Below, piece after piece: positions 1 through 64,000 of a DNA stretch of 64,000 nucleotides. Every line of letters starts with the position of its first letter. Positions within the stretch are counted from its first letter, which is position 1. The DNA lies in NCBI RefSeq assembly GCF_014042165.1, contig NZ_JACDZE010000001.1:248001-312000 (forward strand), read 5' to 3'. The position numbers were made by a program, and so were the translations under genes. Under the pieces are notes generated by a model. That model was given only the letters and a program-made list of their open reading frames with translations, did no database searches and was not told the DNA's origin. This DNA comes from Moheibacter lacus (lineage in GTDB: Bacteria > Bacteroidota > Bacteroidia > Flavobacteriales > Weeksellaceae).

Positions 1-9
1 ACCACAAGA

Positions 10-38
10 AAGCTTCAACAATCGTTGAGGCTTTTTTT
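10..38 (+). terminator. Intrinsic terminator of a gene left of the window
   Basis: A hairpin with arms around 10-19 and 24-33 (TCAAC pairs with GTTGA, AAGC with GCTT, one T-G wobble) is followed by a run of nine T. It reads in the plus direction, so it should end a transcript entering from the left edge. Confidence 0.75.
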
Positions 39-64
39 TCTTCAAACTCCCGAGAAATCAGAAA

Positions 65-99
65 GTAATTTCGCAGAAAAAGCCGTAATTTCGCAGAAA
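65..99 (+). repeat. Direct repeat in the rbfA upstream region
   Basis: The 15-mer GTAATTTCGCAGAAA occurs at 65-79 and again at 85-99, a 20-bp period. Each copy contains TAATTTCG, one mismatch from the TAnnTTTG box, so the repeat may duplicate a weak promoter element. Only 16 bp separate it from the rbfA start. Confidence 0.5.
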
Positions 100-115
100 C
101 CAATAGCATCAAATT

Positions 116-475
116 TTGGAAACAAATAGACAAAAAAAAGTAGCCACCGTTTTTCAGGAAGAATTATCAGAAATTTTCCGCAAAGAAGCCAAAGAACTAT
201 TTCCGGGGAAATTATTGACCGTGACTGAAGTTGCTGTTTCACCTGATTTATCTGTAGCCAAAGTCTATGTGAGCGTTTTCCCAACCAATGAAAAGGAACA
301 AATCATCCAATTGGTCAAAGAAAAAGCACCTTATTACAGATCATTATTGGCCAAAACCGCTGCCAAAACCATGCGGATAACTCCGGAACTTTTGTTCTAT
401 TTGGATTCTTCTTTGGATGATATTGATAAAATTGACAGAGCATTACGTGGAGAAGGAAACAATCCTGTTTTGTAA
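116..475 (+). CDS. rbfA: Ribosome-binding factor A
   Basis: RbfA binds the 30S subunit late in assembly and helps mature the 5' end of 16S rRNA; it is cytoplasmic. The 119-residue length is normal for the family. The sequence shows the KH-like fold pattern (LLTVTEVAVSPDLSVAKVYV near residues 32-51) and a family-typical C-terminal segment, RITPELLFYLDSSLDDIDKID. The start is TTG; no in-frame ATG precedes the conserved N-terminus RQKKVATVFQEE. The following permease gene begins directly after its stop, so the two are probably cotranscribed. Identification is by recognisable family sequence. Confidence 0.93.
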   Translation: METNRQKKVATVFQEELSEIFRKEAKELFPGKLLTVTEVAVSPDLSVAKVYVSVFPTNEKEQIIQLVKEKAPYYRSLLAKTAAKTMRITPELLFYLDSSLDDIDKIDRALRGEGNNPVL

Positions 476-2062
476 ATGAAAAACGTATCGCTTTTCATAG
501 CTCGCCGCTACAATACTTATACCCTGCTGATCAGTATGGCGCTGATCTTGATTTCGTCTTTAATGGTCGGAACCTTGATTTATTCTGGAAATTTATCCCT
601 AAAAATCATTCGGGATTTACTTTTTCCGGAACAAATACTCAGCAACAACCAACAAATATTGATCGTGGTTTTAATGCTCGGTTATCTTTTGATTCAAACC
701 ACTGCTATTTACTTATTATTCAATAAATTACTAAAATCAATTCCGAAAAATTATAAATTGGGAATTGCATTTTTGATTGCGTTTATTTCACTTGGGACTG
801 CCGGATTTTTGATATTTAAAAATCTAAACCAAAGCATCGGGATCAATGCCTTGAACTTGGTTTTGATCTCAACAGGATTGTTGTCAATTATTTTTGGTTT
901 GCTCAATTATATTTTTTCAAAACGAAAAATTACAGGCGTCAACATCATCACTTCCATCGCTGTTTTTGCCATCACCATAGCCACTTGTGCGCTATTTGTC
1001 ATTCTTTCCGTATTCTCAGGTTTGGAAAAAATGAACATCCAATTTTTCAGCAATGTGAACCCAGATTTAAAAATTTCTCCGTCAAAGGGAAAAACACTAA
1101 CTGATCTTGAGGTAATTACAGCCAAATTGGACAAAAAACCACAGGTTCTTTCTTATTCAAAAGTAATAGAAGAAAAGGTTTCAGTTGAATTTGAAAACAA
1201 ACAAGACATTGCCTACATCAAAGGAATTGATAAAAACTATACGAATGTTGTTAAAGTGGATACCTGTATCGTCCATGGCTCGTTTTTATCATTTGAAAAT
1301 CCAAATGAAATACTGGCTTCTGATGGTATAGCCAGACGCTTGCAGATGTACATAGACCATCAACATGCAAGTCTTCTGCGCATGCCCAAACCCGGAACAG
1401 GCTTGATTTCATCTGAAAATGAAGCATTTAACACAGCACTTGCTAATCCGGTTGGGATTTTTATCATCAATGATCAATATGACAAATACATTTATTCACC
1501 TTTAGAATTGACCCAAAACCTTTTAGAACTACCTCCCAATTCAGCTTACAGCATCGAGATCAAACTGCAACCCGGATTGAATCTTAACACGGCAAAATCT
1601 GCGCTTCAAAATGATTTGGGAAATTCGGTTTTGGTTCAAACCCGACAAGATTTGGATTCGACATTTTTAAAGGTCATGAATGTAGAAAACCTGATTATTT
1701 ATTTGATTTTCACATTGGTAATCATCATCGCTACATTCAATTTGGCTGGAGCAATCATCATCATCATTTTGGATAAAAAAACCCAAATCAAAACCATGTG
1801 GAGTTTCGGGATGCGACTATCTCAAATCAAAAGGATATTTTTCCAAACCGGATTATTGATCACGGTATTTTCCATTTTATTTGGTTTGGGCCTAGGTAGC
1901 GCACTTGGGATTTTACAAAATCAATTCCATCTGGTGATGGCCAATGCTTTTGTTGCATTTCCATTTGAATTCACTTTAACCAATTATTTCACCGTGATTT
2001 TGACTGTGTTTTGCATCGGTGGATTTGTTTCTTGGATGGTCTCTCGGAAACTACCGGTCTGA
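476..2062 (+). CDS. LolC/FtsX-type ABC permease with N-terminal membrane insertion
   Basis: This is an FtsX/MacB-fold inner-membrane permease of the LolC/LolE kind, which extracts lipoproteins from the inner membrane with an ABC ATPase. The core is visible: FSKRK at 147-151, the first core helix at about 156-180 ending in VILSVFSGLEKMN, a long periplasmic domain at about 185-400, and three C-terminal helices. The oddity is at the front. In family members the N-terminal IARRY is followed at once by FSK; here residues 13-146 intervene and contain about four extra predicted membrane segments (near 16-36, 61-82, 96-114, 124-144). No ATPase gene is adjacent. Substrate is unknown. Its ATG immediately follows the rbfA stop. 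Confidence 0.85.
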   Translation: MKNVSLFIARRYNTYTLLISMALILISSLMVGTLIYSGNLSLKIIRDLLFPEQILSNNQQILIVVLMLGYLLIQTTAIYLLFNKLLKSIPKNYKLGIAFLIAFISLGTAGFLIFKNLNQSIGINALNLVLISTGLLSIIFGLLNYIFSKRKITGVNIITSIAVFAITIATCALFVILSVFSGLEKMNIQFFSNVNPDLKISPSKGKTLTDLEVITAKLDKKPQVLSYSKVIEEKVSVEFENKQDIAYIKGIDKNYTNVVKVDTCIVHGSFLSFENPNEILASDGIARRLQMYIDHQHASLLRMPKPGTGLISSENEAFNTALANPVGIFIINDQYDKYIYSPLELTQNLLELPPNSAYSIEIKLQPGLNLNTAKSALQNDLGNSVLVQTRQDLDSTFLKVMNVENLIIYLIFTLVIIIATFNLAGAIIIIILDKKTQIKTMWSFGMRLSQIKRIFFQTGLLITVFSILFGLGLGSALGILQNQFHLVMANAFVAFPFEFTLTNYFTVILTVFCIGGFVSWMVSRKLPV

Positions 2063-2070
2063 AAGAATGA

Positions 2071-2092
2071 TTGAGTGGTTGAGTGGTTGAGT
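2071..2092. repeat. 8-bp tandem repeat between convergent genes
   Basis: TTGAGTGG is repeated twice and followed by a partial copy TTGAGT. It lies in the 37-bp gap between the convergent permease and DUF4230 genes. No hairpin terminator is obvious here. Confidence 0.5.
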
Positions 2093-2099
2093 AATAAAA

Positions 2100-2708
2100 T
2101 CAATTGAATTTTAACTCCAATTCCTTTGCCAGAGCGGTTTTGTCAATAATTTTCCAGTCGTAAATTTTTGCCAATTGATACAATTCTCCTAAATTTTCAA
2201 TCAATTGTTGATGGGCCTGATCTTCTAATTTTTTCTGATCAATTGATTTTTCGATGTGTTCAATTGCTCGTTTTTTGATTTCATTCAATTCATCTTTCTC
2301 AAAAGTATTGAAACGGCTTTGATCCAAATCATAAATGCTCACGTCCGGGAAAATTTCCAATTCCATTTCCGGTACTTTTTGAATATAGATGGTTTTATTT
2401 TCCTCATCCAATTCTACTTCCAATTTTTTCAAATCATAAGTCGCCTGTACTTTCACATTGACCAAAAAAAGCACTTTTTTGTCAAAACTGAAATAATCCT
2501 TTAATCCAGGCACATAAGAACTACTTTTATGCGAATAAACATCGGAAAACATTTGTTCTGCCACGATCATTTTATTCATTTTCTGAATTTCGTAGGCGAT
2601 GACATGGGATTCATTCGTAGAACTATTGGTTTGAAATTGCTTCATAATGAAATAAGTCAGCAAAGCACCAAAGAGAATTCCGGCGATGATATAAACTGTT
2701 TTTTTCAA
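2100..2708 (-). CDS. DUF4230 domain-containing membrane-anchored protein
   Basis: The 202-residue protein has one N-terminal membrane segment (about residues 4-22, IIAGILFGALLTYFIM) and a soluble DUF4230-type body with charged beta-strand and helix regions (for example FLVNVKVQATYDLKKLEVEL). Function of the family is unknown. The start codon overlaps the stop of the upstream thioredoxin-like lipoprotein gene by 4 bp, so the two are translationally coupled. Family assignment is from sequence recognition. Confidence 0.75.
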   Translation of the reverse strand: MKKTVYIIAGILFGALLTYFIMKQFQTNSSTNESHVIAYEIQKMNKMIVAEQMFSDVYSHKSSSYVPGLKDYFSFDKKVLFLVNVKVQATYDLKKLEVELDEENKTIYIQKVPEMELEIFPDVSIYDLDQSRFNTFEKDELNEIKKRAIEHIEKSIDQKKLEDQAHQQLIENLGELYQLAKIYDWKIIDKTALAKELELKFN

Positions 2709-3247
2709 TCTTCAAAATAATTAGGCGTCAACGGACTTTCATTCACAATCATCATGATATCTTCTTCTAGCGAACCTGAAACCGGTGATTCCACGATTCT
2801 CCCGACCTCCTCACCTGCTTTATAAAAAATAAAAGTCGGGACAAAACGGACGTCTTTCCCTATTTCTTCACTATAAAAACTCTTTTTGCTTTCATTTACC
2901 GCATAGGTTAAAATTCGTTGTTTAGGGAATTTGGCTTCATCCAAAATTTTCATAAGCCTTGGATATTCGCGGCGAGAATCCTCCGACCAAGTTCCCATAA
3001 AGACTTCGATGCGGAACTTTTTAAGCTTTCCTTTGAATTCCTTTACTAAAGCAGGATTAGTCGTATAAGTATCATATTCCTGATGGAACCATTCTGAAAA
3101 TGGTTCTTTTAAAAAAGCTGTTCGATCTACACCACCCAGCAACATTTTGTTTCCGTCCTTTAAATTCACGACACGGTTAAAAATATAAGGACCTTCACAA
3201 CTTGTAATCAAAAGAAGGAAAATCAGTACAAATAAGGAGTTTTTCAT
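2705..3247 (-). CDS. Thioredoxin-fold lipoprotein lacking active-site cysteines
   Basis: The 180-residue protein has a lipoprotein signal (hydrophobic stretch and lipobox ending at Cys17, ITSC). The body looks like a thioredoxin fold: beta strand IEVFMGTW, then a helix, and a cis-proline loop VRFVPTF (Pro137). At the redox site the sequence is W87-S-E-D-S91 where redox-active relatives carry cysteine after the tryptophan. With neither cysteine present, a disulfide oxidoreductase role is unlikely; a structural or chaperone role is possible. It should be membrane-tethered in the periplasm. It shares a 4-bp overlap with the DUF4230 gene downstream. Confidence 0.75.
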   Translation of the reverse strand: MKNSLFVLIFLLLITSCEGPYIFNRVVNLKDGNKMLLGGVDRTAFLKEPFSEWFHQEYDTYTTNPALVKEFKGKLKKFRIEVFMGTWSEDSRREYPRLMKILDEAKFPKQRILTYAVNESKKSFYSEEIGKDVRFVPTFIFYKAGEEVGRIVESPVSGSLEEDIMMIVNESPLTPNYFED

Positions 3248-3283
3248 TGGTCTAATTTGAGGAAGTAAAGATAAAAAAAATGA

Positions 3284-4441
3284 TCAGCCTTTGAAATTTC
3301 CATTTTCAAAGTGAATATTTCCTACAGAAAAATCAGCCAGTTCTCCGATTACCGGAAAAACAGAGGATTTCCCATGGTATTTTTCACCTTTCATATCTTG
3401 ATCCAAATGACCGTAATAAGCCGATAAATCGCCTATTTCTTCAATTTTAGAGCAATAAATCACCTCTTGACTTTCCAAATCTACTCTTTCTTCAAAATAA
3501 ATCCCAATGTCCAATATAGCATGACTTTCGCTCGATTCAACTTGAACATTTCGCAATATGATGTCCAAATATTTCTTTTGATTCAGTGGAATGTTATCGT
3601 AGTTCCTTTTTTCCATCACATCAGAGCGGGAAATTCTCTCAAAAGCCAATAAAATAGCCAAAGCATTGAACTTTCTGACTTGATTTCTACTATAATCATT
3701 TGGAAAATGTCCGGCTTCAAACAAAATACAAGGAAAACCCAATTTGGTAAAATTATCTCCGGTAGAATTGGGGTAGAATTCATCCGTAAATCTCGAAAGA
3801 TGCCCAGGAATCACTGCTTCCAAGCCTTTTACCATATGATCAATCACCGCCATCGCTTTTATGCGAGACTCAGTTACAGATCGAATTTCATCTGGGGAAG
3901 GGGCTAAAAAGGCCATTGTCGCAGGTTTTGACTGATCACCAACATTGAAAATCGATCTTTGATCATGTAAATTGAACATAAAATCAGGTTGAATTTCAGA
4001 TACAGCAGCTTTTAAAACCTTAATTTCAGGTGAAGCTTCTTGCAAAAAATCACGATTTAAATCTATTCCGGCAGCATTTCGACGTGTATAAAGCGAAGAA
4101 CCATCAGGATTCAACATAGGTATATAATAGATGCATAATTCCTTTAATATAACATCTGACCATGAAGTTTCAGATTTTAAGAACGAAAAAACATCCAACA
4201 TCGCCCTTGTTCCGGTTGATTCGTTCCCATGCATCTGCGACCAAATTAAAATTTTGACTTTTCCGGTCCCGATTTTTAACTGAAAAATTTCATTGCCCAA
4301 AAATGATTTTCCGATAGAAATTTTGTCCGGAAAATTTTGATCTAAATAAGATTTCAATTTTAAAAAAGGTAAGTATTTGGATTCCAATCCATCTACACGA
4401 TGTTTTTCGTAATTATTGTTAAAAAGTACTGTCAATCCCAT
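3284..4441 (-). CDS. M14-family zinc carboxypeptidase
   Basis: A 385-residue metallopeptidase of the carboxypeptidase A/M14 type. The zinc ligands are visible as H71xxE74 (QMHGNEST) and H159 (NLHDQR); the substrate-binding NPDG (111-114) and DLNRDF (Asn129-Arg130) motifs and the catalytic glutamate in FEAG (E242) are present. No signal peptide is apparent, so a cytoplasmic peptide or amide hydrolase is likely. The C-terminal part, about 290-385, is a separate beta-rich region of unknown role. Its promoter region is shared with the divergent XRE regulator, and one operator-like palindrome pair lies 121-149 bp upstream of its start. Confidence 0.88.
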   Translation of the reverse strand: MGLTVLFNNNYEKHRVDGLESKYLPFLKLKSYLDQNFPDKISIGKSFLGNEIFQLKIGTGKVKILIWSQMHGNESTGTRAMLDVFSFLKSETSWSDVILKELCIYYIPMLNPDGSSLYTRRNAAGIDLNRDFLQEASPEIKVLKAAVSEIQPDFMFNLHDQRSIFNVGDQSKPATMAFLAPSPDEIRSVTESRIKAMAVIDHMVKGLEAVIPGHLSRFTDEFYPNSTGDNFTKLGFPCILFEAGHFPNDYSRNQVRKFNALAILLAFERISRSDVMEKRNYDNIPLNQKKYLDIILRNVQVESSESHAILDIGIYFEERVDLESQEVIYCSKIEEIGDLSAYYGHLDQDMKGEKYHGKSSVFPVIGELADFSVGNIHFENGNFKG

Positions 4442-4785
4442 AAAACGAAGTTACAATTTTTTGAAAAGTGATTTTAAAGCGATTTAAGCGACTTTCAATT
4501 TTTCCATGAATCTGGGTTTAGAAAAATTAAAATAATGGCTGAAACAAGAGCCGAAAACACAATTTACATTTGTAATTTACAATTGTAAATAGATGATCAT
4601 GAAAATATGTCAGGTATAGACCAATTTATTGTCAATATTATATTATATTTTACTTAACTCCTTTTTATCAAATATATAATTGATATTATATAAATCATTA
4701 GTATAACTTTACTTTAAGTCAAATTGACAAAATGATGGTTGAATATACTATTGTGAATTGTAAATTTTTAGTTTACTTTTGTAAA
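4442..4785. other. AT-rich intergenic region between M14 peptidase and XRE regulator
   Basis: No gene is visible. The region contains palindromic sites of the form TTTAC-N4-GTAAA at its left third and again at the regulator start, a very AT-rich central part around 4625-4715, and the near-palindrome GTCAAATTGAC at 4718-4728. It should carry the control region of one or both divergent genes. Confidence 0.6.
4562..4590. promoter_or_regulatory. Overlapping pair of TTTAC-N4-GTAAA operator-like sites
   Basis: Two sites sit head to tail: TTTAC-ATTT-GTAAT at 4563-4576 and TTTAC-AATT-GTAAA at 4576-4589. The second extends to a perfect 16-bp palindrome (4575-4590). The same pattern recurs at the start of the adjacent XRE regulator gene, which makes it a plausible binding site for that regulator. 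Confidence 0.55.
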
Positions 4786-4786
4786 A
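4750..4786 (+). promoter_or_regulatory. Promoter and operator of the XRE regulator
   Basis: The -7 box TACTTTTG occupies 4774-4781 and lies inside the inverted repeat TTTAC-TTTT-GTAAA (4772-4785). A degenerate copy, matching the upstream 16-bp palindrome at 13 of 16 positions, lies at 4750-4765, two helical turns (21 bp) away. Occupation would cover the promoter, so autorepression is expected. The ATG follows the box after four bases. Confidence 0.6.
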
Positions 4787-5226
4787 TGGAACTAAAAAAT
4801 AGAATTCTTGAAATTTTGGAAAAATCGGGGCTCACACCCTCCGAATTTGCGGACAAAATTGAAGTGCAGCGATCGGCCATTTCGCACATCACTTCCGGAC
4901 GGAACAAACCGAGTTTGGAATTTCTGATCAAAATCAAACAAGCCTATCCGGAAATCGATAGTGATTGGTTGATTTTTGGGACTGAAAAAAAGATAGAGTT
5001 GGAAGAAAATTTGACCAAAAAAGAAACAGATGAAAAATCGGACGACTCCTATCCCACCCTTTTTGAATTATTTGATTCTGATGAAAAAATTGAAAAAGAA
5101 GAGGCCGTAAAGGATTTTCCTCCTACAGAAAATTTAAAAACGCCGGCTGTTGAACCAAAGAAAATCAAGAGAGCCTTGCTATTTTTTGAAGATGGAACTT
5201 TTGAAGATTTTGTTTCAGGGAACTAA
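4786..5226 (+). CDS. XRE-family helix-turn-helix regulator
   Basis: I place the start at the ATG at 4786, giving 146 residues beginning MELKNRILEILEKSGLTP; an upstream in-frame ATG at 4732 would translate through the promoter and operator. Residues about 5-55 form a Cro/CI-type helix-turn-helix (SEFADKIEVQRSAISHITSG). The rest is acidic and probably disordered, ending in a short hydrophobic stretch, ALLFFEDGTFEDF. It probably binds the TTTAC-N4-GTAAA sites around its own promoter. The regulon beyond that is unknown. Confidence 0.8.
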   Translation: MELKNRILEILEKSGLTPSEFADKIEVQRSAISHITSGRNKPSLEFLIKIKQAYPEIDSDWLIFGTEKKIELEENLTKKETDEKSDDSYPTLFELFDSDEKIEKEEAVKDFPPTENLKTPAVEPKKIKRALLFFEDGTFEDFVSGN

Positions 5227-5264
5227 GTATTGCTGTTAGAAAATTCATTAATTTCGTTTCCGAG

Positions 5265-5852
5265 ATGAATTTTCTAGCACATCAATACCTTTCTTTTCAT
5301 AACTCTGAAATTCAGTTGGGGAACTTATACGGTGAAATCGTCAGAGGAAAAGATTATCTTCATTTCGAGAAAGGTCTCCAAAACGGGATTTTGCTGCATC
5401 GTGAAATCGATACTTTTACGGATGCGCATGATTTGGTTAAAAATAGCACGCAAAAGTTTCATGAAAAATATGGAAAATATGCGCCGGTAATCGTAGATGT
5501 ATTGTATGATTATTTATTGATCAAAAATTGGGAAACATATTCTCAAGTTCCTTTTGACCAATTCGTCCAAGATTGCTATGCCCTTTTCAGTGAAAATTTT
5601 GAAACTTTCCCACCAAAACTCCAATTCATCATACAACATTTGCTTGAACATGATTGGTTCCATAACTACACCAGCATCGAAGGAATCAGCCAAACACTAA
5701 AAGGAATCAGTCAGCGAAGCAAATTCAAAAACAATATTGAAGAATCTACTCATGAATTTCTTTTGTTTGAACAAGATTTGCAAGAAGATTTCCAAATTTT
5801 CTTTCCTGAACTGATTTCTCATTGCAAATTATTTATTGCTGAGAACCAATAA
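5265..5852 (+). CDS. Acyl carrier protein phosphodiesterase family protein
   Basis: The 195-residue protein resembles AcpH, which removes the 4'-phosphopantetheine prosthetic group from holo-ACP. The family start MNFLAH is present, as is the metal-site motif H45-R-x-x-D49-x-x-x-D53 (HREIDTFTD) of this HD-like fold. It is probably cytoplasmic. It follows the XRE gene by 38 bp on the same strand and might be cotranscribed, although a weak box TAATTTCG (5249-5256) precedes it. Confidence 0.82.
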   Translation: MNFLAHQYLSFHNSEIQLGNLYGEIVRGKDYLHFEKGLQNGILLHREIDTFTDAHDLVKNSTQKFHEKYGKYAPVIVDVLYDYLLIKNWETYSQVPFDQFVQDCYALFSENFETFPPKLQFIIQHLLEHDWFHNYTSIEGISQTLKGISQRSKFKNNIEESTHEFLLFEQDLQEDFQIFFPELISHCKLFIAENQ

Positions 5853-6119
5853 ATTTACCTTGGGAATTGCCCAAAGCTACCAACATTGAATTCCAACGAA
5901 GTTTGACTTCGCTTAAATAAATAATGAATTTAAATCCTGATAAAGTTCGAGATGAGAATTTCAGCGGAAACCTCGAGGAATTCTTTATATTAAAAATTAG
6001 CACATTGAACCCACTACCTATTGTACCATAGCCTACTCTTGATAAATTCAATTTAATCCAATTTTTGGATTTTTGAATTCAACTGAAAATTGTATTTTTA
6101 GCCGTCAAACAAACAAAAA
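5853..6119. other. Gap with a possible eroded coding remnant
   Basis: No convincing gene. Plus-strand reading shows short open stretches broken by stops, including a 35-codon frame at 5924-6031 (MNLNPDKVRDENFSG..., ending LNPLPIVP). Base composition is closer to coding DNA than to the AT-rich gaps elsewhere, so this may be a gene relic. Toward the right end there is a plausible promoter for the carboxylase gene: TTTG at 6072-6075, 17 bp, then TATTTTTA at 6093-6100. Confidence 0.4.
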
Positions 6120-7748
6120 ATGGATTTAACGTTCAATCAACGAGAAGATAAAAACAAATTATTGGTTTCCGATTTGCGTCGGAAATTGGCTGAAGTCTAT
6201 GTGGGTGGAGGTGAAAAAAGAATCAAAAAACACAAAGAAAAAGGAAAGTTAACTGCCAGAGAAAGAATCGATTATCTTTTGGACAAAGGAAAACCGAGCA
6301 TAGAAATCGCCGCTTTTGCTGGATATGAAATGTACGAAGAAGATGGTGGCTGTCCTAGTGGTGGCGTTGTCGTCAAGATCGGTTATGTTTCTGGTAAACA
6401 ATGTATAGTAGTCGCAAATGATGCAACGGTAAAAGCCGGAGCTTGGTTTCCGATTTCCGGTAAAAAGAACCTGAGAGCACAAGAAATTGCGATGGAAAAT
6501 CGACTTCCGATAATTTATTTGGTGGACAGTGCAGGTGTTTATCTCCCTATGCAAGCTGAAATTTTTCCGGACAAAGAACATTTCGGACGGATTTTCCGAA
6601 ACAATGCTATCATGAGTTCCATGGGCATCACCCAAATCGCTGCGGTGATGGGAAGTTGTGTGGCAGGTGGTGCTTATTTGCCGATTATGAGCGACGAAGC
6701 GATGATCGTAGACAAAACCGGATCCATATTTCTTGCCGGAAGTTATTTAGTAAAAGCCGCAATCGGAGAAGACATTGACAATGAAACACTTGGAGGTGCA
6801 ACGACACATTGTGAAATTTCCGGAGTAACGGATTATAAAGCCAAAGATGATCAAGATGCGCTAGATCGCATCAAATCCATCATGGGTAAAATCGGTGATT
6901 ATGAAAAAGCCGGATACAACCGTGAAAAACCGGCGAAACCGGCGCTGGACGAAAAAGAAATTTATGGAATATTGCCCGTTTCCAGGGCGGAACAATACGA
7001 TATGTACGACATCATCAAGCGTTTGGTGGACAATTCCGAATTTGACGAATACAAAGGGGATTATGGAAAAACACTGATTTGTTGTTATGCAAGGATTGAC
7101 GGCTGGGCAGTAGGTATCGTTGCCAATCAAAGAAAAATTGTCAAATCCAAAAAAGACGGAATGCAGTTTGGAGGTGTAATTTATTCGGATTCTGCCGATA
7201 AAGCAACAAGGTTTATTGCCAATTGTAACCAGAAAAAAATCCCATTGGTCTTTTTACAGGATGTCACCGGATTTATGGTCGGCTCCAAATCGGAGCATGG
7301 TGGCATCATCAAAGATGGCGCAAAAATGGTGAATGCTGTGGCGAATTCTGTCGTTCCAAAGTTTACAGTTGTAATCGGAAACTCCTATGGTGCAGGCAAT
7401 TACGCCATGTGTGGGAAAGCTTATGATCCGCGGTTGATTTTCGCTTGGCCTTCAGCACAATTGGCGGTAATGGGAGGTGAACAAGCTGCAAAAGTGCTTT
7501 TACAAATCCAAGAGGCCACTTTAAAAGCAAAAGGAGAAATCATCGACGAAGCCAAAGAAAAAAAATTGCTCGAAGAAATTACCGAACGATACACCAAACA
7601 AACCAGTCCATTTTATGCGGCTGCAAGAATTTGGACCGATGCGATCATCGAACCGACGGATACAAGAAAATGGATTTCGATGGGAATCGAGGCAGCCAAT
7701 CATGCTCCTATCGAAAAACCGTTTAATTTAGGTGTAATTCAGACTTAA
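6120..7748 (+). CDS. Acyl-CoA carboxylase, carboxyltransferase beta subunit
   Basis: A biotin-dependent carboxyltransferase subunit of the propionyl-/methylcrotonyl-CoA carboxylase family, moving CO2 from biotin to an acyl-CoA. Its 542 residues match the full-length family. The two crotonase-like halves are visible: the N-terminal oxyanion region with GGCPSGGVV and GSCVAGGAYLP, and the C-terminal half with HGGIIKDGAKMVNAVA, GNSYGAGNYAMCG and WPSAQLAVMGGEQAA. These C-terminal motifs look most like methylcrotonyl-CoA carboxylase, which would place it in leucine breakdown. No biotin carboxylase or biotin-carrier gene is adjacent, so the alpha subunit must be encoded elsewhere. A terminator follows it. 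Confidence 0.92.
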   Translation: MDLTFNQREDKNKLLVSDLRRKLAEVYVGGGEKRIKKHKEKGKLTARERIDYLLDKGKPSIEIAAFAGYEMYEEDGGCPSGGVVVKIGYVSGKQCIVVANDATVKAGAWFPISGKKNLRAQEIAMENRLPIIYLVDSAGVYLPMQAEIFPDKEHFGRIFRNNAIMSSMGITQIAAVMGSCVAGGAYLPIMSDEAMIVDKTGSIFLAGSYLVKAAIGEDIDNETLGGATTHCEISGVTDYKAKDDQDALDRIKSIMGKIGDYEKAGYNREKPAKPALDEKEIYGILPVSRAEQYDMYDIIKRLVDNSEFDEYKGDYGKTLICCYARIDGWAVGIVANQRKIVKSKKDGMQFGGVIYSDSADKATRFIANCNQKKIPLVFLQDVTGFMVGSKSEHGGIIKDGAKMVNAVANSVVPKFTVVIGNSYGAGNYAMCGKAYDPRLIFAWPSAQLAVMGGEQAAKVLLQIQEATLKAKGEIIDEAKEKKLLEEITERYTKQTSPFYAAARIWTDAIIEPTDTRKWISMGIEAANHAPIEKPFNLGVIQT

Positions 7749-7769
7749 AATGATTTAGAATAAAAAAAT

Positions 7770-7804
7770 AAAAGCCGAAATCTGATTAGCATTTCGGCTT
7801 TTTT
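7770..7804 (+). terminator. Intrinsic terminator after the acyl-CoA carboxylase gene
   Basis: The arms AAAAGCCGAAAT (7770-7781) and ATTTCGGCTTTT (7791-7802) pair perfectly around a 9-base loop and run into a T tract. Confidence 0.9.
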
Positions 7805-7831
7805 ATTGTCCCATTCTTTTTCTCAATTTTC

Positions 7832-7839
7832 TATATTTG
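7832..7839 (+). promoter_or_regulatory. -7 promoter box upstream of the DUF3667 gene
   Basis: TATATTTG matches TAnnTTTG and lies 22 bp before the ATG. No clear TTTG is found at the expected -33 distance. Confidence 0.6.
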
Positions 7840-7861
7840 TGGTGCTTAAAACTTTTTCCCG

Positions 7862-8647
7862 ATGAATGAAAATTCAGTTTGTGCCAATTGTGGATTTGAT
7901 ATTTCGTATAATTTTTGTCCCAATTGCGGACAGAAAAAATACAAAAGAATAGATGGTAAATACATCAAAGATGAGTTTCAATATTCGATTCTTCACACCA
8001 ACAAAGGATTTTTCTATACGATGAAAAATTTGGTGAAAAATCCGGGGAAAACAGCAAGAACGTATATAGAAGGCAACAGAGTGAGGCATTATAAACCGAT
8101 TCTTCTCGCTTTTGTTTTAAGCGGTATCACGACTTTTATTTCGTATAAAATTCTAAATATAGGTGATGTGATGGATGCTTATTATCAAGGACTTAGTGAA
8201 ACCGAAGAAAAGAATGCTGTAATGAATTCGCTTAATTCTTTTTTGGCCAATTACATATCATTTATCATGATGCTCTCCATACCATTCTTTTCAGTTTTTA
8301 GTTTTTTGGTTTTCAGAAAGAAAGGATTAAATTATTATGAACATGTAGTCGCAAACGCTTTTCTGTATTCGTTTTGGGCCATCTGTAGTATATTCATTAT
8401 TTATCCTTTGATGTACATTTTTAAAGATTCCTCGAAATTCATGATCACGCTCTCCTTTATATCGCTACCGCTTTTCATTCCTTTAGTCATTTGGTTTTAT
8501 AAAAACCTATTTATGCAATTAAGTTGGAAGAAAATAATCATCAGAGTAATTTTGATTTCAATTTTGACTTCGATTTCCTATATGGTTTTCTCGATGATAT
8601 TTGGCGTTTTGTATATGATTTTTTATCAAATCTCTCATGGGCGATGA
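7862..8647 (+). CDS. DUF3667 zinc-ribbon membrane protein
   Basis: The 261-residue protein opens with a short zinc ribbon (Cys7-x2-Cys10 and Cys19-x2-Cys22), continues with a conserved stretch typical of DUF3667 (TMKNLVKNPGKTARTYIEG, then HYKPILLAF) and then has five hydrophobic membrane segments between about residues 80 and 255. Function is unknown. It stands alone between a terminator and the convergent stress operon. Confidence 0.82.
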   Translation: MNENSVCANCGFDISYNFCPNCGQKKYKRIDGKYIKDEFQYSILHTNKGFFYTMKNLVKNPGKTARTYIEGNRVRHYKPILLAFVLSGITTFISYKILNIGDVMDAYYQGLSETEEKNAVMNSLNSFLANYISFIMMLSIPFFSVFSFLVFRKKGLNYYEHVVANAFLYSFWAICSIFIIYPLMYIFKDSSKFMITLSFISLPLFIPLVIWFYKNLFMQLSWKKIIIRVILISILTSISYMVFSMIFGVLYMIFYQISHGR

Positions 8648-8660
8648 GATGAAATTTGGA

Positions 8661-9125
8661 TCATTTCCAAAATTCATCTTCCCAATCATCAACCAAAAGT
8701 TCTTGGTGCATTTTTTCTATGGCTTCCAATTCTTCTTCGGTTGCAACTTTCTGAATTTCACCAAATAAACTTCGTTCTTCAAAACGTATATGTTGCTCCA
8801 ATTCCTCTTCAATCAGACTCAAAGAACGCTTGACATCTTCATTTTCCTCAAATAATCTTTCCAGTCTCCGATGCTCTTTTATCGCCCGTTTCTTTAATTT
8901 ATCCTCATCAGACAGCAATGTAAACATGTATTTTTCCTCCGCCTCAAAATGAGGTTTCAAATGCGTTTGAAAAAACCAGTCCGTATATTTTTTCATCCGT
9001 TCAGCTTCGATTTCTCTGCGGAATCCTTCTCGTATTTTCCAACAGAGTAAAAGTCCGAAATGATGTTCCCGACTGAATTGTTGCAAAGCCGGATGGCGTT
9101 TTATGGGTTTTTTCTTTTCACTCAT
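8661..9125 (-). CDS. Hemerythrin-domain protein
   Basis: The 154-residue protein is a four-helix hemerythrin-like domain with di-iron ligand motifs: SREHHFGLLL (first helix), HLKPHFEAEEKYMF (second), EHRRLERLFEE (third) and HIRFEERSLFGEI (fourth). Such proteins bind O2 or NO or deliver iron. It is the last gene of the Rrf2-controlled operon and overlaps the DUF488 gene by 4 bp, supporting a role in nitrosative-stress defence. It is related in fold to the C-terminal domain of the RIC protein two genes upstream. Confidence 0.87.
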   Translation of the reverse strand: MSEKKKPIKRHPALQQFSREHHFGLLLCWKIREGFRREIEAERMKKYTDWFFQTHLKPHFEAEEKYMFTLLSDEDKLKKRAIKEHRRLERLFEENEDVKRSLSLIEEELEQHIRFEERSLFGEIQKVATEEELEAIEKMHQELLVDDWEDEFWK

Positions 9126-9475
9126 CTTTTTTGATTTAAAACTTCCTGTAAAACAATCGCATGGTTGATTTTTGGATCATGCGCCGCATATAATAAAGTA
9201 ACGATTTTATTATCAGCAATTTGTCGGATTGCGTTCAATTCTTCTTCCTTATTTTCCAACTCTTTTTTGTATAATTTTGAAAATGCTTCAAATCGATCCG
9301 GTTGATGTCCAAACCACTTTCTAAGCTCTGTAGACGGTGCAATTGCTTTATTCCAATCATCCAATCGAGCGCGATCCTTAGAAATTCCTCTGGGCCATAA
9401 CCGATCTACCAAAATCCTGTATCCATCCTCCGGTGAAACATCTTCATAAATTCGCTTTATCTGAATGCGTTTCAT
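9122..9475 (-). CDS. DUF488 domain-containing protein
   Basis: The 117-residue protein has the DUF488 hallmarks: IKRIYE near the start, DGYRILVDRLWPRGISKD (residues about 17-34), and LRKWFGHQPDRF. The family is uncharacterised and often found near haem or stress genes. It overlaps both neighbours by 4 bp, so it is cotranslated with the RIC and hemerythrin genes. Confidence 0.87.
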   Translation of the reverse strand: MKRIQIKRIYEDVSPEDGYRILVDRLWPRGISKDRARLDDWNKAIAPSTELRKWFGHQPDRFEAFSKLYKKELENKEEELNAIRQIADNKIVTLLYAAHDPKINHAIVLQEVLNQKR

Positions 9476-10194
9476 GCGAATTCAGCTTCGAGTTCTATGG
9501 CTTTTGGAAATAAAATGTTGTTTTCCAAATGGATATGTTGATGCAAATCCTCTTCAAATTCTTTGATCAAAGAAAAACTAACCCTGTACGTATTACAAGC
9601 ATCATCCGGCGCCGTATATCGGTTACTTAAAGCACTGATTTTACGGAAATTCTCACCTTCATTGTCATGCTCTTGCATCATCATCGCAATCGGATTTTTT
9701 ACCGTCCCGAAATGAGCTGGATCCAATTCTGTTTGAGATTGTTTGGCCGCAACCATTTTGCGGATGCGTGGAAATAAAACCAATTCTTCTTTTTTCATGT
9801 GCATAGACAATTCTCCTGCAGAATGAAGAAATAATTCCTGAATTTGTTCCAACTCAGGGTGTTTTCCACCATGAACTTTTACGATTTTTTCCAAATAAGG
9901 TTTGATCTCCGTAATTTTTGTTTCGACATAACGGTGGTGTTTTTTTTCAATATAATCTGCCAATAAATCCAAAGGCCAAGTTTTGAAATCAATCGAAGCT
10001 TCATTGGGCGTTTCCATTTTTGACTCCAATTCACTCAAAATCAATTTAATATCCAAATTCTTTGATTCACAAGCATCTTGAATCGTTCGGTTTCCATTGC
10101 AACAAAAATCGATGTCATATTTTTTGAAAATTTCTGAAGTGCGGTAATCTTTTGCAACCAAGTCTCCAATTATTGTCGTTTCTTTTGCATTCAT
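9472..10194 (-). CDS. ric: Iron-sulfur cluster repair di-iron protein (RIC/ScdA/YtfE type)
   Basis: RIC proteins rebuild iron-sulfur clusters damaged by NO or oxidants by donating iron. The 240 residues show the N-terminal ScdA_N domain with the double cysteine DFCCNG (Cys31-Cys32) and a C-terminal hemerythrin-like domain with metal-ligand histidines and glutamates (KKHHRYVETK, MHMKKEELVLFPRI, MMMQEHDNEGENF, LHQHIHLENNILFPKA). It sits in the middle of the operon headed by an iron-sulfur-type Rrf2 regulator. It overlaps both flanking genes by 4 bp. Confidence 0.93.
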   Translation of the reverse strand: MNAKETTIIGDLVAKDYRTSEIFKKYDIDFCCNGNRTIQDACESKNLDIKLILSELESKMETPNEASIDFKTWPLDLLADYIEKKHHRYVETKITEIKPYLEKIVKVHGGKHPELEQIQELFLHSAGELSMHMKKEELVLFPRIRKMVAAKQSQTELDPAHFGTVKNPIAMMMQEHDNEGENFRKISALSNRYTAPDDACNTYRVSFSLIKEFEEDLHQHIHLENNILFPKAIELEAEFA

Positions 10195-10616
10195 CGCTCT
10201 AATTTTAAAAGTTTAATTCCTATCGTGATCAATAAAATCAATTTAATAATCTCTGCTCCTACATAATAAAAATGAAGCGGAGAAGAAGGTAAATCTACAC
10301 CACTGATAATGGCGTCGGCCCGGCTGTTTAGCTCCGGAAGTATCCAAATAGTTTGGATGAATAAGATGAACAAAACACCATAAAACCAATAATTTTTATA
10401 CAATTTAATTCTAATCAAACACAGGAAAAATATTATCGCTAAAAACCATTCGACTTTATTCAACGCTCCAAAAACCAATTTCCCAATTCCCAATCCGATG
10501 GGCAAACTCACTCCCGGCGCTTGAAATTTCAACCAAGCTTCCATGAAACTGATCGCTCCTATAAACCCAATCCAGACAAATACTGCAGCTGTGCTGATGT
10601 TCAAAGATGTTTTCAT
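10191..10616 (-). CDS. Small four-helix membrane protein of the NO-stress operon
   Basis: A 141-residue protein with about four membrane segments (residues about 10-28, 48-69, 75-93 and 112-135). I do not recognise a characterised family with confidence. It overlaps the RIC and truncated haemoglobin genes by 4 bp each, so it is cotranslated with NO-defence genes and may support them, for example as a membrane partner. That role is inference from position only. Confidence 0.7.
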   Translation of the reverse strand: MKTSLNISTAAVFVWIGFIGAISFMEAWLKFQAPGVSLPIGLGIGKLVFGALNKVEWFLAIIFFLCLIRIKLYKNYWFYGVLFILFIQTIWILPELNSRADAIISGVDLPSSPLHFYYVGAEIIKLILLITIGIKLLKLER

Positions 10617-11011
10617 AACAGCGGGGTTTGTTGGGAATTTTTACGGAAATACTCGATTTTTAATAGAAACATTTCCGCCATGCGATTGCCTTGCCATTTG
10701 GCTAAATCTGCTTTTTGACCCAAATAAAGTTCATCTACGGTTGCAAAAAACAATTCCAACCAACGATCAAAATGTTCTTTTTCAATCGGCATTTTTAAAT
10801 GTGGAACAAAAGGTCTTCCGCTATAGGTATGCTCTTCCAGCAAAACGGTTTGCCAAAATTTGTACATTTTCTCCAAATGCTCCGGCCATCTATCCTGAAT
10901 GATGTCATTAAAAATCCCTCCGATCAATTCATCTTGGCGAACTTTTCCATAAAATGTGTCGACCAAAACTTTCACATCATCCAATTTTTCTATGTCTTTT
11001 CTTTCTTCCAT
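10613..11011 (-). CDS. Group III truncated haemoglobin
   Basis: The 132-residue protein matches group III (class P) 2/2 haemoglobins: DTFYGKVRQDELIGGIFND in the first helices, LEKMYKFWQTVLL, the distal/proximal region PFVPHLKMPIEKEHFDRWLELF and the C-terminal MAEMFL. Such globins bind O2 and NO and are linked to nitrosative stress. It is the second gene of the operon, 10 bp after the Rrf2 regulator gene, and overlaps the next gene by 4 bp. Confidence 0.9.
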   Translation of the reverse strand: MEERKDIEKLDDVKVLVDTFYGKVRQDELIGGIFNDIIQDRWPEHLEKMYKFWQTVLLEEHTYSGRPFVPHLKMPIEKEHFDRWLELFFATVDELYLGQKADLAKWQGNRMAEMFLLKIEYFRKNSQQTPLL

Positions 11012-11021
11012 TGCTATATTT

Positions 11022-11456
11022 TTACCGAATCAAAACCGATTCTCCGTTTTTTAAATTCATTGCCAAATCAAGGACTGAAGTTGTTTCCAACATGAATTTT
11101 AATTTATTTCGAATTTCAACAAAATGTCCATGTAACGGACATGGATTTTCTGCATCACAATTGTCCAAACCCAAACCGCATCCATCATACACCTTATCTC
11201 CATCTATGGCAAAAACAATCTCGCATAATTTGATTTCCGAAATGCGATGGTTCTCTATAAAAAAACCTCCAAAAGGACCGGTTTGGGATTTAACGATGTT
11301 GTGCTTAACCAACGTTCCTAAAATTTTGGCGGTAAAAGCGGTAGGTGAATCTGTGCTTTCAGCAATTTCACCCACTTTGATCCGCCTTCCCTCCAATGAC
11401 TGTGTGAGAATGTAGACCACGGCTTTGATTCCATATTCGCATGACTTAGAGAACAT
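11022..11456 (-). CDS. Rrf2-family iron-sulfur regulator
   Basis: A 144-residue winged-helix regulator of the Rrf2 family (NsrR/IscR-like). The N-terminal winged helix (FSKSCEYGIKAVVYI, SPTAFTAKIL) and the three cluster-ligand cysteines Cys93, Cys100 and Cys106 (CGLGLDNCDAENPC) are present, so it should hold an iron-sulfur cluster that senses NO or redox state. It is the first gene of the operon and its promoter carries a long palindrome overlapping the -33 box, which points to autorepression of the whole operon. By content it is functionally NsrR-like; the exact subfamily is not certain. Confidence 0.9.
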   Translation of the reverse strand: MFSKSCEYGIKAVVYILTQSLEGRRIKVGEIAESTDSPTAFTAKILGTLVKHNIVKSQTGPFGGFFIENHRISEIKLCEIVFAIDGDKVYDGCGLGLDNCDAENPCPLHGHFVEIRNKLKFMLETTSVLDLAMNLKNGESVLIR

Positions 11457-11470
11457 CCGTTTGTTTTCTA

Positions 11471-11513
11471 CAAAATTAAGGATAATTCTATTTAAGACAA
11501 ATTTATCTTAAAT
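11471..11513 (-). promoter_or_regulatory. Promoter and Rrf2 operator of the NO-stress operon
   Basis: On the minus strand TTTG (11501-11498), a 19-bp spacer and TAATTTTG (11478-11471) form a near-ideal Bacteroidota promoter. The inverted repeat ATTTAAGA-N8-TCTTAAAT at 11490-11513 matches at 22 of 24 positions and covers the -33 box. Its outer AAGA/TCTT arms resemble NsrR-type sites. Confidence 0.75.
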
Positions 11514-11761
11514 AAAAATAGATGATTTTCAGCAGGTTAAAAACCTGATATCCCTTGTTCAAATTACAAATAGATTTTATAAGAATTTTGTCATGATTTT
11601 TGATTGTTTCACATCAAAAATACACACCCAAATAATCAAATCACCTATTAAAAAGCTTACCAATATTTAACTCTACGTAGCTTTTTGTTCAGATAAAAAA
11701 TTAATAAACAATGAATTAAGCTAAACTTCTATAGTATTTTACGGATTTTATAACTTACTTT
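11514..11761. other. Gene-free stretch between stress operon and polysaccharide locus
   Basis: No coding region. It holds a small inverted repeat CAGGTT-AAA-AACCTG (11533-11547) and, nearer the polysaccharide side, the hairpin listed separately. The rest is AT-rich without recognisable structure. Confidence 0.55.
11650..11686. terminator. Possible terminator after the polysaccharide operon
   Basis: Arms AAAAAGCTTAC (11650-11660) and GTAGCTTTTT (11677-11686) pair with one bulged base around a 16-base loop. A- and T-runs on either side would let it work in both directions, including for the minus-strand operon ending at 11762. Confidence 0.45.
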
Positions 11762-12370
11762 CTAGTTTCGATTAAAAGCATTCGATGAAACACTTTGATT
11801 AAAAATAGTTTGAAATAAATAGTTTAAATCCTTTGAAAAAGTCCAATTTTCCACATAAGATTTATTGATCCGAACTTTTTCCGGCCAAAGCACCTCATCA
11901 TTATAGCGCTGTGGATTTTCTACTTGATTTAAAATTTCCTCTTCATTTTGAAAGGCGATTTGTGCAGGACCTGTGATGCCTGGTTTTACTGTGAGGATGA
12001 TACGATTTTCATCTTTTAATTGATCTGCATAGCCGGGGACGTCGGGCCGAGGGCCTACAAAACTCATTTGACCGAGGAGAATATTGAAAATTTGGGGGGT
12101 TTCATCCAATTTAGAGTTACGTAGAAATTGACCGAACCATGTGATTTTATGGGTCTTTTCTGTCGTGATATCCACTTCATGCTTCCCTTTCATCGATCTG
12201 ATTTTGAATATTTTGAAGAATTCTGCATTTTTCCCTACCCTGATTTGGGAAAATAATCCAAATTGCCCGGTGTCAAGCGTAGCAATTAAAATTAGAATAA
12301 AAACAATGGGCAATAAAACCGGAAGCAGCAAAATCGCTAAAGCATAGTCTAACAAAGCTTTAACCTTCAT
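11762..12370 (-). CDS. Small sugar-phosphate (phosphoglycosyl) transferase
   Basis: A 202-residue bacterial sugar transferase of the WcaJ/PglC type, which moves a sugar phosphate onto undecaprenyl phosphate. It has one N-terminal hydrophobic segment (about residues 8-30), then FFKIFKIRSM, the acidic catalytic stretch SKLDETPQIFNILLGQMSFVGPRP and a C-terminal KPGITGPAQ motif. It is last in the operon and its ATG overlaps the Wzc stop by 1 bp. With the WecA-like enzyme three genes upstream it makes two candidate initiating enzymes for one locus. Confidence 0.9.
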   Translation of the reverse strand: MKVKALLDYALAILLLPVLLPIVFILILIATLDTGQFGLFSQIRVGKNAEFFKIFKIRSMKGKHEVDITTEKTHKITWFGQFLRNSKLDETPQIFNILLGQMSFVGPRPDVPGYADQLKDENRIILTVKPGITGPAQIAFQNEEEILNQVENPQRYNDEVLWPEKVRINKSYVENWTFSKDLNYLFQTIFNQSVSSNAFNRN

Positions 12371-14871
12371 TATTTGCGGTTCATATACTTTTTTAAACTA
12401 AAAATTCGTTTCACTTTCCCTACGATGCTTGGATCATAATTGGCATCTTCTTCAAAGTAACCATAACCGTAGCCATAGCCATAGCCATAGCCATAACCGT
12501 AGCCATAGCCGTAACCATAACTTCCTTTTATTTGGAAATCGTTCAGTATGATTCCTATATTGGACACTTCTTCTTCATCGTATTTATCGGAAATTCCTTT
12601 GAGCAAACCTCTGTAAGTATAGTCAAAACGGGTTACATACAGGGTTGCATCTGCAAAACGCATCAAATCATAGGCATCAGCCACCAAAACGACCGGTGGC
12701 GTATCGAGCACGATAAAATCATATTGGGTTTTGAGTTCAGCAATCAGATTATCCAATGTTTCTGAGAGTAAAAGTTCAGATGGATTGGGTGGAATGGGGC
12801 CTCCGGTAATAATGTCCAGCGATTCTACTCTCGTTTTTTGAATGACTTCTTCAAGCGAGGAATTACCTGCAAGATAATTGGACAATCCTTTTTTATTGGT
12901 CAACCCAAATTCGTCAAAAATTTTCGGTTTACGCAAATCCATTCCGATCAAAATCGTCTTTTTACCGCTAGAAGCAAGGGCTGCAGACATATTCATCGAC
13001 ACAAATGTTTTCCCTTCTCCTCCGATGGATGAAGTGATAAGCAAGGTTTTATTGTCCGATTGGCCGCCTTTTTTAAATAGAAATTGCAAATTACTTCTGA
13101 CAGCTCTAAAAGATTCTGAAATACCCGATTTTGGTCTTTCCAGCACCACCAAGGGAAGGTCGTCTGAATTGTTCCCGATGGTTCCGAGAAACGGAATAGA
13201 AGTAACTTTCACTACATCCGGGATTCCTTTTATTTTGGTATCAAGTACTTCACGGACCAATAGAAATAAGGTTGGTAAAACCAAAGCTGCTAAAACCGCA
13301 ATCATCATATTGGTTCTTTTATCTGGTGAAATGGGTCCTTGATTCAAAAATTTGGCTTTATCGATTGGCGTAACGTCAGACACGTTTGAGGCGATGGTCA
13401 ATTCCGCTTGACTGTACCGGGTTAATAATTGGTTATAAAGCGCATCATTTACCGCATAGCCTCTTGAAGCATCAAAAAACTGTTTCTCTTTTTCGGGCAA
13501 TTGATATGCTTTGCTGTCGTATTCGGCCAATTTCTTATTGATCACACCCAATTCTTGGTTGATTTTATTTCGACTTGTACTGACCAAATGTTGGATATTG
13601 GATTTGGTTTCACCAATTCGATTATCTAGCTCTTGGATTTCCCTAGATTCAGGTTTATACAACAAACGCAGATTTTCACGCTCCAATTCCATAGAGCGCA
13701 ATTTGGCAACTTCTGCCCCAAAATTCCCTTCACTCAAACCAACGATTTGTAAATCGATCATTCCTTGTGAACCGGCTTGATAAACGCTGTTACTTACTGA
13801 ATTTAAGGCATTTATCTTTTCCTGATATTCGATTTTTTGTTTTTCCAGTGCTTTTACATTGGCCAAAATTTCTCCTTTTTCACCTCCGAAATCATAGATT
13901 TTTTCTCTTTTTTGGAGATTTTGGAATTCTGTAGAAGCGCTGTCGACTTTTTGTTTGACGATTCCTATTTGTTCCCCTATATAGGCCAATGTATTTTTTG
14001 CGATCAGGTTTTTTTCTTCCAATTCGGTTTCTCGAAGCAATTCTAAAGAATTGTTCACGATCTCAATGGCTTCTTGTTGCGAATAAGCCGTTTTGGAAAA
14101 ACGGATGATGGAGCTTCCTTTTGACATCGGTGCGACCGAAATATTGCTTTTCACTCTTGCCGTTGCAGCATCCAAATTGGTCAATACAAATGAATATTTG
14201 TCCTCGGGATTAAAGTTGATTTTTCCTTTTGAGATTTTAAATCGGAAATGTTCACTTGTGATCCATTGATCAAAATTGGCTTTTTCCGGTAAACTAACTT
14301 TTACATTTTTGGAAATATTCTGGTCTTTTGCATAATTGTATAAATGATTAGAAGTCGGCGAAGTGATGGGAACGATAGAAAATGAATTTTCATTTAATTT
14401 TTTGATTTCCAACTCTACACCAAGGATTTGGTTGTGCGTGGTATCTACCTCAACAATAAATGGTGAAATATTTTTATGTGTATTGGACTTTTTAAAAGTT
14501 CCCTCCTCTTTATAGGCGATGTAAGCGCCGATTTTTTTTGCGACTTCAAAAGAATGTGTTCTGGATTGTAAAACTCGCGTCAAGATATCAATTTTCCCTC
14601 CGGTTCCACCCCAAATGAAGTTGATGGAATTGCTCCCGAAATCTGTATTTCCGGAAGATTTTGTCGAAACATGAAAGGTAGTTTCCGCCTGATAAACTCT
14701 ATCTAGATAATAGTTATTGATATAAATAGCGAGAAAAACGGCAAAAATGACACTGAATAAATACAAAGCCCAGTTTCGAAGAATACGCGGGATGAATCGG
14801 TCGATTTCAAAGAACATCGCAGCGTTTTTCTTTTGGTTTTTATCAGAATTTTTAGGTTGATTTGTTTGCAT
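12370..14871 (-). CDS. Wzc-type polysaccharide co-polymerase with tyrosine autokinase domain
   Basis: An inner-membrane protein controlling chain length and export. I take the ATG at 14871 (833 residues, start MQTNQPKNS) because the in-frame start at 14943 lies inside the upstream wza-like gene. It has a first membrane helix around residues 35-55, a long periplasmic coiled-coil region, a second membrane helix around 525-545, and a BY-kinase domain with Walker A SSIGGEGKT (about 612), Walker A' GMDLRKPK (about 642) and Walker B FIVLDTPP (about 722). The C-terminal tail carries ten Tyr-Gly repeats (DNA 12467-12529), the autophosphorylation cluster. It pairs with the Wza-like protein encoded just upstream. 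Confidence 0.93.
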   Translation of the reverse strand: MQTNQPKNSDKNQKKNAAMFFEIDRFIPRILRNWALYLFSVIFAVFLAIYINNYYLDRVYQAETTFHVSTKSSGNTDFGSNSINFIWGGTGGKIDILTRVLQSRTHSFEVAKKIGAYIAYKEEGTFKKSNTHKNISPFIVEVDTTHNQILGVELEIKKLNENSFSIVPITSPTSNHLYNYAKDQNISKNVKVSLPEKANFDQWITSEHFRFKISKGKINFNPEDKYSFVLTNLDAATARVKSNISVAPMSKGSSIIRFSKTAYSQQEAIEIVNNSLELLRETELEEKNLIAKNTLAYIGEQIGIVKQKVDSASTEFQNLQKREKIYDFGGEKGEILANVKALEKQKIEYQEKINALNSVSNSVYQAGSQGMIDLQIVGLSEGNFGAEVAKLRSMELERENLRLLYKPESREIQELDNRIGETKSNIQHLVSTSRNKINQELGVINKKLAEYDSKAYQLPEKEKQFFDASRGYAVNDALYNQLLTRYSQAELTIASNVSDVTPIDKAKFLNQGPISPDKRTNMMIAVLAALVLPTLFLLVREVLDTKIKGIPDVVKVTSIPFLGTIGNNSDDLPLVVLERPKSGISESFRAVRSNLQFLFKKGGQSDNKTLLITSSIGGEGKTFVSMNMSAALASSGKKTILIGMDLRKPKIFDEFGLTNKKGLSNYLAGNSSLEEVIQKTRVESLDIITGGPIPPNPSELLLSETLDNLIAELKTQYDFIVLDTPPVVLVADAYDLMRFADATLYVTRFDYTYRGLLKGISDKYDEEEVSNIGIILNDFQIKGSYGYGYGYGYGYGYGYGYGYGYFEEDANYDPSIVGKVKRIFSLKKYMNRK
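12467..12529 (-). repeat. Tyr-Gly hexanucleotide repeat in the Wzc tail
   Basis: Ten and a half six-base units encode Y-G alternation (11 Tyr, 10 Gly). Codons vary (TAT/TAC, GGT/GGC), so the tract is not a perfect DNA repeat, but several adjacent units are identical and could slip. Confidence 0.85.
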
Positions 14872-14890
14872 GGTCTTAAAAACGAAATTC

Positions 14891-15682
14891 TTATAAATTT
14901 TTAAAGAAGAAATAAATCCCAATGATAGCAGCAATACCACCAAAAATAGTTGTGATGGTTTGAATTGGGTTGATTCCTATACCCCATTGTTTCTGTCTTC
15001 TCGGATTGATGATGATCACATCGTTGGGTTGTAACCAAAAGTACTCCGAATTCATCACAGATTCTTTTGTGATGTCCACCACGGCTCTCTGCGTTCCTTC
15101 CGGTGTAGTCCTTAGAATCTGAATATGATTCCGGTCTGCTACCGGCGTCAAATTTCCGGCCATCGCAAAGGCTTCGATCAAATTAAAATCGTATTGCTGA
15201 ACAAAATAATTTCCGGAAGCGGCCTCCCCAATGATTGTAAAATTAATCCCCGGCATATTGACTTCGATATATGCCGCAGATGGTTCATAAATTTTATAAA
15301 ATTCGGATTCTACTGCTTCTCTGGCCTCATCCATCGTTTTTCCTTCTAAATGGATTTTACCGATTCTCGGCAATTCTATGTTCCCATCTTCCTGAACCCG
15401 AACAGATTTTCCGCCTAAACTATTTGTTCCACCTGCAGATGTATTGGTAAAATCTCTTAATTCTTGTAAACTTATTCCATCACGAGTTGAAACCCGTATG
15501 TTGATCATGTCGTTTGCCTGAATGTGGTACTCCGGACGATTGAACGCAATCATTCCATTTTCATTCAATTTCAATTGTTCATCGGGTTGTATGTATTTTA
15601 CATCTTTCAGCGGGATACAAGAGGTCATCACCACTAAAAAGCACAATAAAATGAGTTGTATTTTGGTTGGTCTCAAGGGCAT
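14891..15682 (-). CDS. Wza-type outer-membrane polysaccharide export lipoprotein
   Basis: A polysaccharide export protein forming the outer-membrane channel. The start is placed at ATG 15682 (MPLRPTKIQ, 263 residues); the earlier in-frame TTG at 15697 is part of the -7 promoter box. A lipoprotein signal ends at VVMTSC. The Poly_export domain is visible (YHIQANDMINIRV, VRVQEDGNIELPRIGKI) followed by an SLBB-like region (INFTIIGEAASGNYFV) and a C-terminal hydrophobic segment, IFGGIAAIIGIYFFF. It precedes the Wzc gene by 19 bp. Confidence 0.92.
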   Translation of the reverse strand: MPLRPTKIQLILLCFLVVMTSCIPLKDVKYIQPDEQLKLNENGMIAFNRPEYHIQANDMINIRVSTRDGISLQELRDFTNTSAGGTNSLGGKSVRVQEDGNIELPRIGKIHLEGKTMDEAREAVESEFYKIYEPSAAYIEVNMPGINFTIIGEAASGNYFVQQYDFNLIEAFAMAGNLTPVADRNHIQILRTTPEGTQRAVVDITKESVMNSEYFWLQPNDVIIINPRRQKQWGIGINPIQTITTIFGGIAAIIGIYFFFKNL

Positions 15683-15694
15683 AAATTTAGTTGT

Positions 15695-15702
15695 CAAATA
15701 TA
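15695..15702 (-). promoter_or_regulatory. Internal promoter box before the wza-wzc genes
   Basis: TATATTTG on the minus strand, 12 bp before the ATG at 15682 and between the WecA-like and Wza-like genes. It would let export genes be transcribed separately from the long upstream operon. No clear -33 TTTG is seen. Confidence 0.5.
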
Positions 15703-15714
15703 CTATTTTTCAAG

Positions 15715-16833
15715 TTATAGGGTTTGTTCTCTTTTTTTGATTTTGTTCCGATTGATTCCTTCTCCAATTACCAATGGCAAATAGGACAAAATCAGTGCAG
15801 CAAGCGTTAAAGCAAGCAACATCAAGGTGATATTGGCATGACGGATCAAATAAGCAAATGCGATCAATAGAACATTTGAAATACAAATAATTACAGCAGT
15901 TTGTACATGGGAAAATCCTAATCGCAATACCCGATGATGGATGTGGCTTTGGTCTGCTGAAAACGGTGACTTTCTTTTCATCAGTCTGATGATGATCACA
16001 CTCAAAGTATCAATCAATGGCACAATCAAAATTGCAATCGCCACAACCGGAGCACTTTTGATCATCACATACGGCATGGAAGACAAGTCGATGAATTTGA
16101 TGGCCATAAAAGCAATCAGATAACCTACGACCATGGAACCGGTATCACCCATGAAAATTTTGTATTGGTCCGACATATTGAAATACAAAAAAGCCAATAA
16201 TGCTCCTAAAACCGAAATCGCCAGAAAGCCCATCGAATATTCGTACAATCGGAAAAATATAAACACAAAACAAAGCGAAATCAATATCCCGACTCCACTT
16301 GCCAGACCATCTATTCCATCAATCAAATTATATGAATTGATGATCAAAACGATGATGAAAGTCGTGAAAATTACACTGACCAAATAAGGCAAATCAAAGA
16401 TGCCAAACAATCCAAAAAAGCTATGAATCCGCACATCTGAGCCTACGACGATCATCAATGCACTTATGATTTGGGCGACCAACTTTTTCCGTGGTGCCAC
16501 AACGAGCAAATCATCCATTAACCCTATGAAAAACAATAAAACCAGTGCTGCTGAGAAAAAATGAACTTCAAATAGCATTTCCGGACTGAAAATTCCGGTA
16601 ACGACGGTAATTGCAAAATAAATAGCAACTCCTCCCAATCTTGGTACTTTCCGAATGTGTGAACTTCTCACACCAGGAACATCCATCAATTGTTTTCGAT
16701 AAGAAACACGGATGATTTTGGGGATGGCAATAAAGGTCAGTAAAAAGGAAATCGAAAAAGATAATATGACTTTTAGATAAAGCGACGAATACCCAAGGAA
16801 ATTAGCGATTACCTCTAAATTTAAGTTTTTCAT
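15715..16833 (-). CDS. WecA/MraY-family polyprenyl-phosphate sugar-1-phosphate transferase
   Basis: A polytopic enzyme (372 residues, about 10-11 membrane segments) that loads a sugar-1-phosphate, typically GlcNAc-1-P, on undecaprenyl phosphate to start a glycan. Family motifs are clear: VPRLGG (about 64-69), GLMDD, NSYNLIDGIDGLA, FMGDTGSM and the cytoplasmic QSHIHHRVLRLG loop. Its start lies 32 bp inside the upstream glycosyltransferase gene, in another frame. Confidence 0.92.
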   Translation of the reverse strand: MKNLNLEVIANFLGYSSLYLKVILSFSISFLLTFIAIPKIIRVSYRKQLMDVPGVRSSHIRKVPRLGGVAIYFAITVVTGIFSPEMLFEVHFFSAALVLLFFIGLMDDLLVVAPRKKLVAQIISALMIVVGSDVRIHSFFGLFGIFDLPYLVSVIFTTFIIVLIINSYNLIDGIDGLASGVGILISLCFVFIFFRLYEYSMGFLAISVLGALLAFLYFNMSDQYKIFMGDTGSMVVGYLIAFMAIKFIDLSSMPYVMIKSAPVVAIAILIVPLIDTLSVIIIRLMKRKSPFSADQSHIHHRVLRLGFSHVQTAVIICISNVLLIAFAYLIRHANITLMLLALTLAALILSYLPLVIGEGINRNKIKKREQTL

Positions 16834-17569
16834 ACTTTTTCATTCCGTTCAGCGCCCAATTGAGCGTATAATAAGTTGATTGAAGCAAAGATAAATTTAA
16901 AAATTTAGAATAAACGGCAAATTGCTTGCGAAGTATTCTAAACTTATTTCGGGAATAAGAAGTTTTTCTGATTCTATAAATCGCCAATGGTTCTTTGATC
17001 GCTCGGGCTTCCGGTATTTTTTTGAGGATTTCGATCCACATCGCATAGTCCTCTCGCATGTCCACCTCCGGAATCCTAATTTTTCCGATTCTCGCTGAAT
17101 CATACATGGCAGTCAACATGGGAATAGGACAATTGTATAGAATTCGATTAAACGTAATATGATCTTCTGCTATAAAATCTTCCAGCAAAGGTTTCAATTC
17201 CTCATCATGTCTTTTATAAGATGCATAGACCAATTCTTCTTTGTTTTCTACAAGAAATCGATGTGCCGTTTCCAGAAAATTTGGCGACCAAACATCATCA
17301 CTGTCCAAAAAAGTCACGTACCGACCTTTCGCATTTTCAATTCCTCGATTTCTCGCTTCGGCAGCTCCTGAATTTGTTTCCAATTGGATCAAATGAATCC
17401 TCGGATCATGAAATGCATTGATCAATTCAACTGAACGGTCAGATGACTGGTCATCTACGACCCACCATTCCCAGTTGGTAAATGTCTGATTGAGTACCGA
17501 TTGAATGGTTTCAGAAATGTACTTTTCCGAATTATAACATGGCGTAATGATAGAAATTTCCGGTTTCAA
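16802..17569 (-). CDS. Family 2 glycosyltransferase
   Basis: A 255-residue GT-A enzyme: N-terminal ISIITPCYNSEKYI, VDDQSSD and the metal-binding FLDSDDVW motif near residue 92. It should add one sugar of the repeat unit at the cytoplasmic face. The C-terminus overlaps the WecA-like gene by 32 bp. Donor and acceptor cannot be inferred. Confidence 0.9.
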   Translation of the reverse strand: MKPEISIITPCYNSEKYISETIQSVLNQTFTNWEWWVVDDQSSDRSVELINAFHDPRIHLIQLETNSGAAEARNRGIENAKGRYVTFLDSDDVWSPNFLETAHRFLVENKEELVYASYKRHDEELKPLLEDFIAEDHITFNRILYNCPIPMLTAMYDSARIGKIRIPEVDMREDYAMWIEILKKIPEARAIKEPLAIYRIRKTSYSRNKFRILRKQFAVYSKFLNLSLLQSTYYTLNWALNGMKKYEKLKFRGNR

Positions 17570-17580
17570 AGGTCAAAGGT

Positions 17581-18699
17581 TTATCTGGATAAAAAGCCAT
17601 AAGGCACCCAAGTATTTAATGAAGAAGTATAGTTTCCAAATCCGGAACGGCTTCCCCAATTATTGTAAAAATTGATGTATAGTAATAAGGTATATGTCGT
17701 AAATGCAATATAGACGATGTTTTTATATAATTTATTGTCTTGCAGCGCTTTCACCATCCTTGGGACCACAAATATGATGTAAACGGTAAAGAAACCGGGC
17801 AATCTCGCCGCAAAAATACCATTCCCAAAAAAGAAATAAATCACAACCCCAAACAAATAAATATTTCGGAAATAAATGAACAATGGATCATTTTCCGTGA
17901 CCGATTTATTGAAAACCACAATGGCCAATACAGTCAAAATCTTTACGATATCTCCCAAAACACCACCATCTGAAGATAATTCATTTGCATAATCATTGTA
18001 AGTTTCGGCCACACCAAACGGCATGAATTGCATGATCCCATCTATGGCGCCACTTAAACCCGTGACATTTGCCAGTACTGCAGCAACTACTAACAATACG
18101 ATGGTCAAACTATTGAACTTAATTTTCACAATCCAATAGGCCAATAAAAACGCCAACACAGCCTTATGAAACAAAAATGCTAACACGAAACACATGAAAA
18201 ACTTCCAAAATTTCCGCTCGATGATAAATGGAATGGAAAAAAACATGATGGCATTGGCCAAACCTTGACGTACATGCACATGTTCCTCAAACAAATAAGT
18301 CGGAATAAAATACATCAACAGCGACATGAATGCATATCCACCGTATTTGTAAATGATGCCGGATTTTAACCAAAGTGCGATGATCGCAATGATCAGTGTA
18401 AAGGAAGCATATCCGAGACCTATCGTATTGACCAATTTGTTTAAAACGACATAGCCCATTTCCATATCGACCATCTCTGAAAAAATTGGCAATTCAGCCC
18501 AACTGCTTTGCGCAATTCCCTCAAAAGCATTCCAGTAAGCCACCCAATCCGGACTGATTCCATAAGCCAATCCCGCCGCTCCCATCATCAAAATCACGAT
18601 CATATTGAACCATCTCCGGTTCGCATCTTCGTCTTTTCTGACCTGATAAATGGTCGAACCAAGCAATAAAATCACTATGAGATTGTATATAAAACTCAT
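17581..18699 (-). CDS. EpsG-family polysaccharide polymerase (Wzy-like)
   Basis: A 372-residue protein with about ten membrane helices and the EpsG-like pattern (MEMGYVVLNKLVNTIGLGY near residue 78 and HVRQGLANAIMFFSI near residue 141). EpsG/Wzy proteins join repeat units on the periplasmic side. This is the only polymerase candidate in the locus. It sits between two family 2 glycosyltransferase genes with gaps of 11 bp and 1 bp. Confidence 0.85.
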   Translation of the reverse strand: MSFIYNLIVILLLGSTIYQVRKDEDANRRWFNMIVILMMGAAGLAYGISPDWVAYWNAFEGIAQSSWAELPIFSEMVDMEMGYVVLNKLVNTIGLGYASFTLIIAIIALWLKSGIIYKYGGYAFMSLLMYFIPTYLFEEHVHVRQGLANAIMFFSIPFIIERKFWKFFMCFVLAFLFHKAVLAFLLAYWIVKIKFNSLTIVLLVVAAVLANVTGLSGAIDGIMQFMPFGVAETYNDYANELSSDGGVLGDIVKILTVLAIVVFNKSVTENDPLFIYFRNIYLFGVVIYFFFGNGIFAARLPGFFTVYIIFVVPRMVKALQDNKLYKNIVYIAFTTYTLLLYINFYNNWGSRSGFGNYTSSLNTWVPYGFLSR

Positions 18700-18700
18700 C

Positions 18701-19678
18701 TTATATCAATTGAATTAACTTATGGTGAATCAAACCCAAAGCATAATAAATTTGCTTATTCATTGGCAAAGAAAACAAATAATTTGCTGTGAATCTTTTA
18801 TATCGGATGATTTTTAATTTCGAAATCCCATATTTCTCCAATTGCCTATCCAATTCAACTATCATTTCTTTTTTCAATTGCTTATCTCGAACAAAAGCAA
18901 CATAAGCCAAAAACGAATAATAACCCTGAAAAATAAAAAAACGTTCAAATTCTTCTTCAAACTCAGAGTAACGACTTTCATCAAATGCTTCTTTGACGCT
19001 TTCTATCGCCAGAAACATATCCAGCCCCTTTCGCGTATGCGTTTTCGTAATGGAATCCTGTCTTTCCAAATATTTGTAAAAAGGAGAATTGATTTTTGCG
19101 ATGAATTTTGCTTCCAAAACCAATTTTGGAATCAACTCAATGTCCTCAAAATGAATTCCTTTCCTAAATCTATGCTTTTCAAATAATTCTTTTCTGAACA
19201 ATTTATTACAAGCAAAACAGGCCATTTCTCCAAATATCCGAAAATCTTTCTCCAACTCTATCCGCTCAGGCAACTGCGGTGATTGTGGCATACCACGAAA
19301 TACTTCGCCACGTTCATTGACCTTTTCCAAATCGCAAATTGAAATTTCTGCCCCATGTTCCATCGCCTTTTCATACAGCATTTCAAACATTTCTTCCGAA
19401 ACGCTATCATCGCTGTCCACAAAACCGATGAAATCTCCCGAAGCCCTTTCTATCCCATAATTCCGGGCATCACTCAGTCCGCCATTTGGTTTTTCATACG
19501 CTTTGATATTTGGATATTTTCTAGCAAATTCTTCTATGATTTTCTGTGAACCATCTGTAGAACCATCATTGACCACGATGATTTCCAATTCCTTCAATGT
19601 TTGATGAACCAAAGAATCCAAACATTTCTCCAAATATTCGGCTGTATTGTAAACCGGTACGATGACAGATACTTTCAT
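18701..19678 (-). CDS. Family 2 glycosyltransferase
   Basis: A 325-residue enzyme with a typical GT-A start (VSVIVPVYNTAEYLEKCLDSL), VNDGSTDGS and the DxD-type motif VDSDDS near residue 92. The C-terminal 120 residues are helical and charged. It overlaps the upstream GT4 gene by 4 bp. Confidence 0.9.
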   Translation of the reverse strand: MKVSVIVPVYNTAEYLEKCLDSLVHQTLKELEIIVVNDGSTDGSQKIIEEFARKYPNIKAYEKPNGGLSDARNYGIERASGDFIGFVDSDDSVSEEMFEMLYEKAMEHGAEISICDLEKVNERGEVFRGMPQSPQLPERIELEKDFRIFGEMACFACNKLFRKELFEKHRFRKGIHFEDIELIPKLVLEAKFIAKINSPFYKYLERQDSITKTHTRKGLDMFLAIESVKEAFDESRYSEFEEEFERFFIFQGYYSFLAYVAFVRDKQLKKEMIVELDRQLEKYGISKLKIIRYKRFTANYLFSLPMNKQIYYALGLIHHKLIQLI

Positions 19679-20754
19679 AAATTGCCCAATATTTGGTTGT
19701 ACTTTTCTAAAATGATCTCTTTTGAGAATCTCGAGATGATGCTATTTTGAATCAATTCTGCTTCTTTTTCCTTTTCTACCAAATCAGAAATCCGCTCTGC
19801 AAATCCTTTTACATCATGAATTGAATGAATTTCACCATTGATTCCCGACTGGATGATTTCGTTGATTCCGCCTGGACAATCATTTGCCAAAGCATAGGTT
19901 CCACAAACGCCCGCTTCCAACAAAACATTTGGAAAACCCTCATAACGAGAAGAAAGTACAAACAAAACTGCCTGATGCAAATACGGATAAGGATTTTGTT
20001 TCAAACCTAAAAATGCTACATTTTCAAGTCCTAATACTTCTTTTTGCTCCGCCAACTTTTCACGATCACGGCCATCGCCTATGATCCATAATTTGATCGG
20101 TTGGTCTTTTAATTCTGCAAAAACATTTAACAACAAATCAAATCCTTTTCGTTCCGTCAAGTTTCCAATTGCTACCACATTTATAAATTCGTCTGAAAAC
20201 AATTCCTCATCCGAAATCATTTGATTTTGAACAAATTGAACATCAACCGGATTATTGATTTTTACAATTTTTTTCGGTTGGATTTTTAAATTTTGAATCA
20301 AATCATTCATCATATCATCGGACTGAGCGATGATTCGGTGAAAATTATTGTAAAAACGGTAAAAGAATTTTATCTCCCGCCGTTTCACATGCTCCGAAAC
20401 CACATTGGTTTCTCTTGCTACGAATTTCGTTTTTCGAAAAAACGGAATCACCGGCGACAAAAACGCACTCACCTCTCCCCAACCGCCAAAAACGATTTCC
20501 GGTTTATCTTTTCGGATCAATTGGATGACTTTAAAAATCGCATAACGAATTCTTGCAATCTTCAAATCGATCACTTTCACATCCGGTTTCAACAATTCCA
20601 ACGGCATTCCTTCTTGACTAAACAAAACCAAGGTCGGTGTAAATTTCGTTCGGTCCAAATCATTGCAAAGCGTAAAAATGACACGCTCCGCTCCGCCAAA
20701 TGTCAGTCCGGGCAATAAAAAATATATTTTTTTTGGACGATTCAAATTATTCAA
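19675..20754 (-). CDS. Family 4 glycosyltransferase
   Basis: A 359-residue GT-B enzyme. The N-terminal acceptor domain begins LLPGLTFGGAERVI; the C-terminal donor domain has VVAIGNLTERKGFDLLL and the E-x7-E motif region SRYEGFPNVLLEAGVCG. It overlaps the downstream GT2 gene by 4 bp. Linkage formed is unknown. Confidence 0.9.
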   Translation of the reverse strand: MNNLNRPKKIYFLLPGLTFGGAERVIFTLCNDLDRTKFTPTLVLFSQEGMPLELLKPDVKVIDLKIARIRYAIFKVIQLIRKDKPEIVFGGWGEVSAFLSPVIPFFRKTKFVARETNVVSEHVKRREIKFFYRFYNNFHRIIAQSDDMMNDLIQNLKIQPKKIVKINNPVDVQFVQNQMISDEELFSDEFINVVAIGNLTERKGFDLLLNVFAELKDQPIKLWIIGDGRDREKLAEQKEVLGLENVAFLGLKQNPYPYLHQAVLFVLSSRYEGFPNVLLEAGVCGTYALANDCPGGINEIIQSGINGEIHSIHDVKGFAERISDLVEKEKEAELIQNSIISRFSKEIILEKYNQILGNL

Positions 20755-20787
20755 ATCACTAATTACTATTCACTAATTTCTTCAAAA

Positions 20788-21555
20788 TCACTTCACTCCT
20801 TTTGTCAAATAATTCCACAAATACCCCCAAATCGTCGGATGATACCAAATTTGACTCTCCAATTTAGGTTCGATTTTTTGAATCGAATTTTTCTCCACAT
20901 CCTCAATTGCCTTTTGCATCAGCGGAATTCCCGCAGCAGTTTGATAATAAGGATAAGTTGTAAAATTATCGTTCTTTTCCGGTTGAATCCTAGCTTGATA
21001 CAAAATTCCGCCCGTATCGACACCTTTGTCCACCAAATGAACCGTTACGCCTGCGTTCTCCAAGTCCCTGTTAACCAACGCCCAATATCCGCCGTGAATG
21101 CCTCTATACCTCGGCGTTATGCCTTCATGTGTGTTGAGAAAAACCGCATTTACAGCAGTGAGAACTTTCTTTGAAACAATCCTACAACCATTTACTATTA
21201 CCACATCTGGATTTATTTTTTGTAGAACATCAATGGATTCTTTTGAATTCACACTCGCAACATCGATTAATTTTTCTGTTGGAATTTCATTTTGATTCAA
21301 ACCCAATTTTGCAATCACTTTTGTTTTCTGTTTTTTAGAAGAATTTCGAAGAATCGGCAACACCAGAATTCCAAATCCGATTTGCCCAATCACATTTATC
21401 CAACCCAATTTTTTCGCCCGATTTTTCATGATCGTTTTCATCGGAACCGGCGTTTCTCTTAAGACCAAATCAATATCCAAATCAGCCGCTAATCCATGGT
21501 ACATGAACCTTGACGAAACTGCCGGACCGGTTAACATGACGATTTTAAGACTCAT
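20788..21555 (-). CDS. Formyltransferase-family protein (copy 1)
   Basis: A 255-residue formyltransferase-fold protein. The catalytic triad of the family is present: Asn141 and His143 (LNTHEGITPRYRG) and Asp180 (KGVDTGGILYQ). Family members formylate amino groups using 10-formyl-tetrahydrofolate, including sugar amines in O-antigens. Its ATG lies 11 bp inside the end of the upstream deacetylase gene. Together they could swap an N-acetyl for an N-formyl group. A second pair with the same overlap is at 48.6-50.2 kb. Confidence 0.85.
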   Translation of the reverse strand: MSLKIVMLTGPAVSSRFMYHGLAADLDIDLVLRETPVPMKTIMKNRAKKLGWINVIGQIGFGILVLPILRNSSKKQKTKVIAKLGLNQNEIPTEKLIDVASVNSKESIDVLQKINPDVVIVNGCRIVSKKVLTAVNAVFLNTHEGITPRYRGIHGGYWALVNRDLENAGVTVHLVDKGVDTGGILYQARIQPEKNDNFTTYPYYQTAAGIPLMQKAIEDVEKNSIQKIEPKLESQIWYHPTIWGYLWNYLTKGVK

Positions 21556-22531
21556 ATTTCTCTTTAAAAAGTTCTACAACCTCACGCATATTCGCACTTT
21601 GCATATCGTATTTCAAATTCAAATTTTGATAATGTCTCAGAATTTCTTCCAACATCTCAAAATTGATTTCTTGATTGATTCCTATGTCATGCGGATGAAA
21701 CCAAAGATGAAAGATTTTGCCTTTTTTGGCTGCATGATACATTTGATTTTTAATTCTTCTCAATTTTAAAAAATCAAATTTTGACTCCGATTTTTTATAA
21801 GGTCGCAACCATCGACTTGCTCGGATAGCATACAAATTCCCTTTATTGATTTCATCTAAATTTTGACAATGCTGATCACCCAAACAAATAAAATAATCCA
21901 AATACCGAACGGCTCGTTTCAGAATTCCTTCTTCCGCGCCTCGCGCTGCAGCATGAAACCAAGCTTTTTCTGTTTCTCTGTAAATTGAAATTCCATTTTC
22001 AGATAGGATTTTTAAATAATCCGGATTGATTTGATGGCGAGGAAATACAAAAGATTTCAACTCGATTTCATTGGCTTTCGCAATTTTTACTGCAGCTTGT
22101 AAATCAGCTTCAAATTCTTCATTGGTTTGTCCCGGCTCCAATCCATAATAATGCGAAAACGTATGCGTTCCGATTTCGTGACACGCATCTGACTTTACCA
22201 TTTCGATTAATTTTTTACCGAAATAATAACGAGAATCGTTTAGATTTGAATCAGAAATATATCCGTTATATGGTGAGAGATTTTGATCCAAATAATTGGG
22301 TTTCAAATCAGGTAGGAATGAATTTAATTCGTCTAAATTCCTTGAAAACATAGCTCCAACAGTCGCAAAAGTCGCATGAATATCATATTTCTCAAATAAC
22401 TTTAACATCTTCGGAATCACTTCCCAAACGCCCAAAACATTTTGTCCATATCCTTTAAAACTGTATTTGTCGCGGATGCCCCAAAACAATTCAAAATCAA
22501 GCGAAATCACAAAAAGTCCTTGCCGACTCAT
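21545..22531 (-). CDS. Polysaccharide deacetylase-family protein
   Basis: A 328-residue NodB-fold protein. The N-terminus has SLDFELFWG with the catalytic-type aspartates, then THATFA-like strand IHATFATVG, and the metal-binding histidines HEIGTHTFSHYYG near residue 140. It probably removes acetyl groups from a sugar or glycan. It overlaps the formyltransferase by 11 bp and the acetyltransferase gene by 4 bp, so the three are probably cotranslated. Confidence 0.85.
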   Translation of the reverse strand: MSRQGLFVISLDFELFWGIRDKYSFKGYGQNVLGVWEVIPKMLKLFEKYDIHATFATVGAMFSRNLDELNSFLPDLKPNYLDQNLSPYNGYISDSNLNDSRYYFGKKLIEMVKSDACHEIGTHTFSHYYGLEPGQTNEEFEADLQAAVKIAKANEIELKSFVFPRHQINPDYLKILSENGISIYRETEKAWFHAAARGAEEGILKRAVRYLDYFICLGDQHCQNLDEINKGNLYAIRASRWLRPYKKSESKFDFLKLRRIKNQMYHAAKKGKIFHLWFHPHDIGINQEINFEMLEEILRHYQNLNLKYDMQSANMREVVELFKEKYES

Positions 22532-23073
22532 ACGCGATTGTTTATGTAGCCTTCTATCGCTGTTTCGTTTTTCATCATACGTGCGGGATTGCCAACTACG
22601 ATGGAATCATCCTCCACATCTGTTGTGACATAGGCATTGGGCGCTATCAAAACATTGTTTCCTATTTTAATTCCGCCAACTATAACAGCATTGGTTCCGA
22701 TCCAAACATTATCTCCGATTTCCGGAACACCTTCTTTTCCGCCGCGATTGGTCTGACCGATGGTTACACCGTGCGCCAAATTGCAATTCTTTCCGATTTT
22801 TGCTTTTGGATTTACGACTACCGTTCCCCAATGTCCGAGATACAATCCACCTCCGATTTCGGTTTTATAGGAAATTTGGAATCCATATAAAACTTGGTAG
22901 CGACGCAACATCACCCGATAAAAAATTCCAATTGGACTTTTGGAAGATGTGTTTTGGGATTTCCTCAAATAATACAAAAACAACAATCCTGGATCTGAAA
23001 AAACATCCCAAAAATGCACTTTTTTGTATTTTCCGTTTTTGCGGAAATAATCTTGTTGAAGTAAAGTTGGCAT
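22528..23073 (-). CDS. Serine-acetyltransferase-like hexapeptide acyltransferase
   Basis: A 181-residue left-handed beta-helix acyltransferase. Hexapeptide repeats run from about residue 75 (IGGGLYLGHWGTVVVNPKAKIGKNC) with catalytic-type H in NLAHGVTIGQ, followed by IGDNVWIGTNAVIVGGIKIGNNVLIAPNA and VVGNPARMM. Resembles CysE-like enzymes found in capsule loci that acetylate a sugar. It overlaps both neighbours. Confidence 0.88.
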   Translation of the reverse strand: MPTLLQQDYFRKNGKYKKVHFWDVFSDPGLLFLYYLRKSQNTSSKSPIGIFYRVMLRRYQVLYGFQISYKTEIGGGLYLGHWGTVVVNPKAKIGKNCNLAHGVTIGQTNRGGKEGVPEIGDNVWIGTNAVIVGGIKIGNNVLIAPNAYVTTDVEDDSIVVGNPARMMKNETAIEGYINNRV

Positions 23074-24224
23074 TATAAAAGATCTAAAATTTCTTCTATT
23101 TTCTTAACCGAATTGGACAAAGAAAATGGATGTGTAAAATTAAGGATTTTGTTTTGATAGGTTGTTGCCAATTCAGGGTCGGTCAACATTCTTTTCATCC
23201 CATCATAAATTCCTTGTTCCGAATTCTCTACAATCAAACCCAATTCGCCATCGTTTAACATCTCACGAACTCCCGAAACATCAGTCGCCACAATCGGTTT
23301 ATTTAAAGTCAAGGCTTCATACAAAACAGTTGGAAAACCTTCATATCGAGAAGAAAGCACAAAATAATCGGCCGATTTTATATAAGGATAAGGATTATCT
23401 GTAAAACCAAGCATGGTTGCTGTTTCATCTACTTCTAATTCGGTTTTCAATCTTTTCACATTTTCGAAATCATATCCGTCTCCGAGAATCAAAATCCGAT
23501 GTGCAAACCCTTCTTCCAATAATTTTTTATGTACTTTTAATAAGCGATCAAATCCTTTTTGCGGAAAAACGGTTCCTACGGAAATGAACAATGGATGGAA
23601 GTTGGAAGAGGGAAGATGGAGGGGAATTTTTGATTTTTCTAAAATTTCATGGGTATCCAAAGGATTGTAAATCCGGACGATTCTTTTTCGTTCGTCTTCG
23701 GTTCGGGCTTGGTTTTCAAAATCCTTTTGGATGTGTTCGGAAATGACCATGATTTTGTCGAATCCAAAGAATTTCCGGATTTCAGCATCGGTATAATCGT
23801 GAAATTCCGTTTTCCGCAAATCATTATGTATCCAAACGATTTTTTTGGAGGTTTTCTGTGGTGAATTTAAAATATCATCCCGCATTCCATGAATCGCCGC
23901 AAATTCAATATCGTATTTTTTTCCTTTTAAAATAAACCGATACAAAAGAGAAGGAAAAGTTCTAAGTATTTTTTGAAAAATCACCCGATAAGCCTTTTGT
24001 GGTATATCCTGAAAGCGATTTGTGGTGATCATTTCACCATGATTTAGATAATAAATATTGATCCAATCCGGTATTTCTTTCAGGTATTTTCCCGAGTACA
24101 AATTCAACAATAAATCGATTTCATATTTCTCCGGTGAAATGTTTTGTAGAAAAGTTGTCAGCACTTTTTCCGCTCCGCCATGACGGAGGGAACCGATACG
24201 GATAAGTATTTTTTTCTTTTTCAT
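23073..24224 (-). CDS. Family 4 glycosyltransferase
   Basis: I use the ATG at 24224 (383 residues, MKKKKILIRIGSLRHGGAEK), which overlaps the upstream GT2 stop by 4 bp; the earlier in-frame start at 24272 lies inside that gene. Donor-domain motifs are SVGTVFPQKGFDRL and SRYEGFPTVLYEALTL. Its N-terminal domain is clearly paralogous to the GT4 encoded two genes upstream (shared EKxEIxLLLNL and LNSP patterns). Confidence 0.9.
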   Translation of the reverse strand: MKKKKILIRIGSLRHGGAEKVLTTFLQNISPEKYEIDLLLNLYSGKYLKEIPDWINIYYLNHGEMITTNRFQDIPQKAYRVIFQKILRTFPSLLYRFILKGKKYDIEFAAIHGMRDDILNSPQKTSKKIVWIHNDLRKTEFHDYTDAEIRKFFGFDKIMVISEHIQKDFENQARTEDERKRIVRIYNPLDTHEILEKSKIPLHLPSSNFHPLFISVGTVFPQKGFDRLLKVHKKLLEEGFAHRILILGDGYDFENVKRLKTELEVDETATMLGFTDNPYPYIKSADYFVLSSRYEGFPTVLYEALTLNKPIVATDVSGVREMLNDGELGLIVENSEQGIYDGMKRMLTDPELATTYQNKILNFTHPFSLSNSVKKIEEILDLL

Positions 24225-25135
24225 TTGAATTTTAATTGAGTATAGATCCATGAAAAAGGATAAACTAAACAAGACAAAAATTGAAATTGATTCAATCCTC
24301 GGTTGATTTCAACTAAACTTTTCTTATTAACGATCGCGTACATTTGATAACCAATCAAATTCCGGATTAGTGTTTTAGGATATTTATACAAATCCTTTCC
24401 ATAACTATTTAAAAAAGATTGATGACCCAACATTAATCCGTATCGGTTTTTTCCGCTCCAGCGCGTGTTGGAAACGGAAGCTGCATCGTTTTCGTCTTTG
24501 TGATAAGTTCGGATGATTTTATTGATAAATCTCGTTTTCAATCCTTTTGCGTCGTAGGTATTAAAAAAAACACTTTGCGGAATGTAAATTCCTTTTGGAA
24601 GAGAATGATCGTCAAATTGATTCAATTCATTCAAATAAGATTTCGTAAAAAACACACCATTTTTATCACCTCTCACCTTGTATTTGTACCGCATCTCAAA
24701 AATGCTTCCATCAAATTCCATAGGATATTTATCGCCTACTACATTTCCCTTTTCATCACCCGAAAGCCCCATTACGGAAATAAAATCCTCTTGATTTTCT
24801 ATTTTTTCAGCTTCGCCAATTAAGATTTCAAAGGCATCGTTGGGATAGGAATCATCCGAATCCAAAATGATAAAATAAGGCGTTTGGACTTTTTTAATTC
24901 CGTTAAAAACGGTGTGAAATTTATGCTGGTTTTCGTTATAGAAATAATCAATTTCAAACGGAGAAGATTGCTGAAATCTCGCCACCAACTCTTTTGTGCC
25001 ATCTGAAGATCCATCATCCATGATGATCCATTTAAAAGTTTGGGCCGTTTGAGTTTTTAAGGAATCAAATGCACGTTGCAACGTATGTGCCCGGTTAAAA
25101 GTTGGTGTGACTACTGTTAATTTCAAATCCTTCAT
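24221..25135 (-). CDS. Family 2 glycosyltransferase
   Basis: A 304-residue GT-A enzyme starting LTVVTPTFNRAHTLQRAFDSL, with MDDGSSDGT and the DxD-type LDSDDSYPND near residue 93. Gene order GT4-GT2-GT4 with 4-bp overlaps on both sides suggests coordinated translation. Confidence 0.9.
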   Translation of the reverse strand: MKDLKLTVVTPTFNRAHTLQRAFDSLKTQTAQTFKWIIMDDGSSDGTKELVARFQQSSPFEIDYFYNENQHKFHTVFNGIKKVQTPYFIILDSDDSYPNDAFEILIGEAEKIENQEDFISVMGLSGDEKGNVVGDKYPMEFDGSIFEMRYKYKVRGDKNGVFFTKSYLNELNQFDDHSLPKGIYIPQSVFFNTYDAKGLKTRFINKIIRTYHKDENDAASVSNTRWSGKNRYGLMLGHQSFLNSYGKDLYKYPKTLIRNLIGYQMYAIVNKKSLVEINRGLNQFQFLSCLVYPFSWIYTQLKFK

Positions 25136-26295
25136 TTTTTTAAGGCAAATTGGTTTTCAAAAACTGCTGTGACTTGATTATAAATTTTTTGGGCATCAAA
25201 TTTCTCTTTGGCTTTTTCTGTTCCTTTTATTATGCTTTCTACCAATTGCGGTTCGATTAAAAATCGTTTCATCGCCTCATAAATTTTCTCTTCATCAAAA
25301 TTAACCAAAATTCCATCCACTTCATTTTCAATCATTTCTGATATTCCGCCAACATTTGTGCTGATGATCGGTTTGCCCAATCCCATCGCTTCACCGATGA
25401 TCAAAGGATAGGATTCAGATCGCGAAGGCAAAATAAAAAAATCAGCCGCTTTCATGTATGCATAAGGATTCTTTTTTGTGTCCAACAATAAAAATGTTTT
25501 TTCCACGCCCAATTCCTTCGTTTGGTTTGTCAAATTCTCCATTTCATTTCCACCACCGATTACCGCAATGGAATGCTGCAATCCTTCATCCAACAATCGT
25601 TTATGAATCCGTATCAGCGTATCATATCCTTTGCGGAAATGGAGTCGTCCGACCGATGAAAAAACCGGATGAACATCATAATTCACTTCCATCAATTCGG
25701 CTTTTGTTCTGGCTTCATCGATGTTGATGACGTTATAAATCACTGAACTTTTCGGGTATTTCACTTGATACAAATCATCGATGATTTGTCTGGTTTGAGC
25801 CGACCCAAAGATCATCCAATCAAATTTTTTCATCAGATTGATGCGCTTCATCACTCGATTTTGATCTTTATCATAACTCACATCCGTATGAAACCAACCG
25901 ATTTTTCTTGATTTTTTGTTCGGCGAATTCAACACCCATTCAAATTCGGTATAACCCGGAGCGACTTCTATATCAAAATCTTCTTTCAATTTCCGATTGT
26001 ATAAAATCGATGGAAATTTTTCATAAAAAGACAATTTCAATCGCCTTAAAACCAATTGAATTTTTTGAATCAATGGATTTTTTGAGAAATCTTCTTTTCC
26101 GCTGGCAATCGTTACCAGCCTTATGTTTTTTGGGATTTCGCTTCGGAGTTCACCTTGAAATAAATTCAACAATAAAGTGATTTCGAATTTTTCTTTTGGT
26201 AAATTTTCCAATAGATCCAATACGACTCTCGGAACGCCGCCCATTTCGAGCGAACGCAGTCGAAAAAGAACTTTTATTTTGGGTGGGTTGGCCAT
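25132..26295 (-). CDS. Family 4 glycosyltransferase
   Basis: A 387-residue GT-B enzyme with LRSLEMGGVPRV in the first glycine-rich loop and donor motifs SVGRLHFRKGYDTLI and PSRSESYPLIIGEAMGLGKPII. Related to the GT4 at 23.1-24.2 kb, probably by duplication. Confidence 0.9.
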   Translation of the reverse strand: MANPPKIKVLFRLRSLEMGGVPRVVLDLLENLPKEKFEITLLLNLFQGELRSEIPKNIRLVTIASGKEDFSKNPLIQKIQLVLRRLKLSFYEKFPSILYNRKLKEDFDIEVAPGYTEFEWVLNSPNKKSRKIGWFHTDVSYDKDQNRVMKRINLMKKFDWMIFGSAQTRQIIDDLYQVKYPKSSVIYNVINIDEARTKAELMEVNYDVHPVFSSVGRLHFRKGYDTLIRIHKRLLDEGLQHSIAVIGGGNEMENLTNQTKELGVEKTFLLLDTKKNPYAYMKAADFFILPSRSESYPLIIGEAMGLGKPIISTNVGGISEMIENEVDGILVNFDEEKIYEAMKRFLIEPQLVESIIKGTEKAKEKFDAQKIYNQVTAVFENQFALKK

Positions 26296-26296
26296 T

Positions 26297-27301
26297 TTAT
26301 TCTATTTCGGCGCCTAAATTACGATATTGTTCTTTAAACTTATCGGCCCATTTTTTCCATTCTGAATATTGGGCATCCGGATGATTAGCTTTTTCTAAAA
26401 ACGATTGAATGTATTGATCCGAAAAATCTTTCGGGTAATTTTCCATCGCATCGAACTCACCTTCCAACCAAGCTTCGTTTAAAATATGATTAATCACAAA
26501 GACATCTAACTGAAAGCCATACTTGTGAAATGTATTGGTAGCTGAAGATTTATAGGTTGTTTTGATAATTTCATCTTTAAAATAAGCGATAAAGTTTTTA
26601 GATTTATTTTTTTTATAAAAACCTATGGCATTTTTTATCTGTTGCTTTTCGTTTACACTGGAATTTAAATTTTCCCAGGTTTTCAACCAATATTCTTTTC
26701 GGTGAATCCCTGAAGAAATACTGATAAACAAATAATATTTATAGAATTCTGATGGTGAAATCATTTTTAGTTTCTTCAAAATTGTATAAACTCTAAACTT
26801 ATCGGCAAATAACCAATCGATGATGGTTGAGTTGAGACTGAACAATTTAACTTTACGCCTCAAAAAACTCTCATGAATCTTCACTAATTTTTTACTATCA
26901 AGCGACATACTATTCCACCCTAATTTCAATAGAAAAATTTGCATATTTTCCATCTCATTACAAACTTCTTCTATGTTAATTGGAGCTGTAAACCAAACAT
27001 CGTCTTCGATAACCAATACATATTCAGTTGAATTTTTCACTGCTTCATACCAATCTCTGGAAGGTATAATGCCGGAAACTTTATCTTGATTTTGGATCTG
27101 AAGTGATTTTTCGGTGTATTTTTCAGTTTGAATAATTTCTATACCCGAATGTTTCTTTTGAATTAGCTCGAGGTATTTTTCAGGTGTCCCATCATCAATA
27201 ATTTTTATATGAAACTTTCCCGAAACGTTCTTTTGGATGCTTCTAAGACATCTGTCCAAATAGTGGGGACGATTAAACGATTTGATAAGGATAGTCACCA
27301 T
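26297..27301 (-). CDS. Divergent GT2-like glycosyltransferase
   Basis: A 334-residue protein with a GT-A-like N-terminus (VTILIKSFNRPHYLDRCLRSI) and an acidic metal-site motif VIEDDVWF near residue 98. The remaining two thirds (helical, Lys- and aromatic-rich, containing YKYYLFISISSGIHRKEYW) do not match a family I can name. Probably a glycosyltransferase with an unusual acceptor domain. One base separates it from the neighbouring gene. Confidence 0.7.
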   Translation of the reverse strand: MVTILIKSFNRPHYLDRCLRSIQKNVSGKFHIKIIDDGTPEKYLELIQKKHSGIEIIQTEKYTEKSLQIQNQDKVSGIIPSRDWYEAVKNSTEYVLVIEDDVWFTAPINIEEVCNEMENMQIFLLKLGWNSMSLDSKKLVKIHESFLRRKVKLFSLNSTIIDWLFADKFRVYTILKKLKMISPSEFYKYYLFISISSGIHRKEYWLKTWENLNSSVNEKQQIKNAIGFYKKNKSKNFIAYFKDEIIKTTYKSSATNTFHKYGFQLDVFVINHILNEAWLEGEFDAMENYPKDFSDQYIQSFLEKANHPDAQYSEWKKWADKFKEQYRNLGAEIE

Positions 27302-27303
27302 AA

Positions 27304-28212
27304 TTATTTCACAAAAACAGATTTAATTATAAATTTCAATCTTTTAAAGAGCGGCAAAACTCTGTAGATTTCCCGTCCCCGTAGCATAGAGATTGTCTCT
27401 ACGCTAAAATCGAGTTTGACTTTGTCTTTGAAAATATAAAATAATAGATTGTTTCTGTGTGAAATTAAATTTTCCAATATTTTTCCTTCAAAACCAAATC
27501 TTTCTATAATTCCATCGAGCGTTTGGACTGTTCGCTGTCTTTGTATATATTTTTCTTTGCCGCTGAAAACTCCCACGTTGATACGATAAGCTGCCATAAC
27601 TTCTTTGTGATAATGGATGAACCCTAGGCGTGAATTAGCCATGTGCATGGCATAATCCCCCAAGGGCATATTTTGAAGCAACTTTGTATCGATTTCTGTT
27701 TTTCTAAAAATAACCGAAAGATTGGGGATAAAATTATTTAGTGCTAAATCTTCAGTACTTAGTTTGGATTTTAAGTTCAATGAAGGAAATTCGTTTATTT
27801 TTTCTCCATCAGGCGTAATTCGCATTGCTCGGTGAAAGGAGATGGAAAAGTTAGGATTAGCTTCTAAAAAGTCAACTTGCTTTTGCAATTTCAATGGATC
27901 AGTCCAATAGTCATCACCTTCGCACATAGCGATGTATTTGCCCTGAGCACGTGAGAAGTTGTAGGTTGATTGTATTGTGCGAACACCTTTTGACCATTGA
28001 TTTTCTGTTTGAAATATTGGCTTGATGATATGTGGATATTTTTCCTGATACTCCTTAATTATTTTCGCAGTGCCATCTGTAGAAGCATCGTCATGAATTA
28101 GAACTTCATATTCAAAATCACATTTCTGCATCAGAAATCCATCCAAGCATTCCCGAATGTAAGGAGCGTGATTATACGTAATAGAACAAATGGAAACCAT
28201 TAAATTATCCAT
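27304..28212 (-). CDS. Family 2 glycosyltransferase
   Basis: A 302-residue enzyme with VSICSITYNHAPYIRECLDGF, IHDDASTDGTAKI and the motif CEGDDYWTDPLKLQKQV near residue 98, a pattern common in GT2 enzymes of Bacteroidota capsule loci. It overlaps the pyruvyltransferase-like gene by 8 bp. Confidence 0.9.
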   Translation of the reverse strand: MDNLMVSICSITYNHAPYIRECLDGFLMQKCDFEYEVLIHDDASTDGTAKIIKEYQEKYPHIIKPIFQTENQWSKGVRTIQSTYNFSRAQGKYIAMCEGDDYWTDPLKLQKQVDFLEANPNFSISFHRAMRITPDGEKINEFPSLNLKSKLSTEDLALNNFIPNLSVIFRKTEIDTKLLQNMPLGDYAMHMANSRLGFIHYHKEVMAAYRINVGVFSGKEKYIQRQRTVQTLDGIIERFGFEGKILENLISHRNNLLFYIFKDKVKLDFSVETISMLRGREIYRVLPLFKRLKFIIKSVFVK

Positions 28213-29326
28213 GATTTGAGATTTTATTTACAAGTTGATCAAATAAATTATTTAGGGAAGACTTCATAAATTTTGAGTAGTTCCTTAGCAACTCCGTTCC
28301 TTCTTCCTTTTCCTCAATCAAACTGCTTAACAAATCAGGCATCTCGCCCAGTTGATGTTTTAGCATATGTAATCGAAATTGATGCCCATATAAATCCTGT
28401 AATTTGGTTCCTTGCCACTTATTCATTATCCCTGCAGGAATTCCAGCTGATAAAGCTGTAATATTTGCATGTAGCGAAGATGTTAAAGTTAATGATGAGT
28501 GGACAATAGTATCTGCTATTTCTAGGATGTTTAAATCGTTGTTAAGCAAAATAAATTCATCTGGAAACTCGTCCCAAATCATTTTTAAGTATTTATAATC
28601 TTCCCAAGGTCTGATAACAGGTAATAATACTACTTGAATGTTCTCTTCTTTTTGAAATTGATATAGATACTGAGCTATTTCTTTTGCTTCCTCGATCGTG
28701 ATATTATTGATTTGAAAAATAAGGTACTCTTCTTGGGGAACATATTCTTTGTAGAATTTTCCTTTTGTATTTGTATAATCCAACAAATTCGGAAAAAGCC
28801 ATCCCATATCTGGGGTTATTTCTATTTTAGAATTATTTGTTTGAAGATTACCTCCTTCTAACATTTTCTTGGACAGGTTCCCTCTAACCGAAACATAGTT
28901 CAGGTTTTCTATCGCTTTCTGTATTTTTAAAAAGTGTTCTTCTTTTTCTATAGGACGCACTCCAACAGAAATCCAAGCTTTAAAGGGACCGACTAAGTCT
29001 GTCCAATCAAAAATTATATCTGATGGTAGTTCTGTTTCCAATATTTGATTGTTTTTAGTATAAATTGGCTTCCAAGTTCTTTCATCAAAAAGATGAATAA
29101 CTTCGCCTCCAAAGACAATCAAAGCGTCATAAGCATTTTCTGCAATTTTTTCTTTGCTGTAAGCGATATAATCAATCCCCTCAACACTGTAATTGCTGGG
29201 AGAATAAAAGTCAATAATAGGATTTTCAATCCTCTTTTCCATCTCCATTTTAAAAATATGAGAGAAAAGAATATCTCCAAAATTATCTATATCGGCAAAC
29301 GAGAAAAAAGCTATTTTAATTGACAT
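28205..29326 (-). CDS. Polysaccharide pyruvyl transferase family protein
   Basis: A 373-residue GT-B-like protein of the CsaB/WcaK family, which transfers a ketal-linked pyruvate to a sugar. Visible elements are the start FFSFADIDNFGDILFSHIF, ISVGVRPIEKEE, PDMGWLFPN and the conserved SSLHANITALSAGIPA near residue 290. A pyruvyl ketal would add negative charge to the glycan. It overlaps the upstream ATP-grasp/HAD gene by 1 bp. Confidence 0.85.
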   Translation of the reverse strand: MSIKIAFFSFADIDNFGDILFSHIFKMEMEKRIENPIIDFYSPSNYSVEGIDYIAYSKEKIAENAYDALIVFGGEVIHLFDERTWKPIYTKNNQILETELPSDIIFDWTDLVGPFKAWISVGVRPIEKEEHFLKIQKAIENLNYVSVRGNLSKKMLEGGNLQTNNSKIEITPDMGWLFPNLLDYTNTKGKFYKEYVPQEEYLIFQINNITIEEAKEIAQYLYQFQKEENIQVVLLPVIRPWEDYKYLKMIWDEFPDEFILLNNDLNILEIADTIVHSSLTLTSSLHANITALSAGIPAGIMNKWQGTKLQDLYGHQFRLHMLKHQLGEMPDLLSSLIEEKEEGTELLRNYSKFMKSSLNNLFDQLVNKISNHG

Positions 29327-30606
29327 TAGTTTTTTATTAAAGATTTAATTCCATCTACATCAAATACCGGCATTCCTATTTGCTCAAAGACTTCTTTTCT
29401 TTCTTTATAGAAATTGTCTACAAAGATGGATGCAGGTTGTTGCATGTATTTAAATTTTTGATCGTTCATTTCCATATGTATGATTTCGTCAAAAAGATTT
29501 TCGGCAATATGGTATTTTTTTAAAGTTTCTTTTAAATCGAATTCATGCTTGGTGATTAAATAAACTTTTTTTCCTTGATTTTTACTTTGGTACACAAGAG
29601 AAATGGCATCCAGACAAACTTTTCCATTGATAATCAAGGTGTCGTCAAAATCAATGAAAAGATTCTCATATTCGATTTTATATTTTGCTTTGGTTTGGGA
29701 ATACCTATAAAGCTCAATGTCTTTGTGCATTACATTTATTTCAACATCCATGTCAAAATAAGCAAATGTGGTCAAAAGAGGAAGGTTAACACCCTTGTAA
29801 CGATCAAAAGCCATCGTTGTGGCTATTCTTGGACAGATTTCAAGTAATTTTAAATCTCCTGACTTGTCTTCTTTCACTTGAAAAAACCAAAGTCCTTTGA
29901 ACTTTAGTTCATCGTTTATTTTCTTTCCTATTTCAAAACATGCATCAATAGTTGCTTGGTCAGCTTCTACATTGATGTGTGAAACACCGTTTCTAACCAG
30001 ATGTCTTTTTCTTGGAAAGGCGTATAAAAGTTCGTTGTTTTTATCAGAAAAACAATCAACCGTAAATTCATCCCCGGGTAAGAATTCTGTGACTACATTA
30101 TTTTCAAATAATTCATCTTTCAAATCAGATGCATCATTTATTTTAAATGTTCCAATGCTTCCATGTCCTTTATCTGGCTTACAAAAAATAGGGTACTCGG
30201 AAATTTCATTGGATTTAAAATACTGTCTTGGTACAAAGTCATATTTACTTAGCAAATCATAAGTCTTACTTTTATAACGAGCTACTTGATTTATATTAGG
30301 ATCTACACCTACGATTTTTGTATTTATCTCATCTTTATTTTTTGATAGAAAATAAACCACATCGTCATGCGTAGGAAAAATCAAGTCTATACTATAAGTG
30401 TTTATGATTCTATTTAACTCATCTACAAAGTTTGCTTCTGAAATATTGGGAAGTGTAATTACTTTATTTTCAATAATCAAATCAGCAATACTCTCTTTGG
30501 AATTCGCTCCATATACATTTAAATGTACACTATACCTCAAAGATTCGTAAATCTCCAATGCGTTATCAGCACCACATGGATAAATTAAAATATTTCTTTT
30601 CTTCAT
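29326..30606 (-). CDS. ATP-grasp ligase fused to a HAD-type domain
   Basis: A 426-residue two-domain protein. Residues 1 to about 305 form an ATP-grasp enzyme resembling CarB-like ligases: the nucleotide loop CKPDKGHGSIGT (142-153), EFLPGDEFTVD (174-184) and the metal motif LLEICPRIA (254-262). Residues about 315-426 form a HAD-like domain with motif I FIDFDDTLI (Asp319, Asp321), a Lys/Thr motif LITKHEF and a final acidic motif FVDNFYKER. ATP-grasp enzymes join a carboxylate to an amine or thiol, so it may attach an acid to a sugar amine; the HAD part may be a phosphatase. It is overlapped with WbqC on one side and the pyruvyltransferase on the other. Confidence 0.82.
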   Translation of the reverse strand: MKKRNILIYPCGADNALEIYESLRYSVHLNVYGANSKESIADLIIENKVITLPNISEANFVDELNRIINTYSIDLIFPTHDDVVYFLSKNKDEINTKIVGVDPNINQVARYKSKTYDLLSKYDFVPRQYFKSNEISEYPIFCKPDKGHGSIGTFKINDASDLKDELFENNVVTEFLPGDEFTVDCFSDKNNELLYAFPRKRHLVRNGVSHINVEADQATIDACFEIGKKINDELKFKGLWFFQVKEDKSGDLKLLEICPRIATTMAFDRYKGVNLPLLTTFAYFDMDVEINVMHKDIELYRYSQTKAKYKIEYENLFIDFDDTLIINGKVCLDAISLVYQSKNQGKKVYLITKHEFDLKETLKKYHIAENLFDEIIHMEMNDQKFKYMQQPASIFVDNFYKERKEVFEQIGMPVFDVDGIKSLIKN

Positions 30607-31304
30607 ATCAATTCATATTTATCCAATAATTTCAAGGTTTCCTCTTTGGAATTGAACATCAAGACATCAATAATCGAAAGCCAAGGAACAAATTCATTTT
30701 TGAATTGTTTGTAGACTATCGGCTTTGATTTAATAAAGTTCAAACCAATTCCTTCTTTTTGAAAATCTTCTTTTTGATACAATTCCTGTCCCCCCAACGC
30801 ATTGATATAGTGAGTTGCGTTTTCTTTTTTGCAAATGTCTATTAATCTTTCTTGTCTTTCCATTCCTCGATTTTGGTATGACTCAGATGATTTTTTAAAT
30901 TTTGTAGTTAAACCTAAATACTTCGATATTTCTAAAATGCTTCTTATGGCCAACTCACTAATCGAATTGTATTCCGTATCTAAAAGATTTTGGATGAAAG
31001 GTTGAATCTCATTATAAAAAGGCGCCTTTTTATAGGATGACAATGTTTGTAAAAACTTGGTTTTCCATTCCGGATACAATTCGCTATGTATAAAAGACTC
31101 CAAAATCAAATTGTTTTGGGAAACTTTCTGCATCGGCACTGTGAAAGTATAATCATTTCCATTTACCAATATCCTGTTTCGGTTAATCCAACCTTTTTTT
31201 ATAAAATTCACATCATCATAAAACACAAAGGTATCTACCGCTTTTATCATTTGAAAATAACCGATGTAAGGAAATATATAAGGTTGCATCACTGCAATGG
31301 TCAT
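30603..31304 (-). CDS. WbqC family protein
   Basis: A 233-residue protein with the WbqC signature: IAVMQPYIFPYIGYFQMIKAVD at the N-terminus, FYDDVNFIKKGWINRNRI, and YINALGGQELY. WbqC proteins occur in O-antigen loci and are suspected to modify amino sugars, but their reaction is not established. The gene lies between the DegT aminotransferase and the ATP-grasp/HAD gene, which fits an amino-sugar acylation step. Confidence 0.88.
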   Translation of the reverse strand: MTIAVMQPYIFPYIGYFQMIKAVDTFVFYDDVNFIKKGWINRNRILVNGNDYTFTVPMQKVSQNNLILESFIHSELYPEWKTKFLQTLSSYKKAPFYNEIQPFIQNLLDTEYNSISELAIRSILEISKYLGLTTKFKKSSESYQNRGMERQERLIDICKKENATHYINALGGQELYQKEDFQKEGIGLNFIKSKPIVYKQFKNEFVPWLSIIDVLMFNSKEETLKLLDKYELI

Positions 31305-31314
31305 CTCTCTTTTT

Positions 31315-32388
31315 TTAGATGGTTTTTATAACTTCTGAAATTCTTTTAACTACTACCTCCTCCAAATCAAAATAGAACGGCAAACACAGCACTCTTTTTG
31401 AAACACTATCCGTTACTTCCATTTCTCTGGGATCCAAATAAGGAAGTGCCGTCGCCAAACTCGGATAAAAATAACGACGGGTCTGGATTTGATTGGCTTC
31501 CAATTTTTCTTTGACCTTCAATAAAACTTCTTCGCTTTCCAACAAAATAGGATAATAAGCATAGTTTTGAGTTGCTCCGGAATGCCAAACAGGTTTCTGA
31601 TGCGGAAAATCCTTTAGATTTTCATCATAAGATTCGCTCAAGGCTTCTCGCTTCTGATGGATTTTTTCAATGTAATTTAGGTTTACCAATCCCATTGCCG
31701 CATGAAATTCGGAGTTTTTGCCGTTTATGCCCAATTCTGCAAAACTATCAAACCCCGAAATCCCAAAGTTTCGGATGTACTTTAATTTTTGATTTAATTC
31801 AGAATGATTGGGTATCACCAGTCCTCCTTCGATACAGTGGTAAAGCTTGGTTGCATGAAGCGAACAAGTGGATATATCACCGTATTCAAAAATAGATTTA
31901 CCGTTTACTTGTACTCCAAAAGCGTGCGCACCGTCGTAAATGACTTTGAGATTGTGTTTTTGGGCTATTTTCTCAATCGCTTCTACATCACAAGGATTTC
32001 CATAAACGTGTGTAGCCAATATGGCGGAAGTTCTCTCCGTGATGGCAGCTTCGATTTTACGGGGATCGATGTTCAGCGAATTTTTGTCAATATCAACAAA
32101 AACAGGCTTACAGCCTTCCCAGACAATGCTACTTGTAGTTGCTACAAAGGAAAAAGGGGTGGTGATGATTTCTCCTTTCAGCTCCAATGCTTTGATCGCC
32201 ATTTGCAATGCCACCGTTCCATTGGTCACAAAAAGAAGGTGTTCTACACCCAAATGGGTTTTTAATTTCTCTTCCAATTCATTGGCAAGCGGCCCCATAT
32301 TGGTCAGCCAATTGCGCTCCCAGATTTCACTGATGTATTTTTTATATTCTTCTTCCGGCGGAAGAAAAGGTTGGGTTACTAATATCAT
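31315..32388 (-). CDS. DegT/DnrJ/EryC1/StrS aminotransferase
   Basis: A 357-residue PLP-dependent sugar aminotransferase. The PLP lysine is Lys181 (SLHATKLYHCIEGG) and the PLP-nitrogen aspartate Asp152 (VIYDGAHAFG). N-terminal FLPPEEEYKKYI and FVTNGTVALQ are typical. It converts a keto-sugar nucleotide to an amino sugar. No dehydratase for a 4-keto precursor is visible in the minus-strand operon. Confidence 0.92.
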   Translation of the reverse strand: MILVTQPFLPPEEEYKKYISEIWERNWLTNMGPLANELEEKLKTHLGVEHLLFVTNGTVALQMAIKALELKGEIITTPFSFVATTSSIVWEGCKPVFVDIDKNSLNIDPRKIEAAITERTSAILATHVYGNPCDVEAIEKIAQKHNLKVIYDGAHAFGVQVNGKSIFEYGDISTCSLHATKLYHCIEGGLVIPNHSELNQKLKYIRNFGISGFDSFAELGINGKNSEFHAAMGLVNLNYIEKIHQKREALSESYDENLKDFPHQKPVWHSGATQNYAYYPILLESEEVLLKVKEKLEANQIQTRRYFYPSLATALPYLDPREMEVTDSVSKRVLCLPFYFDLEEVVVKRISEVIKTI

Positions 32389-32921
32389 TTAGGTTGGTTT
32401 TTTAATATCAATTCCTGCTTATTAACAATGACCGAATTCGCCGGAACGTCTTTATGAATCACACAGCCGGCACCAATGATGGAATTATCCCCGATGCTTA
32501 CGCCTTTCAAAACCACCGAATTACTTCCCAACCAACAGTTTTTCCCAATTTTCACAGCTCCATAAGTAAATTCTTTCCGATTTACGTTGAGTTCACCGTT
32601 TCCGTGGGAATAGGCATGATTATGGTCATAGACTTTTACACCTTCTCCAAAAATGGTATTCTCTCCTATTTCTATGGATTTCAAACAATTGACCGAACAA
32701 AAGTTATTCATAAAAACATTCTCGCCCATTTTTAATTCGGCATTTTTGCCCACCCAAATACTAATGTAATTCCGGAAATCAAGATTTTTCCCAAACTGAA
32801 GTTTCGCCGTTTCTGAAATTTGGGCAACAAAGCCAATTCCAATTTTCACACTTTTGGCTTGGCTACGGAACCGCTTTTCACTTTCACTTCTCAGCAGGTA
32901 TATCAATAATTTCTCAAGCAT
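32385..32921 (-). CDS. Hexapeptide-repeat sugar O/N-acyltransferase
   Basis: A 178-residue left-handed beta-helix acyltransferase of the WbbJ/maltose acetyltransferase type. Repeats run from about residue 48 to 165 (IGENTIFGEGVKVYDHNHAY with the catalytic-type histidine, then IGKNCWLGSNSVVLKGVSIGDNSIIGAGCVI). It is the first gene of the long minus-strand operon and overlaps the aminotransferase gene by 4 bp, consistent with acylating that enzyme's amino-sugar product. Confidence 0.88.
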   Translation of the reverse strand: MLEKLLIYLLRSESEKRFRSQAKSVKIGIGFVAQISETAKLQFGKNLDFRNYISIWVGKNAELKMGENVFMNNFCSVNCLKSIEIGENTIFGEGVKVYDHNHAYSHGNGELNVNRKEFTYGAVKIGKNCWLGSNSVVLKGVSIGDNSIIGAGCVIHKDVPANSVIVNKQELILKNQPK

Positions 32922-32944
32922 AGGCAGGCTTATTTAAGAACAAA

Positions 32945-32985
32945 CAAAGATATAATTTTTAAATTCTTCTAACTTATTATCTTTG
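32945..32985. promoter_or_regulatory. Divergent promoters of the polysaccharide locus
   Basis: On the minus strand TATCTTTG occupies 32952-32945, 23 bp before the acyltransferase ATG. On the plus strand TATCTTTG occupies 32978-32985, 19 bp before the methyltransferase ATG. The 83-bp gap therefore drives both arms of the locus. Clear -33 TTTG elements are not seen. Confidence 0.6.
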
Positions 32986-33004
32986 TGCTCACAACATCAA
33001 ACCC

Positions 33005-33781
33005 ATGAATAAAATTACCGAAGTCGTAAAAATCTTCTTTGCTTATTTAGTCAGACCTCATCTTTATCCCGAATTGGGAAGAAAAATCATAAAAAATACG
33101 TTTCAACGCGGTTCAGCCACCAAAGGAAAAGAAACAGCGGAAAAATGGTGCAAAGAACGTTCAATCAGTCAGGAAGAAGCGATTCAATCCATCACAGGAA
33201 ATCTTAATTATCCGAAATTGAATGAGAATTATTCAGAAATTCTTCAAAATGCTCAAAAAATAGAAGAAAATACACCCGTCAAAATGGGCGGTGCAGGCGC
33301 TTTGGATTTGATATATAATCTCTGCGAATTCACCCAAGCCCAAAATGCTTTGGAAACAGGTGTCGCTTATGGCTGGTCATCGCTTGCCGCTTTGCTTTCG
33401 CTATCCAAAAGAAACGGGACGCTTTATAGTTCCGATATGCCTTATCTGGGAAAGGATAATGACGTTTACGTAGGTTGCGTAGTACCGGAAAATCTTCGGA
33501 AAAACTGGAAGCTTTTTCGTTTTGCAGATCGGGAATCACTGCCGAAAATATTCAAAGAACAATCAGAATTTGATTTTGTTCATTACGATAGCGATAAATC
33601 CTACAACGGACGTATGTGGGCGTACAATGTCCTTTGGGACAAGGTCAAATCCGGCGGCGTTTTTATGAGTGATGATATTGCTGACAATGCAGCTTTTATG
33701 GATTATTGCCTTCAAAACAAAAGAGAACCTATTATTGTAGAATTTGACGGGAAATACGCCGGATTAATTCTCAAATCCTAA
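33005..33781 (+). CDS. Class I SAM-dependent methyltransferase
   Basis: A 258-residue protein with an O-methyltransferase-like Rossmann core: motif I ALETGVAYGWSSLAALL (about 113-129), the acidic strand end SSDMPYLG, and DFVHYDSDKSYNGR near residue 195. It first has a 75-residue N-terminal extension. Located in the polysaccharide locus, it may methylate a sugar hydroxyl or an amine; the substrate is not evident. Confidence 0.85.
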   Translation: MNKITEVVKIFFAYLVRPHLYPELGRKIIKNTFQRGSATKGKETAEKWCKERSISQEEAIQSITGNLNYPKLNENYSEILQNAQKIEENTPVKMGGAGALDLIYNLCEFTQAQNALETGVAYGWSSLAALLSLSKRNGTLYSSDMPYLGKDNDVYVGCVVPENLRKNWKLFRFADRESLPKIFKEQSEFDFVHYDSDKSYNGRMWAYNVLWDKVKSGGVFMSDDIADNAAFMDYCLQNKREPIIVEFDGKYAGLILKS

Positions 33782-33825
33782 TTTTTCTTTACCTAAAGAC
33801 TAAATTAGAATCACCAAAATAATCC

Positions 33826-33833
33826 TAAATTTG
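33826..33833 (+). promoter_or_regulatory. -7 box directly before the epimerase ATG
   Basis: TAAATTTG is followed by four bases (TCGC) and the ATG at 33838. Transcription starting 5 bases past the box would give a leaderless mRNA. Confidence 0.6.
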
Positions 33834-33837
33834 TCGC

Positions 33838-34890
33838 ATGAAAATTCTTATCACAGGTACAGCAGGTTTCATCGGATTTCATCTTGCTACGAAACTAATT
33901 GCAAGAGGAAATGAAATCATCGGATTGGACTCCATCAATGATTATTATGACATTCGCGTGAAATACGGACGCCTCGAAAGGACCGGAATTTCAAAAGAAT
34001 CTATCGAATATAATAAATTGGTTCCGAGTTCAATTCATCCGAATTATCAGTTCATCCAACTTAATTTGGAAGACAAATCCAACCTGGAAAAAGTTTTTGC
34101 CGAACATAAATTTGACAAAGTCATCAACTTAGCGGCTCAAGCCGGTGTTCGCTATTCGCTTACCAATCCAGATGCTTATATCGATGCCAATATCGTCGGA
34201 TTTTTGAATATTTTGGAGTGTTGCCGTCATCATCAAATTAAACATTTGACCTATGCAAGTAGTTCAAGTGTGTATGGTTTAAATGAAAACCAACCTTTTT
34301 CCACTAAGGACAATGTGGATCATCCAATCAGTTTGTATGCAGCGAGTAAAAAATCAAACGAATTAATGGCGCATACCTACAGTCATTTGTTTAAAATCCC
34401 TACGACCGGATTAAGGTTTTTCACGGTTTATGGCCCTTGGGGTCGCCCCGATATGGCATTGTTTCTCTTTACAAAAGCCATTTTGGAAAACCGACCGATT
34501 GATGTGTTCAACTACGGCGAAATGCAGCGTGATTTTACGTATGTGGATGATATCGTGGAAGGAATTATTCGTGTAAATGACAATCCGCCCAAGGAGAATC
34601 CGGACTGGAATCCGAATTCGGACGATGCTTCGGTTTCTTCTGCGCCTTATAAAGTTTACAACATCGGGAACAATAATCCAGTGAAGTTGATGGATTTCAT
34701 CACGGCTTTGGAAAATAAATTAGGTATTACGGCAGAAAAAAATATGCTACCCATTCAGGCAGGTGATGTACCTTCAACTTATGCTGATGTTTCTGATTTA
34801 ATCCGGGATTTGAATTATAAACCCGAAACGACCATACAAGAAGGAATCAATAAATTTGTTGATTGGTATCGGGATTTTTTTAAGGTTTAA
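33838..34890 (+). CDS. UDP-glucuronate 4-epimerase-like NAD-dependent epimerase
   Basis: A 350-residue extended short-chain dehydrogenase. The NAD loop [12 protein letters not shown] (about 7-18), the family marker [17 protein letters not shown] and the catalytic YAASK (Tyr-x3-Lys) are present, as is [13 protein letters not shown], typical of UDP-glucuronate/galacturonate epimerases. It would supply UDP-galacturonate for an acidic glycan. Confidence 0.92.
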
Positions 34891-34982
34891 TTTCGTTCAA
34901 AATCGAGTTGTCAAGCAATCCTTGATAGTTGGATTTGCCAAATTATTTAGTCAAAATCAATTTGTTCTATAGATCTAAATCA

Positions 34983-35981
34983 ATGCCTTTAGTCTCCATC
35001 AATATCCCGGTTTATAAATGCGAAAATTATATTTTACGCTGTTTGGAATCTGTGAAAAATCAGACATATAAAAATCTGGAAATCATATTGGTGAATGATG
35101 CCACACCCGACAACAGCATTGAAATTATTGAAAAATTCATTTCGGAAAATCCCGATTTGAACATTCAACTGCTTCACCACGAAAAAAATTCTGGATTATC
35201 GGTTGTCCGAAATACGGGAATTGATAATTCCAGCGGGAAATATATTTATATGCTCGATAGCGATGATTATATTTCAAATGATTGTATCGAAAAATTGGTT
35301 GAACTGGCCGAAAAAGAAAATACAGACATCGTCGTTGGCGAAACAATTTGCTTAGACTCGACTGATGGACAGGAAAAGTTGTTGTTTCCAATTCGTGCCG
35401 AAGAAAAAGCTTACGAAGGAAATGACTTTATTTTCGAAAGATTTATTGCGGGAGACTGGCCAATCATTGCTCCAAACAAATTATATAACCGTGAATGGAT
35501 TTTAAAAAATGAGTTAAAATTCATACCCGGACTTTATTCACAGGATGAACTTTGGGCTTTTCATTGCGCCTTCAAAATCAACAAAATAGCTTTCCTAAAA
35601 GAGGTTACTTATATTTACTATCTGCATGGTGCCTCGACTATTTACAACAAAACCAAAGTCAATTTCGAAAACCATCAAACCATTGTCGAATGGTTTATAA
35701 AAGCTTATCAAGAAACCAATTCCAAACGAAAACAACTCATCAAAAAAAAGTTAATCGGCTTCAAGGAAACTACTTTGCAAATGCAATGGAAATCAATGCG
35801 GGACGATGTTCCTTACTGGAAACAAAATTATGCACGACTGAAAAAAGCGCCCAAATTGAGCCTTTCGGACTATTTTTCTTCGGAATTTACAACAGACCAA
35901 AAAAAGAGAAATTTATTCCTGAATTTGCCCACCGAATTAGGTTTCCGACTTTTTAAATGGCGTTACGAAAGAAAGTTCTGA
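34983..35981 (+). CDS. Family 2 glycosyltransferase
   Basis: The ATG at 34983 gives 332 residues starting MPLVSINIPVYKCENYILRCL; an upstream in-frame TTG at 34929 adds 18 residues without family support. VNDATPDNS and LDSDDYIS near residue 92 mark the nucleotide-sugar site. It is convergent with the next gene, overlapping it by 19 bp at the 3' ends. Confidence 0.9.
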   Translation: MPLVSINIPVYKCENYILRCLESVKNQTYKNLEIILVNDATPDNSIEIIEKFISENPDLNIQLLHHEKNSGLSVVRNTGIDNSSGKYIYMLDSDDYISNDCIEKLVELAEKENTDIVVGETICLDSTDGQEKLLFPIRAEEKAYEGNDFIFERFIAGDWPIIAPNKLYNREWILKNELKFIPGLYSQDELWAFHCAFKINKIAFLKEVTYIYYLHGASTIYNKTKVNFENHQTIVEWFIKAYQETNSKRKQLIKKKLIGFKETTLQMQWKSMRDDVPYWKQNYARLKKAPKLSLSDYFSSEFTTDQKKRNLFLNLPTELGFRLFKWRYERKF

Positions 35982-36655
35982 TAATATTTTTTCAAAATCC
36001 CCGACAAATAATTTTCCTTGTCCTGTAAATTATTTTTTCGGAAATAATTCTGAACATCGGGAATGTCAATCGAATAACTTTGTCCGGCCTTTAGCAATTC
36101 CAGTTCGGCTTTTTGTTGTAGAAATGTTTCGATGATTTGGATGATTTGAAGGATCGAATAATTGGACAAATAAGCAACATTGACGATCTGATTAAATCTT
36201 TGATTTTCTATCAATTCCAAAACAATTTCAACTACATCTTCCACATCGATTAAATTTCTCGAAGCCTCTATATGCGTCTTTATAACTTTATTTCCCCGAA
36301 TTGAATTCACCAAAAAATTGATCAACGTATTTTTATTCCCGCCCTTTCCCACAGCATTACTTATGCGAACGATTAAATAATTTTCTGCTTCTGTCGCAAT
36401 GATGTGTTCCATCGCCAATTTATGATTGACATACGCACTTGCATTTTTTGAAGAATCGTAAATACTACAGGTACTGAAATAAACAAAGAGTTGGTTTGGG
36501 TTTTCAAAAATGGTTTTTCGGATCAAATTTTCTTCCCGTAAAAATTGTTTTTCATCGGTCTCCAACGAATTGGAAACACCTGAAGCAAAAAAGACAATGT
36601 CCTTTTTATCAAAATTTCGGAACGCATTTGCGATTAAACCGTTTCCTATGATCAT
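35963..36655 (-). CDS. Short NAD-dependent epimerase/dehydratase-like protein
   Basis: A 230-residue Rossmann-fold protein with a shortened NAD loop, IIGNGLIANAF (GxGxxA), FSTCSIYD in place of the Ser/Thr motif, and YVNHKLAMEHII carrying a Tyr-x3-Lys. It is about 100 residues shorter than typical sugar epimerases, so activity may be reduced or specialised. It ends inside the 3' end of the opposing GT2 gene. Confidence 0.78.
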   Translation of the reverse strand: MIIGNGLIANAFRNFDKKDIVFFASGVSNSLETDEKQFLREENLIRKTIFENPNQLFVYFSTCSIYDSSKNASAYVNHKLAMEHIIATEAENYLIVRISNAVGKGGNKNTLINFLVNSIRGNKVIKTHIEASRNLIDVEDVVEIVLELIENQRFNQIVNVAYLSNYSILQIIQIIETFLQQKAELELLKAGQSYSIDIPDVQNYFRKNNLQDKENYLSGILKKYYQNFLS

Positions 36656-36681
36656 GGTTTAAGGATTGGGATTTTGAAACA

Positions 36682-36731
36682 CAAATCTACAAATTCCAAT
36701 CGACCCGATTCATAAATTCGTCCTACATTTG
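36682..36731. promoter_or_regulatory. Divergent promoter boxes for the short epimerase and menD
   Basis: Minus strand: TAGATTTG at 36689-36682, 26 bp before the epimerase ATG. Plus strand: TACATTTG at 36724-36731. The plus-strand box contains the TTG at 36729, so that codon is not a credible menD start. Confidence 0.6.
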
Positions 36732-36752
36732 CGGAGCAAGAAGCACAGCAGA

Positions 36753-38426
36753 TTGAAAAAATTTTCTAAAAAACTAAATGTTCAACTCATCGCCGAAACT
36801 TTTAAATCTTTCGGAATTGATCACATCGTACTTTCTCCCGGCTCAAGAAATGGCGCTTTGGCGACTCATTTTTCGCATCATCCCGACTTTAAAACCTACA
36901 GCATCGTGGATGAACGTTCGGCAGGATTTGTCGGTTTGGGCATGGCGCAACAACTGAAAAAACCCGTTGTGTTATGTTGCACATCAGGCTCTGCAGTAGT
37001 GAATTATTATCCAGCTGTGACTGAAGCTTTTTACCAAAACGTTCCGCTGATCATTCTTTCAGCTGACCGTCCGGAACATTTGGTGGATAATTTTGACGGC
37101 CAAACGATACGTCAAAAAAATGCTTTGGATCTTCACTGTTACCATAGCACGCAATTGACTGAAGATGAGTCAACTCAATCGCTGACAGAAAATTTAGGGC
37201 TCATTAAAAAAGCGGTCAGAAATTCGATTCAAAATTCCGGTCCGGTTCATATCAATATGCCTTTTTCAGAGCCTTTGTATGAATTTCAAGAAACGATAGA
37301 CATTCAGTTTGAGGAATTTAAAATTCCGGATTTAGCTAAAGAAAATGACGAAATTGATGATGAAAAATTGATCCAAAAGTGGAATGCTTCACAAAAGAAA
37401 TTGGTGCTCGTCGGCATGCAATTTCCGGATGAAAAATTAAATGAATGGATAAAAAAATTGGCGGATGATGATTCGGTTGTGATTTTAACCGAAACGACTT
37501 CCAATTTACATTCGCCCAGATTTTTCAATAAAATTGATTCGGTAATATTTTCGTTAAAAGATGAAATTTTAGAACATTTAAAACCTGAAATTCTTTTAAC
37601 GGTTGGACAAAATGTAATTTCGAAAAAAGTGAAATCTTTCCTTCGAAATCACCAGCCACAAGAACATTGGCATTTGGATGAATTCTGGCAACCCGATACT
37701 TATCAGTGCCTTACAGAGAAAATTCAAATTAATTCAATTGAATTTTTAGAAGAATTCGTTCCGAAAATTATTCAACAAAAATCGCAGTATTTTAACGATT
37801 GGAATTCGATCCGAAAAGAAAAAGAAATTCATCAAAATGAATTTGCCGAAAACCAAACGTTCTCGGACTTCAAAGCGATGGAAAAATTAGTCGAAACTTA
37901 TCCTGAAAATGCACAGATTCATTACAGCAATTCGGCGGTCATCCGTTACGCACAGCTTTTTTCTCATTCCGATAAAAATTCAATTTTCTGCAACCGCGGC
38001 ACAAGTGGCATCGACGGATGTACCTCAACAGCGGCCGGAGCAGCAATTGTCAATGATATACAAACCGTTTTGGTAACAGGCGACATCAGTTTTTTCTACG
38101 ACAGCAATGGGCTTTGGAACCCTTATATTCCCCATTCTTTCCGCATTATTTTATTGAACAATGGTGGAGGAAATATCTTTAAAATCATTCCGGGACCAGA
38201 AAATTCAGGTGTAGTTGAAACGGTTTTTGAAACAAGACACCATTTAAGCGCTGAACATTTGGCCGAAATGTTTGGATTTGAATATAAAAAGGTAGAAAAT
38301 TTAGATCAACTAGAAGATGTTTTGGAAGATTTCTACGCCATTTCAGAAAAACCTAAATTACTGGAAATCAAAACATCAGAAATAGATAACGCAAAAATCC
38401 AACGTGATTATTTCAATTTCATTTAA
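36753..38426 (+). CDS. menD: 2-succinyl-5-enolpyruvyl-6-hydroxy-3-cyclohexene-1-carboxylate synthase
   Basis: MenD is a thiamine-diphosphate enzyme of menaquinone synthesis, joining isochorismate and 2-oxoglutarate. The start is probably TTG 36753 (557 residues, start MKKFSKKLNVQLIAETF), since TTG 36729 lies in the promoter box. Conserved elements are LSPGSRNGALATHF, the catalytic glutamate region VDERSAGFVGLG, TSGSAVVNYYPAVTEA, the C-terminal GDISFFYDSNG (ThDP/Mg motif) and NNGGGNIFKIIPG. Menaquinone is the usual respiratory quinone of this group. No other men genes are adjacent. Confidence 0.93.
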   Translation: MKKFSKKLNVQLIAETFKSFGIDHIVLSPGSRNGALATHFSHHPDFKTYSIVDERSAGFVGLGMAQQLKKPVVLCCTSGSAVVNYYPAVTEAFYQNVPLIILSADRPEHLVDNFDGQTIRQKNALDLHCYHSTQLTEDESTQSLTENLGLIKKAVRNSIQNSGPVHINMPFSEPLYEFQETIDIQFEEFKIPDLAKENDEIDDEKLIQKWNASQKKLVLVGMQFPDEKLNEWIKKLADDDSVVILTETTSNLHSPRFFNKIDSVIFSLKDEILEHLKPEILLTVGQNVISKKVKSFLRNHQPQEHWHLDEFWQPDTYQCLTEKIQINSIEFLEEFVPKIIQQKSQYFNDWNSIRKEKEIHQNEFAENQTFSDFKAMEKLVETYPENAQIHYSNSAVIRYAQLFSHSDKNSIFCNRGTSGIDGCTSTAAGAAIVNDIQTVLVTGDISFFYDSNGLWNPYIPHSFRIILLNNGGGNIFKIIPGPENSGVVETVFETRHHLSAEHLAEMFGFEYKKVENLDQLEDVLEDFYAISEKPKLLEIKTSEIDNAKIQRDYFNFI

Positions 38427-38445
38427 GTTGAAACTTCGTAATTCT

Positions 38446-38970
38446 TTATAAAACTCGAGTGGCTTTTACAAATCTTTTGTTCCAATAGGTTTCTTCTAGA
38501 GAACTGACGATGACGCCTTTTGAAGTGGACGAATGGATAAAGAAAACCTCGCCGTTTTTCACTTTTTCAACAATTCCGACATGGCTGATGCTGGAACCGG
38601 AGGTTTTAAAAAACACCAAATCTCCTTCTTTTACTTCACGCAGTCGGATTTCTTTTCCTTGTTTGGCTTGGTCACGGGAGATTCTCGGCATTTTGATTCC
38701 GGCTGCGTCAAATGCATTGATCACCAAACCGGAACAATCTAAACCGCTTTTTGTCGTGCCACCGTATTTATAAGGCGTTCCGAGGTACCGATACGCTTCT
38801 TTCACAACCGAATTGGCTTCTTTATGAGCTGCATTGGATTTAGAATTCGTACGATCCCTAACTTCTCGTTTTTTGTATTCGGAAGATTTATAGGAGATTT
38901 TTCTGGATGAATTACAAGCAGTTATCGACATTAAAACCAAAACCAAAATAGTAGATCTCCAAATCCTCAT
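38446..38970 (-). CDS. NlpC/P60 (C40) cell-wall peptidase lipoprotein
   Basis: The ATG at 38970 gives 174 residues with a lipoprotein signal, [19 protein letters not shown]. The NlpC/P60 catalytic elements are visible: [13 protein letters not shown], the nucleophile LDCSGLV, and histidines in SHVGIV and FIHSS. It should cut D-Glu-meso-DAP bonds in peptidoglycan while anchored to a membrane. The in-frame start at 39039 would put 23 residues before the signal and is rejected. Confidence 0.9.
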
Positions 38971-39086
38971 ACATCCGTTTTTTAAATTCAATTTAAATTT
39001 ACAACGGATAAAATTAGAAATTCTTGTAGATATGAACAATTAATCAACAGGTTTTTCAACAGTTTTCAGCTAAAATCATACCTATC

Positions 39087-39515
39087 CTACTCTGGTTCAA
39101 CTCCGGGCGGATTAAACAATCCCCAATCATCCAAAATATAATGCCAAGGATCGAAAGTTTTCACCCAGTTTCTAAATAAGATTTTAAATTCTTCAATTTC
39201 ATTTCGTATAAGCTGAATATAATCTTGCTCACCCTCGATTCCAAAAATTTCCAACGCGCCAACTGAAACATAAATTTCTCTAGCTGCCTTTCTAATGATC
39301 GCTGCATTTTCCATCCTGATATCATAAATATCGGCTCCTTCTGCTCCTGCTATTTTTGCGGGAATAAGGATAGCATTTTCTAATAATAACGCAATCTGAA
39401 AATCTAAAAATTCCTGCTGATCTCCATCTAAAGTTTTCACAAATCGGTGTATGATTTCTGAAATTTCGATAGCCTTGATGAAAATAGGCAATTCTTTATG
39501 TGACGAATCCTTCAT
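39087..39515 (-). CDS. Unrecognised 142-residue protein downstream of a sigma factor
   Basis: Not a family I recognise. It is mainly helical and acidic (IEISEIIHRFVKTLDGDQQEFLDFQIALLLENAI is one predicted amphipathic region) with no membrane segment; the C-terminus is tryptophan-rich (WVKTFDPWHYILDDW). It starts 2 bp after the ECF sigma factor stop and so is cotranscribed. A role in controlling that sigma factor is possible but unsupported beyond position. Confidence 0.6.
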   Translation of the reverse strand: MKDSSHKELPIFIKAIEISEIIHRFVKTLDGDQQEFLDFQIALLLENAILIPAKIAGAEGADIYDIRMENAAIIRKAAREIYVSVGALEIFGIEGEQDYIQLIRNEIEEFKILFRNWVKTFDPWHYILDDWGLFNPPGVEPE

Positions 39516-39517
39516 CC

Positions 39518-40063
39518 CTATCCATTTAATATTTCTTGAAGCAATTGTTTGGCTCTTAATATCCTAACTTTTACATTGGCCAATGTCAAATCCAATTCTT
39601 CTGCAATTTCTTTGTAGGTTTTTTCTTCTAAAAATCGAAGTTCTATGATTTTTCGGTATTCGGGTTTTAGTTTTTGAAGATGCAAAATCAAAGCATCATT
39701 GTCCTGTTGTTGAATCAACGAATCTTCAGGGCTTGGCAATTCTTCTTGAATTTCAATTACATAATTTTCGTCATCGAGCGAGATTTTCAAAGCCGGTTTT
39801 TTACGGATGTGGTCAATCATCGTATTATGAGCGATAGAAAGAAGCCAAGTTTTAAAATCAAAATCAGCATTATACAACTTTAATTTGGCAAAAACTTTTG
39901 TAAAGGTTTCGATGGCAATGTCTTCCGCCTCTTCTTCGTCCTTAATTTTCTGATAAACATAATTGAAAACATTGTCCCAAAAAATATCCATCAGCAGATT
40001 TTGCGCTTGACGTTTTCCTTTTTTTGCTTCGAAAATGACGGTTTGAAGTTTCTTTTTTTTCAC
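39518..40063 (-). CDS. ECF-type RNA polymerase sigma factor
   Basis: A 181-residue sigma-70 family factor. Region 2 is visible (NVFNYVYQKIKDEEEAEDIAIETF, then FKTWLLSIAHNTMIDHIRK) and region 4 (LKPEYRKIIELRFLEEKTYKEIAEELDLTLANVKVRILRAK). No anti-sigma protein with a membrane segment follows; the next gene is a soluble unknown. Confidence 0.92.
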   Translation of the reverse strand: MKKKKLQTVIFEAKKGKRQAQNLLMDIFWDNVFNYVYQKIKDEEEAEDIAIETFTKVFAKLKLYNADFDFKTWLLSIAHNTMIDHIRKKPALKISLDDENYVIEIQEELPSPEDSLIQQQDNDALILHLQKLKPEYRKIIELRFLEEKTYKEIAEELDLTLANVKVRILRAKQLLQEILNG

Positions 40064-40283
40064 AGTTTAAAAGACTAATTTACAGATAATTGGATTGACC
40101 TAAAAGTATCAAGTAAAAATCAAAGGGTTTACATTCTCTAAACACCTATCCCCTATTTTTAAATTAATTTGAATTCGATTTTCATTTAAATTAATTTAAA
40201 AACCGTGTTTTCTCTATAGATTTCACTGCAAAATACGCAAAAAAATAATTCACAGTTATTCCTCCGCTCTTCTTATTCAACCT
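40064..40283. other. Intergenic region between hemB 3' end and sigma factor
   Basis: About 220 bp without a gene. It contains AAATTAATTT twice near 40160-40200 and presumably the sigma factor promoter, though no clean TAnnTTTG box on the minus strand was found. Confidence 0.45.
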
Positions 40284-40309
40284 AGGCTGCAATTTTTTTG
40301 CAGCCTTTT

Positions 40310-40311
<2 letters not shown>
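40284..40311 (+). terminator. Strong hairpin with plus-strand T tract at the hemB stop
   Basis: Arms AGGCTGCAA (40284-40292) and TTGCAGCCT (40298-40306) are perfectly complementary, followed by TTTTT on the plus strand. On the minus strand, where hemB ends, the hairpin is preceded by an A tract and lacks a following U tract. Its polarity is thus opposite to the adjacent genes. Confidence 0.65.
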
Positions 40312-41377
<1,066 letters not shown>

Positions 41378-42292
41378 TCAATTTTCCGATGAAAGTCCTT
41401 TTTTGTATTTCAAAGGCGTAAATCCGGTCAGCGTTTTAAAGTGTTTGATGAATTGGCTGGGCGAAGCAAATGCGAGCGAATAAGCTATATCGGCTATGGA
41501 ATTTTTAGTGTTTTCCAGTAAAAATTTGGCTTTCTTAATTTTTTCAATAAGAATAAATTCGTTGGGCGTCATCCCGATTTCTCTTTTAAAATGCCGGTGA
41601 AAAGTCGATTTGCTCATAAATGCCTTATCGGCAATTTCGTCGATAGTTAGTGCTTTGTGGTGATTTCTCCGAATGTAGTCGATGGCAAAAGCCAATTGAT
41701 TGACATTGGAAAAAGATTGTGTTTTTTTCAACAATAGGTTCCTCGCATTGGATTGTAACAAATTTATAATCAACTCTTTGGTCGTCAATTTGCTGAGTGT
41801 GTCTCGGTATTGCGTATTGGAATTGGCCAATAAAATAATACGTTCGATGTTTCTGGAAAGAATAAAGTCATTTTCGAATTTAATAGAAGACAAATCCATC
41901 GCCCAAAGCGAATCATCCAATTTTGGTGCATTTTCATTGAGCATCATCAAGGTATCTTTTATTTCTTCAGGCGAAATTATCAGTGCCATACATCGCGTTG
42001 GATTTTGGTTTTCCGCATCTGGGAAATCAATCTGCATGGCTTTATGTCGATCCAAAACTAATGATTCTTCCGGTAAAAATTCAAAGGAATGTTCACCGCC
42101 GAAATGCATCACCTTTTTCCCGGAAAGCATGGTCAATAATGACATTTCATCAAATTCCAATTCAAAACCAAATGTTCTCATTTTGGTTTCAAATAAATGC
42201 AAATCCACCTCATCGGTATGAAAACTCAATTGATTTTCAATCGGCGTGATGACTTTTCCTTCTTCATAAATTTTTGAAATAGACGAATTCAT
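41378..42292 (-). CDS. AraC-family transcriptional regulator
   Basis: A 304-residue regulator. The C-terminal hundred residues contain the two AraC helix-turn-helices (LTIDEIADKAFMSKSTFHRHFKREIG and SIADIAYSLAFASPSQFIKHFKTLTGFTP). The N-terminal 190 residues fit an AraC-type effector domain. It is divergent from the aldehyde dehydrogenase and DUF779 genes, the expected target, and two TTGACAC repeats lie between them. Confidence 0.9.
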   Translation of the reverse strand: MNSSISKIYEEGKVITPIENQLSFHTDEVDLHLFETKMRTFGFELEFDEMSLLTMLSGKKVMHFGGEHSFEFLPEESLVLDRHKAMQIDFPDAENQNPTRCMALIISPEEIKDTLMMLNENAPKLDDSLWAMDLSSIKFENDFILSRNIERIILLANSNTQYRDTLSKLTTKELIINLLQSNARNLLLKKTQSFSNVNQLAFAIDYIRRNHHKALTIDEIADKAFMSKSTFHRHFKREIGMTPNEFILIEKIKKAKFLLENTKNSIADIAYSLAFASPSQFIKHFKTLTGFTPLKYKKGLSSEN

Positions 42293-42314
42293 AATTTTAC
42301 TACTCGGTGTATCC

Positions 42315-42342
42315 TTGACACTAAAATAGTATTTTTTGACAC
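42315..42342. promoter_or_regulatory. Putative AraC half-sites (TTGACAC x 2)
   Basis: TTGACAC at 42315-42321 and 42336-42342 are direct repeats 21 bp apart, two helical turns, as expected for an AraC-type activator. They lie just upstream of a weak -7 box (TAACTTTA, 42375-42382) of the aldehyde dehydrogenase gene. Confidence 0.55.
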
Positions 42343-42417
42343 ATATCCATCTATTTTTTCATCAATTCAATTTCTAACTTTATCAAAATTAAAATTTTAA
42401 CTTAAAATAAAGGAATT

Positions 42418-43977
42418 ATGGACAATGAAAAAGAACAGGTTTTGGATGCTCCTACAGCAAGTCAAGCTCAAAATTCGACCGTAAAAAACTGGCCTAAATT
42501 TAAAGAACAATATGACAATTATATCGATGGAAAATGGACTCCACCTGTAAACGGAAAGTATTTTGACAATATTTCTCCGGTGAACGGAAAAGTTTTCACA
42601 AAAGCGGCGCATTCTTCCAAAGAAGATTTGGAATTGGCTGTAAATGCAGCGCATGAAGCTTTTAAAACTTGGGGGAAAACTTCAGCAACTGAAAGAAGCA
42701 TCATATTAAATAAGATAGCGGATAGAATTGAAGAAAATCTCGAATATCTGGCAATAGTTGAAACCATCGACAACGGAAAAGCTGTGCGTGAAACTTTGAA
42801 TGCAGACATTCCTTTGGCGATAGATCATTTCCGCTATTTTGCAGGTGTAATCCGTGCAGAAGAAGGCTCGCATGTAGAATTGGACGAGAATACGGTTTCT
42901 TTAATCGTTCATGAACCCATCGGAGTCGTTGCGCAAATCATTCCTTGGAATTTCCCGATTTTGATGGCCGTTTGGAAATTGGCTCCTGCATTGGCAGCCG
43001 GAAACTGTGTAATCCTGAAACCTGCTGAAAGCACACCAACTTCGATTATGGTGATGATGGAATTAATTGGTGATTTATTGCCTCCAGGAGTCGTGAATAT
43101 CGTCAATGGTTTCGGTTCAGAATTAGGCCGCGCATTGGTCACCAATCCAAAAGTCAAAAAAGCGGCTTTTACAGGTTCTACGCCTACTGGTCGTTTGGTG
43201 ATGCAGTATGCAACGGAAAACATCATTCCAGTAACCTTAGAATTGGGTGGAAAATCTCCCAATGTTTTCTTCAGTTCCGTAATGGACAAAGACGATGAGT
43301 TTCTCGATAAAGCTATCGAAGGAGCGGTTTTATTTGCTTTTAACCAAGGTGAAATCTGTACATGTCCTTCGCGTATGTTGATTCAAGAAGACATTTATGA
43401 AAAATTCATCGAAAAAGTAATTGCAAGAGTAGAAGCCATTAAGGTGGGTGACCCATTGGATACAACGGTCATGATGGGCGCGCAAGCTTCAAAAATTCAA
43501 TACGATAAAATTGACAATTACATCAAATTAGGAAAAGAAGAAGGCGCAGAAGTGTTGACCGGAGGTGATGTCAATCAATTGGGAGGAGATTTGGAAAATG
43601 GATATTACATCAAACCGACGCTTTTCAAAGGACATAATAAAATGAGAATTTTCCAAGAAGAAATTTTCGGCCCTGTTCTAGCAGTTACGACATTTAAAAC
43701 GGTAGATGAAGCCATCGAAATCGCCAACGATACATTGTATGGTCTGGGTGCAGGAGTTTGGACGCGTGATGCACATGAATTGTATCGAGTACCAAGAGCC
43801 ATCGAAGCCGGAAGAGTTTGGGTGAACAATTACCATGCTTATCCTGCAGGAGCTCCATTTGGTGGTTACAAACAATCTGGAATTGGAAGGGAAAACCACA
43901 AAATGATGTTAGGTCATTACCGTCAAACCAAAAATATGTTGATTTCGTACAACAAAAATAAGTTAGGATTCTTTTAA
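42418..43977 (+). CDS. NAD-dependent aldehyde dehydrogenase
   Basis: A 519-residue aldehyde dehydrogenase of the acetaldehyde-type ExaC/AdhB branch. Visible are [19 protein letters not shown] and KPAEST (cofactor), FTGSTPTGR, the general base in LELGGKSPN, the catalytic cysteine in [11 protein letters not shown] and [10 protein letters not shown]. It oxidises an aldehyde to the acid. The next gene encodes a DUF779 protein, a known partner of this branch, and a hairpin lies between them. Confidence 0.93.
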
Positions 43978-43998
43978 GAATTGGGGGAAAGGAAGGTT

Positions 43999-44026
43999 AA
44001 GGGTAGTCTTAGGATTACCCTTTTTT
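43999..44026 (+). terminator. Terminator-like hairpin between aldehyde dehydrogenase and DUF779 genes
   Basis: Arms AAGGGTA (43999-44005) and TACCCTT (44016-44022) followed by TTTTTT. With the DUF779 gene starting 23 bp later it may act as a partial terminator lowering downstream expression. Confidence 0.65.
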
Positions 44027-44048
44027 GTAGAATATTAAAAGCAAAAAA

Positions 44049-44423
44049 ATGATAAAAAGACTAGATGCCACAGAAAAAGCGGTGGATTTGATTCTAGAGT
44101 TAAAAGAAGCCCATGGAGAATTGATGTTTTATCAGGCTGGAGGTTGTTGTGAAGGCACTCAACCTCAATGTTTTGAAAAAGGTGGATATTTCCCGCGAAT
44201 GAATGATGTGATGATCGGCGAAATTCTGGGTGCAGAATTTTGGGTAGACCGAGATTTGTTTGAATATTGGCAATACAGCCATTTCACATTGGATGTTTTG
44301 GATGGATTTGGGGTAGGCGGGTTTTCTTTGGAAACACCACTTGGAAAAACATTTAAAATTCATTATCGGCTATTTACAGAAGAAGAATTAAAAGAATTGG
44401 AACCCATTCGATTGATGGAATAA
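44049..44423 (+). CDS. DUF779 domain-containing protein
   Basis: A 124-residue DUF779 protein with the hallmark cysteine motif AGGCCEGTQPQC (about residues 31-42) and FWVDRDLFEYWQYSHFTLDV. DUF779 proteins regularly accompany aldehyde dehydrogenases and are suspected to aid them, but their activity is not established. Confidence 0.88.
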   Translation: MIKRLDATEKAVDLILELKEAHGELMFYQAGGCCEGTQPQCFEKGGYFPRMNDVMIGEILGAEFWVDRDLFEYWQYSHFTLDVLDGFGVGGFSLETPLGKTFKIHYRLFTEEELKELEPIRLME

Positions 44424-44452
44424 CCAAATTTCCATCCCTACCAGAAATGTAT

Positions 44453-44460
44453 TAATTTTG
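44453..44460 (+). promoter_or_regulatory. -7 box directly before the trmD ATG
   Basis: TAATTTTG, four bases (CCGG), then ATG at 44465, again an arrangement predicting a leaderless mRNA. Confidence 0.6.
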
Positions 44461-44464
44461 CCGG

Positions 44465-45148
44465 ATGCGAATTGATATCATAACCGTTTTACCGGAACTT
44501 TTGAGAAGCCCTTTTGAAGCATCTATTTTAAAACGTGCACAAGACAAAGGACTAGTAGAAGTACATTTCCATAATTTACGCGATTATTCCACAGGGAAAT
44601 ACAAAAAAGTAGATGATTATCAATTCGGAGGTGGTGCCGGAATGGTGATGATGATCGAACCCATCGACAAATGCATTTCAAAATTGCAATCTGAGAGAAA
44701 TTATGATGAAATCATTTACCTTACACCTGATGGTCAAACATTAAATCAAAACATAGCAAATGAACTTTCTTTAAAAGGCAATCTCATCATGCTTTGCGGA
44801 CATTATAAAGGCGTCGACCAACGTGTGCGAAATCATTTTGTGACCAGAGAAATCTCCATAGGAGACTATGTTTTAAGCGGAGGAGAATTGGCGGCAGCTG
44901 TACTCGCAGACAGCATCATCAGACTTCTGCCGGGAGTTTTGAACGATGAAACTTCTGCACTTTCTGATTCTTTTCAAGATGATCTTTTGGCTCCCGAGGT
45001 TTATACAAGACCTGCCGAATACAAAGGCATGAAAGTGCCTGAAATCCTTCTATCAGGTGATTTCCCAAAGATCGAAGCTTGGCGCCATCAAAATGCTTTG
45101 GATAGAACGACAAAAAGACGTCCAGATCTACTCAACGATAAAAATTAA
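44465..45148 (+). CDS. trmD: tRNA (guanine-37-N1)-methyltransferase
   Basis: TrmD methylates G37 of tRNAs using SAM, preventing +1 frameshifts. The 227 residues show [13 protein letters not shown], the deep-knot segment [23 protein letters not shown], and [30 protein letters not shown]. It is the catalytic dimer-forming SPOUT enzyme. The usual neighbour rplS is here 17 kb away. Confidence 0.95.
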
Positions 45149-45225
45149 TTTGTAACTTTCTGAATTCTTAATTTTTAACGCAACCTTTTCCATTTTTCAC
45201 GTCTTAAATGAAAGGTTTATGGATT

Positions 45226-45642
45226 ATGAAGAATTTTAAATGGATAGTAGCATTGATGTTGGCAGGACTGTTTGTAACCTCCTGTTTGGATGACGAGCCC
45301 ACATTAAATGTCGATTATGTTTATGCACCTATTGACAGTATCATGATTGGAGAAATTCATCCAGCAAGAGAAGTGACGGAAATCAGGACTTATTTCACAC
45401 GAAACAGCGAATGCGAAGCATTTTTTGACTATGATTACCAGATTGTTGGAAACGAACGGACGGTTTCGATTATTGTGTCCGATTTACAAAATGAAAACTG
45501 CTTAGATATTTCTGAAGCGGCTTCACAGACGTTACAATTTAGACCTGAATCTGCGGGAGATTATACTTTTCGTTTCTGGGCCGGAAATGATGAAAATGAC
45601 GAACCCATTTTTATCGTCCAGGAAATCACAATTCCAGAATAA
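45226..45642 (+). CDS. Hypothetical lipoprotein
   Basis: An ATG at 45226 (138 residues, MKNFKWIVALMLAGLFVTSC) gives a clean lipoprotein signal; an earlier ATG at 45208 adds six residues. The mature part is acidic (SCLDDEPT) and beta-rich. No family recognised. It precedes an ECF sigma factor by 15 bp and is probably cotranscribed with it. Confidence 0.75.
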   Translation: MKNFKWIVALMLAGLFVTSCLDDEPTLNVDYVYAPIDSIMIGEIHPAREVTEIRTYFTRNSECEAFFDYDYQIVGNERTVSIIVSDLQNENCLDISEAASQTLQFRPESAGDYTFRFWAGNDENDEPIFIVQEITIPE

Positions 45643-45657
45643 CCAAAATAAAATGGA

Positions 45658-46218
45658 TTGGATGAAAATCTGAAAATATTGGTCAAAAAATGTCAGGAAA
45701 ACAAAACTTCTGCTCAGGCTGAATTGTACAATCAATTCTCTTCGCAACTTTTTTCTGTCTGTCTTCGGTATGCAGACAATGCAGATGACGCTCAGGACAT
45801 TTTTCAAGACGGTTTTATCATGATTTTTCAAAAAATTAACCAGTTCCGTTTCGAAGGTTCTTTTGAAGGTTGGCTACGCCGAATCATGGTCAACTGTTGT
45901 ATAGAAAAACACCGAAATAAAAACCACCTTTATGTCATCAATGAAGAATTGACCCCAGATGAAACTGCTGAAAATGATGATGAAGAATTTGATACAGAAG
46001 AATATACTTATGATGAGCTATTGGAAATTATCCGCTCATTACCAGACAGATACAATCAGGTTTTTAATTTATACACCATAGAAGGATATTCGCACCAACA
46101 AATTTCAGAAATGCTAAATATTTCTGTCGGGACTTCCAAGTCCAATTTGTCACGCGCCAGAGAAAAATTAAAAGAATTGATAAAAAAAAATAAAGAAATA
46201 AATGTTATGTCAAAATGA
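45658..46218 (+). CDS. ECF-type RNA polymerase sigma factor
   Basis: A 186-residue sigma factor with region 2 (YADNADDAQDIFQDGFIMIFQKI, GWLRRIMVNCCIEKHR) and region 4 (LPDRYNQVFNLYTIEGYSHQQISEMLNISVGTSKSNLSRAREKL). The only in-frame start that keeps the N-terminus is TTG at 45658; an ATG at 45653 is in another frame. Its stop overlaps the start of the next gene by 4 bp, coupling it to a membrane partner that probably holds it inactive. Confidence 0.92.
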   Translation: MDENLKILVKKCQENKTSAQAELYNQFSSQLFSVCLRYADNADDAQDIFQDGFIMIFQKINQFRFEGSFEGWLRRIMVNCCIEKHRNKNHLYVINEELTPDETAENDDEEFDTEEYTYDELLEIIRSLPDRYNQVFNLYTIEGYSHQQISEMLNISVGTSKSNLSRAREKLKELIKKNKEINVMSK

Positions 46219-47684
46219 AAAATAAAATTGACCAATATTTTAAAAATATATTAAATACTCCACAAGAACCGCCTTCAGACGCTTGGGAGTACATCAAAAG
46301 CCGTATCCCAAAAGAAGAGAAAAAAAGATTTATTCCTTTGTGGGCTAGACTTTCCAGCATCGCTGCATTGTTATTGTTTTTAGTTGGAGGAAGTTATATG
46401 TTGAATTTATTTGAATTCAATTCCAATCAGAATTCATCTGAAAATCAAAATTCATCCAATTTCACCAAAGGAAATTCGACTTCAGATGGCGCTGTGGAAA
46501 TTTGGACTCCAGCCAATTCTAATCCTGAAAATTTAAATCAAGTCGATCAAAATAGAAGTTCTTATCCAATCAATGGACAAAACAAAACCTATTCGTTTAA
46601 AAATCAACCCAATACAAACCATAATTCTCAATTCATTCAAAATCATTCTCAAAAAGCCCAATCTGATTATAATTCTACTTTAAATAACAACAACTCATCA
46701 TCCGACCTCTCTGAAACGAGCCAAATACTGGATCAAAACCAAAACAACATGAATTGGGATCCAATTCTAGGACAACCAAAAATTGCCTGGAATACTCCGG
46801 ATTGGGAAAATGAAATGTCGACTCCAAATCTTCAAAATTTAGCTGAAAACCCAATTAACAACCCATATTCAGGAAAATTAGAAAAAGAAGAACCTGAACT
46901 TTTGGCGCTTAACGCCGAAGAAAATAAAAAGAAAAAATCTAAAAACGATTTTAAAAAGAAACCTGAATTTGATCGATTTTACATCAGTGGATTTGTTTCG
47001 CCCATGGCGCTCAACACTTTTGTCGGAAATTCTATGCTCGCAGATGATATGAGCCAGTACAAAACTGAGAACAATATCACGTTGGCGTATGGACTGAAAG
47101 GTGCTTATGCAGTTAGCCCAAAAATCAAAATCAGAACAGGTGTTTCCGTGATTGGTTTTGAACAAATCACAAAAAATGTCCCGCTTTCTGTCAGCGTAGA
47201 AAATGGGGCTATGGCCTCCAGACATGATGCAAAAAACAACGTGCAATATAATGGCAATCTGCGCATAGATAACACCCAATCTGCTTCATTGGTTGAATCA
47301 GAATTAAATAATAAAACTTTAAATGGCGATATTCAACAACAATCCCAATACATAGAAATCCCGGTGGAAGCAGAAGTTTCTTTGTTCCAAACCAACTCGA
47401 TTGGGATCAGCGCAACAGCCGGTGGAAGTACATGGTTGCTCTCTAAAAATAAAATTTTCGCACATACGGACGAATACACAGAAGAATTAGGAAAAGCTGA
47501 GAACCTGAACAACACTTCTTTCAGTGCCAATGCAGGTTTGAAATTTGACATGAAAATTTCTGAAACAGTTAACGTCAACGTCGAGCCTGCTTTCAAATAT
47601 TTGATCAATCCTGTAAGCGATATCGAGAAATACAATCCTTACACCGTCGGTGTAAATGCTGGAGTGACCGTTTCATTGAAATAA
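46215..47684 (+). CDS. Anti-sigma-like inner-membrane protein with C-terminal barrel-like domain
   Basis: A 489-residue protein. Residues 1-40 are cytoplasmic (FKNILNTPQEPPSDAWEYIKSRIP), residues 44-63 form one membrane helix, 65-240 are an Asn/Ser/Gln-rich linker, and 250-489 look like an outer-membrane beta-barrel of the OmpA/PorT type (alternating strands such as FYISGFVSPMALNTF and final FKYLINPVSDIEKYNPYTVGVNAGVTVSLK). The coupling to the ECF sigma gene argues that the N-terminus is an anti-sigma domain. The linker is long enough to cross the periplasm. Confidence 0.75.
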   Translation: MKNKIDQYFKNILNTPQEPPSDAWEYIKSRIPKEEKKRFIPLWARLSSIAALLLFLVGGSYMLNLFEFNSNQNSSENQNSSNFTKGNSTSDGAVEIWTPANSNPENLNQVDQNRSSYPINGQNKTYSFKNQPNTNHNSQFIQNHSQKAQSDYNSTLNNNNSSSDLSETSQILDQNQNNMNWDPILGQPKIAWNTPDWENEMSTPNLQNLAENPINNPYSGKLEKEEPELLALNAEENKKKKSKNDFKKKPEFDRFYISGFVSPMALNTFVGNSMLADDMSQYKTENNITLAYGLKGAYAVSPKIKIRTGVSVIGFEQITKNVPLSVSVENGAMASRHDAKNNVQYNGNLRIDNTQSASLVESELNNKTLNGDIQQQSQYIEIPVEAEVSLFQTNSIGISATAGGSTWLLSKNKIFAHTDEYTEELGKAENLNNTSFSANAGLKFDMKISETVNVNVEPAFKYLINPVSDIEKYNPYTVGVNAGVTVSLK

Positions 47685-47690
47685 AACCCT

Positions 47691-47728
47691 AAAAATCATT
47701 TCAGAAATTTATACTGAGATGATTTTTT
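47691..47728. terminator. Bidirectional terminator between convergent genes
   Basis: Arms near 47692-47704 (AAAATCATTTCAG) and 47714-47726 (CTGAGATGATTTT) with flanking A and T runs form a hairpin that can end both the barrel-protein transcript (+) and the membrane-protein transcript (-), whose stop it overlaps. Confidence 0.7.
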
Positions 47729-48239
47729 CTTCCAATAAAACACGCTCTATAAAACTGCGAAGGATTTCCATATGGTTTTTGGCAATACGCTGACCGATTT
47801 GTGCCGAAACATAAGGGCCAATGATCAACAACAACCCAATTAAATTGGTCCAAACCCAAAATTCCCCAATCCCCAAAGCCAATTCGATCCAACCATACAA
47901 TCCGGTTGTCAATAAAACCGCCGCGCCCAAACCATAAGAAAAAGCAAACAACGTCCAAACTGAAGATCTCGGCCCAAAAACGCCTCTGATGGTTAAATTA
48001 CCAGAGGTTTCAGGTTCAATTTCCATACGCAATTGCAATTGAGGTGCCCAATATTCATCTCTGTTTTTCAAAACATAAATCGTCCCAACTTCCTCGTTAC
48101 AATAACCTCCAAGTACTTTAAACCGATTTTTTAAGTGGATATTTAATTTTTGAGAAAACTCTTCTGCCGTCATTTCGGCCCTAACCTTAAACCTCGGCCG
48201 ACTCCTGATCGCATGGATTTCTATTTCATTACTCATCAA
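47709..48239 (-). CDS. Hypothetical two-helix membrane protein
   Basis: A 176-residue protein with a soluble N-terminal 95 residues and two membrane segments around 97-117 and 128-148, then an amphipathic C-terminus (MEILRSFIERVLLEEK). No family recognised. The opening MM allows a start at either 48239 or 48236. It is divergent from the alkyltransferase-like gene. Confidence 0.7.
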   Translation of the reverse strand: MMSNEIEIHAIRSRPRFKVRAEMTAEEFSQKLNIHLKNRFKVLGGYCNEEVGTIYVLKNRDEYWAPQLQLRMEIEPETSGNLTIRGVFGPRSSVWTLFAFSYGLGAAVLLTTGLYGWIELALGIGEFWVWTNLIGLLLIIGPYVSAQIGQRIAKNHMEILRSFIERVLLEEKIISV

Positions 48240-48282
48240 ATTATTCGAATTGGATGATTAAATTTACAAACAAATCATTTAG

Positions 48283-48618
48283 ATGAATTCTAAAAATAAA
48301 TTTGAACCTTCATTTTATGATAAGGTATATGAAGTCACTCGGAAAATTCCGTTTGGAAAAGTGACTTCCTATGGTGCAATCGCTGAGTTCCTCGGAAGAA
48401 AAGGTTCAGCTCGAATGGTGGGTTATGCGATGAACAATGCACATTATTTGGACGATGTTCCTGCTCATCGCGTGGTCAATAGAAACGGATTGCTCACCGG
48501 AAAACATCATTTCTCGCCACCCGATCTGATGCAACAATTGCTTGAAAATGAAGGAATAGAAGTAGAAAACGATAAAGTTTTGAATTTTAAAGAAGTCTTT
48601 TGGAAACCGGAATTTTAA
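48283..48618 (+). CDS. Alkyltransferase-like protein (ATL, MGMT family without catalytic Cys)
   Basis: A 111-residue protein equal to the DNA-binding domain of O6-alkylguanine transferases: VTSYGAIAEFLG, the arginine-finger segment GSARMVGYAM (Arg44), and VPAHRVVNRNG. The reactive PCHRV cysteine is replaced by alanine (Ala61), so it cannot remove alkyl groups. Such ATL proteins bind O6-alkylguanine and hand lesions to nucleotide excision repair. Confidence 0.92.
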   Translation: MNSKNKFEPSFYDKVYEVTRKIPFGKVTSYGAIAEFLGRKGSARMVGYAMNNAHYLDDVPAHRVVNRNGLLTGKHHFSPPDLMQQLLENEGIEVENDKVLNFKEVFWKPEF

Positions 48619-48626
48619 TTTAAAAA

Positions 48627-49430
48627 TCACCTCACTTCTTTTTGAATTTTTCTATACTTCCAATATTGAAAAATCGTCGGATGTGTATAATTGGTAGAGT
48701 CATCCACTTCACCAACTTTTCTGGATTTTGGCTCTAAACCAGATTCCATTTCTTTAATTATTCTCGCTTGATTTTCTGCAATCCCGACCATTCCCTTCCA
48801 ACTCAAAGTGAAATAACTATCTCCGTTCTCAATTGGTACGCTTGACTGATACAAAATATCGCCGGTATCCACTCCACTATCCAACCAAAAAACCGAATAA
48901 CCTACTTTTTCCGGTTCTCCATTAAAAATCGCCCAAAACGGCGAATGAACACCACGGTAATCTGGTGTAATACCGGGATGACCTCCGATTACTCGACCAT
49001 TGACGATGTTCCGAACTTTTTTTCCAACCCAATATCCACTATGAACCAAAATCAAATCCGGCTGTAAATTTTGGATAAACGCCATCGTTTCCGGTTTTCC
49101 ATAATCTTCAGTTTGATGCGTCAAATAAGTATGTTTTTTTAAAATATTTTGGATTTCCGATTCTCTATAAATCTGATTGAAAATCTGGCGGTCTTTTTGT
49201 GAATTGAAGATTTTGTAATAAATTCTTCCTAAAACCTGCAAAAAAACACGTCCATATCCATGTTTCTTTCCGGCTATTTTCAAATAAGAAAAATCCACAC
49301 CATTTTGGTGTTTATTGGCATTTACAACGCCCACCACATTCACATTTTTTTCTAACAAAACACTCAATGTTTTGTCAAAAATAATTCCGGTTCCAAAAAG
49401 GCAAACGACACGCAATGGTTTAGGATTCAT
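48627..49430 (-). CDS. Formyltransferase-family protein (copy 2)
   Basis: A 267-residue paralogue of the formyltransferase-like protein at 20.8-21.6 kb, sharing GITPxYRGxH, SGVDTGDILYQ and a YTHPTIFQYW-type C-terminus. Here the catalytic Asn position is glycine (G149 in IGGHPGITPDYRG), while His151 and Asp188 remain, so activity may be altered or lost. Its ATG lies 11 bp inside the deacetylase gene upstream, exactly as in copy 1. Confidence 0.85.
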   Translation of the reverse strand: MNPKPLRVVCLFGTGIIFDKTLSVLLEKNVNVVGVVNANKHQNGVDFSYLKIAGKKHGYGRVFLQVLGRIYYKIFNSQKDRQIFNQIYRESEIQNILKKHTYLTHQTEDYGKPETMAFIQNLQPDLILVHSGYWVGKKVRNIVNGRVIGGHPGITPDYRGVHSPFWAIFNGEPEKVGYSVFWLDSGVDTGDILYQSSVPIENGDSYFTLSWKGMVGIAENQARIIKEMESGLEPKSRKVGEVDDSTNYTHPTIFQYWKYRKIQKEVR

Positions 49431-50166
49431 ATTTCTTGTTTTGAATGTATTGATGTATTGGAGAAATCATTTTTTTTATGGTTGATTTCATCTTTCGTTT
49501 GCGCTGTAAAGCGGATAAATTCTCCAATCCCAAAGTCTTAATAAACTCTGCATCTGACATTTGTACCTTTATAGAAAATCTCCCGAAAATTTCAGTTTCA
49601 TTAAAAAACCTAGTTTCCGGAATGGGCTCAGAATCAAACACATACTTAAATCCGGCGGCTGAAGCTGTTTCATACGTTTTCTCATCAACATCACCTCCGG
49701 GAACGGAACAATGTGTAATTTCTTCTCCTAATATTTCTTCTAAAATAGCCTTTGAAGTTTTCCATTCGTCCAGCATTTGATCAAAGGTCAAACTTCTAAA
49801 AATCATGGGATGCGTATGTGAGTGAGATCCGATTTGATGACCGGATTGATGTAATTTCAAAATATCATTTTCAGATAGAAAACCTTTGGTACCGATTCGG
49901 TTTGTCGTGATAAAATACAATCCTTTCAACTCATTTTCTTCTAGAATTTTAGCCGATTTCAAATTGGAAATCCCACCATCATCAAAAGTGAAAAGAAATT
50001 GATCTACACTTAATTTTTCAGCCGAATTCACATAATTTTTAAAGATTTCTATATGATTTAAAAAAACTTCTTTTTTGTGCATATAGGCCAAATTGTCTTT
50101 GTTTTGAAATCCGGATTCCGAATATTCATCGATGACTTCATGGTATAAAAGGGCAAGTGTTTTCAG
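49420..50166 (-). CDS. Polysaccharide deacetylase-family protein with uncertain start
   Basis: A NodB-fold protein with FTFDDGG, QIGSHSHTHP (metal histidines) and VPGGDVDEKTY. The first usual start codon in frame (TTG 50091) would cut off the family-conserved LALLYHEVIDE strand, which is encoded upstream in the same open frame back to the stop of the preceding gene (TAA 50202-50200). Within that stretch the candidates are CTG 50166 (used here, 248 residues) or ATT/ATC codons at 50199 and 50196. It is unrelated in detail to the deacetylase at 21.5-22.5 kb but occupies the same place before a formyltransferase. Confidence 0.75.
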   Translation of the reverse strand: MKTLALLYHEVIDEYSESGFQNKDNLAYMHKKEVFLNHIEIFKNYVNSAEKLSVDQFLFTFDDGGISNLKSAKILEENELKGLYFITTNRIGTKGFLSENDILKLHQSGHQIGSHSHTHPMIFRSLTFDQMLDEWKTSKAILEEILGEEITHCSVPGGDVDEKTYETASAAGFKYVFDSEPIPETRFFNETEIFGRFSIKVQMSDAEFIKTLGLENLSALQRKRKMKSTIKKMISPIHQYIQNKKYES

Positions 50167-50199
50167 TTCAGGGATTTTTTCAGTTTTTACAAAGATAAT

Positions 50200-52926
50200 T
50201 TATTGAAATTCGCTTTCAGACAAATCATTTAAAATACTTTCTCGACTCTCAACAAAGGGAATTTCCGGATTTAAAATCTCCTCAATTAAGTTGTTTAACG
50301 GCGATTTAATTTCATTTAAAATTTGGTTATCCAAAAAAGCCTCTTTTTCAAAATCCAATGGAACTACTCCTTTTTTTGGATATTTCAGCGGATAAATCCC
50401 AAATTGAACGTATTGATTTTCATGCTTTCCAAAAAACAATTGAGCATATAAAAACAATTGTAAAGCTTTTGAAAACCCACCTTCCAGAAAGACTTTCGGT
50501 ACTTTCTCTGAAGTAATTTTCAGTTCGGTTTCATTCAAATAGCCGGTTTTATAATCAATCACCCGTTTCTGTCCATTTATCGCATCGATTCGATCAATGT
50601 AACCTTTTAATTTTACAATTTTTCCAGTTTCCAGCTTAAAATCTACCTCATATTTCTCTTCCAAACTTAAAATGACCAATTCCGATTCTTCAGCTATTTT
50701 CAAATCATTTTTCAATACATTTTCTACAAATGAATAAACGATTTTGTAGACCAAAAAATTCTTTCCTCTTTTAAAATCCTCACTCTTGTATTCATCCTTA
50801 AAATACTTTTCTACAACAGGTTCTAAATTTTTTATCAATGGAGAAATATCTGCAGGAATCAAGATTTTACCCAAAAGATTTTTGTATAATTCTTCAAGTG
50901 ATTTGTGTACGATATTCCCCAAAATCCTTGCACCAACAGTTTCTTCTGCCTCTTCAAACTCCTCCAGATTCAACACTTTTTGTTGATAAAATTCGATAGG
51001 ATTTCTCAAATACGAATTCAATGACGATGGAGAAATTCCTTGTTCAATCCAGTTTTCTAATGCTTTTTGTACTTCTTCTGACTTATGAATGACCAATTCT
51101 TGATGATCAAGAGATTCAAATTTAGGTAATGCAATTTGATGTCCAATTTCATGACCAGATTCTATTTCCATCTGGGTAATAAAACGACTTTTCTCACCCG
51201 AGCCAAACACATCCGGCTCCGAATTATAAACCAATTGGATGGTTTCGGCACGCTGCATCAAACGATAAAAATGATAAGCAAAAACCGCATCATTTTCCAT
51301 GAATGTATTCAATCCCATTTCCTGTCTTATGTCGTAAGGAATAAACGAGTTTTCCACTCTTCCAGGCGGAAGAATTCCATCATTTGCTGACAAAAGAATT
51401 ATATTTTTAAAATCCAGCAACCTGGTTTCGAGCAATCCCACGATTTGCAATCCTTCCAAAGGCTCTCCCACAAAGGAAATCGTTTCGTTTTGCAACAAAC
51501 GATTGTATAGAACATAAAGCGTTTTAAAATCCTGAATATGCGGGTAGTCATTTAATTCTTTTTTCAATTGTGCAAAAAGCAAACTGAACCGATAAAGGTA
51601 TTCCTTATCCAATTCATTGACCTGAATATCAGCTGATTCCATTTGAGCATCTATCCACCTTTGTAATTCATCAACAAAAAAGCTACAGTTTTCAGGAACA
51701 TTGAAAAAATCAGAAAAAACACTTCCTTTTAGTTGTTCTTTTAAAAATTTGGGAGTGGAAAAAATATAATTTTCTCTTCTGATTTTTAAGGATAATTTTT
51801 CAGCCGCACCCGATTTTTCTTTCAAAATCGAACTGTCCAAAATATCCAATACATTTTTAAAATAATAGGTTTTTCCATTGCCCAACTTCTCCCGGTTCAT
51901 TTGCAATTCAAAAACCGAACGAAAGAAATAAGCCATCGTAGCTTTGTTCAAAGGAAATCCCATGGTGATATTGACTTTCGGGATTTTTTCAGGAACCGAA
52001 CTCAGAACCGCCGGAAGTAAAGTTTCTTCTGCCAAAACCACGGCAGTTTCTGTATACTCATCCTCCGGAATTTTTTCTAAAATTTGATGAAGGTATTTGG
52101 CTTGTCCCACTCTTTTTCCTATACCGGTTACCTCTATATTTTTAGGTTGTGAAAAATGGTCAAATTCCCAATTCCACTCTGAAAGACTTGATTTGTATTT
52201 TCTTAAAAAATAACCTGCTTCTTGATTGGAGTCTTCAAGATAATAACGATCCGCATCCCAGAAAAGTTTGGCTTGACCCGACTTTTCCAATTCAAAAACT
52301 ATTTTCTTTTCGGCATTTGAGAGAGCATTTAGACCAACAAATACCAATTCATTGGTTTGACTTTCTATAAACTCAGGTAAATTCTCCACTGCTTTTTTGT
52401 ACAATAAACCGCGGTAACCAAGACCTTTATTTTCTAAATCTCCATTGAGTTGGAAAAATAATTTTTTTGCCATTTCCCAGAATTGAAGATGGTTTTTCAT
52501 CAAATCATTGCTTCCAATTTCCAGTTCTTCTTGCCCCCATTTTTTAATTCGTTCCAATGAAACCAAATAATCAAAAATCTGATTGGGATCGACCAAAGAA
52601 GTTTGGATGTCATCAAAATCTTTCTGCAAAGTAGGTATCCATTTCAAAAATTCTTCAAATAAAAGCGGTTTTTCAGCAATTTTCAGGTAAGCTTCATAAG
52701 CAGAGAACCAATATTGAATTTGCGAAACAACTTGTAAATCGGAAAGAGATGAAATAAAATCATCTATGCTGACAAACTGCGGCAACAACGCATTTCTCAA
52801 GTTTTTCTGAAAACTTTTTCTAAAAAAAAGAATGGCACGATTTCCAGGTAAAATGATGGTCGTATTTTCAAAACTTTTTTGGTTTTGAATCAATTGAGCA
52901 ACAACTTTGTCGATGAATTTTTCCAT
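50200..52926 (-). CDS. AddB-like helicase/PD-(D/E)XK nuclease-family protein
   Basis: A 908-residue protein related to the AddB subunit of the AddAB recombination nuclease. The N-terminus shows IILPGNRAILFFRKSF, the middle LQIVGLLETRLLDFKNIILLSANDGILPPGR, and the C-terminal nuclease has LKGYIDRIDAINGQKRVIDYKTG with the D-x-x and DYK catalytic residues. It probably works with an AddA helicase encoded elsewhere. It overlaps the SMR gene upstream by 1 bp. Confidence 0.85.
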   Translation of the reverse strand: MEKFIDKVVAQLIQNQKSFENTTIILPGNRAILFFRKSFQKNLRNALLPQFVSIDDFISSLSDLQVVSQIQYWFSAYEAYLKIAEKPLLFEEFLKWIPTLQKDFDDIQTSLVDPNQIFDYLVSLERIKKWGQEELEIGSNDLMKNHLQFWEMAKKLFFQLNGDLENKGLGYRGLLYKKAVENLPEFIESQTNELVFVGLNALSNAEKKIVFELEKSGQAKLFWDADRYYLEDSNQEAGYFLRKYKSSLSEWNWEFDHFSQPKNIEVTGIGKRVGQAKYLHQILEKIPEDEYTETAVVLAEETLLPAVLSSVPEKIPKVNITMGFPLNKATMAYFFRSVFELQMNREKLGNGKTYYFKNVLDILDSSILKEKSGAAEKLSLKIRRENYIFSTPKFLKEQLKGSVFSDFFNVPENCSFFVDELQRWIDAQMESADIQVNELDKEYLYRFSLLFAQLKKELNDYPHIQDFKTLYVLYNRLLQNETISFVGEPLEGLQIVGLLETRLLDFKNIILLSANDGILPPGRVENSFIPYDIRQEMGLNTFMENDAVFAYHFYRLMQRAETIQLVYNSEPDVFGSGEKSRFITQMEIESGHEIGHQIALPKFESLDHQELVIHKSEEVQKALENWIEQGISPSSLNSYLRNPIEFYQQKVLNLEEFEEAEETVGARILGNIVHKSLEELYKNLLGKILIPADISPLIKNLEPVVEKYFKDEYKSEDFKRGKNFLVYKIVYSFVENVLKNDLKIAEESELVILSLEEKYEVDFKLETGKIVKLKGYIDRIDAINGQKRVIDYKTGYLNETELKITSEKVPKVFLEGGFSKALQLFLYAQLFFGKHENQYVQFGIYPLKYPKKGVVPLDFEKEAFLDNQILNEIKSPLNNLIEEILNPEIPFVESRESILNDLSESEFQ

Positions 52927-53252
52927 CAGTTTGAAACGGCTTTAAGTCCTACAATAGAAGCAATCAAAGTGCAAATAAAGAAAATCCGCCAAAAAGTCGC
53001 CGGTTCATGAAAAACAAAAACCCCCATCAAAACCGTCCCAACTGCTCCAATTCCCGTCCAAACAGCATAAGCAGTTCCGATCGGAAGCGTTTCTGAAGCT
53101 TTGATCAATAAAACCATGCTGATGGTCAGACAAATTAAAAATCCACCATACCAAATGTAAGATTCGGCGCCTGAAGTTTCTTTTGCTTTTCCTAAACAAG
53201 AAGCAAAACCGACTTCAAAAAGCCCTGCAATAACCAGAATAATCCAGTTCAT
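52926..53252 (-). CDS. SMR-family transporter (SugE/Gdx-like)
   Basis: A 108-residue four-helix small multidrug resistance protein. Glu13 (IAGLFEVGFA) is the conserved coupling glutamate, and LPIGTAYAVWTGIGAVGTVLMG resembles the SugE/Gdx guanidinium exporter branch. No guanidine riboswitch is seen upstream. It is the first gene of a minus-strand run continuing into the AddB-like gene. Confidence 0.9.
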   Translation of the reverse strand: MNWIILVIAGLFEVGFASCLGKAKETSGAESYIWYGGFLICLTISMVLLIKASETLPIGTAYAVWTGIGAVGTVLMGVFVFHEPATFWRIFFICTLIASIVGLKAVSN

Positions 53253-53332
53253 TTTCTTTGAAATTTAAGGAGGGAAAATTAAGAAATTTAAACCATGGCA
53301 AAAAACTTTGAATCTGAAACTTGAAACTTTAA

Positions 53333-53340
53333 TACCTTTG
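53333..53340 (+). promoter_or_regulatory. -7 box directly before an unknown gene
   Basis: TACCTTTG, then CGCC, then ATG at 53345. A TTTG at 53307-53310 lies 22 bp upstream as a possible -33 element. Confidence 0.6.
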
Positions 53341-53344
53341 CGCC

Positions 53345-53701
53345 ATGAATAACACCGAATTGACATCCAAACAGAAATGGGAAAAAGTAGAACAGTTTTT
53401 TACTGAAAATTTTACCGATGGGGAAAAGCCCGATTTGGATACGATTTTATTTCTCATCGGTGTACAGGAATTGGGAAAAGGAAAACGCCGTTTCAAAAAA
53501 GATGACAAAGTAAATCTGCTCCACATTGCGGTTTGCAGGATTTTGGAACCATTTGGCTACTATCGTTTTGATGGTTTGGATAAGGATGGTTGGCCGCAAT
53601 TTGAGTTTCTAGAACCTCTTCCCGATTTAAAAGCAAACGAACAGTCTATTTTAATGAAAAACGCTGTCATTCAATATTTTGAAGACAGAGAAATGTTTTA
53701 A
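53345..53701 (+). CDS. Conserved hypothetical protein
   Basis: A 118-residue soluble, charged protein with ILFLIGVQELGKGKRRFKKDDKVNLLHIAV and FGYYRFDGLDKDGWPQFEF. It looks like a small conserved protein of flavobacteria, but I cannot name a function. The ATG follows the promoter box by four bases. Confidence 0.75.
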   Translation: MNNTELTSKQKWEKVEQFFTENFTDGEKPDLDTILFLIGVQELGKGKRRFKKDDKVNLLHIAVCRILEPFGYYRFDGLDKDGWPQFEFLEPLPDLKANEQSILMKNAVIQYFEDREMF

Positions 53702-53715
53702 ATCACTTTCGAATT

Positions 53716-54138
53716 CTAAATAATATTTGAAGAATTCAATAACATTTCAACGACCAATTGATCTGTTTCCAACGTCAAATTTTCTGAAGCAAGTTCATCC
53801 AAATCTACCCAAATCAATTCTTGAATGTCCTGATCAAGCACTTTCAATTTGGAAATATCAATTGCCCGAACTTTATAATAAATCATCAAAATCTGTTCGT
53901 TTTCATCAAATCTGGATGCTAAAAAATAATCCTGTGTATAAAAATGTGCCAAAACCTCAATTTCCAGATTGAGTTCCTCAATAAACTCACGTTTCAAACA
54001 ATCGATCAGTCCTTCTCCATATTCCAGTCCACCACCCGGAAACTTATCGATGATCATTCCTGCAAAAGGTTCGCGGATGATGAGCATTTGGTTTTGCTCC
54101 ACAAGAAGCCCATATACTCTGACATTAAATGGTTTCAT
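53716..54138 (-). CDS. NUDIX hydrolase
   Basis: A 140-residue protein with the Nudix box GGLEYGEGLIDCLKREFIEE, where the usual late Gly is Asn (ELNLEI). It should hydrolyse a nucleoside diphosphate linked to another group. Substrate unknown. Confidence 0.9.
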   Translation of the reverse strand: MKPFNVRVYGLLVEQNQMLIIREPFAGMIIDKFPGGGLEYGEGLIDCLKREFIEELNLEIEVLAHFYTQDYFLASRFDENEQILMIYYKVRAIDISKLKVLDQDIQELIWVDLDELASENLTLETDQLVVEMLLNSSNII

Positions 54139-54212
54139 TTTGCACTGTTTTTTTTTAAATTCGAATTTAAAAATTCAACCCTATAAATCAAAACTACTCC
54201 ACCATTCAACTT

Positions 54213-54911
54213 CTATTTTTTTCTCGCAACCAACATTTCACGTTTCCCCGGTGGCCCAGGTCGTTTTTCCACATCGAGACCAACCGTTTGCAGTGCGCGA
54301 CGTACGCTTCCTTTTGAAGAATATGTGGTAAAAACTGCCTCATTTTTCATGGAATGGTATATTTTCTCAAATAATTCTTCCGTCCATAAATTGGGCTGAA
54401 CACGAGCACCAAAGGCATCAAAATACACCAAATCAAATTCAGCAGTTGGAAAATCAAATTCAAGAAAATCGGCTTGGACTTTTTTGAGGTTGAAATTGGG
54501 TTCAATCGCTACGATTTCTTCCCAGTTTGCATGCATTAAATCGAAATAGTGTTTTTGGATTTCAGTCTCTGAAATTGGAATATTTAAATTGAATTCTTTT
54601 AAAGTTTTAGCATAATTTAATTTGGAAAATTCTTCTTCCGTAACCGGATATTTTTCTATTCCGGTATAATTCACTTTTATAGATTTTCCTAAAACTTCCA
54701 AAGCCGTAATCAAAGCATTTAATCCTGTCCCAAATCCGATTTCAAGTATGGAGATTTCGTTTTTATCCATAAAATCGGTCAATCCATTTTGGATAAAAAC
54801 ATGATAGGCTTCTTGGATCGCGCCATGTTTGGAATGGTAAGATTCGTTCCATTCCGGAATAAAAATCGTGGCGGAACCATCTTCTGTCTGAATTATTTTT
54901 CTATCTAACAT
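54213..54911 (-). CDS. mnmD: tRNA mnm5s2U34 methyltransferase MnmD
   Basis: A 232-residue SAM-dependent methyltransferase corresponding to the MnmD/DUF752 family that completes the wobble-uridine modification. Motif I is ISILEIGFGTGLNALI; FDLVYFDAFGARVQPNLW is characteristic, as is the C-terminal RPGPPGKREMLVA. Unlike E. coli MnmC it lacks the oxidase domain. Confidence 0.92.
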   Translation of the reverse strand: MLDRKIIQTEDGSATIFIPEWNESYHSKHGAIQEAYHVFIQNGLTDFMDKNEISILEIGFGTGLNALITALEVLGKSIKVNYTGIEKYPVTEEEFSKLNYAKTLKEFNLNIPISETEIQKHYFDLMHANWEEIVAIEPNFNLKKVQADFLEFDFPTAEFDLVYFDAFGARVQPNLWTEELFEKIYHSMKNEAVFTTYSSKGSVRRALQTVGLDVEKRPGPPGKREMLVARKK

Positions 54912-55031
54912 TTAGAGAAAATCATGAATTGAATACTAATTTTATGGCGTTAAACCCATTGGGTTTCGGTCGATTCAAAAGTAATCAATAATAAAAAGTT
55001 GTTTACAACTTCATTTAGAATTATTATAAGT

Positions 55032-55039
55032 AAATTTGC
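55032..55039 (+). promoter_or_regulatory. -7 promoter box of ilvE
   Basis: TAAATTTG lies 31 bp before the ATG at 55071. No clear -33 element. Confidence 0.55.
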
Positions 55040-55070
55040 GAAACGCAAAATAAAAGTAAAAATTGAGAGT

Positions 55071-56141
55071 ATGATTATAGAAAAAATCGATAAATCAAGA
55101 TTCACCCCTGAAATATTTAATATTCAATCATTTGGGACGGCATTTGCAGACCATATGTTGGTATGTTCGTACAAAGATGGAAAATGGGGAGAGCCCATTA
55201 TAAAACCTTATGGAAAATTAGAATTTACCCCTGCGATGTCCGTTGCGCATTATGGTCAAGGGATTTTTGAAGGAATGAAAGCCTATAAAGGTTCTGAGGG
55301 AGATGTATTTCTTTTCCGTCCTGAAAAAAACTTTGAAAGAATGAACAAATCGGCAGTTCGTTTGGATATGCCGGAAATTCCGGAAGAAATTTTCATGGAA
55401 GGTTTAAAAGCTTTGGTAGATTTGGACAGACAATGGGTTCCGGACATCTACGGCATGTCTTTGTATTTGCGTCCTGTTATGTTTGCTACAGAAGAAGCCA
55501 TCACCGCGCGTTCTGCCAATGAATATTTATTTGTCATCCTTACGGCAGTCGCACCAAATTATTACAACAAACCTCTTTCCGTTAAAGTTGCAGATCGTTA
55601 TAGCCGTGCTGCAAATGGAGGTGTTGGTTACGCAAAAGCCGCCGGAAATTATGCAGGTTCTTTTTATCCGACGCATATCGCCAGAGAAGAAGGTTATGAT
55701 CAAGTGATTTGGACCGATGATGCTACGCATACTTTGATTGAAGAAGCCGGAACCATGAATGTAATGGTTAGAATCGGGGACAAATTATTGACCGCTCCAA
55801 CTTCTGAGCGTATTTTGAATGGTGTTACACGAGATAGCATGATCGAATTGGCCAAAAGCAGCGGAATTGATATTGAAGTGAGAAAAATTACGGTTGAAGA
55901 AGTTTACAATGCTCATAAATCCGGAGAATTAAAAGAAGTTTTCGGTGTTGGAACTGCAGTCGTTGTTAACAATTATGTGGCGGTTGGATATGGCGACGAA
56001 AGATTGGAATTGCCAGATTTACCATTGGAAGAATCCTATGGGAAAAGTTTGAAGAAAAAATTGGTCGATTTACAAATGGGCATCAGCGAAGATCCATTTG
56101 GATGGAGAATCAAAGTAGAAGAGAAATTGGTAGAAGCTTAA
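55071..56141 (+). CDS. ilvE: Branched-chain amino acid aminotransferase
   Basis: A fold-type IV PLP aminotransferase for the last step of Val, Leu and Ile synthesis. ATG 55071 gives 356 residues (MIIEKIDKSRFTPE); the 54999 alternative begins with TTG upstream of the -7 box. Motifs include HYGQGIFEGMKAYKG, RPEKNFERMNKSAVRL, the PLP-lysine region GGVGYAKAAGNYAGSF and EVFGVGTAVVV. The long form is typical of the BCAT subfamily. Confidence 0.93.
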   Translation: MIIEKIDKSRFTPEIFNIQSFGTAFADHMLVCSYKDGKWGEPIIKPYGKLEFTPAMSVAHYGQGIFEGMKAYKGSEGDVFLFRPEKNFERMNKSAVRLDMPEIPEEIFMEGLKALVDLDRQWVPDIYGMSLYLRPVMFATEEAITARSANEYLFVILTAVAPNYYNKPLSVKVADRYSRAANGGVGYAKAAGNYAGSFYPTHIAREEGYDQVIWTDDATHTLIEEAGTMNVMVRIGDKLLTAPTSERILNGVTRDSMIELAKSSGIDIEVRKITVEEVYNAHKSGELKEVFGVGTAVVVNNYVAVGYGDERLELPDLPLEESYGKSLKKKLVDLQMGISEDPFGWRIKVEEKLVEA

Positions 56142-56158
56142 TTCACTTCTTAAATCAT

Positions 56159-56186
56159 AAAAAAAGCCGGAAATTTCCGGCTTTTT
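56159..56186. terminator. Bidirectional terminator between ilvE and terC
   Basis: A perfect palindrome: A-run, GCCGG, AAATTT, CCGGC, T-run (56161-56186 fully symmetric). It ends both convergent genes. Confidence 0.92.
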
Positions 56187-56188
56187 CA

Positions 56189-57031
56189 TTATTCTTTTTC
56201 TTCGAATTCGGGATTGTTCAACTTCAGTTGTTTGGCTTTTTTACTCAATCTCATATTCAAGAATTCTACACCGAGCGAGAAGAAAATAGCGAAATAAATA
56301 TAGCCTTTCGGAATCGCCCCCACATACGATCCAAACATTTTCAGGTGGGACAAATGCGCAGATTCGGCCAAAAGCATCACGCCGATTAATATCAAAAACG
56401 ACAAAGCCAACATCTGAATCGTCGGATTATTATTCACAAATTTACTAACCGGACCTGCAAACAACAACATCACCAAAACTGCAATCACCACAGCCGTAAC
56501 CATAATTGCCATCGCCGCTTCATGTGTCCCAAATTCAGCCGGGGTCACCATTCCAACTGCCGTCAGCACGCTGTCCAACGAGAACACCAAATCTACAGCA
56601 AGGATCTGAACGATTACTGAAACCAAACTATTTCCAGCTTTTTTGTATTCCGATTCTTCTTCATTGGGTTGATTTACTTCCAATTTATGATGGATTTCTG
56701 TGACACTTTTGTACAATAAAAACAGTCCTCCCAATAAAATAATCAAACTCTGACCGGTCATCGCACCTTCTAAAAAAGGTAAATCAAATGTCAACCAGCT
56801 GATGGGTTTGGTCAATGTCATCAACCATGTAATCCCAAATAAAAGACCTATGCGCATGAACATCGCCAAAACCAATCCTACATTTCGGGCCGTTTTCTGC
56901 TCTTTTCCTTTTAGTTTTCCGGATAAAATGGATATAAAAACGATATTGTCAATTCCCAATACGATTTCCAAGAAAGTTAGGGTAAGCAAAGCTACCCAAG
57001 CTGTCGGCTCCATTAATATACTTAAATCCAT
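56189..57031 (-). CDS. TerC-family integral membrane protein
   Basis: A 280-residue protein with about seven membrane helices. Conserved acidic motifs in helices are ALLTLTFLEIVLGIDNIVFI and ILAVDLVFSLDSVLTAVGM. TerC/Alx-type proteins are linked to manganese export and tellurium resistance; the substrate here is not known. Confidence 0.92.
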   Translation of the reverse strand: MDLSILMEPTAWVALLTLTFLEIVLGIDNIVFISILSGKLKGKEQKTARNVGLVLAMFMRIGLLFGITWLMTLTKPISWLTFDLPFLEGAMTGQSLIILLGGLFLLYKSVTEIHHKLEVNQPNEEESEYKKAGNSLVSVIVQILAVDLVFSLDSVLTAVGMVTPAEFGTHEAAMAIMVTAVVIAVLVMLLFAGPVSKFVNNNPTIQMLALSFLILIGVMLLAESAHLSHLKMFGSYVGAIPKGYIYFAIFFSLGVEFLNMRLSKKAKQLKLNNPEFEEKE

Positions 57032-57048
57032 CGGTCAAAAATTTTTCG

Positions 57049-57108
57049 CAAAATTACAAAAAGATTTATCCCAGTTGATCGAAATTCAATAGGAAGAACC
57101 TAATTTTG
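57049..57108. promoter_or_regulatory. Divergent promoter boxes of terC and the EamA transporter
   Basis: Minus strand TAATTTTG at 57056-57049, 17 bp before the terC ATG. Plus strand TAATTTTG at 57101-57108; its TTTG contains the TTG at 57106, which therefore should not be taken as the transporter start. Confidence 0.6.
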
Positions 57109-57123
57109 AGGAAAATTTCCGAT

Positions 57124-58029
57124 TTGATTTCAGCAGCTCAATTTCGTTTACAATTCATCGTCCTTTTATGGGGTTTTACGGGTGTTCTAGGAAAACTCAT
57201 CGAAGTCGAAGCCGTACCGTTGGTTTGGTACCGCGTTCTGGTGGCTGCTCTTGTTTTGTTTTTCATCTTGAAAATCAGAAAAATTGATTTAAAATTAAAT
57301 ACACGAGATTTTGCGATGCTGTTGGGAATCGGCGTGATCATCGGACTGCACTGGATGGCATTTTTTGGTGCGATAAAAGTATCAAACGTTGCGGTTGCGC
57401 TGAGTACGCTTTCCACTGGTGCTCTTTTTTCTGCATTCCTCGAACCGCTTTTTTTTAAACGAAAAATCATTCTCTCCGAAATCATCCTCGCCGTTATCGT
57501 TTCGGGTTGTATTTTATTGATTTACAACGCCAGTCCGGATTATTGGCTTGGAATTGTTCTCGGTGTGATCTGCAGTTTTCTGTCAGCTTTATTTTCTGTA
57601 TTGAACGGAAAAATCCATACGCGTTTTCCATCGCAAAAAATCATGTTTTATGAAATGCTCGGTGGATGGCTTGTCGTTTGTCTTTTTTTACCTTTTTTCG
57701 GCGGATTTTCTACACTCGTAGATGTTTCTTGGAAAGATTTGGGATTATTGATTTTGTTGGGCAGTTTATTTACCGCTTATCCGATGATCGAATCGGTAAA
57801 TCTCATGAAATACATCAGCCCGTTTACTTTGTTGCTCAATGTCAATCTCGAACCGGTTTACGGCATCATCATCGCCTATCTCATCTTTGGAGAATCGGAA
57901 AAAATGACACCGCTTTTTTATATCGCGACGGTAATCATGGTTCTGGCGATTTTGGTAAATGGCCTATTAAAAAAACAAGCCGGAAAACCATTGCGCATGA
58001 AATGGAAATTTTGGGATTTTAGGAATTGA
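57124..58029 (+). CDS. DMT/EamA-family transporter
   Basis: About ten membrane helices in two EamA repeats (FIVLLWGFTGVLGKLIEVE at the front; a second copy from about residue 150). I prefer TTG 57124 (301 residues, start MISAAQFRLQF) because the earlier TTG 57106 is inside the -7 box; no ATG is available near the N-terminus. A metabolite or amino acid exporter is likely. Confidence 0.82.
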   Translation: MISAAQFRLQFIVLLWGFTGVLGKLIEVEAVPLVWYRVLVAALVLFFILKIRKIDLKLNTRDFAMLLGIGVIIGLHWMAFFGAIKVSNVAVALSTLSTGALFSAFLEPLFFKRKIILSEIILAVIVSGCILLIYNASPDYWLGIVLGVICSFLSALFSVLNGKIHTRFPSQKIMFYEMLGGWLVVCLFLPFFGGFSTLVDVSWKDLGLLILLGSLFTAYPMIESVNLMKYISPFTLLLNVNLEPVYGIIIAYLIFGESEKMTPLFYIATVIMVLAILVNGLLKKQAGKPLRMKWKFWDFRN

Positions 58030-58051
58030 AACTATTATTAATTCTAACTTT

Positions 58052-58948
58052 CTAAATCCTCCCCTGCTCTTTCAATTTCCAATACCGCAAAAGTCCTGCA
58101 ACCGACATCCAACTTGGGTTGGCATATTCGTAGCGAATTAAATCTTCATCAGAAACACCCGCTTTTTTCAATTGATTTTTAGTGTAGTCCATAAATTTTG
58201 GCGTGATTTCCTCCGCTGAAGTTTCGGCATCAAAATAGGGTTTCATCCAATTCGCCCAATCCTCCAAAATAATTTCCAATTCAGATAAATGTTTTTCAAC
58301 CTCCTCCACAATCCCGAAATGCGTCAAATACAATTTTTCCGGTTTCAAATCTTTTAATTTTTGAATCGATTTTTTCCATTTCCCCAAATCAATATCGGGC
58401 GGCGGACAAGGTGGAACCACAGGTCCGTTGTTGATTTTCACGCCGGCAACATCTCCCGTGAAAATGATATTTTCAATCTGATAAGCATTGTGATGTACCG
58501 CATGTCCCGGCGTATAATGTACTTTAATTTCCAAACCGCCAATTTTCAAAACTTCGCCATCGTCAGCAGCCACCAAAAGTTTTTCATCAATCGGTTTCAT
58601 CTCGCCCCAAAGCCTGTCCATATCGTCACCATAAATCATTTTGGCCGAATTCCAAAGCTTTTCCGGATTTTGAAGATGAGGCAAACCTATCGGATACACA
58701 TAAATTTCCGCTCCATTTTCTGCAAATTTCCAAGCCGCTCCGGCATGATCAAAATGGATATGGGTCAACAATACATGACGCACATCTTTCCAATCAAATC
58801 CTTTCCTTTCGATGGCTATTGTCAAATGGTCAAAAGTCGTTTCAGGACCGGATTCGATAAGGATCAAACCATCAGAAGATTCGATTAAAAAAGAAGCGAT
58901 AGAAGATGATTCGTCCAAAAAGTCCAAATCCATAATATGGGTTTGCAT
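58052..58948 (-). CDS. Metallo-beta-lactamase-fold hydrolase
   Basis: A 298-residue MBL-fold protein with the metal motif LLTHIHFDHAGAA (HxHxDH), the third-ligand region TPGHAVHHNAY and FTGDVAGVKI. The C-terminal third is helical. Likely a thioester or glyoxalase II-like hydrolase; substrate unknown. Confidence 0.88.
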   Translation of the reverse strand: MQTHIMDLDFLDESSSIASFLIESSDGLILIESGPETTFDHLTIAIERKGFDWKDVRHVLLTHIHFDHAGAAWKFAENGAEIYVYPIGLPHLQNPEKLWNSAKMIYGDDMDRLWGEMKPIDEKLLVAADDGEVLKIGGLEIKVHYTPGHAVHHNAYQIENIIFTGDVAGVKINNGPVVPPCPPPDIDLGKWKKSIQKLKDLKPEKLYLTHFGIVEEVEKHLSELEIILEDWANWMKPYFDAETSAEEITPKFMDYTKNQLKKAGVSDEDLIRYEYANPSWMSVAGLLRYWKLKEQGRI

Positions 58949-59055
58949 AAAAATTAGTTTCTAAAATTATTTGGAACAATTTACTAAAGTTTTTCAGAAA
59001 TGGTACATTCTGAAAACAAAATCAAAGCAAACGCTGTTTCTATCTGAATTTTTAA

Positions 59056-59063
59056 TAGTTTTG
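59056..59063 (+). promoter_or_regulatory. -7 promoter box of the HTTM gene
   Basis: TAGTTTTG lies 15 bp before the ATG at 59079. Confidence 0.5.
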
Positions 59064-59078
59064 ATTGGCTAAAATTCT

Positions 59079-60449
59079 ATGTTAAGTAATATTTTATTTC
59101 AACGAATCGATAATTCACAAATCATCATCTTCCGCATCTTTTTCGGATTATTGATGGCGGTAGAATGTTGGGGTTCAATCGGTACCGGATGGGTTACGGA
59201 AACATTTGTTGAGACCAAATTCAGTTTTACTTTTATAGGATTTGAATGGACGAGATTTCTACTGGGAGAAACCATGTATTATGTCTATGGCTTTCTTGGT
59301 TTGATGGGCATTTTCATCATGTTGGGCGCATTTTACAGAATCACAACGGTCATATTTGCATTGGGTTGGTCGCTGGTATATTTCATGCAAAAGGAACATT
59401 ATAACAACCATTATTACCTGGTGATGCTGATTGCTTGGTTCATGGTTTTCATTCCTGCAAACCGATACAAAGCGGTAGATGTTTGGCTTTGGCCTCAGAT
59501 CCGTTCCAACTACAGCTATCTCTGGACGAGATTGATTTTCATACTCCAACTTTTGATTGTTTATACATTCGCAGCATTGGCCAAACTCTATCCGGGCTGG
59601 ATGAACGGTGATTTTTTGATGATCCGTTACCGAAGTGTAGCGCGATGGGCGCATGAAAACATCGCTTGGGAACCGCTCACGGAAATGTTCCGGACAAGAG
59701 AATTTGCGCAGGTTTTTTCATGGTTGGGATTTGGATTTGATTTATTGATCGTACCCTTATTGTTATGGAAACGAACGAGAGTTTTCGCCTTTTTTGCAGC
59801 ATTATTTTTCCATATTTTCAATTCGGCCACATTACACATTGGCATATTTCCCTATTTCGCTTTGGCTTTGGCGATATTTTGTTTCCCGGCAGAATCCATG
59901 CGGAAATTGTTTTTCCCTAGAAAAACTTCTTTCGTTCCCGGTTCAACCGAATTTCAACCTAGACATAAAAATCAGGTATTTTTCAGTTTTGTTTTTTCGG
60001 TTTATATCATTTGGCAAATTTATTTACCGCTACGTCACTGGCATATACCGGGTGATGTTTTATGGACCGAAGAAGGACACAGGCTTTCTTGGCGCATGAT
60101 GTTGAGAACCAAATCTGCTACTACTCAATTTTTCATGGTGGACAAGGCTACAGGTGAAAGAAATTCGGTCAATTTGAACGAATACATGACCGGATTACAG
60201 CGAAATCGTGTTGTCACTCGACCTGATATGATTTGGTATTTCGTACAATACCTCAAAAAAGACCAATTGAAAAAAGGTAAAGAGATAGAAGTTTATGTAC
60301 ATTCCCGTTTATCTATCAACCGGGGTCCTTATCATAATTATATAGACAGTTCAGTGGATTTGGCAGATACCAAATGGGAATATTTCGGTCATCAAGATTG
60401 GATCCTTCCGGAACCGGAAGACTATTCGAAAAAAGAACCGATTCGATAA
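59079..60449 (+). CDS. HTTM-domain protein (vitamin K-dependent gamma-carboxylase-like)
   Basis: A 456-residue membrane protein with several N-terminal membrane helices and a C-terminal soluble domain, the layout of vitamin K-dependent gamma-glutamyl carboxylase homologues. HYNNHYYLVMLIAWFM and AALAKLYPGWMNG are recognisable; Lys169 in the latter aligns by eye with the catalytic lysine of the animal enzyme (GVKKLDADW). Menaquinone made via MenD could serve as the quinol. Reaction in bacteria is not established. Confidence 0.85.
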   Translation: MLSNILFQRIDNSQIIIFRIFFGLLMAVECWGSIGTGWVTETFVETKFSFTFIGFEWTRFLLGETMYYVYGFLGLMGIFIMLGAFYRITTVIFALGWSLVYFMQKEHYNNHYYLVMLIAWFMVFIPANRYKAVDVWLWPQIRSNYSYLWTRLIFILQLLIVYTFAALAKLYPGWMNGDFLMIRYRSVARWAHENIAWEPLTEMFRTREFAQVFSWLGFGFDLLIVPLLLWKRTRVFAFFAALFFHIFNSATLHIGIFPYFALALAIFCFPAESMRKLFFPRKTSFVPGSTEFQPRHKNQVFFSFVFSVYIIWQIYLPLRHWHIPGDVLWTEEGHRLSWRMMLRTKSATTQFFMVDKATGERNSVNLNEYMTGLQRNRVVTRPDMIWYFVQYLKKDQLKKGKEIEVYVHSRLSINRGPYHNYIDSSVDLADTKWEYFGHQDWILPEPEDYSKKEPIR

Positions 60450-60856
60450 AAGACTTGAGATAAAAAAACATTAAGATTTCAGCACATGAAAAAAAACACA
60501 AAATACTGTAATGCAACCACATAGGCGCATAGTTTTTTTTTCTTATTTATCGGTGCGCATTAGTTAAAATAGTTTCCACTTTTCGTTGAACATAAAATGA
60601 TCAAAATAATTTATTTAACCATATACCGCCAAAGGCGGCTACTATGAAAACTTAAATATCTTAAAGATCCTATTCCTATGTGGTTAAAGTTATTTTCATC
60701 AACCTTATACGATTTTTTTCGTGTACTAAACATTAAGATTTAAAGTTGCTGCGAATTCATACCAACTCATATTTGTCTTTCATTCAAAATCATTAAGATT
60801 TAAGAAATCAACATCTTAAATCGATCCGACGTTAAATCATTTGAATTCATTCCATT
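60450..60856. repeat. Gene-free repeat-rich region
   Basis: About 400 bp without a gene. Perfect 11-bp inverted arms AACCACATAGG (60515-60525) and CCTATGTGGTT (60675-60685) bracket 149 bp. Inside is the hairpin CCGCC-AAA-GGCGG (60626-60638). CATTAAGATTT occurs three times (60469, 60731, 60791). This looks like an intergenic repeat or miniature inverted-repeat element. Confidence 0.6.
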
Positions 60857-60885
60857 AAAAAACTCCCAACTTTCGAAGGGAGTTT
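60857..60885 (-). terminator. Intrinsic terminator of rplS
   Basis: On the minus strand arms AAACTCCC and GGGAGTTT (60885-60878 and 60867-60860) are followed by a T tract. It lies 20 bp after the rplS stop. Confidence 0.9.
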
Positions 60886-60904
60886 CACTGAGAAATTAAA
60901 TTTC

Positions 60905-61249
60905 TTATGCTTCTTTGATACGGGCTTTTTTACCTCTTAATTCTCTGAAGTAATAAATTCTCGCACGTCTAACTTTTCCTTTCTTGTTCAATTCAATTTT
61001 TTGAATCGCTGGTAAATTTACCGGGAAAATTCTTTCTACTCCTACCTCACCGCTCATTTTACGGATGGTAAAAGTTTCTGTAGTTCCTTGTCCTTTACGT
61101 TGGATCACTACCCCTTTGAAAAACTGGGTTCTGGTTTTACCACCCTCAGAAATTTCTGAATAAACCGTAATGGTATCACCTGTTGAAAATTCCGGAAATT
61201 CTTTTTTCGTTACAAATTTGTCTTGTACGTATTTTACTAAACTTTCCAT
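60905..61249 (-). CDS. rplS: Large-subunit ribosomal protein bL19
   Basis: The 114-residue protein starts MESLVKYVQDKFVTKKEFPEF at ATG 61249; the in-frame ATG at 61273 lies in the leader hairpin. The L19 signature is clear: FSTGDTITVYSEISEGGKTRTQFFKGVVIQRKG and VERIFPVNLPAIQKIELNKKGKVRRARIYYFRELRGKKARI. It sits at the 30S-50S interface. Confidence 0.96.
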   Translation of the reverse strand: MESLVKYVQDKFVTKKEFPEFSTGDTITVYSEISEGGKTRTQFFKGVVIQRKGQGTTETFTIRKMSGEVGVERIFPVNLPAIQKIELNKKGKVRRARIYYFRELRGKKARIKEA

Positions 61250-61270
61250 TTTGATTATGTAATTTGTTAA

Positions 61271-61312
61271 CATTGAGAAACATACACGGATTTCGTCAGA
61301 GGTTTGTCAATG
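61271..61312 (-). ncRNA. Structured 5' leader of rplS mRNA
   Basis: The minus-strand transcript folds CATTGA / TCAATG (6 bp), then a C-C mismatch, AAAC / GTTT (4 bp), an internal loop and ACG / CGT closing a five-base loop. The hairpin begins at about the second transcribed base, given the promoter at 61318-61325, and ends 21 bases before the ATG. It may be an autoregulatory L19 leader. Confidence 0.6.
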
Positions 61313-61317
61313 GTGTG

Positions 61318-61325
61318 CAAAAGTA
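61318..61325 (-). promoter_or_regulatory. Promoter of rplS
   Basis: TACTTTTG on the minus strand with TTG (61348-61346) 20 bp upstream as the -33 element. Confidence 0.65.
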
Positions 61326-61333
61326 TAAACTTT

Positions 61334-61570
61334 TTATAAATCTTGCAACGAATTCTTATAAATATTTAAAGCCTTTAAGAACTGACTTTGATCAACTTGA
61401 AGTCGAAATCCTTCTAAAAAAGTTGGACCAAATGAATAATTGATGTTTTCATTTAAAATAAATGCGTGGATGCCTTCCTCTAACAAACGATTTTTAACCA
61501 CCTCAGCAGTCCAAAGGTTGGAGAAATTTTCAAGGGTCACAAACCGACGGTTTTCAAGTTCTTTGTTCAT
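61334..61570 (-). CDS. DUF2007-like putative signal-transducing protein
   Basis: A 78-residue protein of the DUF2007 type, with FVTLENFSNLWTAEVVKNRLLEEGIHAFI at the N-terminus and FRLQVDQSQFLKALNIY at the C-terminus. A ferredoxin-like fold is expected. It is upstream of the rplS promoter on the same strand. Function is unknown. Confidence 0.78.
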   Translation of the reverse strand: MNKELENRRFVTLENFSNLWTAEVVKNRLLEEGIHAFILNENINYSFGPTFLEGFRLQVDQSQFLKALNIYKNSLQDL

Positions 61571-61654
61571 CTAACCAATTTAGTAAATAATTGGAAAAAA
61601 TCAATGAAATAATTTCAAAATAAAATTGATCAAATAGAAATAATTTGAGGTTTG

Positions 61655-61662
61655 TATCTTTG
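61655..61662 (+). promoter_or_regulatory. -7 promoter box of the GatB/YqeY gene
   Basis: TATCTTTG lies 17 bp before the ATG at 61680. Confidence 0.55.
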
Positions 61663-61679
61663 TATAAAATTTAGAAAAA

Positions 61680-62129
61680 ATGAGCATAGAAACCAAGATA
61701 ATGGACCAGATGAAAGAAGCGATGAAAGCCAAAAACACCATCGCTTTGGAAGCATTACGCGCTATAAAATCCGAAATACTTTTAGTGAAAACTTCGGGTG
61801 GAAACGGAGAAATTTCGGATGTACAAGAAATCGCCATGCTTCAAAAATTGATCAAACAAAGAAAAGAGGCGGCTGAACAATTTTCTGCAAACGGCAGAGC
61901 TGAATTAGCCGAAAAAGAATTGGCGCAGGCGGAAGTCATCCAAACCTTTTTACCACAACAACTTTCCTCTGAAGAATTGGAAACAACCATAAGAGAAATC
62001 ATCGCAGAAGTAGGCGCAACATCTGGAAAAGATATAGGAAAAGTAATGGGTGCTGCTTCTTCAAAACTGGCCGGAAAAGCGGAAGGGAAAGCCATCGCTG
62101 AAACAGTTAAGAAGTTGCTTAACTCTTAA
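61680..62129 (+). CDS. GatB/YqeY-domain protein
   Basis: A 149-residue YqeY-type protein resembling the C-terminal tRNA-binding domain of GatB: MDQMKEAMKAKNTIALEALRAIKSEIL, LIKQRKEAAEQF, AEVIQTFLPQQLSSEEL and GKDIGKVMG. Stand-alone forms are common and their role is unclear. Cytoplasmic. Confidence 0.92.
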   Translation: MSIETKIMDQMKEAMKAKNTIALEALRAIKSEILLVKTSGGNGEISDVQEIAMLQKLIKQRKEAAEQFSANGRAELAEKELAQAEVIQTFLPQQLSSEELETTIREIIAEVGATSGKDIGKVMGAASSKLAGKAEGKAIAETVKKLLNS

Positions 62130-62215
62130 AGCCTGTTTAAATATTAAAACAGAATCTTAAATATTTCTTTAAAAACTATTAATTTTCCCTTAACAGAAAA
62201 GATTTGACTTCAACA

Positions 62216-62223
62216 TAGTTTTG
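62216..62223 (+). promoter_or_regulatory. -7 promoter box of the TonB-dependent receptor
   Basis: TAGTTTTG lies 17 bp before the ATG at 62241. Confidence 0.55.
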
Positions 62224-62240
62224 CGGTAAAATTATTTTTT

Positions 62241-64000
62241 ATGAGGTTCTTTCATCTACTTTTATTTCTTTTATCTCTCAATTTTTCATTTGCCCAGTCT
62301 TCTGGCATTATTTCAGGAAAAATTACGGAAAAAGACGGAAATCTATCATTGCCGGGAGCAGTAGTAACACTTAGCGAGGGGAATCGTTACACGATTTCCA
62401 ATCAAGATGGCTCTTACGAATTCTTAAACGTTCCACAAGGAAATTATACCATCGAAGTAGATTATTTGGGTTATGAAATTACGCAACAAACTGTTACAGT
62501 AATAGGAAATGAAAATTCAGTTATCGATTTTCAATTAAGCGCTGAAACTCACATTCTTTCAGAAGTAGTCATATTGGGAGATCGATTGAAGGGACAAGCC
62601 AAAGCTTTGAACCAACAAAAAAACAATCAGAATATTACCAATGTGATCTCTTCAGATCAGGTTGGTCGTTTTCCCGATGCCAACATTGGCGATGCTTTGA
62701 AGCGCGTCCCGGGAATCACGATGCAAAATGACCAAGGAGAAGCAAGGAACATCATCATCAGAGGTTTGGCTCCCAATTTAAATTCGGTTACACTCAATGG
62801 AGACCGCATTCCTTCAGCGGAAGGTGACAATAGAAATGTGCAGATGGACCTCATTCCTTCTGACATGATTTCGACAATCGAAGTAAATAAAACCCTTACG
62901 CCAGACATGGATGCAGATGCAATCGGTGGCTCTGTCAACTTGATTACAAGGGCTTCGCCAAATGGTGAGCGTATTTCAGCAACACTTGCGGGCGGATACA
63001 ATCCGATCAGAGAAAATGGAAATTATACGGCAGGATTTGTTTATGGCAATCGATTTTTTGATGAAAAATTGGGCTTGGTTTTCAGTGGTTCATATAACAA
63101 CAATAATTTTGGATCTGATAATGTGGAAGGAGTTTGGGCAGAATATGAAGATGAAAGTAATGCAAACGATAATTTTGCATACATCGAGGAAATGGACATC
63201 CGTAAATATGATGTCCAAAGAATTAGAAGAAGTGTGGCAATTGCACTCGATTATGAATTCAATCAAAATCATAAAATCTATGCAAATGGTATATACAACT
63301 GGCGAGATGACCGAGAAAATCGTTTCAGAACAAGATACAGAAATATAGAACCCATTTTTGAAGGAAATAATGTGGTAGGATATGAAGGAAACATACGCCG
63401 TCAGACCAAAGGCGGTATAGACAATAACAAAAATAAAAATACCCGTTTAGAAAGACAGATTGTTCAAAATTACGCCATCGGTGGTGAACATTTATTGGGC
63501 TCAAAAATTGACATGGATTGGTCTGCAAATTATGCAACTGCAAGTGAAGATCGTCCAAATGAAAGGTACATCGAATTTCAAGGTTCGGGTTACACTTTTG
63601 AATCAGGTTTGAGTGATCCTAAAAAATTCAATTTAACACCTATCGGTGAATCGATTGAACAATATTCGCTCAAAGAAATTTCTGAAAACAATGATTGGAC
63701 AGAGGAGAGAGAATTCGGTGCAAAACTAAATTTCAGAATTCCACTTTCTGTTATTACTGATCAAAAAGGACGTTTGCGTTTTGGTGGACGTTTGAGAATC
63801 AAGGACAAAGAACGGGACAACATCTGGACAGAGTATTCTCCAGTGGGAGATTTCGGAAATTTAAATCAAATCCCCAATGTATACTTTGATGGAGAAGGAT
63901 ACCAAGCTGGATCTCAGTATGTCCCCGGTTACTTTGCCTCTCCAGAATTTTTAGGGAATTTGGATTTAAACAATCCCAATTTGTTTGAAGGTGAATTGGT
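62241..64000 (+). CDS. TonB-dependent receptor, 5' part only
   Basis: An outer-membrane receptor running off the right edge (586 codons present). It has a Sec signal peptide (MRFFHLLLFLLSLNFSFAQ), a carboxypeptidase-like beta-sandwich domain (ISGKITEKDGNLSLPGAVV to about residue 100), and a plug domain with VGRFPDANIGDALKRVPGI, IIIRGLAPNLNSVTLNGDRIPS and LTPDMDADAIGGSVNLITR, the pattern of the TonB-Xanth-Caul-type receptors. Barrel strands follow. It imports an unknown ligand, perhaps a glycan or siderophore; no SusD-like gene is visible in the window. Confidence 0.93.
   Translation, partial: MRFFHLLLFLLSLNFSFAQSSGIISGKITEKDGNLSLPGAVVTLSEGNRYTISNQDGSYEFLNVPQGNYTIEVDYLGYEITQQTVTVIGNENSVIDFQLSAETHILSEVVILGDRLKGQAKALNQQKNNQNITNVISSDQVGRFPDANIGDALKRVPGITMQNDQGEARNIIIRGLAPNLNSVTLNGDRIPSAEGDNRNVQMDLIPSDMISTIEVNKTLTPDMDADAIGGSVNLITRASPNGERISATLAGGYNPIRENGNYTAGFVYGNRFFDEKLGLVFSGSYNNNNFGSDNVEGVWAEYEDESNANDNFAYIEEMDIRKYDVQRIRRSVAIALDYEFNQNHKIYANGIYNWRDDRENRFRTRYRNIEPIFEGNNVVGYEGNIRRQTKGGIDNNKNKNTRLERQIVQNYAIGGEHLLGSKIDMDWSANYATASEDRPNERYIEFQGSGYTFESGLSDPKKFNLTPIGESIEQYSLKEISENNDWTEEREFGAKLNFRIPLSVITDQKGRLRFGGRLRIKDKERDNIWTEYSPVGDFGNLNQIPNVYFDGEGYQAGSQYVPGYFASPEFLGNLDLNNPNLFEGEL

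Follow-up and report, generated by a model that had tools for sequence, protein, structure and literature searches.

In a 64,000-nucleotide stretch of DNA (the window), a single polypeptide joins an ATP-grasp domain to a HAD-like domain; it is one member of a scattered, uncharacterised family found in several phyla. We lean towards the view that this fusion serves surface-glycan biosynthesis as an ATP-dependent amide ligase, N-acylating dTDP-4-amino-4,6-dideoxyglucose (dTDP-Qui4N) or its WbqC-modified form. A literature search returned no paper that links an ATP-grasp/HAD fusion with the acylation of amino sugars. The open reading frame is uninterrupted and occurs once in its genome.

The fusion is part of a minus-strand run that begins at position 32921 with a hexapeptide acyltransferase, probably an O-acetyltransferase, and continues with a DegT aminotransferase, a WbqC-family protein, the fusion and a pyruvyltransferase, followed by glycosyltransferases (Table 1). 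Further along, past the glycosyltransferases, lie a deacetylase and a formyltransferase-like gene, the latter a possible second N-acylation within the same locus. The two-domain polypeptide proposed in the preliminary description is borne out by Pfam matches, predicted fold, motifs and a profile match, and its gene order stands as well. Its term "overlap-coupled" fits the acyltransferase/DegT (4 bases), WbqC/fusion (4 bases) and fusion/pyruvyltransferase (1 base) joints but not the DegT/WbqC joint, where a 10-base gap makes the run packed without being overlap-coupled throughout.

Table 1. Features of the glycan locus, in positions of the window
Feature	Position	Strand	Evidence
Hexapeptide acyltransferase, first gene of the run	32385..32921	-	Pfam Hexapep; WbbJ-like, below cut-off
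DegT-family nucleotide-sugar aminotransferase, closest to DesI	31315..32388	-	Pfam, NCBIfam TIGR04427, PDB match
WbqC-family protein, 233 aa	30603..31304	-	Pfam WbqC (PF08889) 241.7 bits against a cut-off of 21.3, full length (profile 1-216 of 218); predicted BshC/aminoacyl-tRNA-synthetase-like Rossmann fold
ATP-grasp/HAD fusion, 426 aa	29326..30606	-	ORF, Pfam, AlphaFold model, homologues in 23 other loci
ATP-grasp half of fusion, residues 1-304	29695..30606	-	PylC-like N-terminal domain and ATP-grasp core
Capless HAD-like half of fusion, residues 305-426	29326..29694	-	Motifs, model secondary structure, hhalign
Polysaccharide pyruvyl transferase	28205..29326	-	PF04230 (PS_pyruv_trans) 87.4 bits
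Family 2 glycosyltransferase	27304..28212	-	Pfam
Glycosyltransferase-like protein	26297..27301	-	Pfam; 42% to gene in syntenic locus L172
Group 1 glycosyltransferase	25132..26295	-	Pfam; 70% to gene in syntenic locus L172
Formyltransferase-like protein	20788..21555	-	NCBIfam comparison

Architecture and spread of the fusion

A search for the same fusion elsewhere, as the preliminary description had advised, recovered 23 other loci, 21 from a scan of 84,980 species genomes and two from the host's bacterial family, all with the same architecture. The 23 fetched homologues are full or near-full-length at 32-41% identity, with one (L019) ending at a contig end; a two-domain arrangement that recurs in this way is not due to chance. 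They come from Bacillota, Pseudomonadota, Bacteroidota, an archaeon and others, with representatives in Lachnospiraceae, Bacillus, Fictibacillus, Pseudoalteromonas, Catenovulum, Polynucleobacter, Armatimonadetes and Methanosarcina, and a Cupriavidus megaplasmid also carries the gene. Even so, the fusion is sparse, with copies in three of 197 genomes of the host's bacterial family (E < 1e-90) and in two of 395 genomes across the phylum, a patchy distribution consistent with horizontal movement of a glycan-locus gene.

The ATP-grasp half scored above the cut-offs of two Pfam families, ATPgrasp_Ter (PF15632; 69.6 bits against 29.1) and ATP-grasp_3 (PF02655; 35.3 bits against 23.2). An AlphaFold model of the fusion, built from 17 aligned homologues, has a mean pLDDT of 91.5 and an ATP-grasp fold, aligning in VIA-align with 2pn1 at Z 28.2 and with PylC at Z 27.1. 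Profile searches gave the same two entries (1.2e-25 and 1.3e-6, respectively), with the L-amino-acid ligase BL00235 (PDB 3vot; 3.5e-8) between them. PylC, the 3-methylornithine:lysine ligase (PDB 4ffl/4ffr), has a similar N-terminal domain and fold and forms an amide bond at the expense of ATP, but it belongs to the pyrrolysine pathway and has no HAD domain. Judged from these sequence and model matches, the ATP-grasp half is a probable amide-bond-forming ligase. The fusion is not an equivalog of PylC (NCBIfam TIGR03909, 36.6 bits against a cut-off of 248.3), nor of PRK12767, all of whose NCBIfam cut-offs it falls below.

Eight residues, K112, K143, E180, R201, E256, R260, R269 and N274, are invariant across 24 fusion sequences. 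The ExN motif is expected where the window fusion has E256-x-C-x-R260, and the fused forms in general read E-x-[A/G/S/C/E]-x-R there; the missing asparagine, which is typical of the ATP-grasp superfamily but not universal in it, may alter metal use or activity. A lone ELNKR, and another from a viral copy (L218, second match), lie elsewhere in the chain and not at the motif site.

The HAD-like region spans approximately residues 310-426, with a capless β-α-β core in the model. Its motifs, D319-x-D321-D322-T (I), T352 (II), K384 (III) and D397 (IV), are near-invariant in the 24 homologues, with D319, D321, T352, K384 and D397 kept in 21-24 of the 24 sequences. By hhalign, this half matches separate HAD genes at E 1.6e-5 with motifs II-IV co-linear. 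No Pfam HAD model scored over its cut-off for the HAD half, the best being Hydrolase_3 (E 8e-4 in two of 15 members), and a PDB profile search with it gave no meaningful match. The catalytic motifs have decayed strongly in one homologue (L018:7971-9302) and partly in another (L006:8001-9293), so phosphatase activity would not always be needed.

The losses in both halves bear on the reading that the ATP-grasp half is catalytically impaired and that the protein plays a structural or regulatory part in the pathway. The ExN asparagine is gone from the scored fused members and the HAD motifs have decayed in L018, as such a role would allow; against it stand the eight invariant residues, K112, K143 and E256 among them, and BL00235, an L-amino acid ligase according to its PDB entry, which likewise lacks the asparagine and has E-V-G-A-R at the same position. 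We regard impairment as very improbable. BL00235 thus shares an E-x-[AG]-x-R motif with the putative ligase, although it joins two free amino acids and has no HAD domain.

The nearest unfused relatives are PRK12767-type, carbamoyl-phosphate-synthase-like ATP-grasp proteins, represented here by 27 single-domain proteins from the host's bacterial family. A HAD gene directly follows 19 of the 27, mostly with an overlap of a few bases; ATP-grasp and HAD are therefore commonly paired, and the fusion is the one-polypeptide counterpart of that pair. The separate HAD proteins are longer (~212 aa against ~115 aa in the fusion), and the unfused ATP-grasp proteins keep E[IL]NxR, with the asparagine present in all 24 that were scored. 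Both differences make a recent joining of the separate pair unlikely.

The neighbouring aminotransferase and the proposed reaction

A DegT gene is present in 22 of the 23 fusion loci, across phyla, and lies within 1.4 kb of the fusion in 17. A DegT is that close to only 9 of the 27 unfused relatives (Fisher p = 0.005); DegT genes are frequent in glycan loci, so adjacency is weak evidence alone, and the contrast between fused and unfused forms is real but modest. At an out-of-sample locus (L211), a DegT (57%) again adjoins the fusion. RmlA-like genes occur in 13 and RmlB-like genes in 14 of the 23 loci, two of which are represented by stretches of only 4 kb.

DesI was the top NCBIfam model for the window DegT and for nine of ten others, always below the equivalog cut-off. 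For the window protein, the DesI/VioA model TIGR04427, which describes aminotransferases acting on dTDP-4-dehydro-6-deoxyglucose, was best at 265 bits, yet far below its cut-off of 650. The top PDB match was 2po3 (DesI). RmlB (60%) and RmlA (65%) homologues are encoded on another contig of the host genome. From the DesI-like DegT and the RmlA/RmlB context, including the host's own genes, dTDP-Qui4N is the likely sugar of the window locus. One locus (L020) is an exception, carrying FdtA and a different DegT whose top model is not DesI, and may use a 3-amino sugar. UDP-amino sugars, which the preliminary description had named as substrates to test, are disfavoured by the RmlA/RmlB/DesI context; its broader idea, that an amino sugar is made and then acylated, gains contextual support from the DegT genes and from the enzymes that take the place of the fusion in related loci.

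These replacements were seen in 15 loci with full-length WbqC from the host's bacterial family, the window included. A DegT lies directly before WbqC in 12 of them (67-74% identity, window included). The gene after WbqC encodes a GNAT acetyltransferase in two loci, a formyltransferase in one, a hexapeptide transferase in two, a PLP-type protein in six and the fusion in one, the window. Locus L172 has counterparts of the DegT, WbqC and hexapeptide genes of the window and of two of its glycosyltransferases, but a GNAT in the position of the fusion. Within one genus, L174 has the order DegT-WbqC-PLP protein and L176 DegT-fusion. We give these syntenic swaps more weight than DegT adjacency: no other contextual evidence speaks as strongly for N-acylation, by the fusion, of the DegT product or one of its derivatives.

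The PLP-type protein (318 aa; L053:2187-3140, L058, L059, L061, L065, L066) follows WbqC in six loci of the host's bacterial family. It belongs to no Pfam family and is distantly DegT-like, with D-N-A-Q and S-P-R-K motifs, and is possibly a second PLP enzyme; a PDB profile search with it gave no meaningful match.

From the architecture, conservation, gene context and fold, we infer the following reaction and order of steps. RmlA and RmlB, encoded elsewhere in the genome, would supply dTDP-4-keto-6-deoxyglucose, which the adjacent DegT would aminate to dTDP-Qui4N. The substrate of the ATP-grasp half would be a carboxylic acid, in the simplest case an amino acid or hydroxy acid, which it would activate as an acyl phosphate and join to an amine of the dTDP-amino sugar. 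In the other fusion loci, the acceptor is probably the 4-amino group of the sugar itself; in the window, WbqC may have added an amino acid beforehand, whose own amine would then serve as acceptor. The HAD half, which is capless, would probably act as a phosphatase of the same step, for example dephosphorylating the donor acid or the product, and the N-acylated sugar could then be polymerised by the neighbouring glycosyltransferases.

A phosphatase fused to the ligase, or encoded next to it as in most of the unfused relatives, suggests a phosphorylated intermediate, and this could also mean that the fusion produces or alters a distinct small acid or phosphorylated metabolite for another part of the glycan, such as a phosphate-containing side group, with DegT just a frequent neighbour. 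LicD or CDP-glycerol phosphotransferase-like proteins beside some fusions would suit such a role, as would viral contigs: several of the 18 fusion-bearing contigs in IMG/VR have no recognisable DegT. However, LicD and Glyphos_transf are sporadic, the link to an aminotransferase largely holds in cellular genomes, where DegT is common to nearly all fusion loci, and N-acyl enzymes occupy the slot of the fusion in syntenic loci. We consider a separate metabolite unlikely and keep to N-acylation of the amino sugar.

WbqC and its predicted fold

WbqC has been described as functionally uncharacterised (PMC5532660). The preliminary description had cast it as the partner of the fusion, which the wider sample contradicts: the two occur together only in the window and in L018, one of the 23 other fusion loci, and two loci from the host's bacterial family (L176, L177) have DegT and the fusion without WbqC. 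An obligate partnership is thereby ruled out; measured against the refuting condition in the preliminary description, the WbqC half of the proposal falls, and the aminotransferase half largely stands in cellular genomes. Most WbqC loci lack the fusion, and the steady partner of WbqC is DegT. Nearly all of the 197 genomes of the host's bacterial family also encode a shorter WbqC-family protein of ~200 aa (for example G000:C8:40864-41274), whose neighbours differ from those of the glycan-locus copy.

The further suggestion that the cluster offers a way to place WbqC function gains new support from a predicted fold. An AF2 model of WbqC (pLDDT 95.8, 45 sequences) aligned in VIA-align with BshC, the bacillithiol synthase (4wbd), at Z 14.4 over 223 of 233 residues with an rmsd of 3.5, while the next matches, class I aminoacyl-tRNA synthetases and CoaD, reached Z 8.6 and below. 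WbqC is less than half the length of BshC; its conserved residues include Q7, G15, Y16, R42, N43, Y166 and D213. The match was made by VIA-align only: Foldseek on WbqC returned nothing under E 0.001, the BshC family PF10079 is not among its Pfam matches, and a PDB profile search with WbqC gave no meaningful match. An hhalign comparison of the two gave a probability of 0.2% (E 0.36). As profile-level similarity is absent, we draw the claim from the fold and treat it as a hypothesis. The reaction ascribed to BshC joins cysteine to the amine of glucosaminyl-malate; as of a 2015 review, it had yet to be shown in vitro (PMC4360819). The parallel would be direct, an amino acid being joined to an amino sugar in each case, and the model suggests that WbqC too could be an aminoacyl-aminosugar ligase.

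If so, two amide-forming enzymes might work in series at the window locus, WbqC adding an amino acid to the 4-amino group and the fusion capping the amine of that amino acid. The fold match, which far exceeds that to the aminoacyl-tRNA synthetases, and the DegT-WbqC order fit such a series, as does the N-acyl enzyme that comes next in five loci besides the window; capping by the fusion would then parallel the formyl- and acetyltransferases of the sister loci. The name wbqC comes from E. coli O121, whose Qui4N carries N-acetylglycine. Amino sugars with N-acetylated amino acids, such as Qui3N-Ala-Ac and FucN-Thr-Ac, likewise occur in marine O-antigens (PMC3210612). On the other side, the fusion usually acts without WbqC, the similarity between WbqC and BshC escapes profile comparison, BshC itself awaited demonstration in vitro in the review cited above, and in six of the 15 loci it is the PLP-type protein, and no acyltransferase, that follows WbqC. 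The serial arrangement is thus a tentative reading, less probable than N-acylation by the fusion as such.

Viral copies and an accompanying methyltransferase

In IMG/VR, at least 80 contigs carry WbqC and 18 carry the fusion, in some cases with portal, capsid or terminase genes alongside; the counts from these contigs are not independent, because many are near-duplicates. A search of a phage collection found no fusion. Full-length DegT is rare on the IMG/VR contigs with WbqC or the fusion. A shortened DegT of ~210 aa keeps the regions of the PLP lysine and the aspartate, lacks the mid-segment and the C-terminal domain, and matches DegT in hhalign with a probability of 97% (E 2.8e-11). Its gene is found upstream of WbqC, at a distance of one or two genes, on 54 of 80 contigs (on one of them as a 329-aa form), and upstream of the fusion, at most three genes away, on 10 of the 18. 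Examples are L220:5331-5966, L216:5342-5998 and L228:5368-5991, with about 50 further distinct IMG/VR sequences.

O-antigens of marine and other bacteria contain Qui4N, Qui3N and FucN that bear amide-linked amino acids or hydroxy acids (PMC3210612), and among the papers searched none credits their formation to an ATP-grasp enzyme, to the fusion or to WbqC. WbqC and the fusion might, more speculatively, be two unrelated amide ligases that load acids, amino acids among them, onto dTDP-4-amino-6-deoxysugars, alone or in series, including in phages with the shortened DegT; WbqC would then be the missing amino-acid-adding relative of BshC behind aminoacylated amino sugars. If the proposed roles of the fusion and WbqC are correct, they would place a scattered and uncharacterised fusion family, provide a concrete, testable hypothesis for WbqC and help the prediction of glycan structures from gene clusters.

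Bacterial and viral loci alike can have a small methyltransferase gene as a neighbour of the fusion (L003:9292-9831, L007:9271-9831, L216:7251-7787, L220:7266-7793, L223, L225), which suggests methylation of the sugar or of the group attached to it. A methyltransferase sharing 46-54% identity with the one beside the L007 fusion is encoded adjacent to a viral fusion, or close to it, on five contigs, of which two are duplicates.
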